Positions 1 to 64,000 of a stretch of DNA of 64,000 bases are shown here, piece after piece (within the stretch, counting starts at the first letter, position 1; each line of letters opens with the position of its first letter). This DNA is from Pseudomonadota bacterium. GTDB taxonomy: Bacteria > Pseudomonadota > Alphaproteobacteria > Sphingomonadales > Sphingomonadaceae. The notes beneath the pieces are model-generated. The model had not been told where the DNA came from. It made no database searches and was given only the letters and a program-made list of their open reading frames with translations. Made by a program: the position numbers and the translations under genes. The stretch covers positions 1-64,000 of the forward strand of contig JAKPHK010000061.1 of the NCBI GenBank assembly GCA_029550345.1. The letters are read 5' to 3'.

Positions 1-804
1 CTGACTTACAGCTTCCAGAACCGCGGCAACATCGATGCCGCAATGCGCGAAGGCAAGATGGAGAACTGGCACGGCAACCTGGATCTGGATGAATTCATTG
101 CCGCGCTGGGTAAGCTGCCGCTTGAGTTTTCACCTGGAACCACCTGGAATTATTCGGTTTCTACCGATGTTCTGGGGGCCTGTGTTCAGCGCATCTCGGG
201 GCAGAGCCTTGACCAGTTCTTTGCCGAGCGGATCTTCAAACCGCTGAAGATGGACGACACCGGATTCTACGTTCCCGAGGCAAAGATCGATCGGCTGACC
301 GATTGCTACACCTTCGTGCCGGGTAAGGGCCGGGTGATCTATGATCGCGGCGAGGAAAGCGCCTGGAGCAAGATGCCGCGCCAGATTTCGGGCGGCGGCG
401 GGCTGGTTTCAACCGCGCTTGATTATCACCGGTTCTGCCAGATGCTGCTGAACGGGGGCGAACTGGAAGGTGAACGGTTGATCGGCCGAAAGACCCTTGA
501 ACTGATGACGATGAACCATCTGCCGGGCAATGGTGACCTGTCCAGCTGGTCGCGCTCGATGTTCAGCGAGGCGACCAATGCCGGGGTTGGCTTCGGGCTG
601 GGATTTGCGATCAATATCGATCCGGCCGCCAACCTGATCCCCGGTTCGGTCGGGGAGTATTATTGGGGTGGGCTGTTTTCGACCGCGTTCTTCGTCGATC
701 CGGTCGAAAAGCTGCACATGGTCTTCATGACCCAGCTTTCCCCCAGCAGCACCTATCCGATCCGGCGCGAGCTCAAGACCCTGATCTATTCGGCGCTCAG
801 CTGA
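1..804 (+). CDS. serine hydrolase / beta-lactamase-family protein, 5' truncated by window edge
   Basis: Frame open from base 1; class C-like serine hydrolase composition (GTTWNYSVSTDVLG, ISGGGGLVSTALDY). Confidence 0.75.
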   Translation: MTYSFQNRGNIDAAMREGKMENWHGNLDLDEFIAALGKLPLEFSPGTTWNYSVSTDVLGACVQRISGQSLDQFFAERIFKPLKMDDTGFYVPEAKIDRLTDCYTFVPGKGRVIYDRGEESAWSKMPRQISGGGGLVSTALDYHRFCQMLLNGGELEGERLIGRKTLELMTMNHLPGNGDLSSWSRSMFSEATNAGVGFGLGFAINIDPAANLIPGSVGEYYWGGLFSTAFFVDPVEKLHMVFMTQLSPSSTYPIRRELKTLIYSALS

Positions 805-1223
805 TGAGCGTGGATAGTCTGTATGAGACGATGGGGCTGGTTCGCGTCGTCGAGATGAACCCGGATGGCCGCGCGGTGCTGGAATATCAGGCCCGACCGG
901 ATCAGTGCCATTCGGGCGGGGTGGTGCAGGGCGGGTTCGTGACCGGCTGGATCGATGCCGCGATGGCCCACGCCGCAATCGCGATCATGGGCGATGACAT
1001 GGTGCCGATGACGCTTGAGCTGAAAGTCAGCTTCTTCGCGCCGGCCCGGCCCGGGCTGGTCATCGCCGAGGGCTGGGCGATCAGGCACGGACGGCGGACC
1101 GGATTTTACGAAGGCGCGCTGAAAGACGCGGAGGGCAACCTTCTGGCCAAGGCCAGCAGCACCTTCCAGATGGTTGATCGCAGCAAGGTGGAGGCCGCCG
1201 CGAAGGCGGCCACTTCGGCCTAG
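804..1223 (+). CDS. PaaI/hotdog-fold thioesterase family protein
   Basis: Starts at ATG overlapping the upstream TGA; hotdog motif CHSGGVVQGGFVTGWIDAAMAHA. Confidence 0.75.
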   Translation: MSVDSLYETMGLVRVVEMNPDGRAVLEYQARPDQCHSGGVVQGGFVTGWIDAAMAHAAIAIMGDDMVPMTLELKVSFFAPARPGLVIAEGWAIRHGRRTGFYEGALKDAEGNLLAKASSTFQMVDRSKVEAAAKAATSA

Positions 1224-1603
1224 CGCACGCCCCCGGCCAACTGGGCTGCGCCGCGCTTGTCGCTGCGCTCGGCCTTGGCCAGCGCTGCGCGATCGGTCTT
1301 CAGCTTCTTGCGCGCCTCGGCCAGCTTGGCCTTGGTGGTTTCGGCGGCTTCGCGAGCGCAATCGACCGCTTCCGGATCGGACGGCGTCATCGCCTTGGCT
1401 TCGTCCAGCGCCTGCTGGGTGGAAACAAGCTCGTTCTCAAGGCTGCGAACCCGGGCTTCATCGGCGGCGACCGTCTGGGCCAGGCCGTCGGCACTTGCCA
1501 CGGGCTGTGCCGCGAAAGCCGGACCGGCGAACAGAGCCGCCGTTGCGGAAAGGACGATCCCGGCAATGCCGGCCTTGATCAAGGTGCGATCCATTGTTCT
1601 CAT
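1220..1603 (-). CDS. secreted coiled-coil hypothetical protein
   Basis: N-terminal signal peptide (LIKAGIAGIVLSATAALFAGPAFA), then charged helical region. Confidence 0.55.
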   Translation of the reverse strand: MRTMDRTLIKAGIAGIVLSATAALFAGPAFAAQPVASADGLAQTVAADEARVRSLENELVSTQQALDEAKAMTPSDPEAVDCAREAAETTKAKLAEARKKLKTDRAALAKAERSDKRGAAQLAGGVR

Positions 1604-1728
1604 ACTCCTTGTGAGCTGTATCGCCGTGTTTGCAGCGGTGCCAGAAGAAGCCCCAACACCGCCTTTTCAACTAGCCTTACCGGCCTGTTTAGGTTTGACC
1701 CGGCGCAGCCAGGTCCTACATTTCGGGG

Positions 1729-2853
1729 ATGACCGCGATCCGCCCCTTCCAGCTTTCGGTCGATCAGGCCGAACTTGACGATCTCAACGCCCGGATTGAC
1801 CGGACCCGCTGGCCCGAGGGTGAAACGGTTTCGGACTGGTCGCAGGGAACGCCGCTTGCCGCGCTGCGTGATCTGGTGGGCTATTGGCGCAGCGGATACG
1901 ATTGGCGCGCTTGCGAAAGGCGGCTCAACGCGCTCGGCCAGTACATGACCGAGATCGATGGACTGGACATCCATTTCATCCACGTCCGATCGCCTCATCC
2001 CGGTGCCTTGCCATTGGTCATGACCCATGGCTGGCCGGGTTCGGTGATCGAATTCATGGGCGTTGTCGAACGACTGACCCAACCTGACGACCCGCTTGTT
2101 GCGTTTGATCTTGTGCTGCCGTCGCTGCCGGGCTTCGGCTTTTCCGGCAAGCCGAGCGCGACGGGCTGGGGCGTGGAGCGGATCGGACGTGCCTGGGGTC
2201 AGCTTATGGAAAGGCTGGGTTATTCTCGCTGGGTTGCGCAGGGCGGTGATTGGGGATCGGCCGTTACCACCGCGATTGCGGTTCAGCAGGTGCCGGGCTG
2301 TGCGGGTATCCACCTCAATATGCCGATTGGGCGGCCCGTGCCGGAAGATCTTGAGAATCCGTCACCTGCTGAGCTGAAGGCGCTGGGCGCGCTGAAGCAT
2401 TATCAGGACTGGGATTCGGGCTATTCGACCCAGCAGCGAACCCGGCCGCAGACAGTCGGCTATGGCCTGGTGGACAGTCCAGTCGGTCTGGCTGGCTGGA
2501 TTTTCGAGAAGATGTGGGCCTGGACGGACAACCGGGGGTCACCGTTCGATGCGCTCAGCCGCGACCAGATCCTTGATAACATCATGCACTATTGGCTGCC
2601 CGCTACGGGTGCCTCTTCGGCCCGGCTTTATTGGGAGAGCTTCGGGTCATTCGCCCCGCGAGAGATTGCGCTGCCGGTGGCAGTCAGCGCCTTTCCCAAA
2701 GAAATCCTGCCAACCCCGCGCAAATGGGCGGAGCGGAATTTCCGGAATCTGATCCATTGGGGTGAAATGGAAAAGGGCGGGCACTTTGCCGCCTGGGAAC
2801 AGCCCGAAGCCTTCGCAGCAGAATTGCAGACCGCTTTCGCCGCGCTTCGCTAG
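1729..2853 (+). CDS. epoxide hydrolase family protein (EHN-type N-terminus, alpha/beta hydrolase)
   Basis: MTAIRPFQLSVDQAELDDLNARIDRTRWP...; THGWPGS; GGDWGS nucleophile region. Confidence 0.85.
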   Translation: MTAIRPFQLSVDQAELDDLNARIDRTRWPEGETVSDWSQGTPLAALRDLVGYWRSGYDWRACERRLNALGQYMTEIDGLDIHFIHVRSPHPGALPLVMTHGWPGSVIEFMGVVERLTQPDDPLVAFDLVLPSLPGFGFSGKPSATGWGVERIGRAWGQLMERLGYSRWVAQGGDWGSAVTTAIAVQQVPGCAGIHLNMPIGRPVPEDLENPSPAELKALGALKHYQDWDSGYSTQQRTRPQTVGYGLVDSPVGLAGWIFEKMWAWTDNRGSPFDALSRDQILDNIMHYWLPATGASSARLYWESFGSFAPREIALPVAVSAFPKEILPTPRKWAERNFRNLIHWGEMEKGGHFAAWEQPEAFAAELQTAFAALR

Positions 2854-3485
2854 GACTGCTTTTCGAACCCGGCGGTGATTTCGAGCCGAACCTCATCGCC
2901 GACCAGCGGAATGTCGCTGTCCAGCCCCCAATCGGATCGCTTGATGGTCGCCGTGCCTTCGAAGCCGACGGTTTCCTTGCGTGACAGCGGGTTCTTTCCG
3001 GCACCGGTGAAGCGTGCGGCGACCGTGACAGGATGGGTCTGGCCGTTCAGCGTCAGCTTGCCGTCAATGGTCGCGCGGACCCCATCGGCATCCGGCTTTA
3101 CCGAAGTCGAAGTGAACAGAGCATCGCTTGGCTTCGGGCCGAAGTAGTCCGGCTTGTCTGCCATGCTGCCGGGCATCAGCAGGTGTCCGCGCAGCCCCTC
3201 GCTCGCGACCGTGAGCTTGCGGATCGGTATCCGCACCGCCAGCCGCGCCGCCGAGGGATTGGCCGGATCCAGCACCAGCGTCCCCTGTATCGAGCCAAAT
3301 AGCCCGAAATAGTCGTTGAAACCCATGTGGTTGACCCTCCAGCCAACCAGGGTGTGCTGCGGATCGGCCAGATAGGTCCCGGCGGTGACCCGCGCGGGAT
3401 CGGGCTGGCCGGGGGCTTGCGGCTGCGCTGCGGTCTGGGCCGAAGCGCTTGCCAGCAGCAGCAGGAATGTGGGGCGTGGAATCAT
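2850..3485 (-). CDS. YceI family periplasmic protein
   Basis: Signal peptide; YceI-like pattern (YLADPQHTLVGWRVNHMGFNDYFGLFGSIQG...FTSTSVKPDADG...GKLTLNGQTHPVTV). Confidence 0.85.
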   Translation of the reverse strand: MIPRPTFLLLLASASAQTAAQPQAPGQPDPARVTAGTYLADPQHTLVGWRVNHMGFNDYFGLFGSIQGTLVLDPANPSAARLAVRIPIRKLTVASEGLRGHLLMPGSMADKPDYFGPKPSDALFTSTSVKPDADGVRATIDGKLTLNGQTHPVTVAARFTGAGKNPLSRKETVGFEGTATIKRSDWGLDSDIPLVGDEVRLEITAGFEKQS

Positions 3486-3550
3486 GCGGGGCTCCTTCCT
3501 GGCGGAGGGAGCCCCGGTATTGCTGGCAGGTCAAGCAATCTGCGTCAGGA

Positions 3551-4579
<1,029 letters not shown>

Positions 4580-4707
4580 CTATTCAATCGTCATGCTGAC
4601 CTTGTTTCAGCATCCATCGTGCAATCAATCCCGCTCTTCGCCTTGAGGCACCATGGACCGTGAAACGAGTTCAAGGTCATGGTGAAGGTGAGGGCGGGGG
4701 TGAATTC

Positions 4708-5226
4708 CTAAGCCGCTTCCGCCCCGCGCATCATCCCGACCACGCCGGTGCGGCCCACTTCGACCAGCCCCAGTTCGCGCATCAGGCCAACGAAACGGTC
4801 GATCTTTTCCGGCGCGCCGGTCAGCTCGAAAATGAAGCTGGAGGTGGTGGTATCGATCACGCTGGCGCGGAACACCTCCGCCAGACGCAGCGCCTCGACC
4901 CGCGCCTCGCCGGTGCCCTTGACCTTGACCAGTGCCAGCTCCCGTTCGACGTGGGCGCCGCTTTCGGTCAGATCGATGACCTTGTGCACCGGCACCAGCC
5001 GATCCAGCTGGGCGTGGATCTGGTCGATCACCGCAGGCGGGCCGTGGGTGACGATCGTGATCCGGCTGACCGCGTGGTTCTCGGTAATGTCGGCCACGGT
5101 CAGACTGTCGATGTTGTAACCGCGCGCGGTGAACAGCCCGGCGATCTTGGCCAGGATACCAGCCTCGTTATCGACCGTGATCGTCAGAACGTGACGCTCC
5201 GACGCTTCATGCTTCATTCTCATCAT
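4708..5226 (-). CDS. ilvN: acetolactate synthase small subunit
   Basis: ACT-domain protein HVLTITVDNEAGILAKIAGLFTARGYNIDSLTVA downstream of the large subunit. Confidence 0.93.
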   Translation of the reverse strand: MMRMKHEASERHVLTITVDNEAGILAKIAGLFTARGYNIDSLTVADITENHAVSRITIVTHGPPAVIDQIHAQLDRLVPVHKVIDLTESGAHVERELALVKVKGTGEARVEALRLAEVFRASVIDTTTSSFIFELTGAPEKIDRFVGLMRELGLVEVGRTGVVGMMRGAEAA

Positions 5227-5228
5227 GA

Positions 5229-6971
5229 TCAGACCAGCGCCTTCGCTTCATCGTCCATCGTCCCGGCCACCTGATCGCCATAAAGGATCATGTCGGTGTG
5301 GGCCGCGCCCGATGGGATCATCGGGAAACAGTTGGCTTCCTTGGCGACCAGGCAATCGACGATCACCGGGCCGGGATAGTCGATCATCGCCTGAATTCCG
5401 GCATCGAGGTCCGCTTCGCTTTCGATGCGGATACCCTTCCAGCCATAGGCTTCGGCCAGCCGGACGAAATCGGGCAGGCTATCGGAATAACTTTCCGAAT
5501 AGCGGCTTTCATAGGTCAGTTCCTGCCACTGGCGGACCATGCCCATCCATTCGTTGTTGAGCACGAAAACCTTGACCGGCAGGCGGAACTGGGTGGCGGT
5601 GCCCAATTCCTGAATGTTCATCTGGATCGAGGCATCGCCGGCGATATCGATCACAAGATCGTTCGGATTGCCAAGCTGCGCCCCGATTGCAGCGGGCAGG
5701 CCATAGCCCATGGTGCCAAGCCCGCCCGAGGTCAGCCATTTGTTCGGGCTGAACTGCGGAAAATACTGAGCCGCCCACATCTGGTGCTGGCCAACTTCGG
5801 TGGCGATGATCGGGTTGCGGTCCTTGGTCAGCTCAAACAAGCGCTCGATCGCCAGTTGCGGCATGATTGCGTGCTTGTTGACCGGATAGGCCAGGCTTTT
5901 GCGCGCGCGCCAGCCGTCGATCCGGGCCTTCCACTCGGTCAGGTCCTGAGCCTTGCGGGTGCCCCAGGCATCGACGAGTTGCTGCAAGACTTCGGCGCAA
6001 TCGCCCAGGATCGGCAGATCGACCGGGACCGTCTTGTTGATCGAGGCGCGGTCGATATCGATGTGGATCTTGGTTGAATGTGGGGCAAAGGCATCAAGCC
6101 GGCCGGTGACGCGGTCATCAAAACGCGCGCCGATGCACAGCATCAGATCGGCGCGGTTCATCGCCATGTTCGCTTCGTAGGTGCCGTGCATCCCCAGCAT
6201 CCCCAGCCAGTCGGGGTGGTCAGCGGGGAAGGCGCCCAGGCCCATCAACGTGGAGGTGACGGGGGCGCCGGTCAGTTCCTGCAGGAGGCGCAGCAGCTCT
6301 GCGGCGCGCGGGCCAGAGTTGATAACGCCGCCGCCGGTATAAAGGATCGGCGCCTTGGCATTGGCGAGCAGCTCGATCGCCCGCGCGATGTCGCGGTCGC
6401 TGCCCTTGCTGGGCGGGTTATAGCGGATCTGCCGCTGCGGTGCGCCATCCTGCCACTGGGTCGAGGCGATCTGGACGTCCTTGGGGATGTCGATCACAAC
6501 CGGGCCGGGGCGGCCGGTGGTGGCGATCTGGAAGGCTTCATCAACGATCGCGGCGAGTTCGGACGGGTCCTTCACCAGATAGTTGTGCTTGGTGCAGTGG
6601 CGGGTGATGCCGATCGTATCGGCTTCCTGAAAAGCGTCCGATCCGATCAGCGCGGTCGGCACCTGTCCGGTGATCACCACCAGCGGGATCGAATCCATGA
6701 AGGCATCGGCGATACCGGTAACGGCATTGGTCGCGCCCGGGCCCGAGGTAACCAGCACCACGCCGGGTTTGCCGGTGGAGCGGGCATATCCCTCTGCTGC
6801 ATGGGCCGCGCCAGCTTCATGCCGGACCAGGATGTGCCGGATCCGGGCATCGCCAAACAGCGCGTCATAGATCGGCAGAACCGCGCCGCCGGGGTAGCCG
6901 AAGACGAATTCGACGCCCTGACGTACCAGGCTTTCAACCAGGATACTGGCGCCGCTGCGCTCCTCGCTCAC
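5229..6971 (-). CDS. ilvB: acetolactate synthase large subunit
   Basis: TPP enzyme; [48 protein letters not shown]. Confidence 0.96.
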
Positions 6972-7016
6972 GTCACTTCACCTTTCGTTTTGCACCTGCG
7001 CTGCCCGGAAAGAACC

Positions 7017-7044
7017 GACCCGGCACAGGGGGCTGTGCCGGGTC
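7017..7044 (-). promoter_or_regulatory. 12-bp perfect hairpin in ilvB leader (attenuator/terminator candidate)
   Basis: gacccggcacag-gggg-ctgtgccgggtc between ilvB and miaA; second small hairpin aatgcgc-aa-gcgcatt at 7064..7079. Confidence 0.55.
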
Positions 7045-7110
7045 TCCTCTCCAACTCGGGGCCAATGCGCAAGCGCATTTCTCGCGACAGCCCCTAGAGG
7101 ATAGGAAATA

Positions 7111-8076
7111 TCACGTCAACCCATAATCGCGTAATAATGATGCAAACATGATGCCCTCATCGTAATCAAATGACTCTGTTCGCTGCCAATCGGTCGGTGG
7201 CTGGTTGCGGAACCAGGTATATTGCCGCTTGGCGTAGTTCCGGGTGGCCTGCGCACCGCGGCTGATCGCCTGCTCGCGGCTGCATTCCCCGCCGATCAGG
7301 GCAGACAGTTCGGGCACCCCGATCGCGCGCATCACGGGCAGGGCGGGTTCAAGCCTGCGGGCGAGCAGCCGTTCGACCTCATCAAGGGCGCCATGCTCCA
7401 GCATCAGGGCAAAGCGGCGGTCGCAGCGTTCATACAGCCAATCGCGCGGCGGCAGCAATACACGGGCATGAAGGGCGACCTGGCCCGCGATCCCGCCGAT
7501 CCGATCCTGCTGCCAATCGGCAAGGGGGCGGCCGGTCGATCGGATCACCTCAAGCGAGCGCAGAACGCGGGTGGTATCGGATGCCGACAAGGCGGCTGCC
7601 CGCTGCGGATCCTCATGCAGCAGGGCGGCATAGGCCTGATCGATTGGCATGGCGCGAACCGCCTCTCGCACGGACGGCTCGATCGATGGGACCGGGGCAA
7701 TCCCATCAAGCAAGGTGCGCAGATAGAGCCCGGTTCCGCCGACCAGGATCGGCACCGCGCCCTGGGCATGGGTTTCGGCGATGACCGTGCGGGCGCGGGC
7801 GGCCCAATCCGCTGCCGAACAAGCCTCTGCGCCGTCCCATTCACCGAACAGGCGGTGGGCAATGCCCTGCATTTCTTCCACGTTCGGCCGGGCAGACAGC
7901 ACCGCCAGATCGGCATAGACCTGCGCGCTATCGGCATTGATCACCACCGCGTCCTGTCCCGCCTGTTTGAGGGCCAGCGCCAGCCTTACCGCGCAATCGC
8001 TCTTGCCGCTGGCGGTCGGCCCTGCGATGAGCGCCAGCGGCGGTTTGGCCGATTCAGGGGAACTTTCAGTGCTCAT
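7111..8076 (-). CDS. miaA: tRNA dimethylallyltransferase
   Basis: PPLALIAGPTASGKSDCAVRLAL, NADSAQVYADL, VGGTGLYLRTLLDG. Confidence 0.95.
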   Translation of the reverse strand: MSTESSPESAKPPLALIAGPTASGKSDCAVRLALALKQAGQDAVVINADSAQVYADLAVLSARPNVEEMQGIAHRLFGEWDGAEACSAADWAARARTVIAETHAQGAVPILVGGTGLYLRTLLDGIAPVPSIEPSVREAVRAMPIDQAYAALLHEDPQRAAALSASDTTRVLRSLEVIRSTGRPLADWQQDRIGGIAGQVALHARVLLPPRDWLYERCDRRFALMLEHGALDEVERLLARRLEPALPVMRAIGVPELSALIGGECSREQAISRGAQATRNYAKRQYTWFRNQPPTDWQRTESFDYDEGIMFASLLRDYGLT

Positions 8077-8950
8077 TGCCCGGGTAATAGCAGAACCGGC
8101 GGTCTTGTCAGACCATGTTGATGCAGCGGTTCATGCGCTTGAGGCGCAGGGCGCCAAAGTGCTGGGGGCCGATCCCCTGCCGGGGCTTGAAACCGTGCTG
8201 CAGATCATGACAGAGCAGGGCGATCCTGCGGCCTTGCGCGCGGTGGTCGATCGTCATTTTGCCGGGGCTGACAGTCTGATTGTCGATCATATCCCGCAAG
8301 TGCCGGGGGTGTTCGTGTCCGATATGGATTCGACCATGATCGGGCAGGAATGCATCGACGAACTGGCCGACTTTGCCGGGATCAAGAACCAGATCGCCGC
8401 GATTACCGAACGGGCCATGCAGGGCGAGCTCGATTTTGCCGAGGCCCTGACCGAGCGGGTGCGGCTGCTCGGCGGGCTGGGGGAAGACGCGATCCAGCAA
8501 TGCCTGGATGAGCGGATCCGCGATATGCCCGGTGCCTCCACCCTGGTGGCGACGCTGAAGGCCCATGGCTGCGATACCGTTCTGGTGACCGGCGGGTTCC
8601 ATCAGTTCGCCGATCCGGTTGCAGAACGGCTCGGGTTTGAACGGGTTGTCGGCAATCGCCTTGGTGTTGCGCATGGCAAGCTGACCGGGGGGCTGGTCGG
8701 CGATATCGTCGATAGTTCGGTCAAGGAAGCGGTGCTGCGCGGCGCGGTTGCGGCGCGGGACGGGGCGGCCAGCCTGGCGACGGGCGATGGTGCCAATGAC
8801 ATCCCGATGCTGGTCGCGGCCAGCTACGGCATGGCCTATCACGCCAAACAAAAGGCGCGGCAGGCCGCCAACGGCGCGATCGACCGGGGGGACCTGCGCG
8901 ATGTCCTACGACTGCTGGGTATCGCCGAGGGGGATTGGGTTGCTGCCTGA
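8069..8950 (+). CDS. serB: phosphoserine phosphatase
   Basis: HAD motifs VFVSDMDSTMIGQECIDE and GDGANDIPML; GTG start inferred at 8069. Confidence 0.92.
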   Translation: MLIARVIAEPAVLSDHVDAAVHALEAQGAKVLGADPLPGLETVLQIMTEQGDPAALRAVVDRHFAGADSLIVDHIPQVPGVFVSDMDSTMIGQECIDELADFAGIKNQIAAITERAMQGELDFAEALTERVRLLGGLGEDAIQQCLDERIRDMPGASTLVATLKAHGCDTVLVTGGFHQFADPVAERLGFERVVGNRLGVAHGKLTGGLVGDIVDSSVKEAVLRGAVAARDGAASLATGDGANDIPMLVAASYGMAYHAKQKARQAANGAIDRGDLRDVLRLLGIAEGDWVAA

Positions 8951-8995
8951 CGGCTATTGACAATTCTGTAAGTAACTCGCAATATCACTCTTGCC

Positions 8996-9814
8996 ATGAA
9001 TATGCAGACCACCATTTCGCCCGCACCGGCAGATGATCTGCCGTTGATGCTGCCTGGCCGCCCGGAAATGCGCTATAACTTTCCCAAGGCGTGGCGTCAT
9101 TTCAAGAACCTGATCAAGGACAAGGAAAACACGGCGGAGGTCTATCCGATCTTTGAGGCTTTGCCCTGGCGCGGGATCTATGATGCGGCGCTGGCCTTTC
9201 TGCAAAGCGAGCGTGGGCAGGCGATCCGCAAGGCTGAACCGTCGCTGGTGAGCCTGCTTGACGACCGGTCGAAACTGCGCGCGATGCCGCAGGGCAGCCT
9301 GGCCTGGCACTACTGCGAATTCATGGACCGCGAAGGGCTGTCGGCGCAGGGGCTGGTCGATGAGCTCGACAAGTATCGCCCGGCGGAGCACTATTTCGAC
9401 GATCAGGTGACGTGGTACTTCAACCGCCTGCGTGACACGCACGATCTGCTGCACGTGCTGACCGGATTTGGCCGCGATGCGCTGGGTGAACAGTGCGTTC
9501 TGGCTTTCACCTACAGTCAGCAGCCGGCCCTGGCGCACCTGTTTCTGGGCTATGCCGGTGCGCTGGAAATCAAGAAGCAGGTCAAGAGCGGCGCCCCGGT
9601 TTTCGGCGCGGTGCGCGAGGCGCAGCGGATGGGCAAGGCTTGCCCGCGACTGGTCGAGATGCCGATCTCTGAATTGCTGCCGCTGCCGATTGAAGAGGTC
9701 CGCGCGCGGCTCAATATCACTCCCGCCGGGCGCTATGCCGCGGCGCATCAGGTGTGGCGCGGCATGGGGATCGATCCCTATGATCTGATCGCGCCTGAGG
9801 CCAAGGCTGCCTGA
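8996..9814 (+). CDS. COQ4-like ubiquinone biosynthesis family protein
   Basis: HDLLHVLTGFGRDALGEQCVLAFTYSQ pattern of COQ4 family. Confidence 0.8.
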   Translation: MNMQTTISPAPADDLPLMLPGRPEMRYNFPKAWRHFKNLIKDKENTAEVYPIFEALPWRGIYDAALAFLQSERGQAIRKAEPSLVSLLDDRSKLRAMPQGSLAWHYCEFMDREGLSAQGLVDELDKYRPAEHYFDDQVTWYFNRLRDTHDLLHVLTGFGRDALGEQCVLAFTYSQQPALAHLFLGYAGALEIKKQVKSGAPVFGAVREAQRMGKACPRLVEMPISELLPLPIEEVRARLNITPAGRYAAAHQVWRGMGIDPYDLIAPEAKAA

Positions 9815-10228
9815 TCAGCCCTGCCGCAGCTCTTTGCGAATAACCAGCTTCAGGCCGGACCAGACATCATTGACCGCGCAGACCTTGGTATCGACGAAGC
9901 CGAGCGGCAGCGCGACCTCGCGAATGGTGTCTTCGGTAACGTCGGTTGGCACTTTCGAGGCCTTCTTGGGCCAGCTTACCCAGACCTGGCCGTCGGGCGC
10001 GATCTGGCCGCGCAGGCTGCGCAAATGCTGGTCCAGAAGGCTCCGTTCAGTCACAAACACATGGGCGGCGTCGATCCCTTCGGCCGGATCGGCGACGAAG
10101 GTCAGTTCCAGGGCGTATTCGGCGATTTCATCGAACGCATCCTCGGGCATGGCATCGAACCAGACGCGCTGACCATCGCGCAGCGACAGCTTCTTGGCTA
10201 GCGGCGTTCCGGAGTATCCGGAGGCCAT
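9815..10228 (-). CDS. DUF3052-like protein
   Basis: [23 protein letters not shown]...VWVSWPKKASKVPTDVTEDTIRE. Confidence 0.65.
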   Translation of the reverse strand: MASGYSGTPLAKKLSLRDGQRVWFDAMPEDAFDEIAEYALELTFVADPAEGIDAAHVFVTERSLLDQHLRSLRGQIAPDGQVWVSWPKKASKVPTDVTEDTIREVALPLGFVDTKVCAVNDVWSGLKLVIRKELRQG

Positions 10229-12486
10229 CAGCCTTCCATCCAGTCCCGGAAGAACGCGTCGTTGGCTTCGCGCAGGTCGGCGAGGGGCACTTCGGGGTAG
10301 ATCGCATCTTCGCCGCGGCAGATCGCGATCGTATCGCCGCCAGTCCAGCCGATAAAACAGCAGCCGATGCCGTTTTCCTTGGCATACTTCTCGACGAAGT
10401 GCTGATCGAACGGCTCGGTGACCAGGTAACGCGCCTGATTTTCAGCAAACAGCGACCAGGCGTGGCGGGTCTTTTCCTTGTCCACCAGATTTTCGAAGGT
10501 CGAAACCTCAAGCCGCGCGCCGATGTCGCTGGCCAGCGCCATTTCCGCAACCGCGACCAGAATCCCGCCATCGGAAACGTCATGCGCGGCAGTGACATAG
10601 CCGTCTTCGATCAGGTGGCGTACGAATTCACCGTGCTTGCGTTCCGCTGCCAGATCGACCTTGGGCGGCATCCCGTCCTCACGGCCGTGAATCTCGCGCA
10701 GCCAAAGTGATTGGCCAAGTTCCGGTGAGCACTTCGGATCGGCACCAATCAGGATGATCTTCTGCGCGCCGTCCTTGAAGGCAATCGTGGCCGAGCGGTC
10801 ATAGTCCTGCATCAGGCCGACGCCGCCGATTGCGGGAGTGGGCAAGATCGCCGAGCCGCCGCCAGTGGCCTTGCTTTCGTTATAGAGGCTGACGTTGCCC
10901 GAAACGATCGGATAGTCGAGCGCCCGGCAGGCATCACCCATGCCGCGCAGCGCCTCGACGATCTGGGCCATGATCTCCGGCCGCTGAGGATTGGCGAAGT
11001 TCAGACAATTGGTGATCGCCAAAGGCTTGGCACCAACAGCTGAGATATTGCGATAGGTTTCGGCCACTGCTTGCTTGCCGCCTTCGAACGGATCGGCATA
11101 GCAATAGCGCGGGGTGCAGTCGGTGCTGATCGCCAGCGCCTTTCTGGTGCCGTGAACCCGGACTACCGCCGCATCACCGCCGCTTTTCTGCAGCGTGTCG
11201 GCACCAACCTGGCTGTCATACTGTTCCCAGATCCAGCGCCGGTTGGCGAGATCGGGGCTGCCCATCAGCTTGATCAGATCGGCAGCGGGATCGACACTGA
11301 CCGGTGCATCACCGAGCGGATTGACCTTGGCCCACGCTTTGTACTCTTCAAGGCTGAGGTGTGGGCGGTCATAAAGTGGCGCATCGTCGGCCAGTGGTCC
11401 CAGCGGAATGTCGCAAACGACTTCGCCGTTCCATTCCAGCACCATGTGGCCGGTGTCTGTCACTTCGCCGATCACCGCGAAATCAAGCTCCCACTTGCGG
11501 AAGATCGCCTCGGCCATCGGTTCCTTGCCGGGCTTGAGGACCATGAGCATTCGCTCCTGGCTTTCGCTCAGCATCATTTCGTATGGCGTCATGCCTTCTT
11601 CACGGCACGGCACCTGGTTCATGTTCAGGCGGATCCCCGCGCCGCCCTTGCTGGCCATTTCGACCGAGCTGGAGGTGAGGCCGGCCGCGCCCATGTCCTG
11701 AATCGCAACGATCGCATCGGTCGCCATCAGTTCAAGGCAGGCCTCGATCAGCAGCTTTTCGGTGAAGGGATCGCCGACCTGCACGGTCGGGCGTTTTTCT
11801 TCCGAATCCTCGCCAAAGTCGGCGCTGGCCATGGTTGCGCCGTGGATGCCGTCACGCCCGGTCTTCGAGCCTACATAGACGATCGGATTGCCCAGGCCCG
11901 TAGCCGCGCAGTAAAAGATCTTGTCGGTATCAGCGACGCCCACGGTCATCGCGTTGACCAGGATGTTGCCGTCATAGGCGGCATGGAAGTTGGTTTCGCC
12001 GCCCACGGTTGGCACGCCGACGCAGTTGCCATAGCCGCCGATGCCCGCAACCACACCCTTGACCAGGCTTTTCATCTTGGGATGATCAGGCCGGCCAAAA
12101 CGCAGCGCGTTCATATTGGCGACCGGGCGCGCCCCCATGGTGAAGACATCGCGCAGAATCCCGCCCACGCCAGTCGCCGCGCCCTGATAGGGTTCGATGT
12201 AGCTGGGGTGGTTGTGGCTTTCCATCTTGAAGATCGCGGCCTGGCCATCACCGATGTCGATCACCCCGGCGTTCTCACCCGGTCCGCAGATCACCCACGG
12301 GGCCTCGGTCGGGAGTTTCTTGAGGTGCAGGCGGCTCGACTTGTAGGAGCAATGCTCTGACCACATGACCGAGAATATACCCAGCTCGACCATGTTGGGT
12401 TCGCGGCCCAGCGCGTGCAGGACGCGGGCGTATTCTGCTTCGGACAGCCCGTGGGCGGCGACAACTTCGGGAGTGATCTCAGCCAT
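10228..12486 (-). CDS. purL: phosphoribosylformylglycinamidine synthase subunit II
   Basis: Full-length 752 aa; [41 protein letters not shown]. Confidence 0.97.
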
Positions 12487-12527
12487 GCGCGGCCCTTAGC
12501 CGCGTGGGCGCACGGATGCTAGCCTGT

Positions 12528-13172
12528 TCAGGCCGTTTTGGCCGCGCTTTTCCCCATCCACCAGGCCACCAACGTAACAAGGCCGTAGGCAAAAAAGGCG
12601 AGGTAGCTGGTTCCTGCCGTTACCGTGGGCTCAACCGGGCCGAACCAGTTCACAGCCTGGAGCAGCAGCAGGGCCGTAGCCAGTACCGAAAGCCGCACTG
12701 CCGAAGGTTTGCGGGCACGGGCATAGAGCCACAAGGCCCCGAACGTGATCCCAAGCTCCAGCGGCATTTCAATTGCCGGGTGGTTCCACAGCCCCAGGCC
12801 CAGCTTTGGCGGGCTGCCGGTCAGAGTCAGGTCGGGCACATGAACGAGCAGATCGAGAAACCAGTGCGAGAGGACAGCGGTCCCGGCCAGAACGGCGGCA
12901 AGGCGGTCCTTGCTCACGGCCCAGATCAGACCGGCGAAACCCGCGGCAAATACCGCCGATCCCAGCAGGCTGTGGGTATAGGGCATATGATAGAGGTCCA
13001 TCGGATTCATCACGCTGATGCCGGGGGTGACGCGCATTTGCTCCACCCCCGTCAGCAGCAATCCGAAGAAGGCCCAATCGACGAGCTGGGCGGCCACGAA
13101 CAGCGTCCCGATTCCCGGCGCTTTGGGCCGGGCGGCAATTGCCAGAGCGGGCGCCCAGTGGCCGATAAACAT
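12528..13172 (-). CDS. hypothetical membrane protein (YdjM-like His motifs)
   Basis: Several TM segments; HMPYTHSLLGS and LSHWFLDLLVHVPDL. Confidence 0.6.
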   Translation of the reverse strand: MFIGHWAPALAIAARPKAPGIGTLFVAAQLVDWAFFGLLLTGVEQMRVTPGISVMNPMDLYHMPYTHSLLGSAVFAAGFAGLIWAVSKDRLAAVLAGTAVLSHWFLDLLVHVPDLTLTGSPPKLGLGLWNHPAIEMPLELGITFGALWLYARARKPSAVRLSVLATALLLLQAVNWFGPVEPTVTAGTSYLAFFAYGLVTLVAWWMGKSAAKTA

Positions 13173-13176
13173 CGGT

Positions 13177-13617
13177 TCAGGTCCAGAGCTTGAGCAGAAT
13201 CAGCACGGCGCTGCCGGTGGCCAGCGCGCTGGCAACCACGCCCCAGGCCATGTCGAGCAGAGCCAGCTGCCCGGTCCAGACCTTCAGCGTGGCGAGGTTG
13301 GTGAGGTTGTAGGTGCCATAGCCGACCAGCCCGATCGCGGCGCCGAACAGCACCGCCAGCGGAACCCCGGCCAGCGGCGTGCCCGGCATCCCTTGCGAGA
13401 AGAACCCAGGCAGCACCGCGAACAACCCCATCGCCGCAAAATAGAGAACGTAAAAGATCACAGCGGGCGTGGCACGGAACTTGGCCGCCAGCGCGTCACC
13501 CAACACCGGGCGGTAATACATCGGCACGGCAAAGCGCAGCCAGATCATGTCGATCACCAGGAAAATGCCCCCGGCCGCCGCGCTTGCCGCGGCCCAGTGC
13601 TTGAAAAAATCACCCAT
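13177..13617 (-). CDS. DUF2177-like membrane protein
   Basis: Four TM helices; FLVIDMIWLRFAVPMYYRPVLGD. Confidence 0.65.
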   Translation of the reverse strand: MGDFFKHWAAASAAAGGIFLVIDMIWLRFAVPMYYRPVLGDALAAKFRATPAVIFYVLYFAAMGLFAVLPGFFSQGMPGTPLAGVPLAVLFGAAIGLVGYGTYNLTNLATLKVWTGQLALLDMAWGVVASALATGSAVLILLKLWT

Positions 13618-13700
13618 CGTTGAAAAAACTCCTACAGGCGCGGTACGCCGCTACCATCCTAACTTGACCGCTGCGGTGCGCGCGGTCAATGGTCTGGGGC

Positions 13701-13949
13701 ATGAGCGAGATCGATCCCGACATTGCCGGACTGTCGTTTGAAGAAGCGCTGCGCGCGCTGGAAGATATCGTCCGCAAGCTCGAAAGCGGGGAAGTGCCGC
13801 TTGATGCCACGATGGACCTTTACGAGCGCGGAGAGAAACTGCGCGCGCATTGCCAGGCCCGGCTTGATGCGGCTCAGCAGCGGATTGAAAAGATCGTTGC
13901 CGGTGCGGATGGCAAGGCCGCCGCGACCCAGCCCTTCGATGCGGACTGA
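13701..13949 (+). CDS. xseB: exodeoxyribonuclease VII small subunit
   Basis: LSFEEALRALEDIVRKLESGEVPLDATMDLYERGEKLRAHCQARLDAAQQRIEKI. Confidence 0.95.
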   Translation: MSEIDPDIAGLSFEEALRALEDIVRKLESGEVPLDATMDLYERGEKLRAHCQARLDAAQQRIEKIVAGADGKAAATQPFDAD

Positions 13950-13955
13950 CGGCCA

Positions 13956-14852
13956 GTGAGCGTTACCGCTCTGCGCGATCCGCTGCTGGCAGGCGCATTG
14001 GAGCAGATCGCCCGAGAGATCGATTCGATGTTCGATGCCTTGCTTCCCGTGCAAGGCACTCTGGCCGAGGCGATGCGTCATGCCGCGATTGGTGGGGGCA
14101 AGCGTCTGCGCCCGCTTTTGCTGACCGCAACGGCGGCGATGCACGGGGTGGACCGTGCGCAGGCACTGCGCGCGGCGGTCGCGATCGAGGCGGTCCATGC
14201 CTATTCGCTGGTCCATGACGATCTGCCGTGCATGGATGATGATGCCCTGCGCCATGGCAAGCCCAGCACTCACAAGGCCTTTGGTGAGGCGATGGCGGTG
14301 CTGGCCGGGGATGCGCTGCAAGCCTTTGCGTTTGAGGTGCTAAGCGATCCGGCGACCAGCGGCGATCCGTTCGTCCGGGCGGAACTGGTGCAGGTTCTCG
14401 CGGCTGCTGCGGGCGCGCACGGCATGGTCGGCGGGCAGGTGATGGATATCGAAGGGGAGGGGCAGGCGCTCGATCTTCCGGCGATCACCCGGATGCAGAT
14501 GCTCAAGACCGGTGCCTTGCTGTCTGCTGCCGTTGAAATGGGTGCCGTGCTGGGAAAGCAGCCAGCCGAAGGACGGGTTCACTTGAAGGGCTATGCCCGC
14601 GACATTGGCCTTGCGTTCCAGATTGCCGATGATCTGCTCGATCACGCCGGGGATGAAGGCAAGGCGGGCAAGGCGCTGCGCAAGGATGCAGAGGCCGGCA
14701 AGCAGACCTTTGTGGCCCTGCTGGGCGAGGACCGGGCCCGCGATCAGGCCCGGATGCTAACCGATCAGGCGATTGCGCTTCTCGGCTCATACGGGCAAGA
14801 AGCTGATCTGCTGCGCGCGGTGGCGCGTTATATCGTGGAGAGGGACCACTAA
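13956..14852 (+). CDS. ispA: farnesyl diphosphate synthase / polyprenyl synthetase
   Basis: Prenyl transferase motifs: GGGKRLRPLL, YSLVHDDLPCMDDD, FQIADDLLD; follows xseB. Confidence 0.92.
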   Translation: MSVTALRDPLLAGALEQIAREIDSMFDALLPVQGTLAEAMRHAAIGGGKRLRPLLLTATAAMHGVDRAQALRAAVAIEAVHAYSLVHDDLPCMDDDALRHGKPSTHKAFGEAMAVLAGDALQAFAFEVLSDPATSGDPFVRAELVQVLAAAAGAHGMVGGQVMDIEGEGQALDLPAITRMQMLKTGALLSAAVEMGAVLGKQPAEGRVHLKGYARDIGLAFQIADDLLDHAGDEGKAGKALRKDAEAGKQTFVALLGEDRARDQARMLTDQAIALLGSYGQEADLLRAVARYIVERDH

Positions 14853-15347
14853 ATGACCCACCGCATCGGGGTTTATCCGGGCACGTTCGATCCGATCACG
14901 CTTGGCCACATGGATATTATCGAGCGTGGGGCGAAACTGGTCGATGAACTGATCATCGGCGTCACCACCAATATCGCCAAGTCCCCGATGTTCAACGATG
15001 ACGAACGGATCGCCATGGTCGAGCGTGAAGTCGCCGCGATCGGAAACGGCAAGATCCGAGTGGTCGGGTTCAATTCACTGCTGATGGACTTCGCCGATGC
15101 GATGGGCGCGGCGGTGGTGATCCGCGGCATTCGCGGGGTGACTGACTTCGAATACGAATACCAGCTGACCGGTATGAACCGCCAGCTCAACCACGAGGTT
15201 GAGACGGTGTTCCTGATGGCCGACGTGGCCCTGCAGCCGATCGCTTCGCGTCTGGTCAAGGAAATCGCGCTCTATGGCGGCGACATTTCGAAATTCGTCA
15301 GCCCGGCGGTGCGCGACGATGTCGTTGGCCGCATTCCCGCACGGTGA
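14853..15347 (+). CDS. coaD: phosphopantetheine adenylyltransferase
   Basis: RIGVYPGTFDPITLGHMDIIERGAKL. Confidence 0.96.
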   Translation: MTHRIGVYPGTFDPITLGHMDIIERGAKLVDELIIGVTTNIAKSPMFNDDERIAMVEREVAAIGNGKIRVVGFNSLLMDFADAMGAAVVIRGIRGVTDFEYEYQLTGMNRQLNHEVETVFLMADVALQPIASRLVKEIALYGGDISKFVSPAVRDDVVGRIPAR

Positions 15348-15442
15348 TTGCCGGGGACGGCACAAAGTTCGTTCATTGCCATGACAGCCACGCGGCGCTA
15401 TTCCGCCGCCCAAGAACTGCCTTATTGCGAGACCTGCCACCC

Positions 15443-16120
15443 ATGAACCGCCGTCCCTTCATTGCCCTTGCCATCGGTCTGTCGCTGGTTTCCGCCCCAG
15501 GCCTGGCCAAGAAGAAGGAGCCGGTGGCACCTGCTCCGGTCCAGATGAGCGCGGTGGTCAATCCCGATCCCGATTTTCAGCCCGAAAACATCCTGGTGCT
15601 CGACCTTTCCAATGGCGGGCGGGTGATGATCCGGCTGATGCCCGAATGGGCGCCGGGTCATGTTGAGCGGATCAAGACCCTGACCCAGCAGGGTTTCTAT
15701 GACGGCATCATCTTTCACCGCGTAATCGACGGGTTCATGGCCCAGACCGGCGACCCGACCGGGACCGGAACCGGCGGATCGAAGCTGCCGGACCTGAAGG
15801 CCGAATTCAACTATATGCCGCACGTGCGCGGCACGGTTTCGATGGCGCGGACCGATCAGCCGGACACTGCCAACAGCCAGTTCTTCATCGTGTTCTATCC
15901 GCGGTTCGCGCTCGATCATCGCTATACCAACTTCGGCCGCGTGATTGCGGGGATGGACGTTGTCGATGCGATCGCCCGGGGTGAACCGCCGGCCAACCCG
16001 ACCCGGATCGTTCAGGCGTCGCTGCTTTCGGACCACAAGCCGCGCCCGGCCGTTGCGCCTGCCGCCGCGCCTGCACCGAACATCACGGCGGATATGCTGA
16101 GCAATTCGAAATCGAATTGA
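15443..16120 (+). CDS. peptidylprolyl isomerase, cyclophilin type, exported
   Basis: Signal peptide; FYDGIIFHRVIDGFMAQTGDPTGTGTGGS, FFIVFYPRFALDHRYTNFGRV. Confidence 0.92.
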   Translation: MNRRPFIALAIGLSLVSAPGLAKKKEPVAPAPVQMSAVVNPDPDFQPENILVLDLSNGGRVMIRLMPEWAPGHVERIKTLTQQGFYDGIIFHRVIDGFMAQTGDPTGTGTGGSKLPDLKAEFNYMPHVRGTVSMARTDQPDTANSQFFIVFYPRFALDHRYTNFGRVIAGMDVVDAIARGEPPANPTRIVQASLLSDHKPRPAVAPAAAPAPNITADMLSNSKSN

Positions 16121-16144
16121 TTTTTGGTGACTTAGGCCCCGGTC

Positions 16145-17173
16145 ATGCGGGTTGACCTGTTCGATTTCGAGCTTCCCCCAGAGCGGATCGCGCTGCGTCC
16201 GGCGCGTCCCCGCGATTCGGCGCGGATGCTGGTCGTCAGGGGTGAAGAGTCCCTTGCTGATCTGACCATGCGCGATCTGCCCGGCCAGTTGCGAGCCGGG
16301 GACGTGCTGGTGTTCAACGATACCAGGGTCATTCCGGCCCAGCTCGAAGGGCGCCGCGGTGAAGCGAAGATCGGCGCCACGCTGCACAAGCGGATCGACC
16401 TGCGGCGCTGGCAGGCTTTCGTCCGCAACGCCAAGCGTCTGCGCGCCAGCGACCGGATCGAATTTGCCAACGGCGTCACCGCGATTGCTGAGGCGCGCGG
16501 CGATGACGGATCGTGGACGCTGGCGTTCGAAGGGGAGGAACCGGTAGAGGTGCTGCTCGAACGCGCCGGGCAAATGCCGCTGCCGCCGTACATTGCCGGC
16601 AAACGCCCGACCGATGAGGCCGACCGTGCCGATTACCAGACCATGTTCGCCGCCCGCGACGGAGCCGTTGCCGCGCCAACCGCGGCGCTGCACTTCACGC
16701 CGGGCCTGATGGCCGCGTTGGCTGAGGCTGGGATCGGGCATGAAACCCTGACCCTGCACGTCGGCGCGGGCACGTTCCTGCCGGTTAAGGCCGCCGATAC
16801 CCAGGATCACCAGATGCACGCGGAATGGGGAACGATCTCGTCTGAGGTGGCCGAACGGCTCAACGCCGTGCGGAAACGCGGCGGGCGGGTCATTGCGGTC
16901 GGCACTACTTCGCTGCGACTGATTGAGAGCGCAACCGATGAAGACGGCACAATCCGCGCCTTTGCCGGTGACACCGCGATCTTCATCACGCCGGGCTATC
17001 GCTTCAGGGGGATCGACGGCCTGATCACCAATTTCCACCTGCCGCAATCGACCCTTTTCATGCTGGTTAGTGCCCTGATGGGGCTAGAGCGGATGCAGGC
17101 CACCTACGCTCATGCCATCGCTTCAAACTATCGCTTCTATTCGTATGGCGACGGATCGCTATTGCTTCCGTGA
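16145..17173 (+). CDS. queA: S-adenosylmethionine:tRNA ribosyltransferase-isomerase
   Basis: [50 protein letters not shown]. Confidence 0.96.
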
Positions 17174-17247
17174 TCGTCGCGGTTCGTGGTTGACCTTGAT
17201 AGTCAAACTGCGCACAAAACGGCACCTTTGGTTTCCGTGGGGGCATC

Positions 17248-18276
17248 ATGCGTAAATCGGTTTGTGTACCAGCGCTTTTGGCGCTGGTGGGGTTCACGGC
17301 TGCGCCATTGGCTGCTGCGGTTCAGCGCCCTCCAATCATCGATGTCCACGTTCATGCGATGCAGGCCGCCGATCAGGGGCCGCCGCCGCTAGCGATGTGC
17401 GTGCCGATCCATCCGATGCCGACCTGGGATCCGGTTCGGCCCGCGATGGAAAATTTCGTGACCCTGTTCAAACAGCCGCCGTGTAAGGATCCGATCTGGT
17501 CCCCCGTAAGCGACGAAGAGTTGATGACGCGCAGCCTCAGGATCATGGAGGCCTATAACGTCTTCGGCGTCACAAGCGGGCGCCAGGCCATTCTCGCGAA
17601 ATGGCGGCAGGCATCGCCGAAGCGCATAATCCCCAGCCTGATGCCTGAAATTCCACTTCCGGCCGGCCTTTCTGAGGAACTGGCCGCCGCAAAGGCGAGC
17701 GGGGACCTGGTCGTCATCGGGGAACTGGGCTTCCAGTATGATGGAATTGCCGTCACCGACCTGGCGCTTGAACCGCTGTGGAGCGCTGCTGAAAGGAACG
17801 ATATTCCGGTGGCGGTCCATTTCGGACCAGGACCTCCGGGCGTCGCCTACCTGCCCGGATCAGGTTACCGGGCGCGTCTTTCCAGCCCGCTGCTGCTCGA
17901 GGATGTGCTGGTTCGCCACCCCGGATTGCGGATCAACGTGATGCACGCGGGCTTCCCGATGCTGGATGACACGATTGCCCTGCTTTACGCGCACCCGCAG
18001 GTCTATGTTGATACCGGTGTCATCGTTTACACGCAGTCGAGGGCGAGTTTCTATGCTTACCTCAAGGCGCTGGTGGATGCCGGGTTCGGTCAGCGGATCA
18101 TGTTTGGTTCCGACCAGATGGTCTGGCCTGAAACGATGGAGCGGGCAATCCAGGTGATCGACCAGGCTCCTTTCCTGACCCACGACCAGAAGCGCGACAT
18201 TTTCTACAACAATGCGGCCCGTTTCTTGAGGATGGACCCCGCAGGCGTGCTCAAGTCAAAGCCGGCGGCACCCTGA
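17248..18276 (+). CDS. amidohydrolase family protein, exported
   Basis: Signal peptide; metal motif IIDVHVHAM; INVMHAGFPMLDD; MFGSDQMVWPE. Confidence 0.8.
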   Translation: MRKSVCVPALLALVGFTAAPLAAAVQRPPIIDVHVHAMQAADQGPPPLAMCVPIHPMPTWDPVRPAMENFVTLFKQPPCKDPIWSPVSDEELMTRSLRIMEAYNVFGVTSGRQAILAKWRQASPKRIIPSLMPEIPLPAGLSEELAAAKASGDLVVIGELGFQYDGIAVTDLALEPLWSAAERNDIPVAVHFGPGPPGVAYLPGSGYRARLSSPLLLEDVLVRHPGLRINVMHAGFPMLDDTIALLYAHPQVYVDTGVIVYTQSRASFYAYLKALVDAGFGQRIMFGSDQMVWPETMERAIQVIDQAPFLTHDQKRDIFYNNAARFLRMDPAGVLKSKPAAP

Positions 18277-18603
18277 AGCCAACGGGCGGCGGTCGCGGTG
18301 TGGCCGTCGGTGCCGAATGCGTCAGGCCTCTGCCGGAGCCAGGCGGGCGGGTGATCGGCGATTGTCCGCGCCGCAGCGACCGGGCGTTGCAGGATTTCGC
18401 GCATATCGGCACGCGACAGGATTGTCTGTGCAATCTCTGCGATCGCGAAGGTGCTGGTCTTGTCAAAGGCAATCCCGGCCGTCAACGTGGTTTCCGCCTT
18501 GACGAAGGCGCCACACATTGGTGCCGGAATGGCGGTGCAGTCATTGCGATTGCGTAACAAGCCGCTCCTCTATTGGCTGCTATGCGTAATACTAAGCCTG
18601 ATC

Positions 18604-19188
18604 CTAGCCCGTCAGCGCAAACAGTTTACCGGGATCGATTACGCGGTCGATTAGTGCGTCGTCGTGGGGCAACTGCCCGTCAAGCATCAGCATGGCAAGA
18701 CCGTGGACCACGGACCATGCCTGTATCATCAGGCGCCGGGCATCGGCCTCATCGGCGGTAAAGGCTGTGGCATGGCCGCGCAGCATGGCGGCGGCCAAAT
18801 TGTCACCGAACACCGCTTCACCGGCATCGCGGCACTGTCCGAAGGCCAGCCTGAATAGCGCCGGGTTGGCAAGTGCCCAGCGGACATAGGCGCGGCCGGT
18901 TGCCGCGAACATATCCTCAGGCGTAGTCATCGCCGCAGCGGCCTGCTGCGCCTTGCCGAGTTGTTCCATCCCGGCCTTTGCCAGCGCACCCAGCAGCGCC
19001 TGCTTGTCCGGGAAATGCCGATAGACCGCCGTGGCCGACACCCCCACCTCGCGCGCGAGCTGGCGCAGTGAGAGATCGCCGATCGCCTGGGTTTCCAGGG
19101 CCTTCAGCCCGGCTTCGACCAGGGCCGAGCGCAAATCGCCGTGGTGGTAGGCGCGGGTCGGCAATTTTGATGTTGACACTGTTACCAT
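18604..19188 (-). CDS. TetR/AcrR family transcriptional regulator
   Basis: [51 protein letters not shown]. Confidence 0.9.
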
Positions 19189-19195
19189 CACTCAT

Positions 19196-19214
19196 ATGTT
19201 TACGGCATAAACAT
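19196..19214. promoter_or_regulatory. palindromic operator candidate between TetR gene and carotenoid oxygenase
   Basis: ATGTTTA-cggca-TAAACAT, perfect 7-bp arms, in the short divergent intergenic region. Confidence 0.65.
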
Positions 19215-19232
19215 TACTGGGAGATTCGTTCC

Positions 19233-20669
19233 ATGGCAAGCAGTGTCGAAACCGCAATCCGCTCGGTGGTGACGAAAGGTCTGACTGGCCTGGCCAAGGT
19301 CAACCGCGCCCTCAAGGATCAGAGCCGCGACCACCCGTTCCTGTCCGGCATTCACGCGCCGCTGCATGATGAACTGACGATCACCGATCTTGCAGTGACC
19401 GGAACGATCCCGCCCGAACTGGATGGTCGTTATGTCCGCAACGGGCCGAACCCCTTCAATCCCGATCCGCGCGGGTACCACTGGTTCATCGGCGATGGCA
19501 TGGTCCACGGGGTGCGGCTGAAAGACGGCAAGGCGCTGTGGTATCGCAACCGCTATATCAAGTCGCTCGATCTGGAGGCCAAGGGCGGCCCCCGGGCGGC
19601 GCCCGGTCCGCGGCGGGGGCGACGCGATCTGGTCAACACCAATGTCGTCAAGCACAACGGCAAGATTCTGGCGATCGTGGAGGCCGGCTCGTTCCCGGCT
19701 GAGCTCGACGGAAACCTTGAAACGGTGGCCTATACCGATTTCGGCGGAACGCTTGAGGTCCCGTTCAGCGCGCACCCGCACGAGGACCCGCTGACTGGCG
19801 AGTTGCACGCCATCGTCTATGACGGGATGACGCTCGACAAGGTCTGGCACGTCGTGGTTTCCAAAGCGGGCGAGGTGGTCCGGCAGGAGCCGATCCCGGT
19901 TGCCGATGGCCCTTCGATCCACGAATGCACGATCACCCGCAATCATGTGGTGGTGTTCGACCTGCCGGTCACCTTCTCGATGAAGGAACTGATCGGCGGG
20001 CAGCAGTTCCCCTATTCGTGGAACCCGGATCACAAGGCCCGGATCGGCCTGCTGCCGCGCGGCGGGACTGCGGAAGAGATCGTCTGGTGCGATGTTGATC
20101 CGTGTTACGTGTTCCACGTCGCTAACTCTTTCGAGCGTGACGATGGTGTGGTGGTGATCGATTGTTCTGTCCACGAAACGATGTTCGCGGGAGGGCAGGA
20201 TGGGCCCAACGGCAAGCCGCTGGGGATGGAACGCTGGCTGGTCGATCCGGCGGCGCGAAAGGTTGAGCGGATCACGCTCGATACGGCCCCCCAGGAATTT
20301 CACCGGCCGGACGAGCGCTTTTTCGGACAGCCCTATCGCTATGCCTGGTCGCTTGGGCTGCCGGGGGCGGACAGCGCCTTTGTGGGGCAGGCGCCGATCT
20401 ATCGCTATGATCTCGAAACCGGGGAGCGGCAGGCCCACGATTTCGGGCCGGGCCGGGTTCCGGGTGAATTCGTGTTCGTACCGCGCAGCGCCGATGCGCC
20501 AGAGGGTGATGGCTGGGTGTTGGGCTATGTCATCAACACAGCCGACGATACGACCGATCTCGTGATCCTTGATGCCTCGGACATGGCCAAGCCGCCGATC
20601 GCCGCAATTCACATTCCGCACCGGATTCCCCCCGGCTTCCACGGAAACTGGCTGCCCGACGCCAATTGA
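19233..20669 (+). CDS. carotenoid oxygenase family protein
   Basis: [40 protein letters not shown]; conserved His positions [38 protein letters not shown]. Confidence 0.92.
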
Positions 20670-20728
20670 GATCGGTCAAGACAAGTTCCGGCCCTTTGTG
20701 TTAGCCTTGCTGGCGAGAGGAGAGGGAC

Positions 20729-21148
20729 ATGGATGCTGATCATCAGGCGCGGATCGAGGCGGGACTTGAACGCGCCGCAGTGGTGCTTGGCGATGTGACC
20801 GCCCCGGTCATGGCCGAATTCTATCGCCGCTATCCCGATGCGCAGGCCAGTTTTGTTCACCATCTGCCGGGTAACCCTGCCAGTCTCGAAGCGGAAATGG
20901 TCGGCAATACGCTGTACTATGTGATGACCTGGTTCGAGACGCCGGCCGAAGCGCGGATCGCCTTTGATAGTTCGGTGCCGCATCACCGCGTGGCGCTGGG
21001 GGTTCCGCCGGACTGGTATCGCGGCTTTATCGAGGCTTTTCTCGACGTGGTCGAACCAGCCGCCGTTATCGATGAGGGTGATCGGCGGGTCTGGGCAGAA
21101 CTACGCGAGGCCCTTGTCGGACTGGTGGAACGCAACCGCTTCGAATAG
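20729..21148 (+). CDS. globin-like protein
   Basis: PHHRVALGVPPDWYRGFIEAFLDVV resembles the globin proximal-His/FG region. Confidence 0.55.
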   Translation: MDADHQARIEAGLERAAVVLGDVTAPVMAEFYRRYPDAQASFVHHLPGNPASLEAEMVGNTLYYVMTWFETPAEARIAFDSSVPHHRVALGVPPDWYRGFIEAFLDVVEPAAVIDEGDRRVWAELREALVGLVERNRFE

Positions 21149-21156
21149 GCGGTGCT

Positions 21157-21825
21157 TCAGCTTGCCCGTTCGGCCTGGGCCGTGGCGTGATCGGTGCGCA
21201 GCGCCATCGCCGCGGCCTTGTCGGCCTGCTTCAGGTCCGTGCAGCTTGCGGCGGCCTGCTCCAATTGACCGGCCCATTTCTCAAAATTCTTGGCCGCACC
21301 GCCGCGGCGGGTCTGGCCAAAACGGAACAGGCGGATCGGGCTGAAACCGGCAAAGCCCAGGACCTGGTTCTTCCAGCGCTTCATCACCGGATCACCCCAG
21401 ACCAGACGCAAGTACCACGGCGGCGTATCCATGGTCACGAACAGGTCTGCCGATCGCCCGGCCAGCAGCCGGTCCCACATCGGATCACCCTTGTGATAGC
21501 GAAAGGCCCAGCCGGGCAGCAGGACCCGGTCGAGGAGGCCTTTCAGCTGCGCCGGTTCTGCGCCCCACCACAGCGGAAAGCCGATGGCCACGTGATCGGC
21601 CTCGTCCAGCGCTGCGGTGAAGGTCTGCAGATCGGGCTCCCACGGCATCGCTTCGGCATAGCCGCGCCGCAGGTTGGGATCGAACGCCAGATCGCGCACC
21701 GCGATCCGCCTGACCCTGCATGCGGAGGGCAGGGCGGCCTGATACCGATCGAGCAGAGCACTCACCAGCCTGCCTTCATCGGGGTGCCCATCAATCAGCA
21801 GGACATTCACGGTAAGGGCTCCCAT
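21157..21825 (-). CDS. NAD(P)H-dependent oxidoreductase, flavodoxin-like fold
   Basis: [15 protein letters not shown]...[37 protein letters not shown]. Confidence 0.85.
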
Positions 21826-21862
21826 ACTCGACTTTTGCCGCGCGGGGCGGCATGGGCAGCCG

Positions 21863-22990
21863 ATGACTGCGCCGCGTTTCAATTTCTCCGTTTCCGCCAC
21901 CGATGGCAAGGCCCGAACCGGACTGATCCGGATGAAGCGCGGCGACATCCGCACACCGGCCTTCATGCCGGTCGGCACCGCCGCAACGGTCAAGGCGATG
22001 AAGCCCGAAAGCGTCCGGAAAACCGGTGCGGATATCCTGCTCGGCAATACCTATCATCTGATGCTACGGCCGGGTGCAGAGCGGGTCGCGCGGCTTGGCG
22101 GCCTGCACAGTTTCATGAACTGGGATCGCCCGATCCTGACCGACAGCGGCGGTTATCAGGTCATGAGCCTGTCTGACCTGCGCAAGATCACCGAAGAGGG
22201 CGTTACTTTCAAAAGCCACCTCGACGGATCGCGGCATTTGCTGACCCCCGAACGCTCGATGGAAATCCAGCGCCTGCTCGGCAGCGATATTGTCATGGCG
22301 TTTGACGAATGCCCGCGTGCCGACGCCCCGCACGAGGTGATCGAGAAATCGATGCGGATGTCGATGCGCTGGGCCGCGCGCAGCCGCGCCGGGTTCAATA
22401 GCGGTGAAGAGCACGCCGCCGGCGCGGCACTGTTCGGGATACAGCAGGGCGCGCTGGACGAGACGCTGCGCCGCGAAAGCGCCGATGCCTTGCGCGAGAT
22501 CGGCTTCGATGGCTATGCGATCGGCGGGCTGGCCGTGGGTGAGGGGCAGGAGGCGATGTTCGCCACGCTCGATTTCGCGCCGGATATGCTCCCGACCGAT
22601 CGCCCGCGCTATCTGATGGGAGTGGGCAAGCCCGATGATCTGGTCGGCGCGGTCGAGCGCGGGGTCGATATGTTCGACTGCGTCCTGCCCAGCCGTTCAG
22701 GCCGCAACGGGCAGGGATTTACCTGGAACGGCCCGGTCAACCTGCGCAACGCCCGCCACGCCGAGGATTCCGCCCCGCTCGACGAGCGCTGCCCTTGCGA
22801 CGCCTGCACCAGCTACAGCCGGGCCTATCTGCACCACCTGATCAAGAGTGGTGAGATCCTGGGCGCCATGCTGCTGACCGAGCACAACCTGACGTTCTAT
22901 CAGCAACTGATGGCCGGGATGCGCGATGCGATTGCCGAGCGCAGGTTTGCGGAGTTCGCCGCTGGGTTCAGGCGGGCCTATCTGGCCTAG
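21863..22990 (+). CDS. tgt: queuine tRNA-ribosyltransferase
   Basis: [61 protein letters not shown]. Confidence 0.97.
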
Positions 22991-23661
22991 TCGAACCCCA
23001 CAAACCGCGCAGCCTCTGCCACGCTCTTGCGCTCGGATACAACCGCATTGGCGGGGAAGCTGTCATCCGGCCAGCCTAGCGCGATGGCCTTCATGATAAC
23101 CTGATCGGCGGGAATTCCGGCGTGTTCGCGTACCACCGGGCTTTGCATGATCCCCTGGCTGTTGATCACGCAGCCAAGCCCGCGCGACCAGGCGGCGTTG
23201 ACCAGCGCCGTGGTAACCGCGCCGCAATCGAAGGCGGTATCGTCGCTATCGGCAAGGTCCTTGTCATAGCTGATGATCACGCAGACCGGGGCATCGAACT
23301 GGCGAAAGCCGCGCAGCACCCAGTCGAGCCGGGCCTCCTTGTCGTCGCGGGCGATCCCCATTGCTGCGAACAGCTGCTTGGCGACGCCGATCTGGCGTTC
23401 GCGGTGGACGCCTTCAAAGGCATGGCCAGTGCGAAATTCACGGCTGTGCGGCACGCCCGCCAGATTGCGTTCGGTGTTGCCGGCGCGGATCCGGTCAAGC
23501 GGCGCGCCGGTGATGACGTGGAAGTGCCAGGGCTGGGTGTTCATCGAGCTGGGGGAGCGCATGGCGAGGGCCAGAACCTCCTCGATCAGCTCGCGCGGGA
23601 CCGGCTTGTCCAGATAGCCGCGGATCGACCGGCGCCCCAGCACGACATCATCATATTCCAT
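22987..23661 (-). CDS. nitroreductase family protein
   Basis: [47 protein letters not shown]; start could alternatively be 23688. Confidence 0.88.
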
Positions 23662-23689
23662 TCGGCTCTCCCAGACCTGTCCGCCCATG

Positions 23690-23705
23690 TTAATCGTGCG
23701 ATTAA
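23690..23705. promoter_or_regulatory. palindrome TTAATCGTGCGATTAA, candidate operator for the nitroreductase
   Basis: Perfect 7-bp arms with 2-nt centre; matches two other palindromes in the window. Confidence 0.6.
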
Positions 23706-23716
23706 GTCATGCAAAC

Positions 23717-23743
23717 AAAAAGGGCGGCCCGCGAAGGCCGCCC
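23717..23743 (-). terminator. rho-independent terminator of rpsD
   Basis: On minus strand GGGCGGCC-ttcgcg-GGCCGCCC-TTTTTGTTT directly after rpsD. Confidence 0.85.
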
Positions 23744-23768
23744 GTTTTGTGGTCCGAATGGAGCCGGA

Positions 23769-24383
23769 TCAGCGCGAATAGAATTCGACGACCAGGTTCG
23801 GTTCCATCTTCACCGGATAGGGCACTTCATCCAGCGTGGGGACGCGGACGAAAGTGATCTTGTCGGTGCCGTCGGCCGCGACGTAATCGGGCACTTCGCG
23901 TTCCGGCAGGCTCTGCGCTTCGGCGATGAGGGCCATTTCCTTGGCCTTCTTGCCCAGGCTGATCACGTCGCCGGGACGCACGCGGCGGCTGGCGATGTTG
24001 CACTTCACGCCGTTCACATAGATGTGGCCGTGCGAAACGATCTGGCGGGCCGAGAAGATGGTCGGCGCGAACTTGGCGCGATATACGACCATGTCCAGGC
24101 GCTGTTCGAGCAGGCCGATCAGGTTCTGACCGGTATCGCCCTTCATCTTCGACGCTTCCTGATAGGTGCGCTTGAACTGCTTTTCGGTGACGTCGCCGTA
24201 GTAGCCCTTGAGCTTCTGCTTGGCGCGCAGCTGAATCCCGAAGTCCGACAGCTTGCCCTTGCGGCGCTGACCGTGCTGGCCGGGGCCATAGGAACGACGG
24301 TTGACCGAGCTCTTCGGACGACCCCAGATGTTTTCGCCCATCCGGCGGTCAATTTTATACTTCGACGCATTGCGCTTCGACAT
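23769..24383 (-). CDS. rpsD: 30S ribosomal protein S4
   Basis: [21 protein letters not shown]...[15 protein letters not shown]. Confidence 0.97.
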
Positions 24384-24538
24384 GGCGCGTCCTGTCCTTC
24401 AATTTGCATGGCCGGCAACCTTGCCTGCCTTCTGGTCCGGAACCGCACCATTCCGCCAGTTGCGGAATGCGAGCCAAGCTTCACCGGAGTGCCCGCTCAA
24501 TTGCGAAGGCGCGCCTTTGGCCGCAGACGCGCGGAAAG

Positions 24539-25285
24539 TCAACCCTTTGGGTCGGGATCGCGGGGGCCTTTGCCAAGCGCGGAAAGAACCCCGCGCATGG
24601 TCCGTACCTCAAGGTGGTTCCAGCCCGGCTTGGTCAGCATATTGCGCAAGGTCCGCCGGGTCGCGGCGGCGCGGCTTTCGGGGCGGAAATAGCCGGTCGG
24701 TTGCAGCAGGTTTTCGAGCTGGACGATCATCCCTTCCAGCTCTTCCTGCGGGGCGGGAGGCAGCAGCTCTTCTACCGTGGGCTGTTCAAGCGCGGCGTGT
24801 TTTGACCATTCATAGGCCAGCAGGATTACCGCCTGAGCCAGGTTGAGCGATCCGAATTCCGGGTTGATCGGCACGGTCACAATCGCGCGGGCAAGGGCAA
24901 CATCGTCGGTTTCCAGGCCCGAACGCTCGGGGCCGAAGACATAGGCGCTGCGTCCCGGCTCACTGTGCACCGCACGTGCAGCCTCCTCAGGGGTCAGCAC
25001 CGGCTTGGTCACGCCGCGCTTGCGCACGGTGGTGGCATAGACATTGGCGCAATCAGCCACTGCATCGGCCAGGGTTTCATGAACCGCCGCCTTTTCCAGC
25101 ACCACGTCCGCCCCGGCTGCGGCAGGACCGGCGCTGGGATTGGGCCAGCCGTCACGCGGGCTCACCAGCCGGAGCTCGACCAGCCCGAAATTGAGCATTG
25201 CGCGGGCCGCCTTGCCGATATTCTCACCCAGTTGCGGACGAACCAGGACGATGACGGGTTTGGCTGTATCAATTTTTGCCGGCAT
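24539..25285 (-). CDS. TrmJ/TrmH-type SpoU RNA methyltransferase
   Basis: [56 protein letters not shown]. Confidence 0.88.
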
Positions 25286-25730
25286 CGCGCACCGTGCTGG
25301 CAAATTCCTCGAAATCCTTGGCATCGGTGAAGTCGCGATATACGCTGGCGAAGCGGATATAGGCCACGCTATCAAGTGCGCGCAGCCCTTCCATCACCAT
25401 TTCGCCGATCGCCTTGGCCTGCACTTCGCTTTCACCCAGCGTTTCGATCTGGCGCTGGATGCCGGAAACGAGTTGATCGAGCCGTTCCTGGGGTATGCCG
25501 CGCTTGCGGCTGGCGAGGGCAACCGACTGGTCGATCTTGCTGCGATCAAAGGTTTCGCGCGTGCCATCGCTTTTTACCACGGTGATTTCGCGCAGCTGGA
25601 CCCGTTCGAAGGTGGTGAAGCGCGCGCCGCAGCCATCACACTGGCGGCGGCGGCGGATCGCGGTGTTGTCCTCGGTCGGGCGCGAATCCTTTACCTGGCT
25701 GCTTTCAAAGGCGCAGAACGGGCAGCGCAT
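25269..25730 (-). CDS. nrdR: transcriptional regulator NrdR
   Basis: [46 protein letters not shown] zinc ribbon and ATP-cone. Confidence 0.96.
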
Positions 25731-25931
25731 TCAGGGGCGCAGCCGCTTGTAAAAGGCAATGCCCGCGCCGATCGCAAGGCCGGCCGGAATGGTGAGAACC
25801 GGCAGCAGCAGCTCGGCCACCGCACCCACAGCCGCGCCGGTCAGCACCGGCTTGGTCGAGGGGTGGGCCATGCCTTCCTTCGCCATCCCGCCCAGCTCGA
25901 CCTTGGCGTCTTCGATGAAGTCGTCGCTCAT
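25731..25931 (-). CDS. small hypothetical membrane protein
   Basis: 66 aa, two hydrophobic segments, abutting nrdR and glyA on the same strand. Confidence 0.5.
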   Translation of the reverse strand: MSDDFIEDAKVELGGMAKEGMAHPSTKPVLTGAAVGAVAELLLPVLTIPAGLAIGAGIAFYKRLRP

Positions 25932-25934
25932 GAT

Positions 25935-27230
<1,296 letters not shown>

Positions 27231-27244
27231 CGGTGGCGGTACCT

Positions 27245-27682
27245 TCAGATCTGGGGGTGGGACAGTTTGTCGACGCGCGGGCCATGTCGCCCGCCGCCGA
27301 ATTCGGTTGAAAGGAAAGCATCAAGGCAGGCCTTGGCCATGTCCTCACCGGTCAGCCGGGCGCCCATGGCGATGCAATTGGCATCATTGTGTTCCCGTGC
27401 GAGAGCGGCAGAAAGCGGTTCGGAAACCAGCGCACAGCGGCAAGCCGGGTTGCGGTTGACCGCGATCGAGATGCCGATCCCGCTGCCGCACAGCGCCACG
27501 CCGAACTGCGCGGTGCCATCGGCGACCACTGCGGCGAGCCTGTAGCCATAATCGGGATAATCGACCCGGTCGGCGGTTTCCGGACCAAGGTCCGCAACCT
27601 CGTGGCCAAGGCCGATCAGATACTCGCGCAGGGCCGCCTTCAGGTCGATGGCGGCATGGTCGGATGCAATGGCGATACGCAT
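27245..27682 (-). CDS. rpiB: ribose 5-phosphate isomerase B
   Basis: [22 protein letters not shown]...[17 protein letters not shown]. Confidence 0.93.
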
Positions 27683-27861
27683 GGAGGGGCACATAGGCGC
27701 AAGTCGCCGGGCTTGCCAGCCATCCTTCGCAATTTTCGACCGATGCGGCATGAACTGCCGGGAATCTTGCGGCCAGGGTTACGATGTTGAGGCGGTACCC
27801 GCCGCGAATCCGCCACAAGCGGGGCCCTGCTGCCAGGGTTGGACCGACCTGTCCTGCCAGG

Positions 27862-28439
27862 TCAATTCTTGCCCTTTTTCCTGTTCCGGTAGGCGATGAC
27901 CTCATCCATGGTTTCTTGCTGAAAGCTTTGCATGATCGGTTTGATGTCGGCCATATAGGCCTGATTGGCAGCAGCGACCGAGGGATCGGCGATCATCGAC
28001 ACCGACCGGGAGAAGTAGTGCTTTCCGGCAGGAGTCTTTGAAAACGCATTAATTTCGGTGAGTTCGGCGACGGAAAACTGCCGAACATAGGCGCAGGCCA
28101 TGGCATTGGCGATCGACGGCATGTGTTTGCGTACCACAGGCAAGACCCGCGTCGGGATGGATTTCATCTTCCGGTCGAAGATTGCTTCCAGCCCGGGATC
28201 AGAGATTTCCGGCGCTAGAGATTTTTCCATCTGCGAAAGGAGCGATTCCATCATCTCCTGCATCATCTTCTCGCTCTGCTCAGGCGGGATGATCGCGTGG
28301 ACGATTTCGATCGCCAGGCCGAAGGCGGCCGGATCGACCGGGCCTCCGACGCAGCTTTGCGGGCCGGTGATAACCTGGGCATGGGCGGGGCTGGCGGCAA
28401 GAGCCAGTGCAGCCGTGGCAATGGCGGTTGGCAAATATC

Positions 28440-28443
<4 letters not shown>
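27862..28443 (-). CDS. DUF2059-like exported protein
   Basis: Signal peptide; [25 protein letters not shown]. Confidence 0.7.
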
Positions 28444-30460
<2,017 letters not shown>

Positions 30461-30464
<4 letters not shown>

Positions 30465-32317
30465 TCCGCCGTTTTTTGTGTAGCCACCCCGTCAAGGGCG
30501 GCGGTCCGCGCGCTGGCCATTTGCCGCAAGCGCGCATCGAATTCCAGTTTTCTCTTCAACAGTCGCTGTTGTTCCGCATAGGCCCCTTCGGACAGGTCGC
30601 GCTCGAACCGCACGGTTGCCTCCGCCAGCGCCGCCTCAAGGGCCGGGCGCTCAACCAGCAGGCCGACTGCCTGGGCCAGACTTTCACCGGCCAAGGCGGG
30701 CTCCGCATCCGCGGCCAGAAAGGCGAACGGTAGCGAGGCATATTCCGCAGGGTTCGGGGCCACCAGTCCCCGCTGCGCCAATATGGTGGACAAATGTCCG
30801 GTTTCAAGCGCTTCGCCTTCATCCAGTGCATCGACCAGCACGGCAAAGCGCGGATCGGGCAGGTCGGCGTGGGCCAGGGCATCGCCGTGGATCGCGATCT
30901 GCTGCGGAAAACGCAGCAATCCGGCCAATACCGCCGCCGAAAGCGCGTCGCGCGAACCGGCGTTGCGGCGCAGCCGCGCGGCGATTTGCGGGTCGCTGCG
31001 CTGGACCTGCGCGGCGCGCGGGCCGGGGCGCCACTCGCGCTCAGGCCGCTTGGGAAAAGCAAAGGCCGAAAACCGGTCTGAAAGTTCGCGCCGGTACAGC
31101 GCCTGGATGTCCTTGTCGGCGATCGTATCGACATGGGCCATCAGCCGGGCTTTGAGACCTGCCTTGTCTTCGGGCGAGGTCAGCGGCTGGGCATCGCGCT
31201 CATGCTCCCACAACACGTCCAGCAGTGGCTTCGGCTCGGCCAGAAGCGCCTCCAGCGCGGCCACGCCATCGCGCTTGATCAGATCGTCGGGGTCCATGCC
31301 CGCTGGCATCCGCACGATTTTCAGACTGTGAGCCGGACGCAGCATCGGCAGGGCGCGGGTAATCGCCCGCATCGCCGCGCGTTGCCCGGCGGCATCGCCA
31401 TCGAAACACAGGATCGGGGTTTCGACCAGCCGCCACAGCATTTCAAGCTGCCGCTCGGTCAGCGCGGTGCCCATCGGGGCAACCGCCTCGTCAATTCCGG
31501 CCGCAGCAAGCGCGATGACGTCCATCTGCCCTTCGACCACCACGATCCGCCCTGTGTTGCGCGAGGCCGGACCGGCACGGTGCAGGTTGAACAGCGTCCG
31601 CCCTTTGTCGAACAGCGGGGTATCGGGCGAATTGAGGTATTTGGGCGCGTCCTTCTTGTCGGCATCAAGGATCCGCGCGGCAAAGCCGATAACCCGGCCG
31701 CGTATATCATGGATCGGCATGGTCAGCCGGTCACGAAAGCGATCGTAGGGTTCCTTGCCATCAACTGCGATCCGCATCCCGGCTTCGATCAGCATCGGCT
31801 CTTCGAACTGGCTGAGCGCAGTCTTTAGCGCCTGCCGCCCGGCGGGTGCATAGCCAAAGCCAAACCGTTCCATGGTGTGCGGATCGAACCGGCGCGATGC
31901 CAGATAGTCCCGCGCCCTGGCGCCGCCCGGCGTTTCCAGCTGGGCGCGGTAAAAGGCCTGGGCCGCTTCCATCACCTCGTTCAGGCCGGCCTGCTGTTCG
32001 GCCTTCTTCGCCGCGCGCGGATCGGGGGCGGGGATCTCCATCCCGGCTTCACTGGCCAGTTCCTTGACTGCGTCCATGAATGACAGGCCGCGCTGGTCGG
32101 TCATCCAGCGGATCACGTCGCCATGCGCCCCGCAGCCAAAGCAGTGGTAGAACCCCTTCTGGTCGTTGACGGTGAAGCTGGGGCTCTTCTCATTGTGGAA
32201 CGGGCAGCAGGCCTTGAACTCATGCCCCGCCTTGGTCAGCCGCGTGGTGCGCGAGATCACGCTGGAAAGCGTGATCCTCGCGCGCAGTTCATCCAGCCAT
32301 TGGGAGGAGAGACTCAT
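30461..32317 (-). CDS. dnaG: DNA primase
   Basis: [37 protein letters not shown] zinc-binding and TOPRIM. Confidence 0.96.
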
Positions 32318-32407
32318 TTTGCGTGTATCGCCTCGGGACGGGGCGTTGTCGAGGTGTCAGCGCGGCATTCGCGCGAACCATTCAGAACCTGGCTGAAGAA
32401 AGCAGTC

Positions 32408-32860
32408 TCAGCTCAGTGCCGCCTTCACCAGTCCGCTGGCCTTGCCCATGTCGATCTGCGTGCCGTGCTTCGCCTTCAGCGCGCCGACAACCTTGCCCAT
32501 GTCCTTCATGCCCGCAGCGCCCGTTTCAGCGATGATACCTGCGATCGCGGCCTTGACCTCGTCTTCGCTCATCATGGCGGGAAGGAATTCCTCGATCACG
32601 ACAAGTTCGGCCTTTTCGACGTCGGCAAGCTCCTGCCGTCCGCCCTGTTCGTAAAGCGTGATCGATTCGCGACGCTGCTTGGCCATTTTCTGAAGCACGT
32701 CCGTCACCAGCAGATCATCGTCCGGCACCTGGGCGGCGGTGCGCAGTTCGATGTCCTTGTCCTTGAGCTTGGCCAGGATCAGGCGGACAGCGGCTAGACG
32801 GGGCTTGTCACCGGCCTTCATGGCGGCAACCTGCGCGGCCTTGATGGTATCGCGAAGCAT
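32408..32860 (-). CDS. GatB/YqeY domain protein
   Basis: MLRDTIKAAQVAAMKAGDKPRLAAVRLILAKLKDKDIE; upstream of dnaG-rpoD. Confidence 0.9.
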   Translation of the reverse strand: MLRDTIKAAQVAAMKAGDKPRLAAVRLILAKLKDKDIELRTAAQVPDDDLLVTDVLQKMAKQRRESITLYEQGGRQELADVEKAELVVIEEFLPAMMSEDEVKAAIAGIIAETGAAGMKDMGKVVGALKAKHGTQIDMGKASGLVKAALS

Positions 32861-33007
32861 CGTTTTCCTTCGAAGTGGTTTGTCAGTTGGGGAAAGTTGG
32901 CCCTTAGCCCAAAGATTCCCGGATTGATAGGTTGACGCATGGGGGAGAGGGGTCTAGCCGCCGAGCCTTAGCGACATTGCTGGAACCCTGAATACGGAGC
33001 GCCCCAA

Positions 33008-34174
33008 ATGGCCGACGCCGCCCCTTCGTTTGCGCCGCAACCTGCGGGCGCGACGGGAGTCCTTGTGCTGGCCGATGGTCACGTGGCCTGGGGCCGTGGT
33101 TTCGGCGCCGAAGGCGCGCATGTCGGCGAAGTCTGCTTCAACACCGCGATCACCGGATATGAGGAGATCATGACCGATCCCAGCTATGCCGGGCAGGTTG
33201 TGACCTTCACTTTCCCGCATATCGGCAATGTCGGCGTGAATGAGGAAGACCTGGAAAGCCGCGTCGATGGCGCGCTGGGCTGCGTGGTGCGCGAAGATGT
33301 GACCGCGCCCAGCAATTTCCGCAGCGAAGGCACCTTCGGAGACTGGCTGGCGAAGAAGGGCAAGATCGGACTTTCGGGCGTGGACACCCGCGCGCTGACC
33401 CGCCGGATCCGGCTGTCCGGCGCGCCCAATGCGGTGATCGCGCACAGCAAGGACGGCAAGTTTGACCTCGCCGATCTGCTCCGCCGCGCGCAGGACTGGC
33501 CGGGGCTGGAAGGCATGGACCTCGCCCGCGTGGTCAGCCGGACTGCGCGGGAAGAGTGGGAAGGCGGCACCTGGACGCTGGGCAAGGGCTATGCCCGCAG
33601 CCCGCATACGCTGCGGCCGCATGTGGTGGCGATGGATTTCGGCGCCAAGGACAATATCTTCCGCAATCTGGTGAAGGCCGGGGCGCAAGTAACTGTAGTT
33701 CCAGGCAATACTTCGCTGGACGATGTGCTGGCATTGCACCCGGCGGGCGCGTTCCTGTCCAACGGGCCGGGCGATCCGGCGGCGACCGGGGCTTATGCCG
33801 TGCCGGTTATCCGGGGTCTGCTGGAGCGCGATATTCCGGTGTTCGGGATCTGCCTTGGCCACCAGATGCTGGCGCTGGCGGCAGGCGCGAAGACAGTGAA
33901 AATGCACCAGGGCCACCGCGGCGCGAACCACCCGGTCAAGCGGCTGGACGACGGTGTGGTAGAGATCACGTCAATGAACCACGGCTTCGCGGTCGATAAC
34001 ACCGCGCTGCCCGACAATGTGGTGGAAACGCACGTGTCGCTGTTCGATGGTTCCAACTGCGGCATCGCGATCAAGGGCAAGCGGGCGTTCGGGGTGCAAT
34101 ATCACCCTGAGGCGTCGCCGGGGCCGATGGATAGCTTTTATCTGTTCGAGCGGTTTGTGGGGATGTTGGGGTGA
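33008..34174 (+). CDS. carA: carbamoyl-phosphate synthase small subunit
   Basis: GVLVLADGHVAWGRGFGAEG...; class I amidotransferase FGICLGHQMLALAAGAKTVKM. Confidence 0.96.
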   Translation: MADAAPSFAPQPAGATGVLVLADGHVAWGRGFGAEGAHVGEVCFNTAITGYEEIMTDPSYAGQVVTFTFPHIGNVGVNEEDLESRVDGALGCVVREDVTAPSNFRSEGTFGDWLAKKGKIGLSGVDTRALTRRIRLSGAPNAVIAHSKDGKFDLADLLRRAQDWPGLEGMDLARVVSRTAREEWEGGTWTLGKGYARSPHTLRPHVVAMDFGAKDNIFRNLVKAGAQVTVVPGNTSLDDVLALHPAGAFLSNGPGDPAATGAYAVPVIRGLLERDIPVFGICLGHQMLALAAGAKTVKMHQGHRGANHPVKRLDDGVVEITSMNHGFAVDNTALPDNVVETHVSLFDGSNCGIAIKGKRAFGVQYHPEASPGPMDSFYLFERFVGMLG

Positions 34175-34554
34175 GGTCATCCCTGATCTGGATGGCAATA
34201 GGCTGCGCACTGAGCAGCGCAATATTTCTGCTTTCGGATTTCTTGATCAAGAATGACGAGAGCGAAAGTAAGCCCTACCTGATCGTCTGGGACAACCCGT
34301 CCATGCCTTATTCCGCCGAAGACAGGGCGGTTACGGATCGTGAGTTAGGAGCCAAACGAAGCGCCCGTATTGCTTACCAATGTGGCGCGAAATCGATGAC
34401 ACATCGGCCCGCGACGAGCGATGGGAAGGCCTCCATCACAATCAAGGCTGATGCGAGCAATGGCCCGGTTATCAACTGTGTCCAATTGCACGCGGAAAAG
34501 CGCGAAATCGATGTCAGATTCGTCTGGCTTACAGACCGTGAATTGATTTTCTGA
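34171..34554 (+). CDS. hypothetical protein with N-terminal TM anchor, between carA and carB
   Basis: GTG start overlaps the carA stop by 4 bp; [23 protein letters not shown] hydrophobic N-terminus. Confidence 0.55.
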
Positions 34555-34565
34555 GCAGGAAAGAA

Positions 34566-37500
34566 ATGCCCAAACGCACTGACATCTCCTCGATCCTCGT
34601 CATTGGCGCCGGTCCGATTGTCATCGGGCAGGCGTGCGAGTTCGACTATTCCGGAACCCAGGCGATCAAGGCGCTGAAGGAGGAGGGGTACCGGGTGGTC
34701 CTGGTCAACTCCAACCCCGCCACGATCATGACCGATCCGGACATGGCCGACGCCACCTATGTCGAGCCGATCACGCCCGATGTCGTCGCCCGGATCATCG
34801 AGAAGGAGCGGCCTGACGCCGTGCTGCCGACGATGGGCGGGCAGACCGCGCTCAACACCGCGCTGGCGCTGTTCAATGATGGCACGCTGGAGAAGTTCGG
34901 GGTCAAGATGATCGGCGCCGATGCCGATGCGATCGACAAGGCCGAAGACCGCCAGCGCTTCCGCGAGGCGATGGACAAGATCGGGCTGGAATCGGCCCGC
35001 AGCGGCGTGGCGCATACGGTTGACGAGGCTTTTGCCGTGCTGGAACGCACCGGGCTGCCCTCAATCATCCGTCCCAGCTTTACCCTGGGCGGCACCGGGG
35101 GCGGGGTGGCCTATAACAAGGCCGAGTTTGAGGCGATTGTCCGCTCGGGCCTTGATGCCAGCCCCACCACCGAAGTGCTGATCGAGGAATCGCTGCTCGG
35201 CTGGAAAGAGTACGAGATGGAAGTCGTGCGCGATCGCAACGACAATGCCATCATCATCTGTTCGATCGAAAACGTCGATCCGATGGGGGTCCACACCGGC
35301 GATTCGATCACGGTCGCCCCGGCGCTGACCCTGACCGACAAGGAATACCAGATCATGCGCACGGCCTCGATTGCCGTGCTGCGTGAAATCGGCGTCGAAA
35401 CAGGTGGTTCGAACGTACAGTTCGCAGTCAACCCGAAGGACGGGCGGCTGATCGTGATCGAGATGAACCCGCGCGTTTCGCGTTCATCCGCGCTGGCATC
35501 GAAGGCCACCGGCTTCCCGATCGCCCGGGTCGCGGCCAAACTGGCGGTCGGCTATACGCTGGACGAGATCACCAACGAGATCACCGGGGCGACCCCGGCC
35601 AGTTTCGAGCCGACGATCGATTACGTGGTCACCAAGATCCCGCGCTTTGCCTTTGAAAAGTTCAAGGGTTCCGAGCCGCTGCTCTCCACCGCGATGAAAT
35701 CGGTCGGCGAAGTGATGGCGATCGGCCGTAACTTCAAGGAATCGGTCCAGAAGGCGCTGCGCGGGCTGGAAACCGGGCTTGATGGGTTCAACCGCGTGCT
35801 GGCGCTGGAAGGCGCGGGCCGCGATGCGGTGACCGCCGCGCTTTCGCAGCAGACGCCGGACCGGCTGCTGGTGATTGCTCAGGCGTTCCGCGAAGGCTTC
35901 ACGGTTGAGGAAGTCCAGGCGATCACCCATTTCGATCCCTGGTTCCTGCGCCACATTGCCGAAATCATCGCCGAGGAAGTGCGGATTCAGGAAGACGGCC
36001 TGCCGACCGACGCAGCCGGGCTGCGGCGTCTGAAAGCGATGGGCTTTTCCGACAAGCGGCTGGCGGTGCTGGCGGTGCGCGGGGTCGGCGTGGCCGGCGG
36101 ACTGGGCGAAACGCTGGCCGCGCGCTGTTCCGGGCTGCTCCACGATGCTCTGCGGGCGATGGCCGGGGCCACCACCGAGGAAGAGGTGCGGGCACTGCGC
36201 CACAAGCTGGGCGTCCACCCGGTGTTCAAGCGGATCGACAGCTGCGCGGCGGAGTTCGCTGCCGTCACGCCCTATATGTATTCGACCTATGAAGCCCCGC
36301 TGTTCGGCGCGCCGGAGTGTGAGGCGGAACCCAGCGACCGGCAGAAGATCGTGATTCTGGGCGGCGGCCCGAACCGGATCGGGCAGGGGATCGAGTTCGA
36401 TTACTGCTGCTGCCACGCCTGCTTCGCGCTCGATGAGGCGGGCTATGAAACGATCATGGTCAACTGCAACCCGGAAACGGTTTCGACCGACTACGATACC
36501 TCCGACCGGCTTTATTTCGAACCGCTGACCGGCGAAGACGTGCTGGAAATCCTGCGCACGGAGCAGCAGAACGGGACTCTGGTGGGTGTGATCGTCCAGT
36601 TCGGTGGGCAAACCCCGCTCAAGCTGGCGCAGATTCTGGAAGACGCCGGGATTCCGATCCTCGGCACCTCGCCCGATGCGATCGATCTGGCCGAGGACCG
36701 CGAGCGCTTTGCTGCGCTGGTCAACAAGCTGGGGCTGAAGCAGCCAGCTAATGGGATTGCCCGCAGCCGGGATGAGGCCGCTGCCGTGGCGGGCCGGATC
36801 GGTTATCCGGTGCTGATGCGGCCGAGCTATGTGCTGGGCGGGCGGGCGATGGAAATCGTCGATAGCGAAGCCCAGCTCGATGACTACATCGCCACCGCCG
36901 TCTCGGTTTCCGGGGATAGTCCGGTACTGATCGACCAGTATCTGCGCGATGCGGTGGAATGCGATGTCGATGCCCTGTGCGACGGCGAACAGGTCGTCGT
37001 GGCGGGCGTGATGCAGCATATCGAGGAAGCCGGGATCCATTCTGGCGACAGCGCCTGCACCCTGCCGCCCTACAGCCTGCCCGCCGAGATCATTGCCGAG
37101 ATGGAGCGTCAGGCCGAGGCGCTGGCGCTGGCGCTTGGCGTCAAGGGGCTGATGAACATCCAGTTCGCGGTGAAAGACGGCGAGGTTTACCTGATCGAGG
37201 TCAACCCGCGCGCCAGCCGGACCGTGCCGTTCGTCGCCAAGGCGATCGGGCAGCCGGTGGCCAAGATTGCGGCGCGGGTCATGGCCGGTGAAAAGCTCAG
37301 CACCTTCCCGCCGTTCAAGCGCGAGTTTGACTATATGGCGGTGAAGGAGGCGGTGTTCCCCTTCGCCCGGTTCCCCGGGGTCGATCCGGTGCTTTCGCCG
37401 GAAATGAAATCGACCGGTGAGGTGATGGGGATCGACAGCAACTTCCCGATTGCCTTTGCCAAGAGCCAGCTTGGCGCCGGTACGCGCCTGCCGGACGGCG

Positions 37501-37895
37501 GAGTGGCCTTCGTTTCGGTCAAGGACAGCGACAAGGCGGTGATCCTGCCTGCGGTCCGTCAGCTTATCGAACTGGGCTTCACCGTGATCGCGACTGGCGG
37601 GACCCAGCGCTATCTGGCGGAGGCCGGACTTCCGGTCGAACCGGTCAACAAGGTGGCCGAAGGGCGCCCGCACATCGTCGATCGGATCATCGATGGCGAC
37701 GTGACGCTGATCTTCAACACCACCGAGGGTTGGCAGAGCCTGAAGGATTCGCAGTCGATCCGTGCTTCGGCGCTGCATGGCAAGGTGCCCTATTACACCA
37801 CGGCGGCCGCTTCGGTCGCTGCGGCCCAGGCAATTGCTGCAATGCAAAAAACTGATCTTGAAGTGCGTTCATTGCAGGATTATTATAATATCTGA
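34566..37895 (+). CDS. carB: carbamoyl-phosphate synthase large subunit
   Basis: 1109 aa, two ATP-grasp halves; [30 protein letters not shown]. Confidence 0.97.
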
Positions 37896-38000
37896 ACAAT
37901 CGCGCTTTCCCCACATCGCGACTGGACGGACCCGCAGCCGCAAGAGCCGCGGGACAAGGTCCTAGTCGCTGAGAAAGCGCGGCGAGGAGGAAGTGTTACA

Positions 38001-38477
38001 ATGGCAAGTGTCGAAAAGCTGCCGATGCTGGCGGAAGGCTATGAGCGCCTTATTGCCGAGCTCAAGGCGCTGCGTGAAGAGCGCCCCAAGATCGTTGACG
38101 CGATCGAGGAAGCCCGCGCCCACGGCGATCTTTCGGAAAACGCCGAATACCATGCCGCCAAGGAGCGTCAGGGCCAGGTCGAAGCCACGATCGCCGATCT
38201 TGAGGACAAGGTCAGCCGCGCGCAGATCGTCGATCCGACGACGCTTTCGGGTGACAAGATCATTTTCGGCGCCACCGTCACACTGCTCGATGATGATGAC
38301 AAGCCGGTGCGCTATCAGATCGTCGGTCCTTATGAGGCCGATGCCAAGCTGGGCCGGATCAGCTATGCCTCGCCGCTGGGCAAGGCCCTGATCGGACGGC
38401 GCGTGGAGGACGAGATCGAAGTCTCAGTCCCGGCCGGTGACCGGTTCTATGTGGTCGATCGGATCGAATTCATCTGA
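38001..38477 (+). CDS. greA: transcription elongation factor GreA
   Basis: [49 protein letters not shown]. Confidence 0.97.
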
Positions 38478-38483
38478 TGCGAA

Positions 38484-38507
38484 AAGGCCCCGGGAAACCG
38501 GGGCCTT
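38484..38507 (+). terminator. hairpin terminator after greA
   Basis: aaggccccgg-gaaa-ccggggcctt, 10-bp perfect stem with GNRA loop; weak T-tract. Confidence 0.65.
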
Positions 38508-38514
38508 ATACGTT

Positions 38515-38742
38515 TCAGCGCTTGATCATGTCCGGCTGAACCAAGCGGTGCAGGTGCACCACCACATATTTCATCTCGGCATCGTCAATCGTGCGCCGCG
38601 CCGCACTGCGCCAGGCTTCTTCGGCGCTAGCATAATCGGGGAACATTCCGACGAAATCCATGCTGTCGAGATCGGTGAACTCAAGCGTCTGCGGATCCTT
38701 GACGTGGCCGCCGAATACGAGGTGAAGTTTCTGTTCGGTCAT
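38515..38742 (-). CDS. DUF4170-like protein
   Basis: LHLVFGGHVKDPQTLEFTDLDSMDFVGMFPDYASAEEAWRSAARRTIDDAEMKYVVVHLHRL. Confidence 0.75.
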   Translation of the reverse strand: MTEQKLHLVFGGHVKDPQTLEFTDLDSMDFVGMFPDYASAEEAWRSAARRTIDDAEMKYVVVHLHRLVQPDMIKR

Positions 38743-38824
38743 CTGAAGCACCTGGGGAATGGGAGAGACTGCGCGCATAGGCGCGGCCCGTTTCCATGGC
38801 AAGTACCACCAAGGTCGCGGTTGG

Positions 38825-39307
38825 CTATTTTCTGAGGCGAGCAGCCAGCTTTATCGCCTCGGATGCGACCCGCACGCCGGTTGAGCGGGCGCTGCGCTTG
38901 GCGCTGCCCGCAACTTCACCCGCGCGGCGGCGGATCGGCGCGGTGCGTTCATCAAGCCGGTGCAGCCCGTCCCGTGCGCCTTCCTCGGCCGCGTCGCGCG
39001 CGCTGCGGCTCAAGGCGAGGGCAACTTCGGCTCCGGCAGCGGCCAGGCCCAGCGCGCGGCCGCCCAGCTTTGCTCCGGCACGTTTCGGCAGCACGGCACC
39101 CAGCAGCAGGCCCGCGCCTGCTCCTGCTGCAACCACCAGCCATGGGTATTCCCCGGCAAGGCTGCGCAGATCCTCAGGCGGACCGGCATCGTCCGGCGCA
39201 TGGCGCGTGGGCAGGGTAGGCAGAGTGTCACTCTCGCGGGTCAGCCGCCCTTGCGATGCGGCGATCCGGGCCCGGACTCTTTCGCGCTTTTCGTCGGCGT
39301 CGCTCAT
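38825..39307 (-). CDS. hypothetical protein with glycine-rich hydrophobic segment
   Basis: LVVAAGAGAGLLLGAVLP segment; 4-bp overlap with upstream ORF. Confidence 0.55.
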   Translation of the reverse strand: MSDADEKRERVRARIAASQGRLTRESDTLPTLPTRHAPDDAGPPEDLRSLAGEYPWLVVAAGAGAGLLLGAVLPKRAGAKLGGRALGLAAAGAEVALALSRSARDAAEEGARDGLHRLDERTAPIRRRAGEVAGSAKRSARSTGVRVASEAIKLAARLRK

Positions 39308-39648
39308 GCTTCCTGCTCCTCGGATAGATCGGGGTGAACAGTATCAGTATCATCCTGAACATCGGCTTGCCCGAACCAGACCTGTGCGGCCTTCAGCAAG
39401 GGCTTACGAAAGGCCCACAGCGCCAGTGCGCCGACGGTGGCGGCAATCACCCCCTTGCTTTCACCGGCGATGGCAAGGCCCTTGTCGATCGCTTTGACGG
39501 CTTCGTCCTGCGCCTTGGCCTTGATCCGGGCGGGCACGGGGCGCGCGCTCAGATCGGATTTGACCTGGGCCAGCCGCAGATCGAACAGGCCGCGCGCGGC
39601 CTGACGGGTGGCGCGATCTTCGGACAGGCGGGTTTCGGCGTCGTTCAC
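39304..39648 (-). CDS. hypothetical membrane-associated protein
   Basis: GVIAATVGALALWAF TM segment; 4-bp overlaps on both sides. Confidence 0.55.
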   Translation of the reverse strand: MNDAETRLSEDRATRQAARGLFDLRLAQVKSDLSARPVPARIKAKAQDEAVKAIDKGLAIAGESKGVIAATVGALALWAFRKPLLKAAQVWFGQADVQDDTDTVHPDLSEEQEA

Positions 39649-40025
39649 GCTTGCGCTTCCCGTTCAGCAATTTGCGATGCCGCGCGTTTCCAGCGCCGCG
39701 CCGCGGTCCATGCGGTGAGCGCCGCCGCCGTGAGCATCCCCGCAAAGACCGCCAGCGTCGCCGCGAACGGGCCGATCATCGGGGCCAGCATCAGAACCAG
39801 ACCCAGGGTCAGGGCCATTAGCGCAAAGAACGCCAGAGCCAGGGCGAGGGCAGCCCAACCGGCCACCGACTTGGCAGCCTGCCCGGCCACCAGCGCCCGG
39901 CTCTTCTGGTAAGCAAGCTCGGCTTCGAGCAGGGTGCGACCGTCTTCCACCAGCTGTTGGACATCGGACAGCAACGAGCGCTCGGCCGCGTCGGGCTCAA
40001 CCAGCGGTGGTTCGTCCTCGGCCAT
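39645..40025 (-). CDS. phage holin family / DUF1469-like membrane protein
   Basis: LLSDVQQLVEDGRTLLEAELAYQKSRALVAGQAAKSVAGW followed by two TM helices. Confidence 0.6.
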   Translation of the reverse strand: MAEDEPPLVEPDAAERSLLSDVQQLVEDGRTLLEAELAYQKSRALVAGQAAKSVAGWAALALALAFFALMALTLGLVLMLAPMIGPFAATLAVFAGMLTAAALTAWTAARRWKRAASQIAEREAQA

Positions 40026-40045
40026 GCCCCCGGCGCCCTTTCGGA

Positions 40046-40660
40046 TCAGGCCTCGTCAGATCCGCCCTTGAACAGGCGCGAGACCATGAAGCCGACAACC
40101 GCTGCAATACCCAGTGCCAGACCGGGCTTTTTGCGGACGAATTCCTTGGCGTCCTCACCCAGTTCATTGAGGTCCTTGGCCTCGATCTTGGCGGCGGTTT
40201 CCTGCATCGAGCGGGCGGCGCTGCGGGCGTAGTCGCCGTATTTCACGCCAAGTTTTTCGTCGATGGTTTCGGCATTGTCAGCCACGATCTTGCCCAGTCC
40301 GGCGATTGCATCGCTGGTCTTGGCCTTGCCTTCCTTGGCCAGTTCGCCGGCGCGTTCCTTGGCCTGACCGGCAATGTCCTTGGCTTCTTCAGCCCAGTCA
40401 CCGCTCTTCGCAGCCAGCTGTTCCTTGTAGGCGCCGGCCTTGGCCTGGGCATCCTTCTGCAAGGTCTTGGCGCGGGTCTGCGCTTCGCTGGCAAGGGCCT
40501 GAGCCCCGGCCTTGGCTTCCTCGATCGCCTTGGCGAACTTGGCCTTGGCCTCGCCGGGTTCAGCGGCCTTGGGCGCAGCCTTGGCGGCAGCAGGCTTTCT
40601 GGTGGCGGCAGGCTTCTTTGCGGCGGTGGTCTTAACGGTCTTGTCGGTGGTCTTGGCCAT
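40046..40660 (-). CDS. Ala/Lys-rich protein with DUF883-like C-terminal anchor
   Basis: AAKKPAATRKPAAAKAAPKAA tail; C-term VRKKPGLALGIAAVVGFMVSRLFKGG. Confidence 0.6.
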   Translation of the reverse strand: MAKTTDKTVKTTAAKKPAATRKPAAAKAAPKAAEPGEAKAKFAKAIEEAKAGAQALASEAQTRAKTLQKDAQAKAGAYKEQLAAKSGDWAEEAKDIAGQAKERAGELAKEGKAKTSDAIAGLGKIVADNAETIDEKLGVKYGDYARSAARSMQETAAKIEAKDLNELGEDAKEFVRKKPGLALGIAAVVGFMVSRLFKGGSDEA

Positions 40661-40696
40661 GGCTCGAACCCTTTCATGTGCCCGGTGGGGCGCTGA

Positions 40697-42106
<1,410 letters not shown>

Positions 42107-42121
42107 GCCCATTGCCAGGTC

Positions 42122-42161
42122 CTCTCTTGTTGTTTAATCGTTCGGTTAAACAACAAGAGAG
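42122..42161. promoter_or_regulatory. 16-bp perfect inverted repeat with embedded palindrome TTAATCGTTCGGTTAA
   Basis: ctctcttgttgtttaa-tcgttcgg-ttaaacaacaagagag; core 42134..42149 matches two other operators in the window. Confidence 0.65.
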
Positions 42162-42170
42162 AGGATCCCG

Positions 42171-43244
42171 ATGGGCGCTATTCCATCGCATCCAGATGCC
42201 ATTGAACCTGCCTGGCTGAGCGATCGGTTGCGCGCGGTCGGGGTTTTGGGCGATGGTAATGTCGCCGCGATCCGCTGGGAACCGATTGGTACCGGACAGG
42301 TTGGCGATTCGGTACGGTTTCACCTGACCTATGATCGCCCCGGCGCCGGTCCCGCCACTCTGGCCGGCAAGTTTCCTGCGGCCGATGCGATGAGCCGGGG
42401 GACCGCTGCCGCCTTTGGGCTCTATGCCAAGGAAGTTGGCTTTTACCGCGATTTGGCGCCGCATCTGGACGTGCGGGCACCCGGTGTTCTGGCGGCTGAA
42501 ATTGCCGAAGACGGGGTCGATTTCATTCTGCTGTTCGAGGATCTGGGGCCGGCCAGAGGCGGCAATCAACTCGCGTCTTGCTCTGCTGATGATGCCCGTG
42601 CGGCCATCCGTCAGGCCGCCGCGATCCACGCGCCTAGTTGGAACAATGCCGCCTTGACGGAATTGGACTGGCTCCAGCCCCGGCCGGGCCAGTCCGAGCA
42701 GGCCAAGGGCCTCTATGGCAATGCTCAGGTGATTTTCCGCGAGCGCTATGCGGACAGCCTAGAGCTGGAATTCATGGCGATTTGCGAGGAACTGAACGAG
42801 GCACGGGATCTGTGGTTCGGCCGCGAAGGCGGGCCGAAGGGTATCGTCCACGGCGATTTCAGGCTCGACAATATGCTGTTCGATATCAAGGGCGGCGATG
42901 AGCCGATCGCCGTGCTCGATTGGCAGACCGTGGCCGCGGGGAACCCGCTGGTGGACATCGGCTATTTCCTGGGAACCGGGATCGGCGATGCGCTGCGCCA
43001 GGCCCATGAGGGCGAACTGCTCGATCTCTATTGTGCCGAAATGACCGCGCGCGGGGTGCCACTCACAACGGACGCGATCTGGGACGACTATGTGCTTGGC
43101 GCGATCCACGGCATTTCCACCGCCGTATTCAGCGCCGCCTATGTCGAACGGACGGAGCGCGGCGATGCCAACTTCCTCTCCATGGCCCGCGGCGGCTGCG
43201 CATTGGCGCTGCAGCACGGCAGCATTGCCAAACTGAAAGGCTGA
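42171..43244 (+). CDS. phosphotransferase family protein (APH/CHK kinase-like)
   Basis: Catalytic HGDFRLDNMLFD and metal site AVLDWQTVAAGNPLVDIGYFLG. Confidence 0.85.
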   Translation: MGAIPSHPDAIEPAWLSDRLRAVGVLGDGNVAAIRWEPIGTGQVGDSVRFHLTYDRPGAGPATLAGKFPAADAMSRGTAAAFGLYAKEVGFYRDLAPHLDVRAPGVLAAEIAEDGVDFILLFEDLGPARGGNQLASCSADDARAAIRQAAAIHAPSWNNAALTELDWLQPRPGQSEQAKGLYGNAQVIFRERYADSLELEFMAICEELNEARDLWFGREGGPKGIVHGDFRLDNMLFDIKGGDEPIAVLDWQTVAAGNPLVDIGYFLGTGIGDALRQAHEGELLDLYCAEMTARGVPLTTDAIWDDYVLGAIHGISTAVFSAAYVERTERGDANFLSMARGGCALALQHGSIAKLKG

Positions 43245-43248
43245 TCCG

Positions 43249-44334
43249 ATGGTTCTGACCAAGGGCGACGACTATCCGCTGCACCAGACGCCCGAGCCGG
43301 TGGCCTATGCCGGGACCGACCGGAACTTTTACGACCGCTATTTCTTCAACGGCTATGCTCCTGACGGTTCCGGGTTTTTCGCGGTGGCGCTGGGGGTCTA
43401 TCCGCACCTCAACGTGATGGATGCGCACTTCTCGGCGATCCGCGATGGGGTGCAGTACAATCTCCATGCCAGCAAGGAGCTTGGGATGGAGCGGCTTGAC
43501 CTGCAGGTCGGACCAATCCGGATCGAGATTGTGGAACCGCTGCACAAGCTGCGCGTGGTTGTCGATGGCGAAGGACTGAAAGCTGATCTGACCTTCTCCG
43601 GCAGGGCCTTTCCGATAGAGGAGCCGCGCTTCGTCCACCGGATCGGGCCGCGCACCTTCATGGATTACACCCGATTGACCCAGAACGGGCACTACACCGG
43701 ATGGATCGAAGTTGACGGCGTACGCCAGGAATGCGCACCAGGCACCGCCGGAACCCGCGACCGATCCTGGGGCGTGCGGCCGATCGGCGCGCGCGATGAG
43801 CAGCCACATGGAACCGGGGTGGTCCCAGGCTTCTTCTGGCAGTGGACCCCGATCAACTTTGCAGACCGATCGGTGTTCTTCCACGTCAACGCCGATGCCA
43901 GGGGCAACAAATGGAACACCCGCGCGGTGATCGCGCCGGATGGCGCCGATGCGGCGGCGCTGTTCGATACCGATGGCGAAATGGTATCGACGATGGTCAA
44001 GGGCACCCGCTGGCCAGAGAAGGGCACCCTGGTGATCGACGGTCCGGACGGACCCGAAACCCTCACCCTCGAACCCGTCGGCCGGTTTCAGATGCGCGGT
44101 ATCGGCTACACCTCACCCAAATGGGGCCATGGCCTGTGGCATGGCCCCCTGGCGGTCGAGCGTGAGGACTTTGGCCTGACGCAGTGCAACCCGGGATCGA
44201 TGGACAATTACCATGTTCAGCTGCCCTGCAAGGTCACCAGTGACAAGCACGGCGAAGGCTTCGGCGTGTTCGAACAGCTGATTATCGGCCCTTACAAGCC
44301 ATATGGCCTGAAGGAATTCATGGACCTGGGCTGA
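43249..44334 (+). CDS. hypothetical protein, AttH/CrtC lipocalin-like
   Basis: 361 aa; tandem beta-rich composition, GTAGTRDRSWGVRPIG; adjacent to the kinase. Confidence 0.55.
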   Translation: MVLTKGDDYPLHQTPEPVAYAGTDRNFYDRYFFNGYAPDGSGFFAVALGVYPHLNVMDAHFSAIRDGVQYNLHASKELGMERLDLQVGPIRIEIVEPLHKLRVVVDGEGLKADLTFSGRAFPIEEPRFVHRIGPRTFMDYTRLTQNGHYTGWIEVDGVRQECAPGTAGTRDRSWGVRPIGARDEQPHGTGVVPGFFWQWTPINFADRSVFFHVNADARGNKWNTRAVIAPDGADAAALFDTDGEMVSTMVKGTRWPEKGTLVIDGPDGPETLTLEPVGRFQMRGIGYTSPKWGHGLWHGPLAVEREDFGLTQCNPGSMDNYHVQLPCKVTSDKHGEGFGVFEQLIIGPYKPYGLKEFMDLG

Positions 44335-44340
44335 CCGAAA

Positions 44341-45273
44341 TCAGGCGGCGGAAACCGCCTTGTTCAGCCGGGTGATCTGATCGGGCATCAGTTCGATGTC
44401 GATCGCCTCGATCAGTTCGTCGAGCTGGTCGGCGGTAGTCGCACTGGCGATCGGGGCGGCGATGCCGGGCTGATCGAGCAGCCATGCCAGGGCAACCTGG
44501 GCGACGGTGGCTTCACAATCGGCCGCGATCTGATCCATGATCGCCAGCAGGGCCGGGCCATTTTCGGCATATTTCTTAAGACCGGCACCGCGCGGATAGC
44601 GATCGAAATCGGCGGGTTTGCGGTACTTCCCGGTCAGGTAACCTGAAGCCAGGCCATAGAACGGCAGCATCGCGATGTCGTTCGCGACGCAGAAGTTCTG
44701 GAAATCCGGATCGAAGTCAGCGCGTTCCAGCAGGTTGTACTGGTTCTGCAGCACGCCATAGCCGGGTACCCCGCGCGCCTTGGCCGCAGCCAGAGCGCCG
44801 CGCAGGCGTTCTTCGGTGAAGTTGGAGGCACCAGCCTCGCGCACCTTGCCCGCCGCGATCAGGGCGCCGAAGCCTTCTGCAACCTCTTCCTGCGGCGTTT
44901 CGGGATCGTCGCGGTGGGCATAGTAGAGGTCGATGTAATCGGTCTGTAGCCGTTCGAGTGACTGGGCCAGCTGCCGTTCCAGCACCTCGGGCTTTAGCCC
45001 GCCGGACTTGCCATCAACATTGGTCTTGGTTGCGATCCGCATATCGCGGCGCACCCCGCGCTCCTTCATCCAGGCCCCGATCACGGCTTCGCTTTCGCCG
45101 CCCTTGTGGCCGGGAACCCAGAAGGAATAGCACTCGGCGGTATCGACCATGCGCCCGCCGGCCTCGTAAAAGGCGTCGAGAATTTCAAAGCTGGTGTCCT
45201 GATCGGCGGTCCAACCAAACACGTTGCCGCCAAGCACCAGCTTGAGGCCTGAGAGCGAGGGATGGCGGCTCAT
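44341..45273 (-). CDS. aldo/keto reductase
   Basis: [57 protein letters not shown]. Confidence 0.92.
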
Positions 45274-45689
45274 GCGAATTTCTCCTTGACGGCGAGCAGC
45301 GCAAGCGCGGCCTTGGCTGCTTCGCCGCCTTTGTCCTTTTGCTTCGGATCGGCGCGGACCAGCGCCTGTGCCTCGTTCTCAACGGTCAGGATGCCGTTGC
45401 CGATCGCGAATCCGTCCATGGTCAGCGCCATGATCCCGCGCGCGCTTTCCCCGGCGACGATTTCGAAGTGATAGGTCTCACCCCGGATCACCACCCCGAT
45501 CCCGACGTAGCCGTCATACAACTGGGCCTGATCGGCAAGGGCAATCGCCCCCGGAATTTCGAGCGCGCCGGGGACGGTGATCACGTCCACCTGGTGCCCG
45601 GCGGCCTTCAGTGCTGCGCTGGCGCCGGAAACAAGCATATCGTTGAGGTGATCGTAGAAGCGGGCTTCGACGATAAGAAAACGGGCCAC
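45270..45689 (-). CDS. ribH: 6,7-dimethyl-8-ribityllumazine synthase
   Basis: [20 protein letters not shown]...[17 protein letters not shown]...[23 protein letters not shown]. Confidence 0.95.
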
Positions 45690-45734
45690 GGGACTATCCT
45701 TTTGTTTCGTATTCCGGGGAGGGTTGGGGCTGGA

Positions 45735-46541
45735 TCAATCGCCCTTGAAGACGGGCTTGCGCTTTTCAAGGAAGGCGTTGACCGCTTCGGCATTGTCCTT
45801 GGTGGCGTGGGCCACGGCCTGCATCGCGGCCGACATTTCGAGCACCTGGCCGATGCTCATCGATTGGGCATCCCAGATCAGCCGCTTGGCCATCCGCACC
45901 GCGAACGACGGGTTGCAGGCGATCCTCCGGGCCATGGCGCGGGCGGCATCCATCAACTCCGCATCGGGCACCACCTGATTGACCAGACCGATCTTCAGCG
46001 CTTCCGCCGCGTCGATCGTTTCGCCGGTCAGGGTCAGTTCGGCCGCCTTTGAAAAACCTACGATCCGCTGGATCAGCCAAGCCCCGCCATCGCCCGGGAT
46101 GATTCCCAGTTTGACGAAACTTTCGGCAAATTTGGCGCTTTCGCCCGCGACGCGCAGGTCGCACATACAGGCAAGGTCAAGCCCGGCGCCGATCGCCGGA
46201 CCGTTTACCGCCGCGATCACCGGCACTTCCAGCGCAGCGAAGGCGAGGGGGAGGCGCTGGATCCCGCTCTTGTAATTGCGGCGGGTGCGTGCCGGGAGGC
46301 TGGCATTGAGCCCGCCCGAATCCGGGCGCATCGCCTTGAGGTTGCCGCCTGCCGAAAAGGCTGGACCCGCGCCGGTCAGGATCGCGACCCGAACCTTGGG
46401 ATCGTCCTCCATCCGGGCCAGCGTATCGAGCAGGCTTTCGATCAGGTCGAGGTCAGAGATCGGATTGCGCATCTCCGCCCGGTTGAGCGTGATCGTGGCA
46501 ATGCCATCGTCGTCGAGGGAATAGAGGACGGGGCTGTCCAT
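45735..46541 (-). CDS. enoyl-CoA hydratase/isomerase (crotonase) family
   Basis: DDGIATITLNRAEMRNPISDLDL; AILTGAGPAFSAGGNLKAM; GPAIGAGLDLACMCDLRVA. Confidence 0.9.
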   Translation of the reverse strand: MDSPVLYSLDDDGIATITLNRAEMRNPISDLDLIESLLDTLARMEDDPKVRVAILTGAGPAFSAGGNLKAMRPDSGGLNASLPARTRRNYKSGIQRLPLAFAALEVPVIAAVNGPAIGAGLDLACMCDLRVAGESAKFAESFVKLGIIPGDGGAWLIQRIVGFSKAAELTLTGETIDAAEALKIGLVNQVVPDAELMDAARAMARRIACNPSFAVRMAKRLIWDAQSMSIGQVLEMSAAMQAVAHATKDNAEAVNAFLEKRKPVFKGD

Positions 46542-46611
46542 GGGATGATCTCTCCGTATCAGGTCGTGGAAGGCGCTTTGGCACGGTGTTCGCGTCGCCA
46601 CAACAGCCATG

Positions 46612-46710
46612 TCATGGCAGCGCGGCCAGCAGAGGCGCCGACATCGCGAAGGGCAGGGCGGCAATCCCCCGCATCGCGTCAAGACCATGCAGGCGCCGCC
46701 GTTCAGTCAT
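46612..46710 (-). pseudogene. remnant of an acyltransferase-3 (OafA-like) gene
   Basis: MTERRRLHGLDAMRGIAALPFAMS... matches the N-terminal LDxxRGIAAL signature; starts at ATG overlapping the HupE stop and ends after 32 codons. Confidence 0.4.
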
Positions 46711-47690
46711 CCAACCACCCGTTCAATAAACCAGAAGCTGGCGGTAATACCGATGGCATAGGTGGCGGCAAGCGCCACGGGGCGTAGCGCCCGCGGGGCC
46801 AGGCGGCGGATGAGTGCAAGCACGGCCAGCACCGCGGCAACGATCAGCAGCTGCCCGGCCTCGACGCCCAGGTTGAAGGTCAGCAGGGCGGTGGGAACAT
46901 CGCTTTCCGGCAGGCCGATTTCCCGCAGCGCGCCTGCGAAGCCGAAGCCGTGGATCAGTCCGAACAGGAAGGCAACGATCCACGGCGCGCGCTCGGCAAG
47001 GTTTGGTGCCGCCGGATCCTGCTTCACGATTTCCACCGCAAGGAAAATGATCGACAGCGCGATCAATGCCTCGACCGGGGCCTGCGCCAGTCCGACCAGC
47101 CCGAGCGTCGATCCGATGAGGGTGATAGAATGGGCCACGGTGAAGGCGGTTGCGGCCTTGACCACCATCCCCGGCCTGCCGATCAACAGAACCAGCGCGA
47201 TCACGAACAGCAGATGATCATAGCCTTCCAGGATGTGGATCACCCCCAGCACGAAATAGCTGCGGGCGACGTCCCAAGTATCGGGCACGGCGGCAACCTC
47301 AATCATGGCCTGGTTCTGGGTCAGGCGGGTGGCCTGGACCGGCCGGCCAAGCGGTGCAATCCGCAGCAGCGCATCGGTAAAAGCTGCGTCCATGCCGGCC
47401 AGCCCGACTTTCGAACCCACCAGATCACGGGTGCAGCTCAGCCGACTTTCCGCCACCAGTACCATCCCTTCGACATGGGCCTGCGGCGCGGATTGGGTGC
47501 AGAATTCCGGAAAGGCAGGGTGGGTTCGGGTGGCAAGGCCGCCCAGTACCGGCGCTTTCCACACCAGCTTCCAGTGTTCGGCGTCCTCCTGGGTGAATTC
47601 GAGATAGCCCGGGCGCAGCTCGTCTGCGTGGGCGGGCAGGGCGGTCAAGGCCGAAAGCACGGCCAGGACGAGCAGGATCAGGCGCTTCAC
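46707..47690 (-). CDS. HupE/UreJ-family membrane protein with exported N-terminal domain
   Basis: Signal peptide, then HILEGYDHLLFVIALVLL, AFTVAHSITLIGSTLGL, GLIHGFGFAGALREIGLP. Confidence 0.85.
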   Translation of the reverse strand: MKRLILLVLAVLSALTALPAHADELRPGYLEFTQEDAEHWKLVWKAPVLGGLATRTHPAFPEFCTQSAPQAHVEGMVLVAESRLSCTRDLVGSKVGLAGMDAAFTDALLRIAPLGRPVQATRLTQNQAMIEVAAVPDTWDVARSYFVLGVIHILEGYDHLLFVIALVLLIGRPGMVVKAATAFTVAHSITLIGSTLGLVGLAQAPVEALIALSIIFLAVEIVKQDPAAPNLAERAPWIVAFLFGLIHGFGFAGALREIGLPESDVPTALLTFNLGVEAGQLLIVAAVLAVLALIRRLAPRALRPVALAATYAIGITASFWFIERVVG

Positions 47691-48514
47691 TTCGGCAGCT
47701 CTATCACCACGTCGTATCCCTTCAAGATGCGGTCATAGGCTTCGTCGCGGGCCCTGGCTGCTGCATTGGCGCGCCAGTCGTTTTCGACCCTCTGGCGGAC
47801 CTTGTCCAGACGCGGTGGCTGCGGTGCTGTGCGCTTTTCAACCCGAACGAGGTGCAGTCCCAGGCCCGAAGCGATCGGACCGGACCACTGCCCGGGGGCA
47901 ATGTTGCGCAGCGATATCGTGAACTCATCACCGAACATCGCGGCGACGTCCGACGATCCGGCATCGCGCAGCTGTGCAGGGATCGGGGCCGGCACCGCGC
48001 CAACCCGTTCACCCTTGCGCAATTTGCCCAGACTGGCCTCTGCCAACTGCCGGTTCTGCGGGGTGTCCGCGCCCAGATAGACCTGTTCGAACGTCGTGCG
48101 CGGATCGTCGGCATAGCGGGCCGGGTCTTTGTCGATCATCGCCTGGAGGACGGCATCGTCCGGCGTGCGGCTTTCCGCATCGGCAACGGCCAGTGATTCC
48201 ATCTTGCGGCGCATTCGCCGCACGACAACCTCGTCATCCTTGTCGAGGCCTAGTGCGAGCGCCTCGCGGTAATAAACCTGATCGCGCACCCAGTCGCTAA
48301 TCAGTCCGTCGGTTTCCTCCTGGCTGGGCAAACGCCGGAAAGAATCGGAAAAGCGGCCGACCAAGGCGCTGACAACACGCTCGTCCACCACGATCCGGCG
48401 TTCGCCCAGGTCCGGTGCGCGCCCGGACAGCAGGGCATAAACCAGCGCACCCGCGATCAGAAAGTGGGCCAGCGGTTCTTTCAGGAGCCGCTGGACAATG
48501 TCCTTGAATGGCAT
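47687..48514 (-). CDS. membrane-anchored parvulin-type peptidyl-prolyl isomerase (PpiC/SurA-like)
   Basis: N-term anchor LAHFLIAGALVYALL; TFEQVYLGADTPQNRQLAEASLGKLRKGE; IAPGQWSGPIASGLGLHLVRVEKR. Confidence 0.82.
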   Translation of the reverse strand: MPFKDIVQRLLKEPLAHFLIAGALVYALLSGRAPDLGERRIVVDERVVSALVGRFSDSFRRLPSQEETDGLISDWVRDQVYYREALALGLDKDDEVVVRRMRRKMESLAVADAESRTPDDAVLQAMIDKDPARYADDPRTTFEQVYLGADTPQNRQLAEASLGKLRKGERVGAVPAPIPAQLRDAGSSDVAAMFGDEFTISLRNIAPGQWSGPIASGLGLHLVRVEKRTAPQPPRLDKVRQRVENDWRANAAARARDEAYDRILKGYDVVIELPK

Positions 48515-48517
48515 AGC

Positions 48518-50419
48518 TCAGGCCGGATTGTACCAGATCGCCGAAGTATAGGCGCGCTCCTGCTGCTTCAAAGGGATTTCGGCAGGAAGGGTCAGCTTGA
48601 ACTTCACCATGTCGTAATCCATCCAGGTCGGCGTCGGAATCTGCAGCACGCGCACATAATAGAATGCCCGGACTTTCGGATCGAATTCAGGGTCGGTCCA
48701 GACCGTTGCCAGGCTCGGCGCGCCGATCGTGTTCTGATAGGTCGCGGTTGCGACATCAACCGTATCACCCACCGCCGGGACCTTGCCGTTCACGGCCACC
48801 CGCTTGTCCATATCGGACCAGACCACGTCGAACACCTTCTCGTGCGAATTGCCTGCTGCATCGACCCAGCCCTTGACGACCTGGACGCGATCAAGATTGC
48901 CGTCGATCGGGTCCTTGAGAGCCGAAACGATAAAGCTGGGGGCGCCGCTGCCGCCGGCTTTCAGGTCGCCGCCCATCGGCACCCCGCGCGTGTAACCGGC
49001 CTTGACCCAATCACCTTTCAGATCATCGGCCTTGAAATCCCAGCCGCCGAAGAACCGCACGGTCATCCGCGGGCCGGTGGTGCCATAGACTTCGCGGCGC
49101 ATCATCGCATCGAAGATCGCTTCGCGGGTATTGCTGGTTGCCCAGACCCCGGCATAGCCACTGGCAAGCGACTGCCAGTTCATCCGTCCGACCCGCTCAA
49201 CCGGAACACCCGGCACAAAGCTGGCAGTGGCACGCTCTGCACTCGGTTCAACGCCGGGATGCTTGCCGAAATAGTTGTTGTCGTCGGCGGTCGAAAGAGA
49301 GGTGTGCGCGTCTGTCGAGCCGACTACGCCGAACTTGTATGGGTTCACGCCGGTTCGCTGCTCGATCAGCATCCCGCGCTTCAGCGCTTCGCGGACATAG
49401 CTGCCTGCCAGGTCGCCGGGTTTGGTGGGCTGGGTGTTGAGCAGATTGTTCTGATCCCATCCTGCCGTGCCGTAGCCGGCGAACTCGTCGTTGGGGGAAA
49501 GGAACGGGTGCGCTTCGCTGTCACCCTTGATCTGGGTGATCTCCACCACCGGTTCATGCGCCGCGCGGCGGCGGGCATATTCGGCCGAGATCGGGCCACC
49601 CTTCGGATCGGTCAGCATGAACATCAGGCCATTCGAAAGGTTGGAATTGTGCGGTATCGCCAAGACCTTGCCGCCGGTGGTCTTTTCATAGGCATCCATG
49701 TAGTCCCACAGCGCGTCCGGCCAGTCCTGACCCGCATCGCTGAGCGGATCGACCTTGTTCACCCGGTCTATGCCGTCGCGGAAGATGACGTTTCGGTGCA
49801 GATTGTTACCGCCCTGCATCAGGGTATATTCGAAACCGAAAAAGGCGGTGAACTTGCCCGGTTCGTTATAGCTTTCAACGGTCTTGAGGCCCTCGTTCCA
49901 GATCTTGTGCGTGCGCGCCTGAGCCTTCGCGGGATCATTGAGCCCGGGCGGCATCTTGCCATGGGCTCGCGCGTCGAGGATTTCGGCGGTCGCCTGAAGA
50001 GAGCCCTTGGGGCCTTCGTGCATCAGATCATACCAGCGCAGCAAGGTGGGGTCATTGATCGCGATCCGCGGCGCGTCATAAAGCGCCTTGGTCGAGCCGA
50101 GCCCTTCGGAGTGGTCGGTGATCACCAGGAAGTCGAGCGGGCGGGCCAGCTTGGCCTTGACCCCAGCCGAGCTGGTGACCTCTTCGCCGCGGGCAAAGCG
50201 CAGTGCTGCTTCTGGATCGAGCCGATTGCCGAAACCGAAAGCATCGACCGAATTTGCCGTATGCAGGTGCGTGTCGCCCCAGAATACCTGTTCCGGGTAG
50301 GCCGTGTTCTTGACCTCTGCCGTGCTTCCGCCGACCTGTGATAGCTTGTCGCATCCTGAAACCAGCATGGTCGAACTGAGCAACAGGGCAGCTGCGGTGA
50401 TCGTTGTGCGCATAGTCAT
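48518..50419 (-). CDS. DUF3604 lipoprotein, copy A
   Basis: Lipobox MLVSGC; VFWGDTHLHTANSVDAFGFG, LDFLVITDHSEGLGS, GVVGSTDAHTSLS. Confidence 0.88.
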   Translation of the reverse strand: MTMRTTITAAALLLSSTMLVSGCDKLSQVGGSTAEVKNTAYPEQVFWGDTHLHTANSVDAFGFGNRLDPEAALRFARGEEVTSSAGVKAKLARPLDFLVITDHSEGLGSTKALYDAPRIAINDPTLLRWYDLMHEGPKGSLQATAEILDARAHGKMPPGLNDPAKAQARTHKIWNEGLKTVESYNEPGKFTAFFGFEYTLMQGGNNLHRNVIFRDGIDRVNKVDPLSDAGQDWPDALWDYMDAYEKTTGGKVLAIPHNSNLSNGLMFMLTDPKGGPISAEYARRRAAHEPVVEITQIKGDSEAHPFLSPNDEFAGYGTAGWDQNNLLNTQPTKPGDLAGSYVREALKRGMLIEQRTGVNPYKFGVVGSTDAHTSLSTADDNNYFGKHPGVEPSAERATASFVPGVPVERVGRMNWQSLASGYAGVWATSNTREAIFDAMMRREVYGTTGPRMTVRFFGGWDFKADDLKGDWVKAGYTRGVPMGGDLKAGGSGAPSFIVSALKDPIDGNLDRVQVVKGWVDAAGNSHEKVFDVVWSDMDKRVAVNGKVPAVGDTVDVATATYQNTIGAPSLATVWTDPEFDPKVRAFYYVRVLQIPTPTWMDYDMVKFKLTLPAEIPLKQQERAYTSAIWYNPA

Positions 50420-50423
50420 GCTC

Positions 50424-52310
50424 CTAGGCCGGTTCGTACCAGATCGGTGAGGTGTAGCCGCGTTCCTGCTGCTTGAGCGGGATCGCGGGATCGAGCTTGA
50501 GCTTGTAGCGGACCATGTCGAAATTGACCCAGGTCGGGGTCGGGATCTCCAGCACCCGCACGTAATAGAACGCCCGCGCCTTGGGGTCGAATTCGGGGTC
50601 GGACCAGACCGTCGTCAGGCTCGGTGCGCCGATCGTGTTGGTGTAGGTTGCGGTTGCGGTGTCCACGGTATCGCCAACCGACGGAACCTTGCCACCTGCG
50701 GCCACCCGCTTGTCCATGTCTGACCAGACCACATCGAAGACCTTTTCGTGGGCCGTTCCCGCGGCATCGACCCAGCCCTTGACGACCTGAGCCCGGTCAA
50801 GGTTGGCCCCCTGGGGGTCCTTCAGCGCGGAGATCACGAAGCTGGGCGCGCCGCTTCCGGCCTTGAGTATCCCGCCCATCGGCACGCCGCGCGCATAGCC
50901 TTGATCGACCCAATCCCCTTTCAGGTCATCTGCCTTGAAATCCCAGCCGCCAAAGACACGCAGCACCATCCGTGTGCCGGTGGTGGCATAGACTTCGCGG
51001 CGGGCCATCGCGTCAAACAAAGCTTCGCGGGTATTGTCGGTTGCCCAGACTGCGGCATAGCCGCTGGCGAGATAGTTCCAGCCGTACCGGCCCTCGCGCG
51101 TTCCCAGGTTCTGTGCCTCGGCTGCGCGCTTGGGGTTTGGTTCGACGCCGGAATGTTTCCCGAAATAGTTGTCCTCATCGGTCGTGGACAGCGAGGTATG
51201 GCTGTCGGTCGATCCGATCACGCCGAAGCGATAAGGATTCTCCCCGGTGCGTTGTTCGATCATCAATCCGCGTTTCAGTGCCTCGCGGACATAGGACCCG
51301 GTCTGCATTTCCGGGGTGGTGCGTTCGACCATCATCAGATCGCCCAGCTCCCACCCGGCGGTGCCGTAACCGGCGAACTCATCATTGGGCGACATGAACG
51401 GGTGGGCTTCACTGTCTCCCTTGATCTGGGTGATTTCCACCAGTGGTTCGTGCGCCGCCCGGCGCCGGGCGTATGCTGCGCTCATCGGACCGCCGGAGGG
51501 ATCGGTCAGCATAAACATCTTGCCGTTCGAGAGATTCGCATTGTGCGGGATCGCCAGGGTTTTACCGCCGGTCTGCTTCTCATAGGCGTCCATATAATCC
51601 CACAGCCCGTCGGGCTTGGTCGTATCGAACGACATCAGCGGCAGGACGTTCGCGGCGCGGTCGCCGCCATCGCGGAACACCACATTGCGGTGCAGGTTCC
51701 GGCCTTCGTCCATCAGGGTATATTCAAAGCCGATAAACGCGGTGAACTTACCCGGCTCGTTATAGCGCTCGACCGTTGCGATGTGCCGGTTCCAGTCCTT
51801 GCGCAGTCTGTCGGCGGCGGCTTTGGGATTGGTAATTGACGGCGGCAGTTTGTTTTTTGCTTTTGCGTCGATCAGTTCGGCCGTCGCGCGCATCGATCCT
51901 TCCGGGCCGGAATGCAGCATGTCATACCAGCGCAGCAGTAGTGGATCGGAAATCAGCGCGCGGGGCGCCTCATACAGGTTCTTGACCGTCGCAAACCCGT
52001 CCGAGTGATCGCTGATAACCAGAAAATCGAGCGGGCGCTTGAGCTGGGCCTTCTGCCCGGTCGATGAGGTGACCTCCTCACCGCGAGCAAAGCGCAGCGC
52101 GGCTTCCGGATCGAGCCGGGTGCCAAAGCCGAAGGCATCGGGGGAATTGCTGGTGTGAAGATGGGTGTCACCCCAATAGACGCGTTGCGGATGGGCATTT
52201 GCGCTGACCGCTGCGGTTTGGTCCTGCGCCTCCTTGCCGCGATCGCATCCGCCGACAAGCGAAGTCGATCCAAGCAGCAATGCTGCCAAGGCCATGGCTC
52301 TTCCAGTCAT
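50424..52310 (-). CDS. DUF3604 lipoprotein, copy B
   Basis: Lipobox SLVGGC; VYWGDTHLHTSNSPDAFGFG, LDFLVISDHSDGFAT, GVIGSTDSHTSLS. Confidence 0.88.
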   Translation of the reverse strand: MTGRAMALAALLLGSTSLVGGCDRGKEAQDQTAAVSANAHPQRVYWGDTHLHTSNSPDAFGFGTRLDPEAALRFARGEEVTSSTGQKAQLKRPLDFLVISDHSDGFATVKNLYEAPRALISDPLLLRWYDMLHSGPEGSMRATAELIDAKAKNKLPPSITNPKAAADRLRKDWNRHIATVERYNEPGKFTAFIGFEYTLMDEGRNLHRNVVFRDGGDRAANVLPLMSFDTTKPDGLWDYMDAYEKQTGGKTLAIPHNANLSNGKMFMLTDPSGGPMSAAYARRRAAHEPLVEITQIKGDSEAHPFMSPNDEFAGYGTAGWELGDLMMVERTTPEMQTGSYVREALKRGLMIEQRTGENPYRFGVIGSTDSHTSLSTTDEDNYFGKHSGVEPNPKRAAEAQNLGTREGRYGWNYLASGYAAVWATDNTREALFDAMARREVYATTGTRMVLRVFGGWDFKADDLKGDWVDQGYARGVPMGGILKAGSGAPSFVISALKDPQGANLDRAQVVKGWVDAAGTAHEKVFDVVWSDMDKRVAAGGKVPSVGDTVDTATATYTNTIGAPSLTTVWSDPEFDPKARAFYYVRVLEIPTPTWVNFDMVRYKLKLDPAIPLKQQERGYTSPIWYEPA

Positions 52311-52392
52311 ATGGACCCCTCCCGATCCTGTTCTTTCCGGCAGCCTGACAGCTTGAAACGCGTTGTTCAAGGTTCACCGGCACTTGTGCACC

Positions 52393-52408
52393 TTAACCGA
52401 TCGCTTAA
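52393..52408. promoter_or_regulatory. palindrome TTAACCGATCGCTTAA between DUF3604-B and acyl-CoA dehydrogenase
   Basis: Within CCTTAACCGATCGCTTAAGG; matches two other operators in the window. Confidence 0.6.
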
Positions 52409-52419
52409 GGATGGGAAGC

Positions 52420-53577
52420 ATGAATGACAGCGATGAGATGAATGAGATTCGCCGCGCCGTGCAGGCGCTGTGCGCCGATTTCCCGGGCGAATACTGGCGC
52501 CATAAGGATGCCGCGCGGGCCTATCCCGGGGAATTCGTTGATGCGCTGACCCGTTCCGGGTTCCTGGCCGCGCTTATTCCCGAAGAATTCGGCGGCTCCG
52601 GCCTCAGCCTTGAAGCGGCGGCCGTGATCATGGAGGAGATCCAGGCGGCGGGCTGCAACGGAGCTTCGGCGCACGCCCAGATGTATATCATGAACACCCT
52701 GCTGCGTTACGGCAGTGCCGAACAGAAGGCGCGGTATCTGCCGAAGATCGCCAGCGGGGAGCTGCGATTGCAGGCCTTCGGCGTTTCCGAACCGACCAGC
52801 GGCACCGATACGCTTTCGCTTCGGACAACGGCGGTGCGCGATGGCGATAGTTATGTGGTCAATGGCCAGAAGATCTGGACCAGCCGGGCTGAGCATTCCG
52901 ATCTGATGCTGCTGCTTGCGCGGACCACGCCGCGCGATCAGGTGGCGAAGAAGACCGATGGTCTGTCGATCTTCCTGGTCGATATGCGCGAAGTCGTTGG
53001 CAAGGGTATGGCGATCAAGCCGATCCGGACGATGATGAATCACTCAACCACCGAAGTGTTCTTCGATGAAATGCGGATCCCGGCCTCAAGCCTGATCGGA
53101 GAAGAGGGGAAGGGGTTCCGCTATGTGCTTTCGGGAATGAATGCCGAGCGAATCCTGATCGGTGCCGAATGTATTGGCGATGCCAAATGGTTCATCCGCA
53201 AGGCGACTGATTATGCCGGCGATCGCGAGGTCTTCGCGCGGCCGATCGGGCAGAACCAGGGCGTTCAGTTCCCGATCGCGCGCTGCTATGCCCAGATGCG
53301 CGCCGCCGAACTGATGGTCCGCCATGCCGCGCAGGTCTATGATCAGGGCGGCAATCCGGGGGAGGAGGCCAACATGGCCAAGCTGCTGGCGAGCGAGGCC
53401 AGCTGGGCCGCCGCCGATATGTGCGTCCAGACCCACGGCGGCTTCGGTTTTGCCGAGGAATACGATGTCGAACGCAAGTTTCGTGAAGCCCGGCTCTATA
53501 CAGTGGCGCCGATCAGCACCAATCTGATCCTGAGCTACATCGCCGAACACGTGCTCGGCCTGCCGCGCAGTTACTGA
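52420..53577 (+). CDS. acyl-CoA dehydrogenase family protein
   Basis: QAFGVSEPTSGTDTLSLRTTA; FARPIGQNQGVQFPIA; QTHGGFGFAEEYDVERKFREAR. Confidence 0.93.
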   Translation: MNDSDEMNEIRRAVQALCADFPGEYWRHKDAARAYPGEFVDALTRSGFLAALIPEEFGGSGLSLEAAAVIMEEIQAAGCNGASAHAQMYIMNTLLRYGSAEQKARYLPKIASGELRLQAFGVSEPTSGTDTLSLRTTAVRDGDSYVVNGQKIWTSRAEHSDLMLLLARTTPRDQVAKKTDGLSIFLVDMREVVGKGMAIKPIRTMMNHSTTEVFFDEMRIPASSLIGEEGKGFRYVLSGMNAERILIGAECIGDAKWFIRKATDYAGDREVFARPIGQNQGVQFPIARCYAQMRAAELMVRHAAQVYDQGGNPGEEANMAKLLASEASWAAADMCVQTHGGFGFAEEYDVERKFREARLYTVAPISTNLILSYIAEHVLGLPRSY

Positions 53578-54095
53578 AACGGCAAGACCGGGCTGGCGGT
53601 GGAGGTGCGCTTGCCCGCTGTCGGCAATAACACCATCCGCCCGCGCTTCGGGCTCCAGGTGAATTCGCCGGGACACGCCTCAGCACCGAAACCGCCGCAC
53701 TGGGTGCCGTGGAAATCGAACACGAACACGATCCTGCCCTGGCGCTCGGCGCTTTGGTGTTCGCGGACCTGACGATCAAAAACCCGCAGCGGTGATCCAG
53801 TCTTTCGGCCCAGCCAGAGCTGATACCGGCATCCGCCGGTTCCGCACCAGGCAGACCCGAAGGCATTGAAATCGACCTGCCAATCCTGGATTCCGTCACG
53901 GTTGATATCAACCGGCCTGATCGCTGCGCGGATTTCCGCCGGGCTGTGCGGCGTAAAATCCCCTTTGAGCTGACGCTTCAGAACCCGTGCAATTTCCCCT
54001 TTCGGATCGGCGCCAGTCCGGGCGGAAGCCGGAATTGACAGCAACGTTGCGGATGCGAGCGCCAAGAGGAATGCGGATGCAGCAGGGCGATACAT
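53571..54095 (-). CDS. hypothetical exported protein
   Basis: Signal peptide MYRPAASAFLLALASATLLSIPASA; DINRDGIQDWQVDFNAFGSAWCGTGGCRYQLW. Confidence 0.65.
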   Translation of the reverse strand: MYRPAASAFLLALASATLLSIPASARTGADPKGEIARVLKRQLKGDFTPHSPAEIRAAIRPVDINRDGIQDWQVDFNAFGSAWCGTGGCRYQLWLGRKTGSPLRVFDRQVREHQSAERQGRIVFVFDFHGTQCGGFGAEACPGEFTWSPKRGRMVLLPTAGKRTSTASPVLPFQ

Positions 54096-54183
54096 GATTG
54101 TGGGGCTCCCAAAAGGATGGGCAGCCATAGCGGTAAAAAGGGCAATAACCGTTGGATCAACGCGACACTGTGGGAGAGGGAGG

Positions 54184-54229
54184 TGGTGGACGCACTAGGG
54201 CTCGAACCTAGGACCCGCTGATTTAGAGC
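54184..54229 (-). tRNA. partial tRNA-Lys 3' half (attachment-site remnant)
   Basis: Minus strand gctctaaatcagcgggtcctaggttcgagccctagtgcgtccacca: T-arm CTAGG-TTCGAGC-CCTAG, acceptor 3' strand and CCA, but no 5' half. Confidence 0.75.
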
Positions 54230-54293
54230 AATCTTTCCGTCCGGATGTGTTCGCGTGCGACCGCATCGATGTGCAGGTGTCCAGAGGATCTGG

Positions 54294-54683
54294 TCAACTG
54301 ACCGCGATCCCGTCGAGGATCGGACAATCGGGTCTGCTGTCGCCGCTGCACCCTTCGGCCAGTTCCAGCAAGGCGCGACGCATGGCTTCAAGTGCTGCGG
54401 CCTTGCGACCAAGATCATCGGCATGTGCCAGGGCAACGGCCTTCACTTCACTGCTCGTCCGCTCGCGGTTGTCCCATAGGCCGAGGAGAGTGGCGATCTC
54501 CTCAAGCGAGAAGCCAAGGCCGCGGGCGTTGGCAATGAAGCGCAGGCGCTCGATCGATTGCGGCGAATAATCCCTGTAACCATTGTCGCGTCGGTCAGTG
54601 GGCGGCATCAACCCTACGCGCTCATAGTGCCGGATCATCCGCTCCGACACGCCAGTGGTCTTCGATGCCTGTCCGATGTTCAT
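54294..54683 (-). CDS. MerR family regulator, CueR/HmrR-like
   Basis: [41 protein letters not shown]-terminal CSGDSRPDCPIL metal-loop cysteines. Confidence 0.88.
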   Translation of the reverse strand: MNIGQASKTTGVSERMIRHYERVGLMPPTDRRDNGYRDYSPQSIERLRFIANARGLGFSLEEIATLLGLWDNRERTSSEVKAVALAHADDLGRKAAALEAMRRALLELAEGCSGDSRPDCPILDGIAVS

Positions 54684-54883
54684 GGCCGCTGTTCGTCGAA
54701 CTTCGGGTAGCGTCCTTGGTGGTGGCCGCCATGGAAGAAGTGCAGCAGCAGGCAGGCGAGCAGGAATGCGTAAGGGATCAGCCCGAAGAAGTGCTGCCGG
54801 TGTTCCGGATAGAGCAGGAAAGCGGCGATCAGCGCGCCCGATGCCGCGGCCAGCAGCCACGCGCGCTTGCTGGCAAGGTTCAT
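54680..54883 (-). CDS. DUF2933-like small membrane protein
   Basis: [23 protein letters not shown]. Confidence 0.7.
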
Positions 54884-57225
54884 AGCGCAATCCTCCTGAG
54901 ACGCAGCGAATTACCGATGACGCTGACCGAGGAAAGCGCCATCGCCGCCGCCGCGATGATCGGTGAAAGCATGATGCCGAACAGCGGGTAGAGCGCGCCC
55001 GCAGCCACCGGGATACCAGCGACGTTGTAGGCAAAGGCAAAGAACAGGTTCTGCCGGATGTTGGTCATGGTTGCGTGGCTGAGGTGCCGGGCACGCGCTA
55101 TCCCCGTCAAATCGCCCTTGAGCAGTGTGATGCCTGCGCTTTCAATCGCAACGTCTGTGCCGGTGCCCATGGCGATGCCGACATCGGCAGCGGCAAGCGC
55201 AGGGGTGTCGTTCACACCGTCGCCTGCCATCGCCACGATCCTGCCTTCGTCCCTCAAGCGCTTGACGATCGCGCTCTTTTGGTCTGGCAACACATCGGCT
55301 TCGATGTCGTCGATGCCGAGCCGCCGCGCGATGGCCTCAGCCGTGACGCGATTGTCCCCGGTCAACATGATGACATGGATACCCGCTCCGGCCAGCGCCT
55401 TGAGCGCGGCAGACGTAGTCTGCTTTACCGGATCGGCAATGCCGATGGCACCCGCAACCTTGCCATCTATGCCAAGAAAAATTGCGGTCGCCCCGTCAGC
55501 GCGCAGGGCGTCAGCACGTTGCGCCAGGGGGGCAGTCGAGACCCCTTGTTCCTGAAGAAAGCGGGCATTTCCAGCAACAAGCCGATGTCCATCGACGATG
55601 CCGGTTATGCCCTTGCCGACTGGCTGATCGACGTCGCCCGGTTCGCTGATTGCGATCCTCTTGGCTTCTGCATCTCTGACAATTGCCAGGGCTAGCGGAT
55701 GCTCGCTGCTGCGTTCGAGGCTCGCGGCAAGGCGCAGAACCTCTTGACTGTCGAACCCTTCGGCCGTCTCGATCGCAACCACCGCAGGCTTGCCTTCGGT
55801 GAGCGTGCCGGTCTTGTCGACGACAAGCGTATCGACCTTCTCCATGCGTTCGAGTGCCTCGGCGTTCTTGATGAGTATACCGGCCTGGGCACCGCGTCCG
55901 ACCCCCACCATGATCGACATCGGGGTCGCGAGGCCAAGCGCACAGGGGCAGGCGATGATCAGCACGGCCACCGCTGCGATCAGGCCATAGCCCATTGCCG
56001 GCGATGGGCCGACCAGGGACCAGACGACGAACGCGATCGCTGAGACCGCGATCACCGCCGGCACGAACCAGCCCGACACGGTGTCGGCAAGCCGCTGGAT
56101 GGGCGCACGACTGCGCTGGGCTTCTGCTACCATCTGGACGATGCGCGCCAGCATGGTGTCGCGCCCGATCTTCTCGGCGCGCATCACAATGCCGCCGGTC
56201 TGGTTTATCGTGCCACCGATCAGCTTCGACGCAGCCTCCTTGGTCACCGGCATGGACTCGCCAGTCACCATCGATTCATCGACCGTGCCGCGGCCCTCCA
56301 GTACCACGCCATCAACCGGAACCTTCTCGCCAGGGCGAACGCGTAGCGTGTCGCCGACCAGAACCTGGTCGAGTGTGATCTCCTCGTCACTACCATCGGG
56401 ACGAACCCGGCGGGCGAGCTTGGGCGAAAGGTCGAGCAATGCGCGGATCGCACCGCTGGTTGTTTCCCGGGCACGCAGTTCAAGCAGTTGGCCAAGCAAG
56501 ACCAGCACGGTAATGACCGCCGCCGCCTCGAAATAGACCGCGACTGAGCCGTCCATTGCGCGAAACGCGGGCGGGAAGATACCGGGCGCGAGCGCCGCCG
56601 CCATGCTGTAGATCCAGGCAACGCCCGTTCCCATCGCAATCAGGGTGAACATGTTGAGGTGGCCGCTCTTCACCGATGCCCAGCCGCGTTCGAAAAATGG
56701 CCAGCCCGCCCACAGGACCACCGGCGTCGCCAGAACCATCTGGATCAGGTTGGCGATGTTTCCATCCAGATAATGGCGCAGTCCGGTCAAATGCCCGCCC
56801 ATTTCGAGCGCAACCACCGGCAAAGCGAGGATGAGGCCGATTACAAAGCGCCGCTTCATGTCGGCATATTCGGGCGACGGTCCATCGTTGAGCGTCGGCG
56901 TCATCGGTTCCAAGGCCATGCCGCAGATCGGGCAGCTTCCCGGCCCCGACTGCTGGACCTCCGGATGCATCGGGCAGGTCCAGGTCGCGCCGTCTGGCAC
57001 CGGCTCTGCCGGTCGCGGCGCATCGCTCATATAACGCGATGGATCGGCCTTGAACTTGGTTAGACAGGCAACGCTGCAAAAGTAGTGATGGACGCCGTCA
57101 TGGGTCGCGACATGCGTGGTCGTCGCAGAATCGACGCTCATTCCGCAGACGGGGTCAATCACCGTCCCTGGAGCCTTCGATCCGGAATGCGCGCATTTCG
57201 CATGATCATGATGCGACTCGGTCAT
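54880..57225 (-). CDS. copper-translocating P1B-type ATPase
   Basis: CPC motif [25 protein letters not shown]-terminal YHS (DPVCGMSVD) and heavy-metal-binding [26 protein letters not shown] domains. Confidence 0.93.
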
Positions 57226-57258
57226 ACTTCGTACTCCTCTGGTCGCAACACTCATCAA

Positions 57259-57283
57259 CCTTGACATTATGTCAGGGTCAAGG
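57259..57283 (-). promoter_or_regulatory. MerR/CueR-type operator-promoter of the copper ATPase operon
   Basis: CCTTGAC-N11-GTCAAGG containing TGACA-tta-TGTCA; minus strand has a TTGACC -35-like element with a long spacer. Confidence 0.55.
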
Positions 57284-57289
57284 GGTAAT

Positions 57290-58216
57290 TCAACCGTTCG
57301 CCATGATCGGCTCCAGCGTACCCAGCCAGGCCACCACGGCGAGGATCGTAAGCACTGTGGACGTTTCCAGAACCAGGCTTTGCCGAAGACCACGTAACGC
57401 GGGGACCGGAGTGCCGTTGGCTGCACCAAGAGCGGGTGTCAGGCGCCAGCGGTTGACACCCGCCAGCATCAGCATTGCAGCAAACAGGGCGAGCTTGATA
57501 AGCAGGAGTTGGCCGTAGCGCGAAGCGAACAAGGCGTATGGATGCGGCAAGCCCATTAGGCTCAGGCTGTTGATGATGCCCGTGAGAACGATCAACGCGA
57601 CCGCAAGCGTCCCAACCCGCGAGAATTGTTCAAGCGCCCGATGCGCGATCCTGATCTGCGCATCGGATTGGTGCGCCAATGGCTGAAAAAGCAGCCAAGA
57701 GAACGCGGCAATTCCGCCGATCCATATAGCCGCCGCCAGCATGTGGACGATGTCGCTCAGCCGGTGGAGCGATCCAGTCCACCCTTCGGTTGCACCGGCA
57801 TGGCCAGTCCAGACCAGCGTGGCGATGGCAAGCACAGCCGAGGCAAGCAGACAGTATCTTGTAAGGCGTGGGCTTCGGCCAAGCGCCAGCGCGGCAAGCA
57901 GGGCAATTGCGACTGCCACCATGCGCACGACCCAGGCGCTGCCGATGGCGCTCTGTGTAACGATTTCCCTGAAGGCCGAGCCATCGACTTCCCAGAGGCT
58001 TGTCCCGGTCATGGCTGCGACAAGTGCGATCATGCCGGAGCCGGACAGCAGCAGTCCGAGCAGCGAAAGGAGGAGGGCAGGTTTGGCCAGCGGCAGCAAG
58101 GCAGTGCCTCGCTCCTCGGGTTTCAGCGCGTAAAGCGAGAAGGCTGTCACACCTGCCAGCACCATCAGGTCGACGTAAAGCGCGAACCGGATGGCGATGA
58201 CAGGCAGGTTGTCCAT
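57290..58216 (-). CDS. copD: copper resistance protein D family membrane protein
   Basis: Multi-[42 protein letters not shown]. Confidence 0.85.
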
Positions 58217-58220
58217 GTCT

Positions 58221-58604
58221 TCAGCGTACGGTGAAGCTGAAGTTGCCGCCCATGCGATGCGTGTCGGCTCCGGCCGCGCTCCAGGTCACGCGGTAAGTCC
58301 CGCTGGCAAGCGGCCGACGGAGCAGCAAAGTCATCGATTTCCTGTCATTGCCAAGCCGGGCGGTGAAACCCGTGATCGGCATCGGCGCATGGTTTGCCAT
58401 ACCCGGCATTCCGGTCATTGCGATCTCGGCCCTTGCCGTTGCGCCGATCACGGCCTCATTGAAGCGCAGTTCGACCTTTGTCGGCGCTGCGACCGTGGCA
58501 TTGGCTGTCGGGGTCGAAGACACGAGCTGCGTATGCGCGCTGGCTACCTGCGGCACGATGAGCCCCAAAGTCGCAACGGCAAAGGCAAGGCTGGGCAAAC
58601 GCAT
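58221..58604 (-). CDS. copC: copper resistance protein C
   Basis: Signal peptide cleaving before AHTQLVSSTPTANATV; FNEAV; SGTYRVTWSAAGADTHRMGGNFSFTV. Confidence 0.92.
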   Translation of the reverse strand: MRLPSLAFAVATLGLIVPQVASAHTQLVSSTPTANATVAAPTKVELRFNEAVIGATARAEIAMTGMPGMANHAPMPITGFTARLGNDRKSMTLLLRRPLASGTYRVTWSAAGADTHRMGGNFSFTVR

Positions 58605-58637
58605 CAGTTATCTCCTTGGAAATGTCTATCAGGTTGA

Positions 58638-58665
58638 GATACGCGGCCAGGAACAGCATCCCTCA
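58638..58665 (-). promoter_or_regulatory. ECF-sigma promoter candidate for copC/copD
   Basis: Minus strand TGAGGG-atgctgttcctggccg-CGTATC (16-nt spacer). Confidence 0.65.
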
Positions 58666-58687
58666 GATTGGGCGGGCTCAGTTTTCC

Positions 58688-58715
58688 TGAGGGATTGGGA
58701 ATATGGCCGCGTATA
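58688..58715 (+). promoter_or_regulatory. ECF-sigma promoter candidate for the anti-sigma/sensor/sigma operon
   Basis: TGAGGG-attgggaatatggccg-CGTATA (16-nt spacer). Confidence 0.65.
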
Positions 58716-58742
58716 GGATCACAAGACCTCGGGAGACCCACC

Positions 58743-59021
58743 ATGTCCGACCTTGATCAGGCGCTCCGCCGCCTGGGCACACTTCCGGCTCCTTCGGGGC
58801 TGGCGACTATCGACGATGCTGTGCTTGCCGGACTGGCTGCGAGCTGCCGTGAGGATGCGGCCGGGTCGCGGCTGATGGGTTTTGCTGCAGCCTTGGCGCT
58901 TGTGGTCGGCGTGGCCGGTGGTGGACTGGCGGGCGGCGAACCGGCCACGGCTCAGCCAATCTCACCCTTTGCTCCCGACAATCCCCTCGCACCTTCGACC
59001 TTGCTGGATGTCCACCCGTGA
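58743..59021 (+). CDS. putative CnrY-like anti-sigma factor
   Basis: Short cytoplasmic N-term, single TM (LMGFAAALALVVGVAGGGLAGG); first gene of a 4-bp-overlapping trio ending in an ECF sigma. Confidence 0.55.
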   Translation: MSDLDQALRRLGTLPAPSGLATIDDAVLAGLAASCREDAAGSRLMGFAAALALVVGVAGGGLAGGEPATAQPISPFAPDNPLAPSTLLDVHP

Positions 59022-59458
59022 ATTGGACCACGCGGCTGATCCTGATCGCGCTTGTCGCATTTGCGGCGGCGCTGGGCGGCACTTATGCCGGCCGCGTCCT
59101 GTTTGCACCGGAAAGGCAGAGCGAGACCGAACTCCACGCCTTGCTGCACAGCGAGCTCGAACTAGATGCCGCACAGGAAGCAAAGATCGAGGCAATCGAG
59201 CAGCGTTTTGCCACACGACGCAAGGCGCTCGAACTCGAGATGCGGGCCGCCAATGCCCATCTGGCCGACGCGATGGAAGTGGAACACGGCTATGGTCCGC
59301 AAGTCACGGCCGCCATCGACCACACCCACAAGGTCATGGGTGAAATGCAGAAGGAAACGCTTGAGCATCTCTTTGCCATGCGCGCCGTCCTGAGGGCTGA
59401 TCAGGCGGCCAAATTCGACAGGTCGGTTACCAGAGCCCTTACCCCAGAAGTGCGGTGA
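59018..59458 (+). CDS. periplasmic heavy-metal sensor, CnrX/ZraP-like
   Basis: N-term anchor, helical LHALLHSELELDAAQEAKIEAIEQRFATRRKALELEMRAANAHLADAM. Confidence 0.75.
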   Translation: MNWTTRLILIALVAFAAALGGTYAGRVLFAPERQSETELHALLHSELELDAAQEAKIEAIEQRFATRRKALELEMRAANAHLADAMEVEHGYGPQVTAAIDHTHKVMGEMQKETLEHLFAMRAVLRADQAAKFDRSVTRALTPEVR

Positions 59459-60024
59459 GCCTTCCGCTGTCCGAGGGGAGCGACGGCGAGCTCGCGGCAC
59501 TGGCGCTCGCGGGCCGGCAGGACGCTTATCGCGAATTGCTGGCGCGCCACCGTGACGCTGTGTTTCGCTTGGTGCGAGCGTCAGTCGGCGATCCGCACGA
59601 GGCCCTCGACGTCACCCAGGAAACCTTCATTGCCGCATTCTCGGCCCTTGGGCGTTACGACCATGGGCGACCGTTTTTGGCATGGCTCAAGCACATCGCG
59701 CTCAACAAGTGCAGGGACTGGGGACGAAGGCGCAAGGTGCGCTCCTTCTTCACGCGCGCAGTGCCGCTCGAGATGGCTTTCGATGTTTCAGACGATGCCA
59801 TTCCCGCCGATTTGCAAGCGGCGGACCGGGCCGAGCTGGCGCGCGTGACCGCTGCCATATCCCGCTTGCCATCCCGTCTGCGCGAGGTCCTGGTCCTCCG
59901 CACGATCGATGGCCTCGGCCAGGCCGAAGCTGCCGACGTGCTCGGTGTCAGCGAGAAGACGGTCGAGACCCGCCTCTACCGGGCCAGGGGGAAATTAAAG
60001 GCGATGCTTGACGACCAGATCTGA
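59455..60024 (+). CDS. ECF RNA polymerase sigma factor
   Basis: Sigma70 r2 DVTQETFIAAFSALGRYDHGRPFLAWLKHIALNKCRDWGRR and r4 LPSRLREVLVLRTIDGLGQAEAADVLGVSEKTVETRLYRARGKLK. Confidence 0.92.
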   Translation: MSLPLSEGSDGELAALALAGRQDAYRELLARHRDAVFRLVRASVGDPHEALDVTQETFIAAFSALGRYDHGRPFLAWLKHIALNKCRDWGRRRKVRSFFTRAVPLEMAFDVSDDAIPADLQAADRAELARVTAAISRLPSRLREVLVLRTIDGLGQAEAADVLGVSEKTVETRLYRARGKLKAMLDDQI

Positions 60025-60049
60025 GGGCTAGGGAAAGCGGCTGCGTAGA
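60022..60049 (+). promoter_or_regulatory. ECF-sigma promoter candidate for copA/copB
   Basis: TGAGGG-ctagggaaagcggctg-CGTAGA (16-nt spacer); overlaps the sigma stop codon. Confidence 0.65.
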
Positions 60050-60085
60050 GGACAATGAAGCCGTCAATCTTACCGGATACCACTC

Positions 60086-61840
60086 ATGCATTCTTTTGCG
60101 CTCGATCGCCGTACCCTCATTCGTTCGGCTGCTTTGGGGGGCGGGGGCCTCGCGCTTTCGGCAGCGCTCCCCGCGTGGGCGCGCAGTGGAACTCCTGGCC
60201 TCGCAGGCCCGATGTCCGTGGTTTCCGGGGAGCAAATCGCACTATCCATCGGTCATGCCTCGCTCCGGGTCGGCGGACGTGAGGGGCATGCCATCGGCAT
60301 CAACGGTGCGACACCTGGCCCGGTCATCCGGTTAAAGGAGGGCCAGAACGTTCGCTTCGCGGTGAACAACACGCTGAACGAGGAAACCTCGATTCATTGG
60401 CATGGGCTGCTCGTGCCCTTCCAGATGGACGGCGTGCCGGGGGTGAGCTTTCCGGGGATCAAGGTCGGCCAGACCTTCTTGTACGAGTTCCCCGTCAAGC
60501 AGTCTGGCACCTATTGGTATCACAGCCACTCCGGCATGCAGGAAGCGATGGGAACGTATGGCGCGATCATCATCGATCCCGCCGCGCCCGATCCGGTCGC
60601 CTATGACCGTGAACATGTAATCATGCTCGCCGACTGGAGCTTCATGCATCCGCATACCCAACTGCGCAAGTTGAAGGCGCAGCCTGGCTACTTCAACATG
60701 CAGAAGCAGACCCTCTCCGGCCTGCTCGCGGGCAAGGACCAGTCGGCCTCCGAACGCCGCATGTGGGCCGGGATGCGGATGGACCCGACCGACATTTCGG
60801 ACGTCACCGGCGCAACCTATCATTTCATGGTCAACGGTCATGACAGTACCGCGAACTGGACTGGACTGTTCGCACCCGGAGAGCGTGTGCGCCTGCGCAT
60901 CATCAATGCTGCCGCCATGACCAACTTCAATGTCCGGATTCCGGGCCTTGCGATGACCGTGGTTGCCGCCGACGGGCAGAACGTGCAGCCAGTCGAGACC
61001 GACGAGTTCCAGATCGGCATCGCCGAGACCTATGACGTGATTGTCGTGCCCAGAGCCGACGAGGCCTATGGCTTCATCGCCGAAGCCATCGACCGCTCCG
61101 GTCAGGTGCGCGCCACGCTCGCCCCGCGCCTCGGCATGGTCGCGCCGATCCCGGCGATCCGCGAACGCCCGCTGCTGTCCATGCAAGACATGGGCATGGG
61201 CGATATGGCGGCACCCGGTGCCGATGCGAGTGCAACTGATCACGCAGCCATGGGCCACGCCATGCCCGGGATGGATCACGGCTCGATGAAGATGCGCGAT
61301 CCCGCGGTCGCGCCGCAGGTCAAAATGGGACCAGGCGTTGCGACGCTTTCGCCAATGCCCATGGACCGCACGGGCGAACGTCCGACCGGCCTTGAGAAGG
61401 TCGATCACCGGGTGCTGACTTATCGTGACCTCAAAGCGCTCGCGCCCAATCCAGACAAGCGCACGCCGTCGCGCGAGATCGATCTGCACCTGACCGCCAA
61501 CATGGAGCGCTACATGTGGTCCTTCGACGGCGAGAAGTTCAGCGAAAATACTGAGCCAATCCCGTTCCGCCACATGGAGCGGGTGCGCATCAATCTCATT
61601 AACGACACCATGATGCCCCATCCGATTCACTTGCACGGACACTTCTTCGAACTGGTTACGGGCAGTCCCGGCCATCATCCGCTGAAACACACGGTCAACG
61701 TCCTGCCCGGCGGCAGGGTCTCGTTCGATCTGACTGCCGATGAGCTCGGCGACTGGGCATTCCACTGTCACATGCTGCTGCATATGATGTCGGGGATGTT
61801 CCGTGTCGTGACCGTGCGCCATGAGGAGGACGCGGCATGA
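60086..61840 (+). CDS. copA: copper resistance multicopper oxidase, Tat-exported
   Basis: Tat motif DRRTLIRSAALGG; SIHWHGLLVPFQMDGVPG, TYWYHSHSGMQEAMGTYG, HPIHLHGHFFELV, WAFHCHMLLHMMSGM. Confidence 0.95.
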   Translation: MHSFALDRRTLIRSAALGGGGLALSAALPAWARSGTPGLAGPMSVVSGEQIALSIGHASLRVGGREGHAIGINGATPGPVIRLKEGQNVRFAVNNTLNEETSIHWHGLLVPFQMDGVPGVSFPGIKVGQTFLYEFPVKQSGTYWYHSHSGMQEAMGTYGAIIIDPAAPDPVAYDREHVIMLADWSFMHPHTQLRKLKAQPGYFNMQKQTLSGLLAGKDQSASERRMWAGMRMDPTDISDVTGATYHFMVNGHDSTANWTGLFAPGERVRLRIINAAAMTNFNVRIPGLAMTVVAADGQNVQPVETDEFQIGIAETYDVIVVPRADEAYGFIAEAIDRSGQVRATLAPRLGMVAPIPAIRERPLLSMQDMGMGDMAAPGADASATDHAAMGHAMPGMDHGSMKMRDPAVAPQVKMGPGVATLSPMPMDRTGERPTGLEKVDHRVLTYRDLKALAPNPDKRTPSREIDLHLTANMERYMWSFDGEKFSENTEPIPFRHMERVRINLINDTMMPHPIHLHGHFFELVTGSPGHHPLKHTVNVLPGGRVSFDLTADELGDWAFHCHMLLHMMSGMFRVVTVRHEEDAA

Positions 61841-62892
61841 AGACGACCCTTCTCATCAGTGCTGCGGTCCTGCTGGCAGCGCCTGGCATCGCGGCGGCCC
61901 AGTCCTCCATGTCAGACGTGGCAATGAAGGATGCGCCGGCGCCAATTCCCCAAGGCGCAGCCACGCAGCCTGCTGCAGATCATTCCGGCCATGGTCAGCC
62001 AAAGTCCGCAGTTTCCGCGCCCGCCGCGGCCGATCCCCATGCCGGACACGCTGCCGACCCAAAGACGGCCAGTGCGCCAGAGGTCGAAGCCGTGGATCAT
62101 TCCGGCCACGACATGAATGCTATGGCGGGCATGTCTGAGGACGGTCCGGTGATCGGGACTTCGCCCGCCCCGGCGCCGCCAAGTGATCATGCCGCCGATG
62201 CTGTGTTCGATCCTGCCGAAATGGCGCGGGCGAGAGAGGCGCTGCGGCGAGAGAACGGGGCGTTCTACGGATCGATGGTGCTCTTCGACCTTGCCGAATT
62301 CCAGGCCCGAAAGGGCAGGGACGGCTATCGCTGGGCAGGCGAAGCATGGTTTGGCGGCGACATCGATCGCCTCCTGATCAAGACGGAAGGCGAGGGCACT
62401 TTCGGCGAACCAGTCGAGGACCTGGAGATTCAGGCGCTCTATTCGCGCGCGATCTCGCCATTCTGGAACGCCCATGTCGGCGTTCGGCACGATATAGTCC
62501 CCAATCCCTCGCGAACCTATGCCGTACTCGGGATAGAGGGGATCGCACCCTACTGGTTCCACCTGACCGGACAGATGTTTTTTTCGGACAAGGGTGATCT
62601 GCGGGCTCGCCTTGAGGGAAGTTACGATGAGCGCATTACCCAGCGCCTGATCCTCCAGCCTCGGGCGGAGTTCAACATCTCCGCTCAGGACATGCCGGCG
62701 ATCGGGGTAGGATCAGGTCTCACGGACTTCGAACTGGGCGCGCGCCTGCGCTACGAGATACGGCGGGAATTCGCGCCCTACGTTGGCGTGGAATGGAGCA
62801 AAAAGACTGGCGAGACTGCGCGATTGGCGCGGCTTGCCGGGGAAGATCCCGAAGCAGTCAGTTTCGTGGCCGGGCTCAGGGTTTGGTTCTGA
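61837..62892 (+). CDS. copB: copper resistance protein B
   Basis: His/Met-rich N-term; C-terminal barrel EAWFGGDIDRLLIKTEGEGTFG, SPFWNAHVGVRHDIVP. Confidence 0.93.
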   Translation: MKTTLLISAAVLLAAPGIAAAQSSMSDVAMKDAPAPIPQGAATQPAADHSGHGQPKSAVSAPAAADPHAGHAADPKTASAPEVEAVDHSGHDMNAMAGMSEDGPVIGTSPAPAPPSDHAADAVFDPAEMARAREALRRENGAFYGSMVLFDLAEFQARKGRDGYRWAGEAWFGGDIDRLLIKTEGEGTFGEPVEDLEIQALYSRAISPFWNAHVGVRHDIVPNPSRTYAVLGIEGIAPYWFHLTGQMFFSDKGDLRARLEGSYDERITQRLILQPRAEFNISAQDMPAIGVGSGLTDFELGARLRYEIRREFAPYVGVEWSKKTGETARLARLAGEDPEAVSFVAGLRVWF

Positions 62893-62952
62893 TGGTAACG
62901 GGCAAAGACTTGGTCTGGACCTATCGGTCGCGCCGGAGCAAGACTTGATCCT

Positions 62953-63309
62953 ATGAACTCGGCCGTCGCTCTCATTGTTGCGCTTGCATCGGTGTTCGGC
63001 TCAGGCCCGCTTTGTGCCGCGACGGCACAGGCTACGGTTCAGACGGTTAGCATGGAATGCGGCGACATGCCGGGAAGCGGCAACCGCTCACATCGTCATG
63101 ACACACCAGACGTGGCGCGGGCCTGCCATTCGTGCATCTTTCCGGCACCCGCTATCGGCACCAATCTGAATGCCACTGGATGGCATTGGATCAGTCCTGA
63201 GGTCCGGGCTCCGCAAAGCCTGTCCGGGTTGACGCTTGAACCGCCGACACCGCCCCCGCGCCAAGTGCTTCCTCGATCCATTTCAAACTTATCTGGAGAA
63301 TACACATGA
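62953..63309 (+). CDS. hypothetical exported protein (Cys/His-containing)
   Basis: Signal peptide; MECGDMPGSGNRSHRHD, ACHSCIFPAP; 4-bp overlap with next ORF. Confidence 0.6.
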   Translation: MNSAVALIVALASVFGSGPLCAATAQATVQTVSMECGDMPGSGNRSHRHDTPDVARACHSCIFPAPAIGTNLNATGWHWISPEVRAPQSLSGLTLEPPTPPPRQVLPRSISNLSGEYT

Positions 63310-63506
63310 AATCCAAGTATCTGCTGGGCGCCCTCGCGGTCTCGCTTTCTACCGCCGTGTTTGCAGCAGAGCCTGCACCGACGCCAGAAAAGCCGTGCTG
63401 TTGCTGTAAGAAGGACGAGCACGGCCAGATGGCCTGCTGCAAGGAACATGGCGAGCAGGCTGGTGAGCATGCTGGTCACGACATGAGCGGCATGGACCAC
63501 AAGTAA
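63306..63506 (+). CDS. small exported Cys/His-rich protein, putative copper-binding
   Basis: Signal peptide then EKPCCCCKKDEHGQMACCKEHGEQAGEHAGHDMSGMDHK. Confidence 0.7.
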   Translation: MKSKYLLGALAVSLSTAVFAAEPAPTPEKPCCCCKKDEHGQMACCKEHGEQAGEHAGHDMSGMDHK

Positions 63507-63514
63507 GTCAAGGT

Positions 63515-63544
63515 GCGCGGAGGGTGGTTGGCCACCCTCCGCGC
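63515..63544 (+). terminator. hairpin terminator
   Basis: gcgcggagggtgg-ttgg-ccaccctccgcgc, 13-bp perfect stem right after the small Cys-rich ORF. Confidence 0.65.
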
Positions 63545-63632
63545 GTTGCCATGTGACTACCGGCAAATGCGGACTGGACCTTAGTTTACACCGGGGCGGT
63601 TAGGCGGCCACCCGCGGATAAGGAGATCACAC

Positions 63633-64000
63633 ATGCGAAAGCTCGTTTTGGCACTGGCGTTGTTTTCGACGCCCGCGCTAGCGGCAGGCGACATCCTGAT
63701 GCATCGCGATCCGGGGTGTGGGTGCTGCGAACAATGGGCTGCGCGGGTTCGGCAGGCCTTCGGCAGAAATGTGCGAATCGTCGATGACGCGAACCGTACC
63801 GCGTTCCAACGGCAGGTGGGTCTTCCCGCAAACCTGGTGTCATGCCACACCGCGATCGTGAACGGGATCGCCTTCGAGGGACACGTTCCTATTGCGGACA
63901 TGAACCGCGTACTGGCGAGCCGCCCGAAAGGTGTTCGTGGGCTTGCAGTTGCGGGAATGCCCATCGGATCGCCGGGCATGGAGGTGCCGGGTGTTCGCGC
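63633..64000 (+). CDS. DUF411 family protein, 3' truncated by window edge
   Basis: MRKLVLALALFSTPALAAGDILMHRDPGCGCCEQWAARV...VSCHTAIVNGIAFEGHVP; frame open to window end. Confidence 0.85.
   Translation, partial: MRKLVLALALFSTPALAAGDILMHRDPGCGCCEQWAARVRQAFGRNVRIVDDANRTAFQRQVGLPANLVSCHTAIVNGIAFEGHVPIADMNRVLASRPKGVRGLAVAGMPIGSPGMEVPGVR

Follow-up and report, generated by a model that had tools for sequence, protein, structure and literature searches.

In Gram-negative bacteria, the control of copper resistance is generally attributed to CopRS/CusRS or to CueR. These regulators act on the effector genes considered here (copABCD and a copper ATPase), as a two-component system or a MerR regulator and without a sigma factor. 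The closest described relative of the present locus is CnrYXH of Cupriavidus metallidurans pMOL28, a nickel/cobalt system in which overlapping genes encode anti-sigma, sensor and sigma in that order, and promoters of the same kind precede the regulator operon and the first effector gene. Its effectors are the CnrCBA RND pump and CnrT. Mapping has placed the CnrH-dependent transcription starts 24 and 25 nt ahead of cnrY and cnrC (PMC9045368). In the nickel-cobalt-cadmium system NccYXH, whose sensor NccX has a solved structure (4clv), the effectors are also of the RND type. Two ECF systems concerned with copper are known as well. CorE of Myxococcus xanthus is an ECF sigma over copper genes including a multicopper oxidase; copper is sensed by a cysteine-rich tail at the C-terminus of the sigma itself, and no anti-sigma is required (PMC10141476). 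SigAb-AabA-AabB of Acinetobacter is copper-responsive and has a two-protein anti-sigma, with AabA-SigAb modelled like CnrY-CnrH, but its motif is GTCAAC...CGTT, its sigma gene comes first, and its direct regulon is relA and a small RNA, with no cop genes directly (PMC12153292).

The locus described here lies in a stretch of 64,000 nucleotides, the window, and shares with CnrYXH the gene order, the overlaps, the placing of the promoters and homologous sigma and sensor proteins. It differs from CnrYXH in its effectors, which are copC-copD and copA-copB, in an additional divergent promoter, in a promoter spacer of 16 instead of 17 bp, and in the sensor sequence HxxMG where CnrX has ERAAG; the sigmas fall in separate tree groups. 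NccYXH, whose sensor is homologous, differs in effectors and metals. The coordinates of the features are collected in Table 1. It is highly probable that the three sites P1 to P3 are promoters of the adjacent CnrYXH-type sigma, which would be released by metal and would drive its own operon, copC-copD and copA-copB, with periplasmic copper as the probable inducer.

Table 1. Features of the copper locus and its surroundings (window coordinates).
Feature	Position	Strand	Basis or remark
CueR/HmrR-type MerR regulator	54294..54683	-	sequence reading; behind ATPase gene
Copper P-type ATPase	54880..57225	-	probably CueR-controlled; ~64 bp downstream of copD
CueR-type promoter/operator TTGACCCTGACATAATGTCAAGGT	57258..57281	-	read from sequence, between copD and ATPase gene
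copD, copper membrane protein	57290..58216	-	NCBIfam copper_CopD above cut-off
copC, periplasmic copper-binding protein	58221..58604	-	NCBIfam copper_CopC above cut-off
P1 ECF promoter	58638..58665	-	TGAGGG-N16-CGTATC; predicted driver of copC-copD; same element kept before copC in relatives
P2 ECF promoter	58688..58715	+	TGAGGG-N16-CGTATA; predicted driver of anti-sigma/sensor/sigma operon (autoregulation); counterpart cnrYp on pMOL28
CnrY-like anti-sigma gene	58743..59021	+	92 aa; apparently one membrane span; conserved C-terminal PSTLL
CnrX-like periplasmic metal sensor	59018..59458	+	146 aa; five CnrX ligands + HxxMG; Pfam Metal_resist
Sensor H104-x-x-M107 codons (HxxMG signature of copper-linked sensors)	59327..59338	+	sensor alignment
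CnrH-like ECF sigma	59455..60024	+	189 aa; PDB CnrH 4cxf match; Pfam Sigma70_r2/r4_2
P3 ECF promoter	60022..60049	+	TGAGGG-N16-CGTAGA; predicted driver of copA-copB; counterpart cnrCp on pMOL28
copA (pcoA-type), multicopper oxidase	60086..61840	+	TIGR01480 above cut-off
copB, outer-membrane copper resistance protein	61837..62892	+	Pfam CopB 8.6e-86

Three overlapping genes downstream of P2 encode a putative anti-sigma, the sensor and the sigma. The sigma consists of regions 2 and 4 only (Pfam Sigma70_r2, 5.4e-16; Sigma70_r4_2, 3.5e-17) and its best PDB match was CnrH (4cxf_A, E=2.1e-36), with the runner-up at 1.1e-20. The sequence-only reading, which had placed an ECF sigma gene between the promoter sites, was thus right about the gene; it had left the type unnamed, which can now be given as CnrYXH-type with a CnrX-like sensor and probably copper as inducer. 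A CorE-type identity was ruled out, as the sigma has no cysteine-rich C-terminal tail (it ends ...KLKAMLDDQI) and its gene is preceded by a CnrY/X-like pair.

The best PDB matches of the sensor were CnrX (3zg1, E=7.7e-19) and NccX (4clv, 1.7e-16). The five CnrX ligands H42, H46, E63, H119 and M123 are all present, as H40, H44, E61, H117 and M121. Among 36 aligned sensors the two histidines of HxxxH, the glutamate and the later histidine were invariant, and the methionine was nearly so. In CnrX, M123 is required for Ni/Co signalling. The sensor of Novosphingobium sp. AP12 (locus L050) has V in place of this ligand, and the copC promoter of that locus has a 17-bp spacer.

The anti-sigma by itself matched no Pfam or NCBIfam family and no PDB entry. 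When the profile of its copper-linked relatives was compared with a CnrY-type profile by hhalign, the two were collinear end to end (74% probability, E 2.7e-5). The profile of copper-linked anti-sigmas only did not find CnrY in the PDB; a mixed profile matched PDB CnrY strongly, partly by construction, CnrY being in the profile. Position, size and profile match together suggest that the 92-aa protein is kin to CnrY.

The CnrY-like protein (58743-59021) would keep the sigma at the membrane as long as the cells are at rest. Binding of metal by the periplasmic CnrX-like sensor (59018-59458) would loosen the anti-sigma/sigma complex, and the freed sigma would take RNA polymerase to the promoters of its own operon, of copC-copD and of copA-copB. 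Copper in the periplasm is the probable physiological inducer, because the target genes are copper genes and HxxMG is confined to copper-linked sensors. A sensor with intact Ni/Co ligands may respond to nickel or cobalt besides, or instead of, copper. The C-terminus of the anti-sigma, APSTLL (window 58743-59018), is its best-conserved part across relatives, with P..LL retained even in CnrY, and is possibly the contact with the sensor.

The metal specificity was addressed by comparing 70 loci in which the sensor and sigma genes are neighbours, six of which stand beside a CnrCBA-type pump (L102, L107, L141, L175, L179, L205). Most of the 64 non-RND loci adjoin cop genes; at L070, L101, L104, L105 and L188 no cop genes were detected at the thresholds used. 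HxxMG occurred in the sensors of 63 of these 64 loci (the exception being L178) and in none of the six RND-linked ones. The six RND-linked sigmas formed one tree group (support 100/99); only this Cnr-type grouping of the sigma tree was used, the outgroup sigma (L210) having probably been read in the wrong frame. A class-wide search for RND-linked sigmas at a strict limit returned none, the limit being too strict or the gene too rare.

A rival explanation is that a nickel/cobalt-responsive Cnr-type system merely drives copper genes, with a sensor that answers mainly Ni/Co and copper not being the true signal. The conservation of all five Ni/Co ligands agrees with it, as does the induction of copA, copB and copC by 10 mM nickel in Sphingobium sp. 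ba1, which its authors called unreported (PMC5557971); a CnrX-type sensor before such genes is a possible reason for that induction. The plasmids of S. yanoikuyae have the standard layout and not the operon of Sphingobium sp. ba1. Against a mainly nickel-sensing system stand the separate grouping of copper-linked and RND-linked sigmas and the absence of HxxMG from the RND-linked sensors. Moreover, both system types are found in one genome in two cases (G039, with L077 and L102; G035, with L085 and L107), where a second nickel sensor would be superfluous. This explanation is therefore considered unlikely.

The promoter spacer also differed with system type. It was 17 bp at 10 of 10 RND-linked sites; at the other loci it was 16 bp at 123 sites and 17 bp at nine (Fisher p=1.4e-10, a descriptive value as the loci share ancestry). 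No promoter site of such kind was recognised at the RND-linked locus L179. The copper-linked loci L092, L097, L170, L172 and L180 have a 17-bp spacer at some promoters, so there are exceptions to the spacer rule. It can tentatively be proposed, at slightly less than even chances, that an old split of CnrYXH gave rise to a copper branch in which HxxMG shifts the response to copper and the 16-bp spacer helps to separate the regulons where both coexist. Both roles, that of HxxMG in determining the copper response and that of the spacer in insulating the regulons, are hypotheses.

The assignment of P1 to P3 to the CnrH-like sigma rests on the sites themselves, their conservation and their likeness to mapped promoters. 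Three TGAGGG-N16-CGTA sites with an equal spacing of 16 nt had been claimed from the sequence, two of them divergent in the copC/anti-sigma intergenic region, and hexamers, coordinates and orientation were found exactly so; as far as CGTA, the sites span 58640-58665 (-), 58688-58713 (+) and 60022-60047 (+). For TGAGGG and CGTA at N14-18 the chance expectation in the window is 0.28, and three sites were reached in 0 of 100 shuffles. At all three sites the start codon follows the end of the -10 box by ~27-36 nt. The genome (3.11 Mb, 94% complete) was searched by pattern, a scan proposed with the sequence-only reading. The N15-17 pattern gave six matches: P1 to P3, two with other spacers and one further N16 site. 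The latter sits within a phage-primase-like ORF and lacks the extra G common to P1 to P3, and was judged to be a chance match in coding sequence. With this G included, TGAGGG-N15-GCGTA had three exact matches in the genome, which are P1, P2 and P3; the refined motif thus predicts three promoters only. With one mismatch allowed there were 18 matches versus 26 for the reversed control, which is background.

Footprinting was carried out on 42 non-redundant loci of relatives (503 kb), with spacers of 10 to 22 scanned and the reversed motif as control. TGAGGG and CGTA were separated by N16 in 88 cases and N17 in six, with at most one case at each other spacer; the reversed control gave at most three per spacer. 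The consensus was TGAGGG(A/G)T-N12-(T/C)GCGTA(T/A), and most spacer positions carried ~0.1-0.3 bits. The boxes are kept and the spacers vary across the homologous islands, and the random degeneration that would have spoken against the motif was not seen. The layout copD-copC, P1, P2, Y-X-H, P3, copA-copB recurs even at sigma identities of 50-65%. In L069, L073, L079 and L092 other genes have come to lie between the sigma gene and copA; the site there accompanies copA, at a distance of about 180-600 bp or more from the stop codon of sigma, and the relocated copC of L049 retains its own copy of the motif. The third site had been placed on the stop codon of the sigma gene. The -35 box of P3 does overlap this TGA (60022-60024), but the arrangement is not conserved: the overlap was exact in 13 of 45 loci only, and in others the site was shifted upstream by 7, 8 or 26 bases or lay further downstream. 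Since the position is so variable, the overlap reflects tight packing and no mechanism.

A strict motif match preceded the Y gene in 48 of 64 loci, the 64 including six RND-linked loci that are uncounted here, and within the range scanned roughly one in four copper-type loci had none. At least one exact site was present in 178 of 301 genomes of the family, some of the single matches being due to chance. The system also occurs outside the order, in another alphaproteobacterial family (f12, possibly Caulobacteraceae). Sensor homologues were found on 79 plasmid records, of which 40 were typed as conjugative.

The strongest evidence for the promoter reading comes from pMOL28, where the upstream regions have CAAGGG-N17-CGTATA at cnrY and CGAGGG-N17-CGTATA at cnrC. 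The mapped cnrY start is compatible with a position ~7 nt past CGTATA. Through the element at the mapped CnrH starts, the motif is linked to a sigma and promoters already known to belong together. The -35/-10 reading is thus strongly supported by dozens of relatives and by mapped homologous promoters, and the same evidence argues strongly for the predicted autoregulation of the sigma and its control of copCD and copAB.

The sites could instead be operators of another copper regulator of the CopR or CueR type, as is usual for copper genes, and three similar sites before copper operons would agree with this. However, the element is asymmetric and two-part, with a fixed spacing of 16-17 bp and a promoter-like distance to the start codon, and it also stands before the sigma's own operon and in the mapped CnrH promoters. 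The nearby CueR-type site looks different, and the inspected part of the island showed no copRS pair. An operator function is therefore very improbable. That P1 to P3 are alike by chance or recent duplication, as the similar final spacer bases of P1 and P2 (GGCCGCGTA) might suggest, is already refuted by footprinting, in which boxes and flanking bases are conserved and most spacer positions are not; the shuffles speak against it as well.

The sigma had been predicted to drive all copper efflux/oxidation genes except the CueR-type ATPase operon. Within the window this fits, as a CueR-type promoter precedes the ATPase gene (TTGACCCTGACATAATGTCAAGGT, which we take to resemble CueR sites), although the ATPase gene could possibly be transcribed also by read-through from copCD. 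Beyond the window the exemption does not hold throughout, as ECF sites of relatives directly precede the orthologous ATPase (L069) and DUF411-type genes (L048, L088). Further extra sites stand upstream of duplicate copA genes (L097) and of the gene for a small protein rich in His and Met (L078). No ECF site precedes the DUF411-type gene that runs from 63634 in the window.

Some loci differ in other ways. In L088 (4236, +) and L207 (7943-8539) the ECF promoter is separated from the anti-sigma gene by a gene for cytochrome c, which may have joined the sigma regulon. In L105, of the distant family f8, the ECF site past sigma (6709, +) is followed after ~340 bp by a large gene of porin-like type and not by copA. 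In the window, copB is followed (62953-64000) by a 118-aa ORF, a small Cys/His-rich secreted protein (63306-63506) and, from 63634, the DUF411-type secreted protein; a strong GC-rich hairpin (~63517-63546) separates the latter two genes. On the minus strand at 48518-52370, two long lipoprotein genes side by side (633 and 648 aa) are paralogues and apparently arose by tandem duplication.

In the open-access literature no description of this system was found; subscription papers may exist. The promoter motif can be used for predicting copper regulons, and the two branches lend themselves to comparing how the metal preference of a periplasmic sensor could shift with ligands unchanged, the L050 sensor with its 17-bp copC spacer being a natural variant of interest. 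Across Sphingomonadales and some other Alphaproteobacteria, and on many plasmids, a sigma switch of the nickel/cobalt type stands at the classical copABCD genes and very probably controls them.
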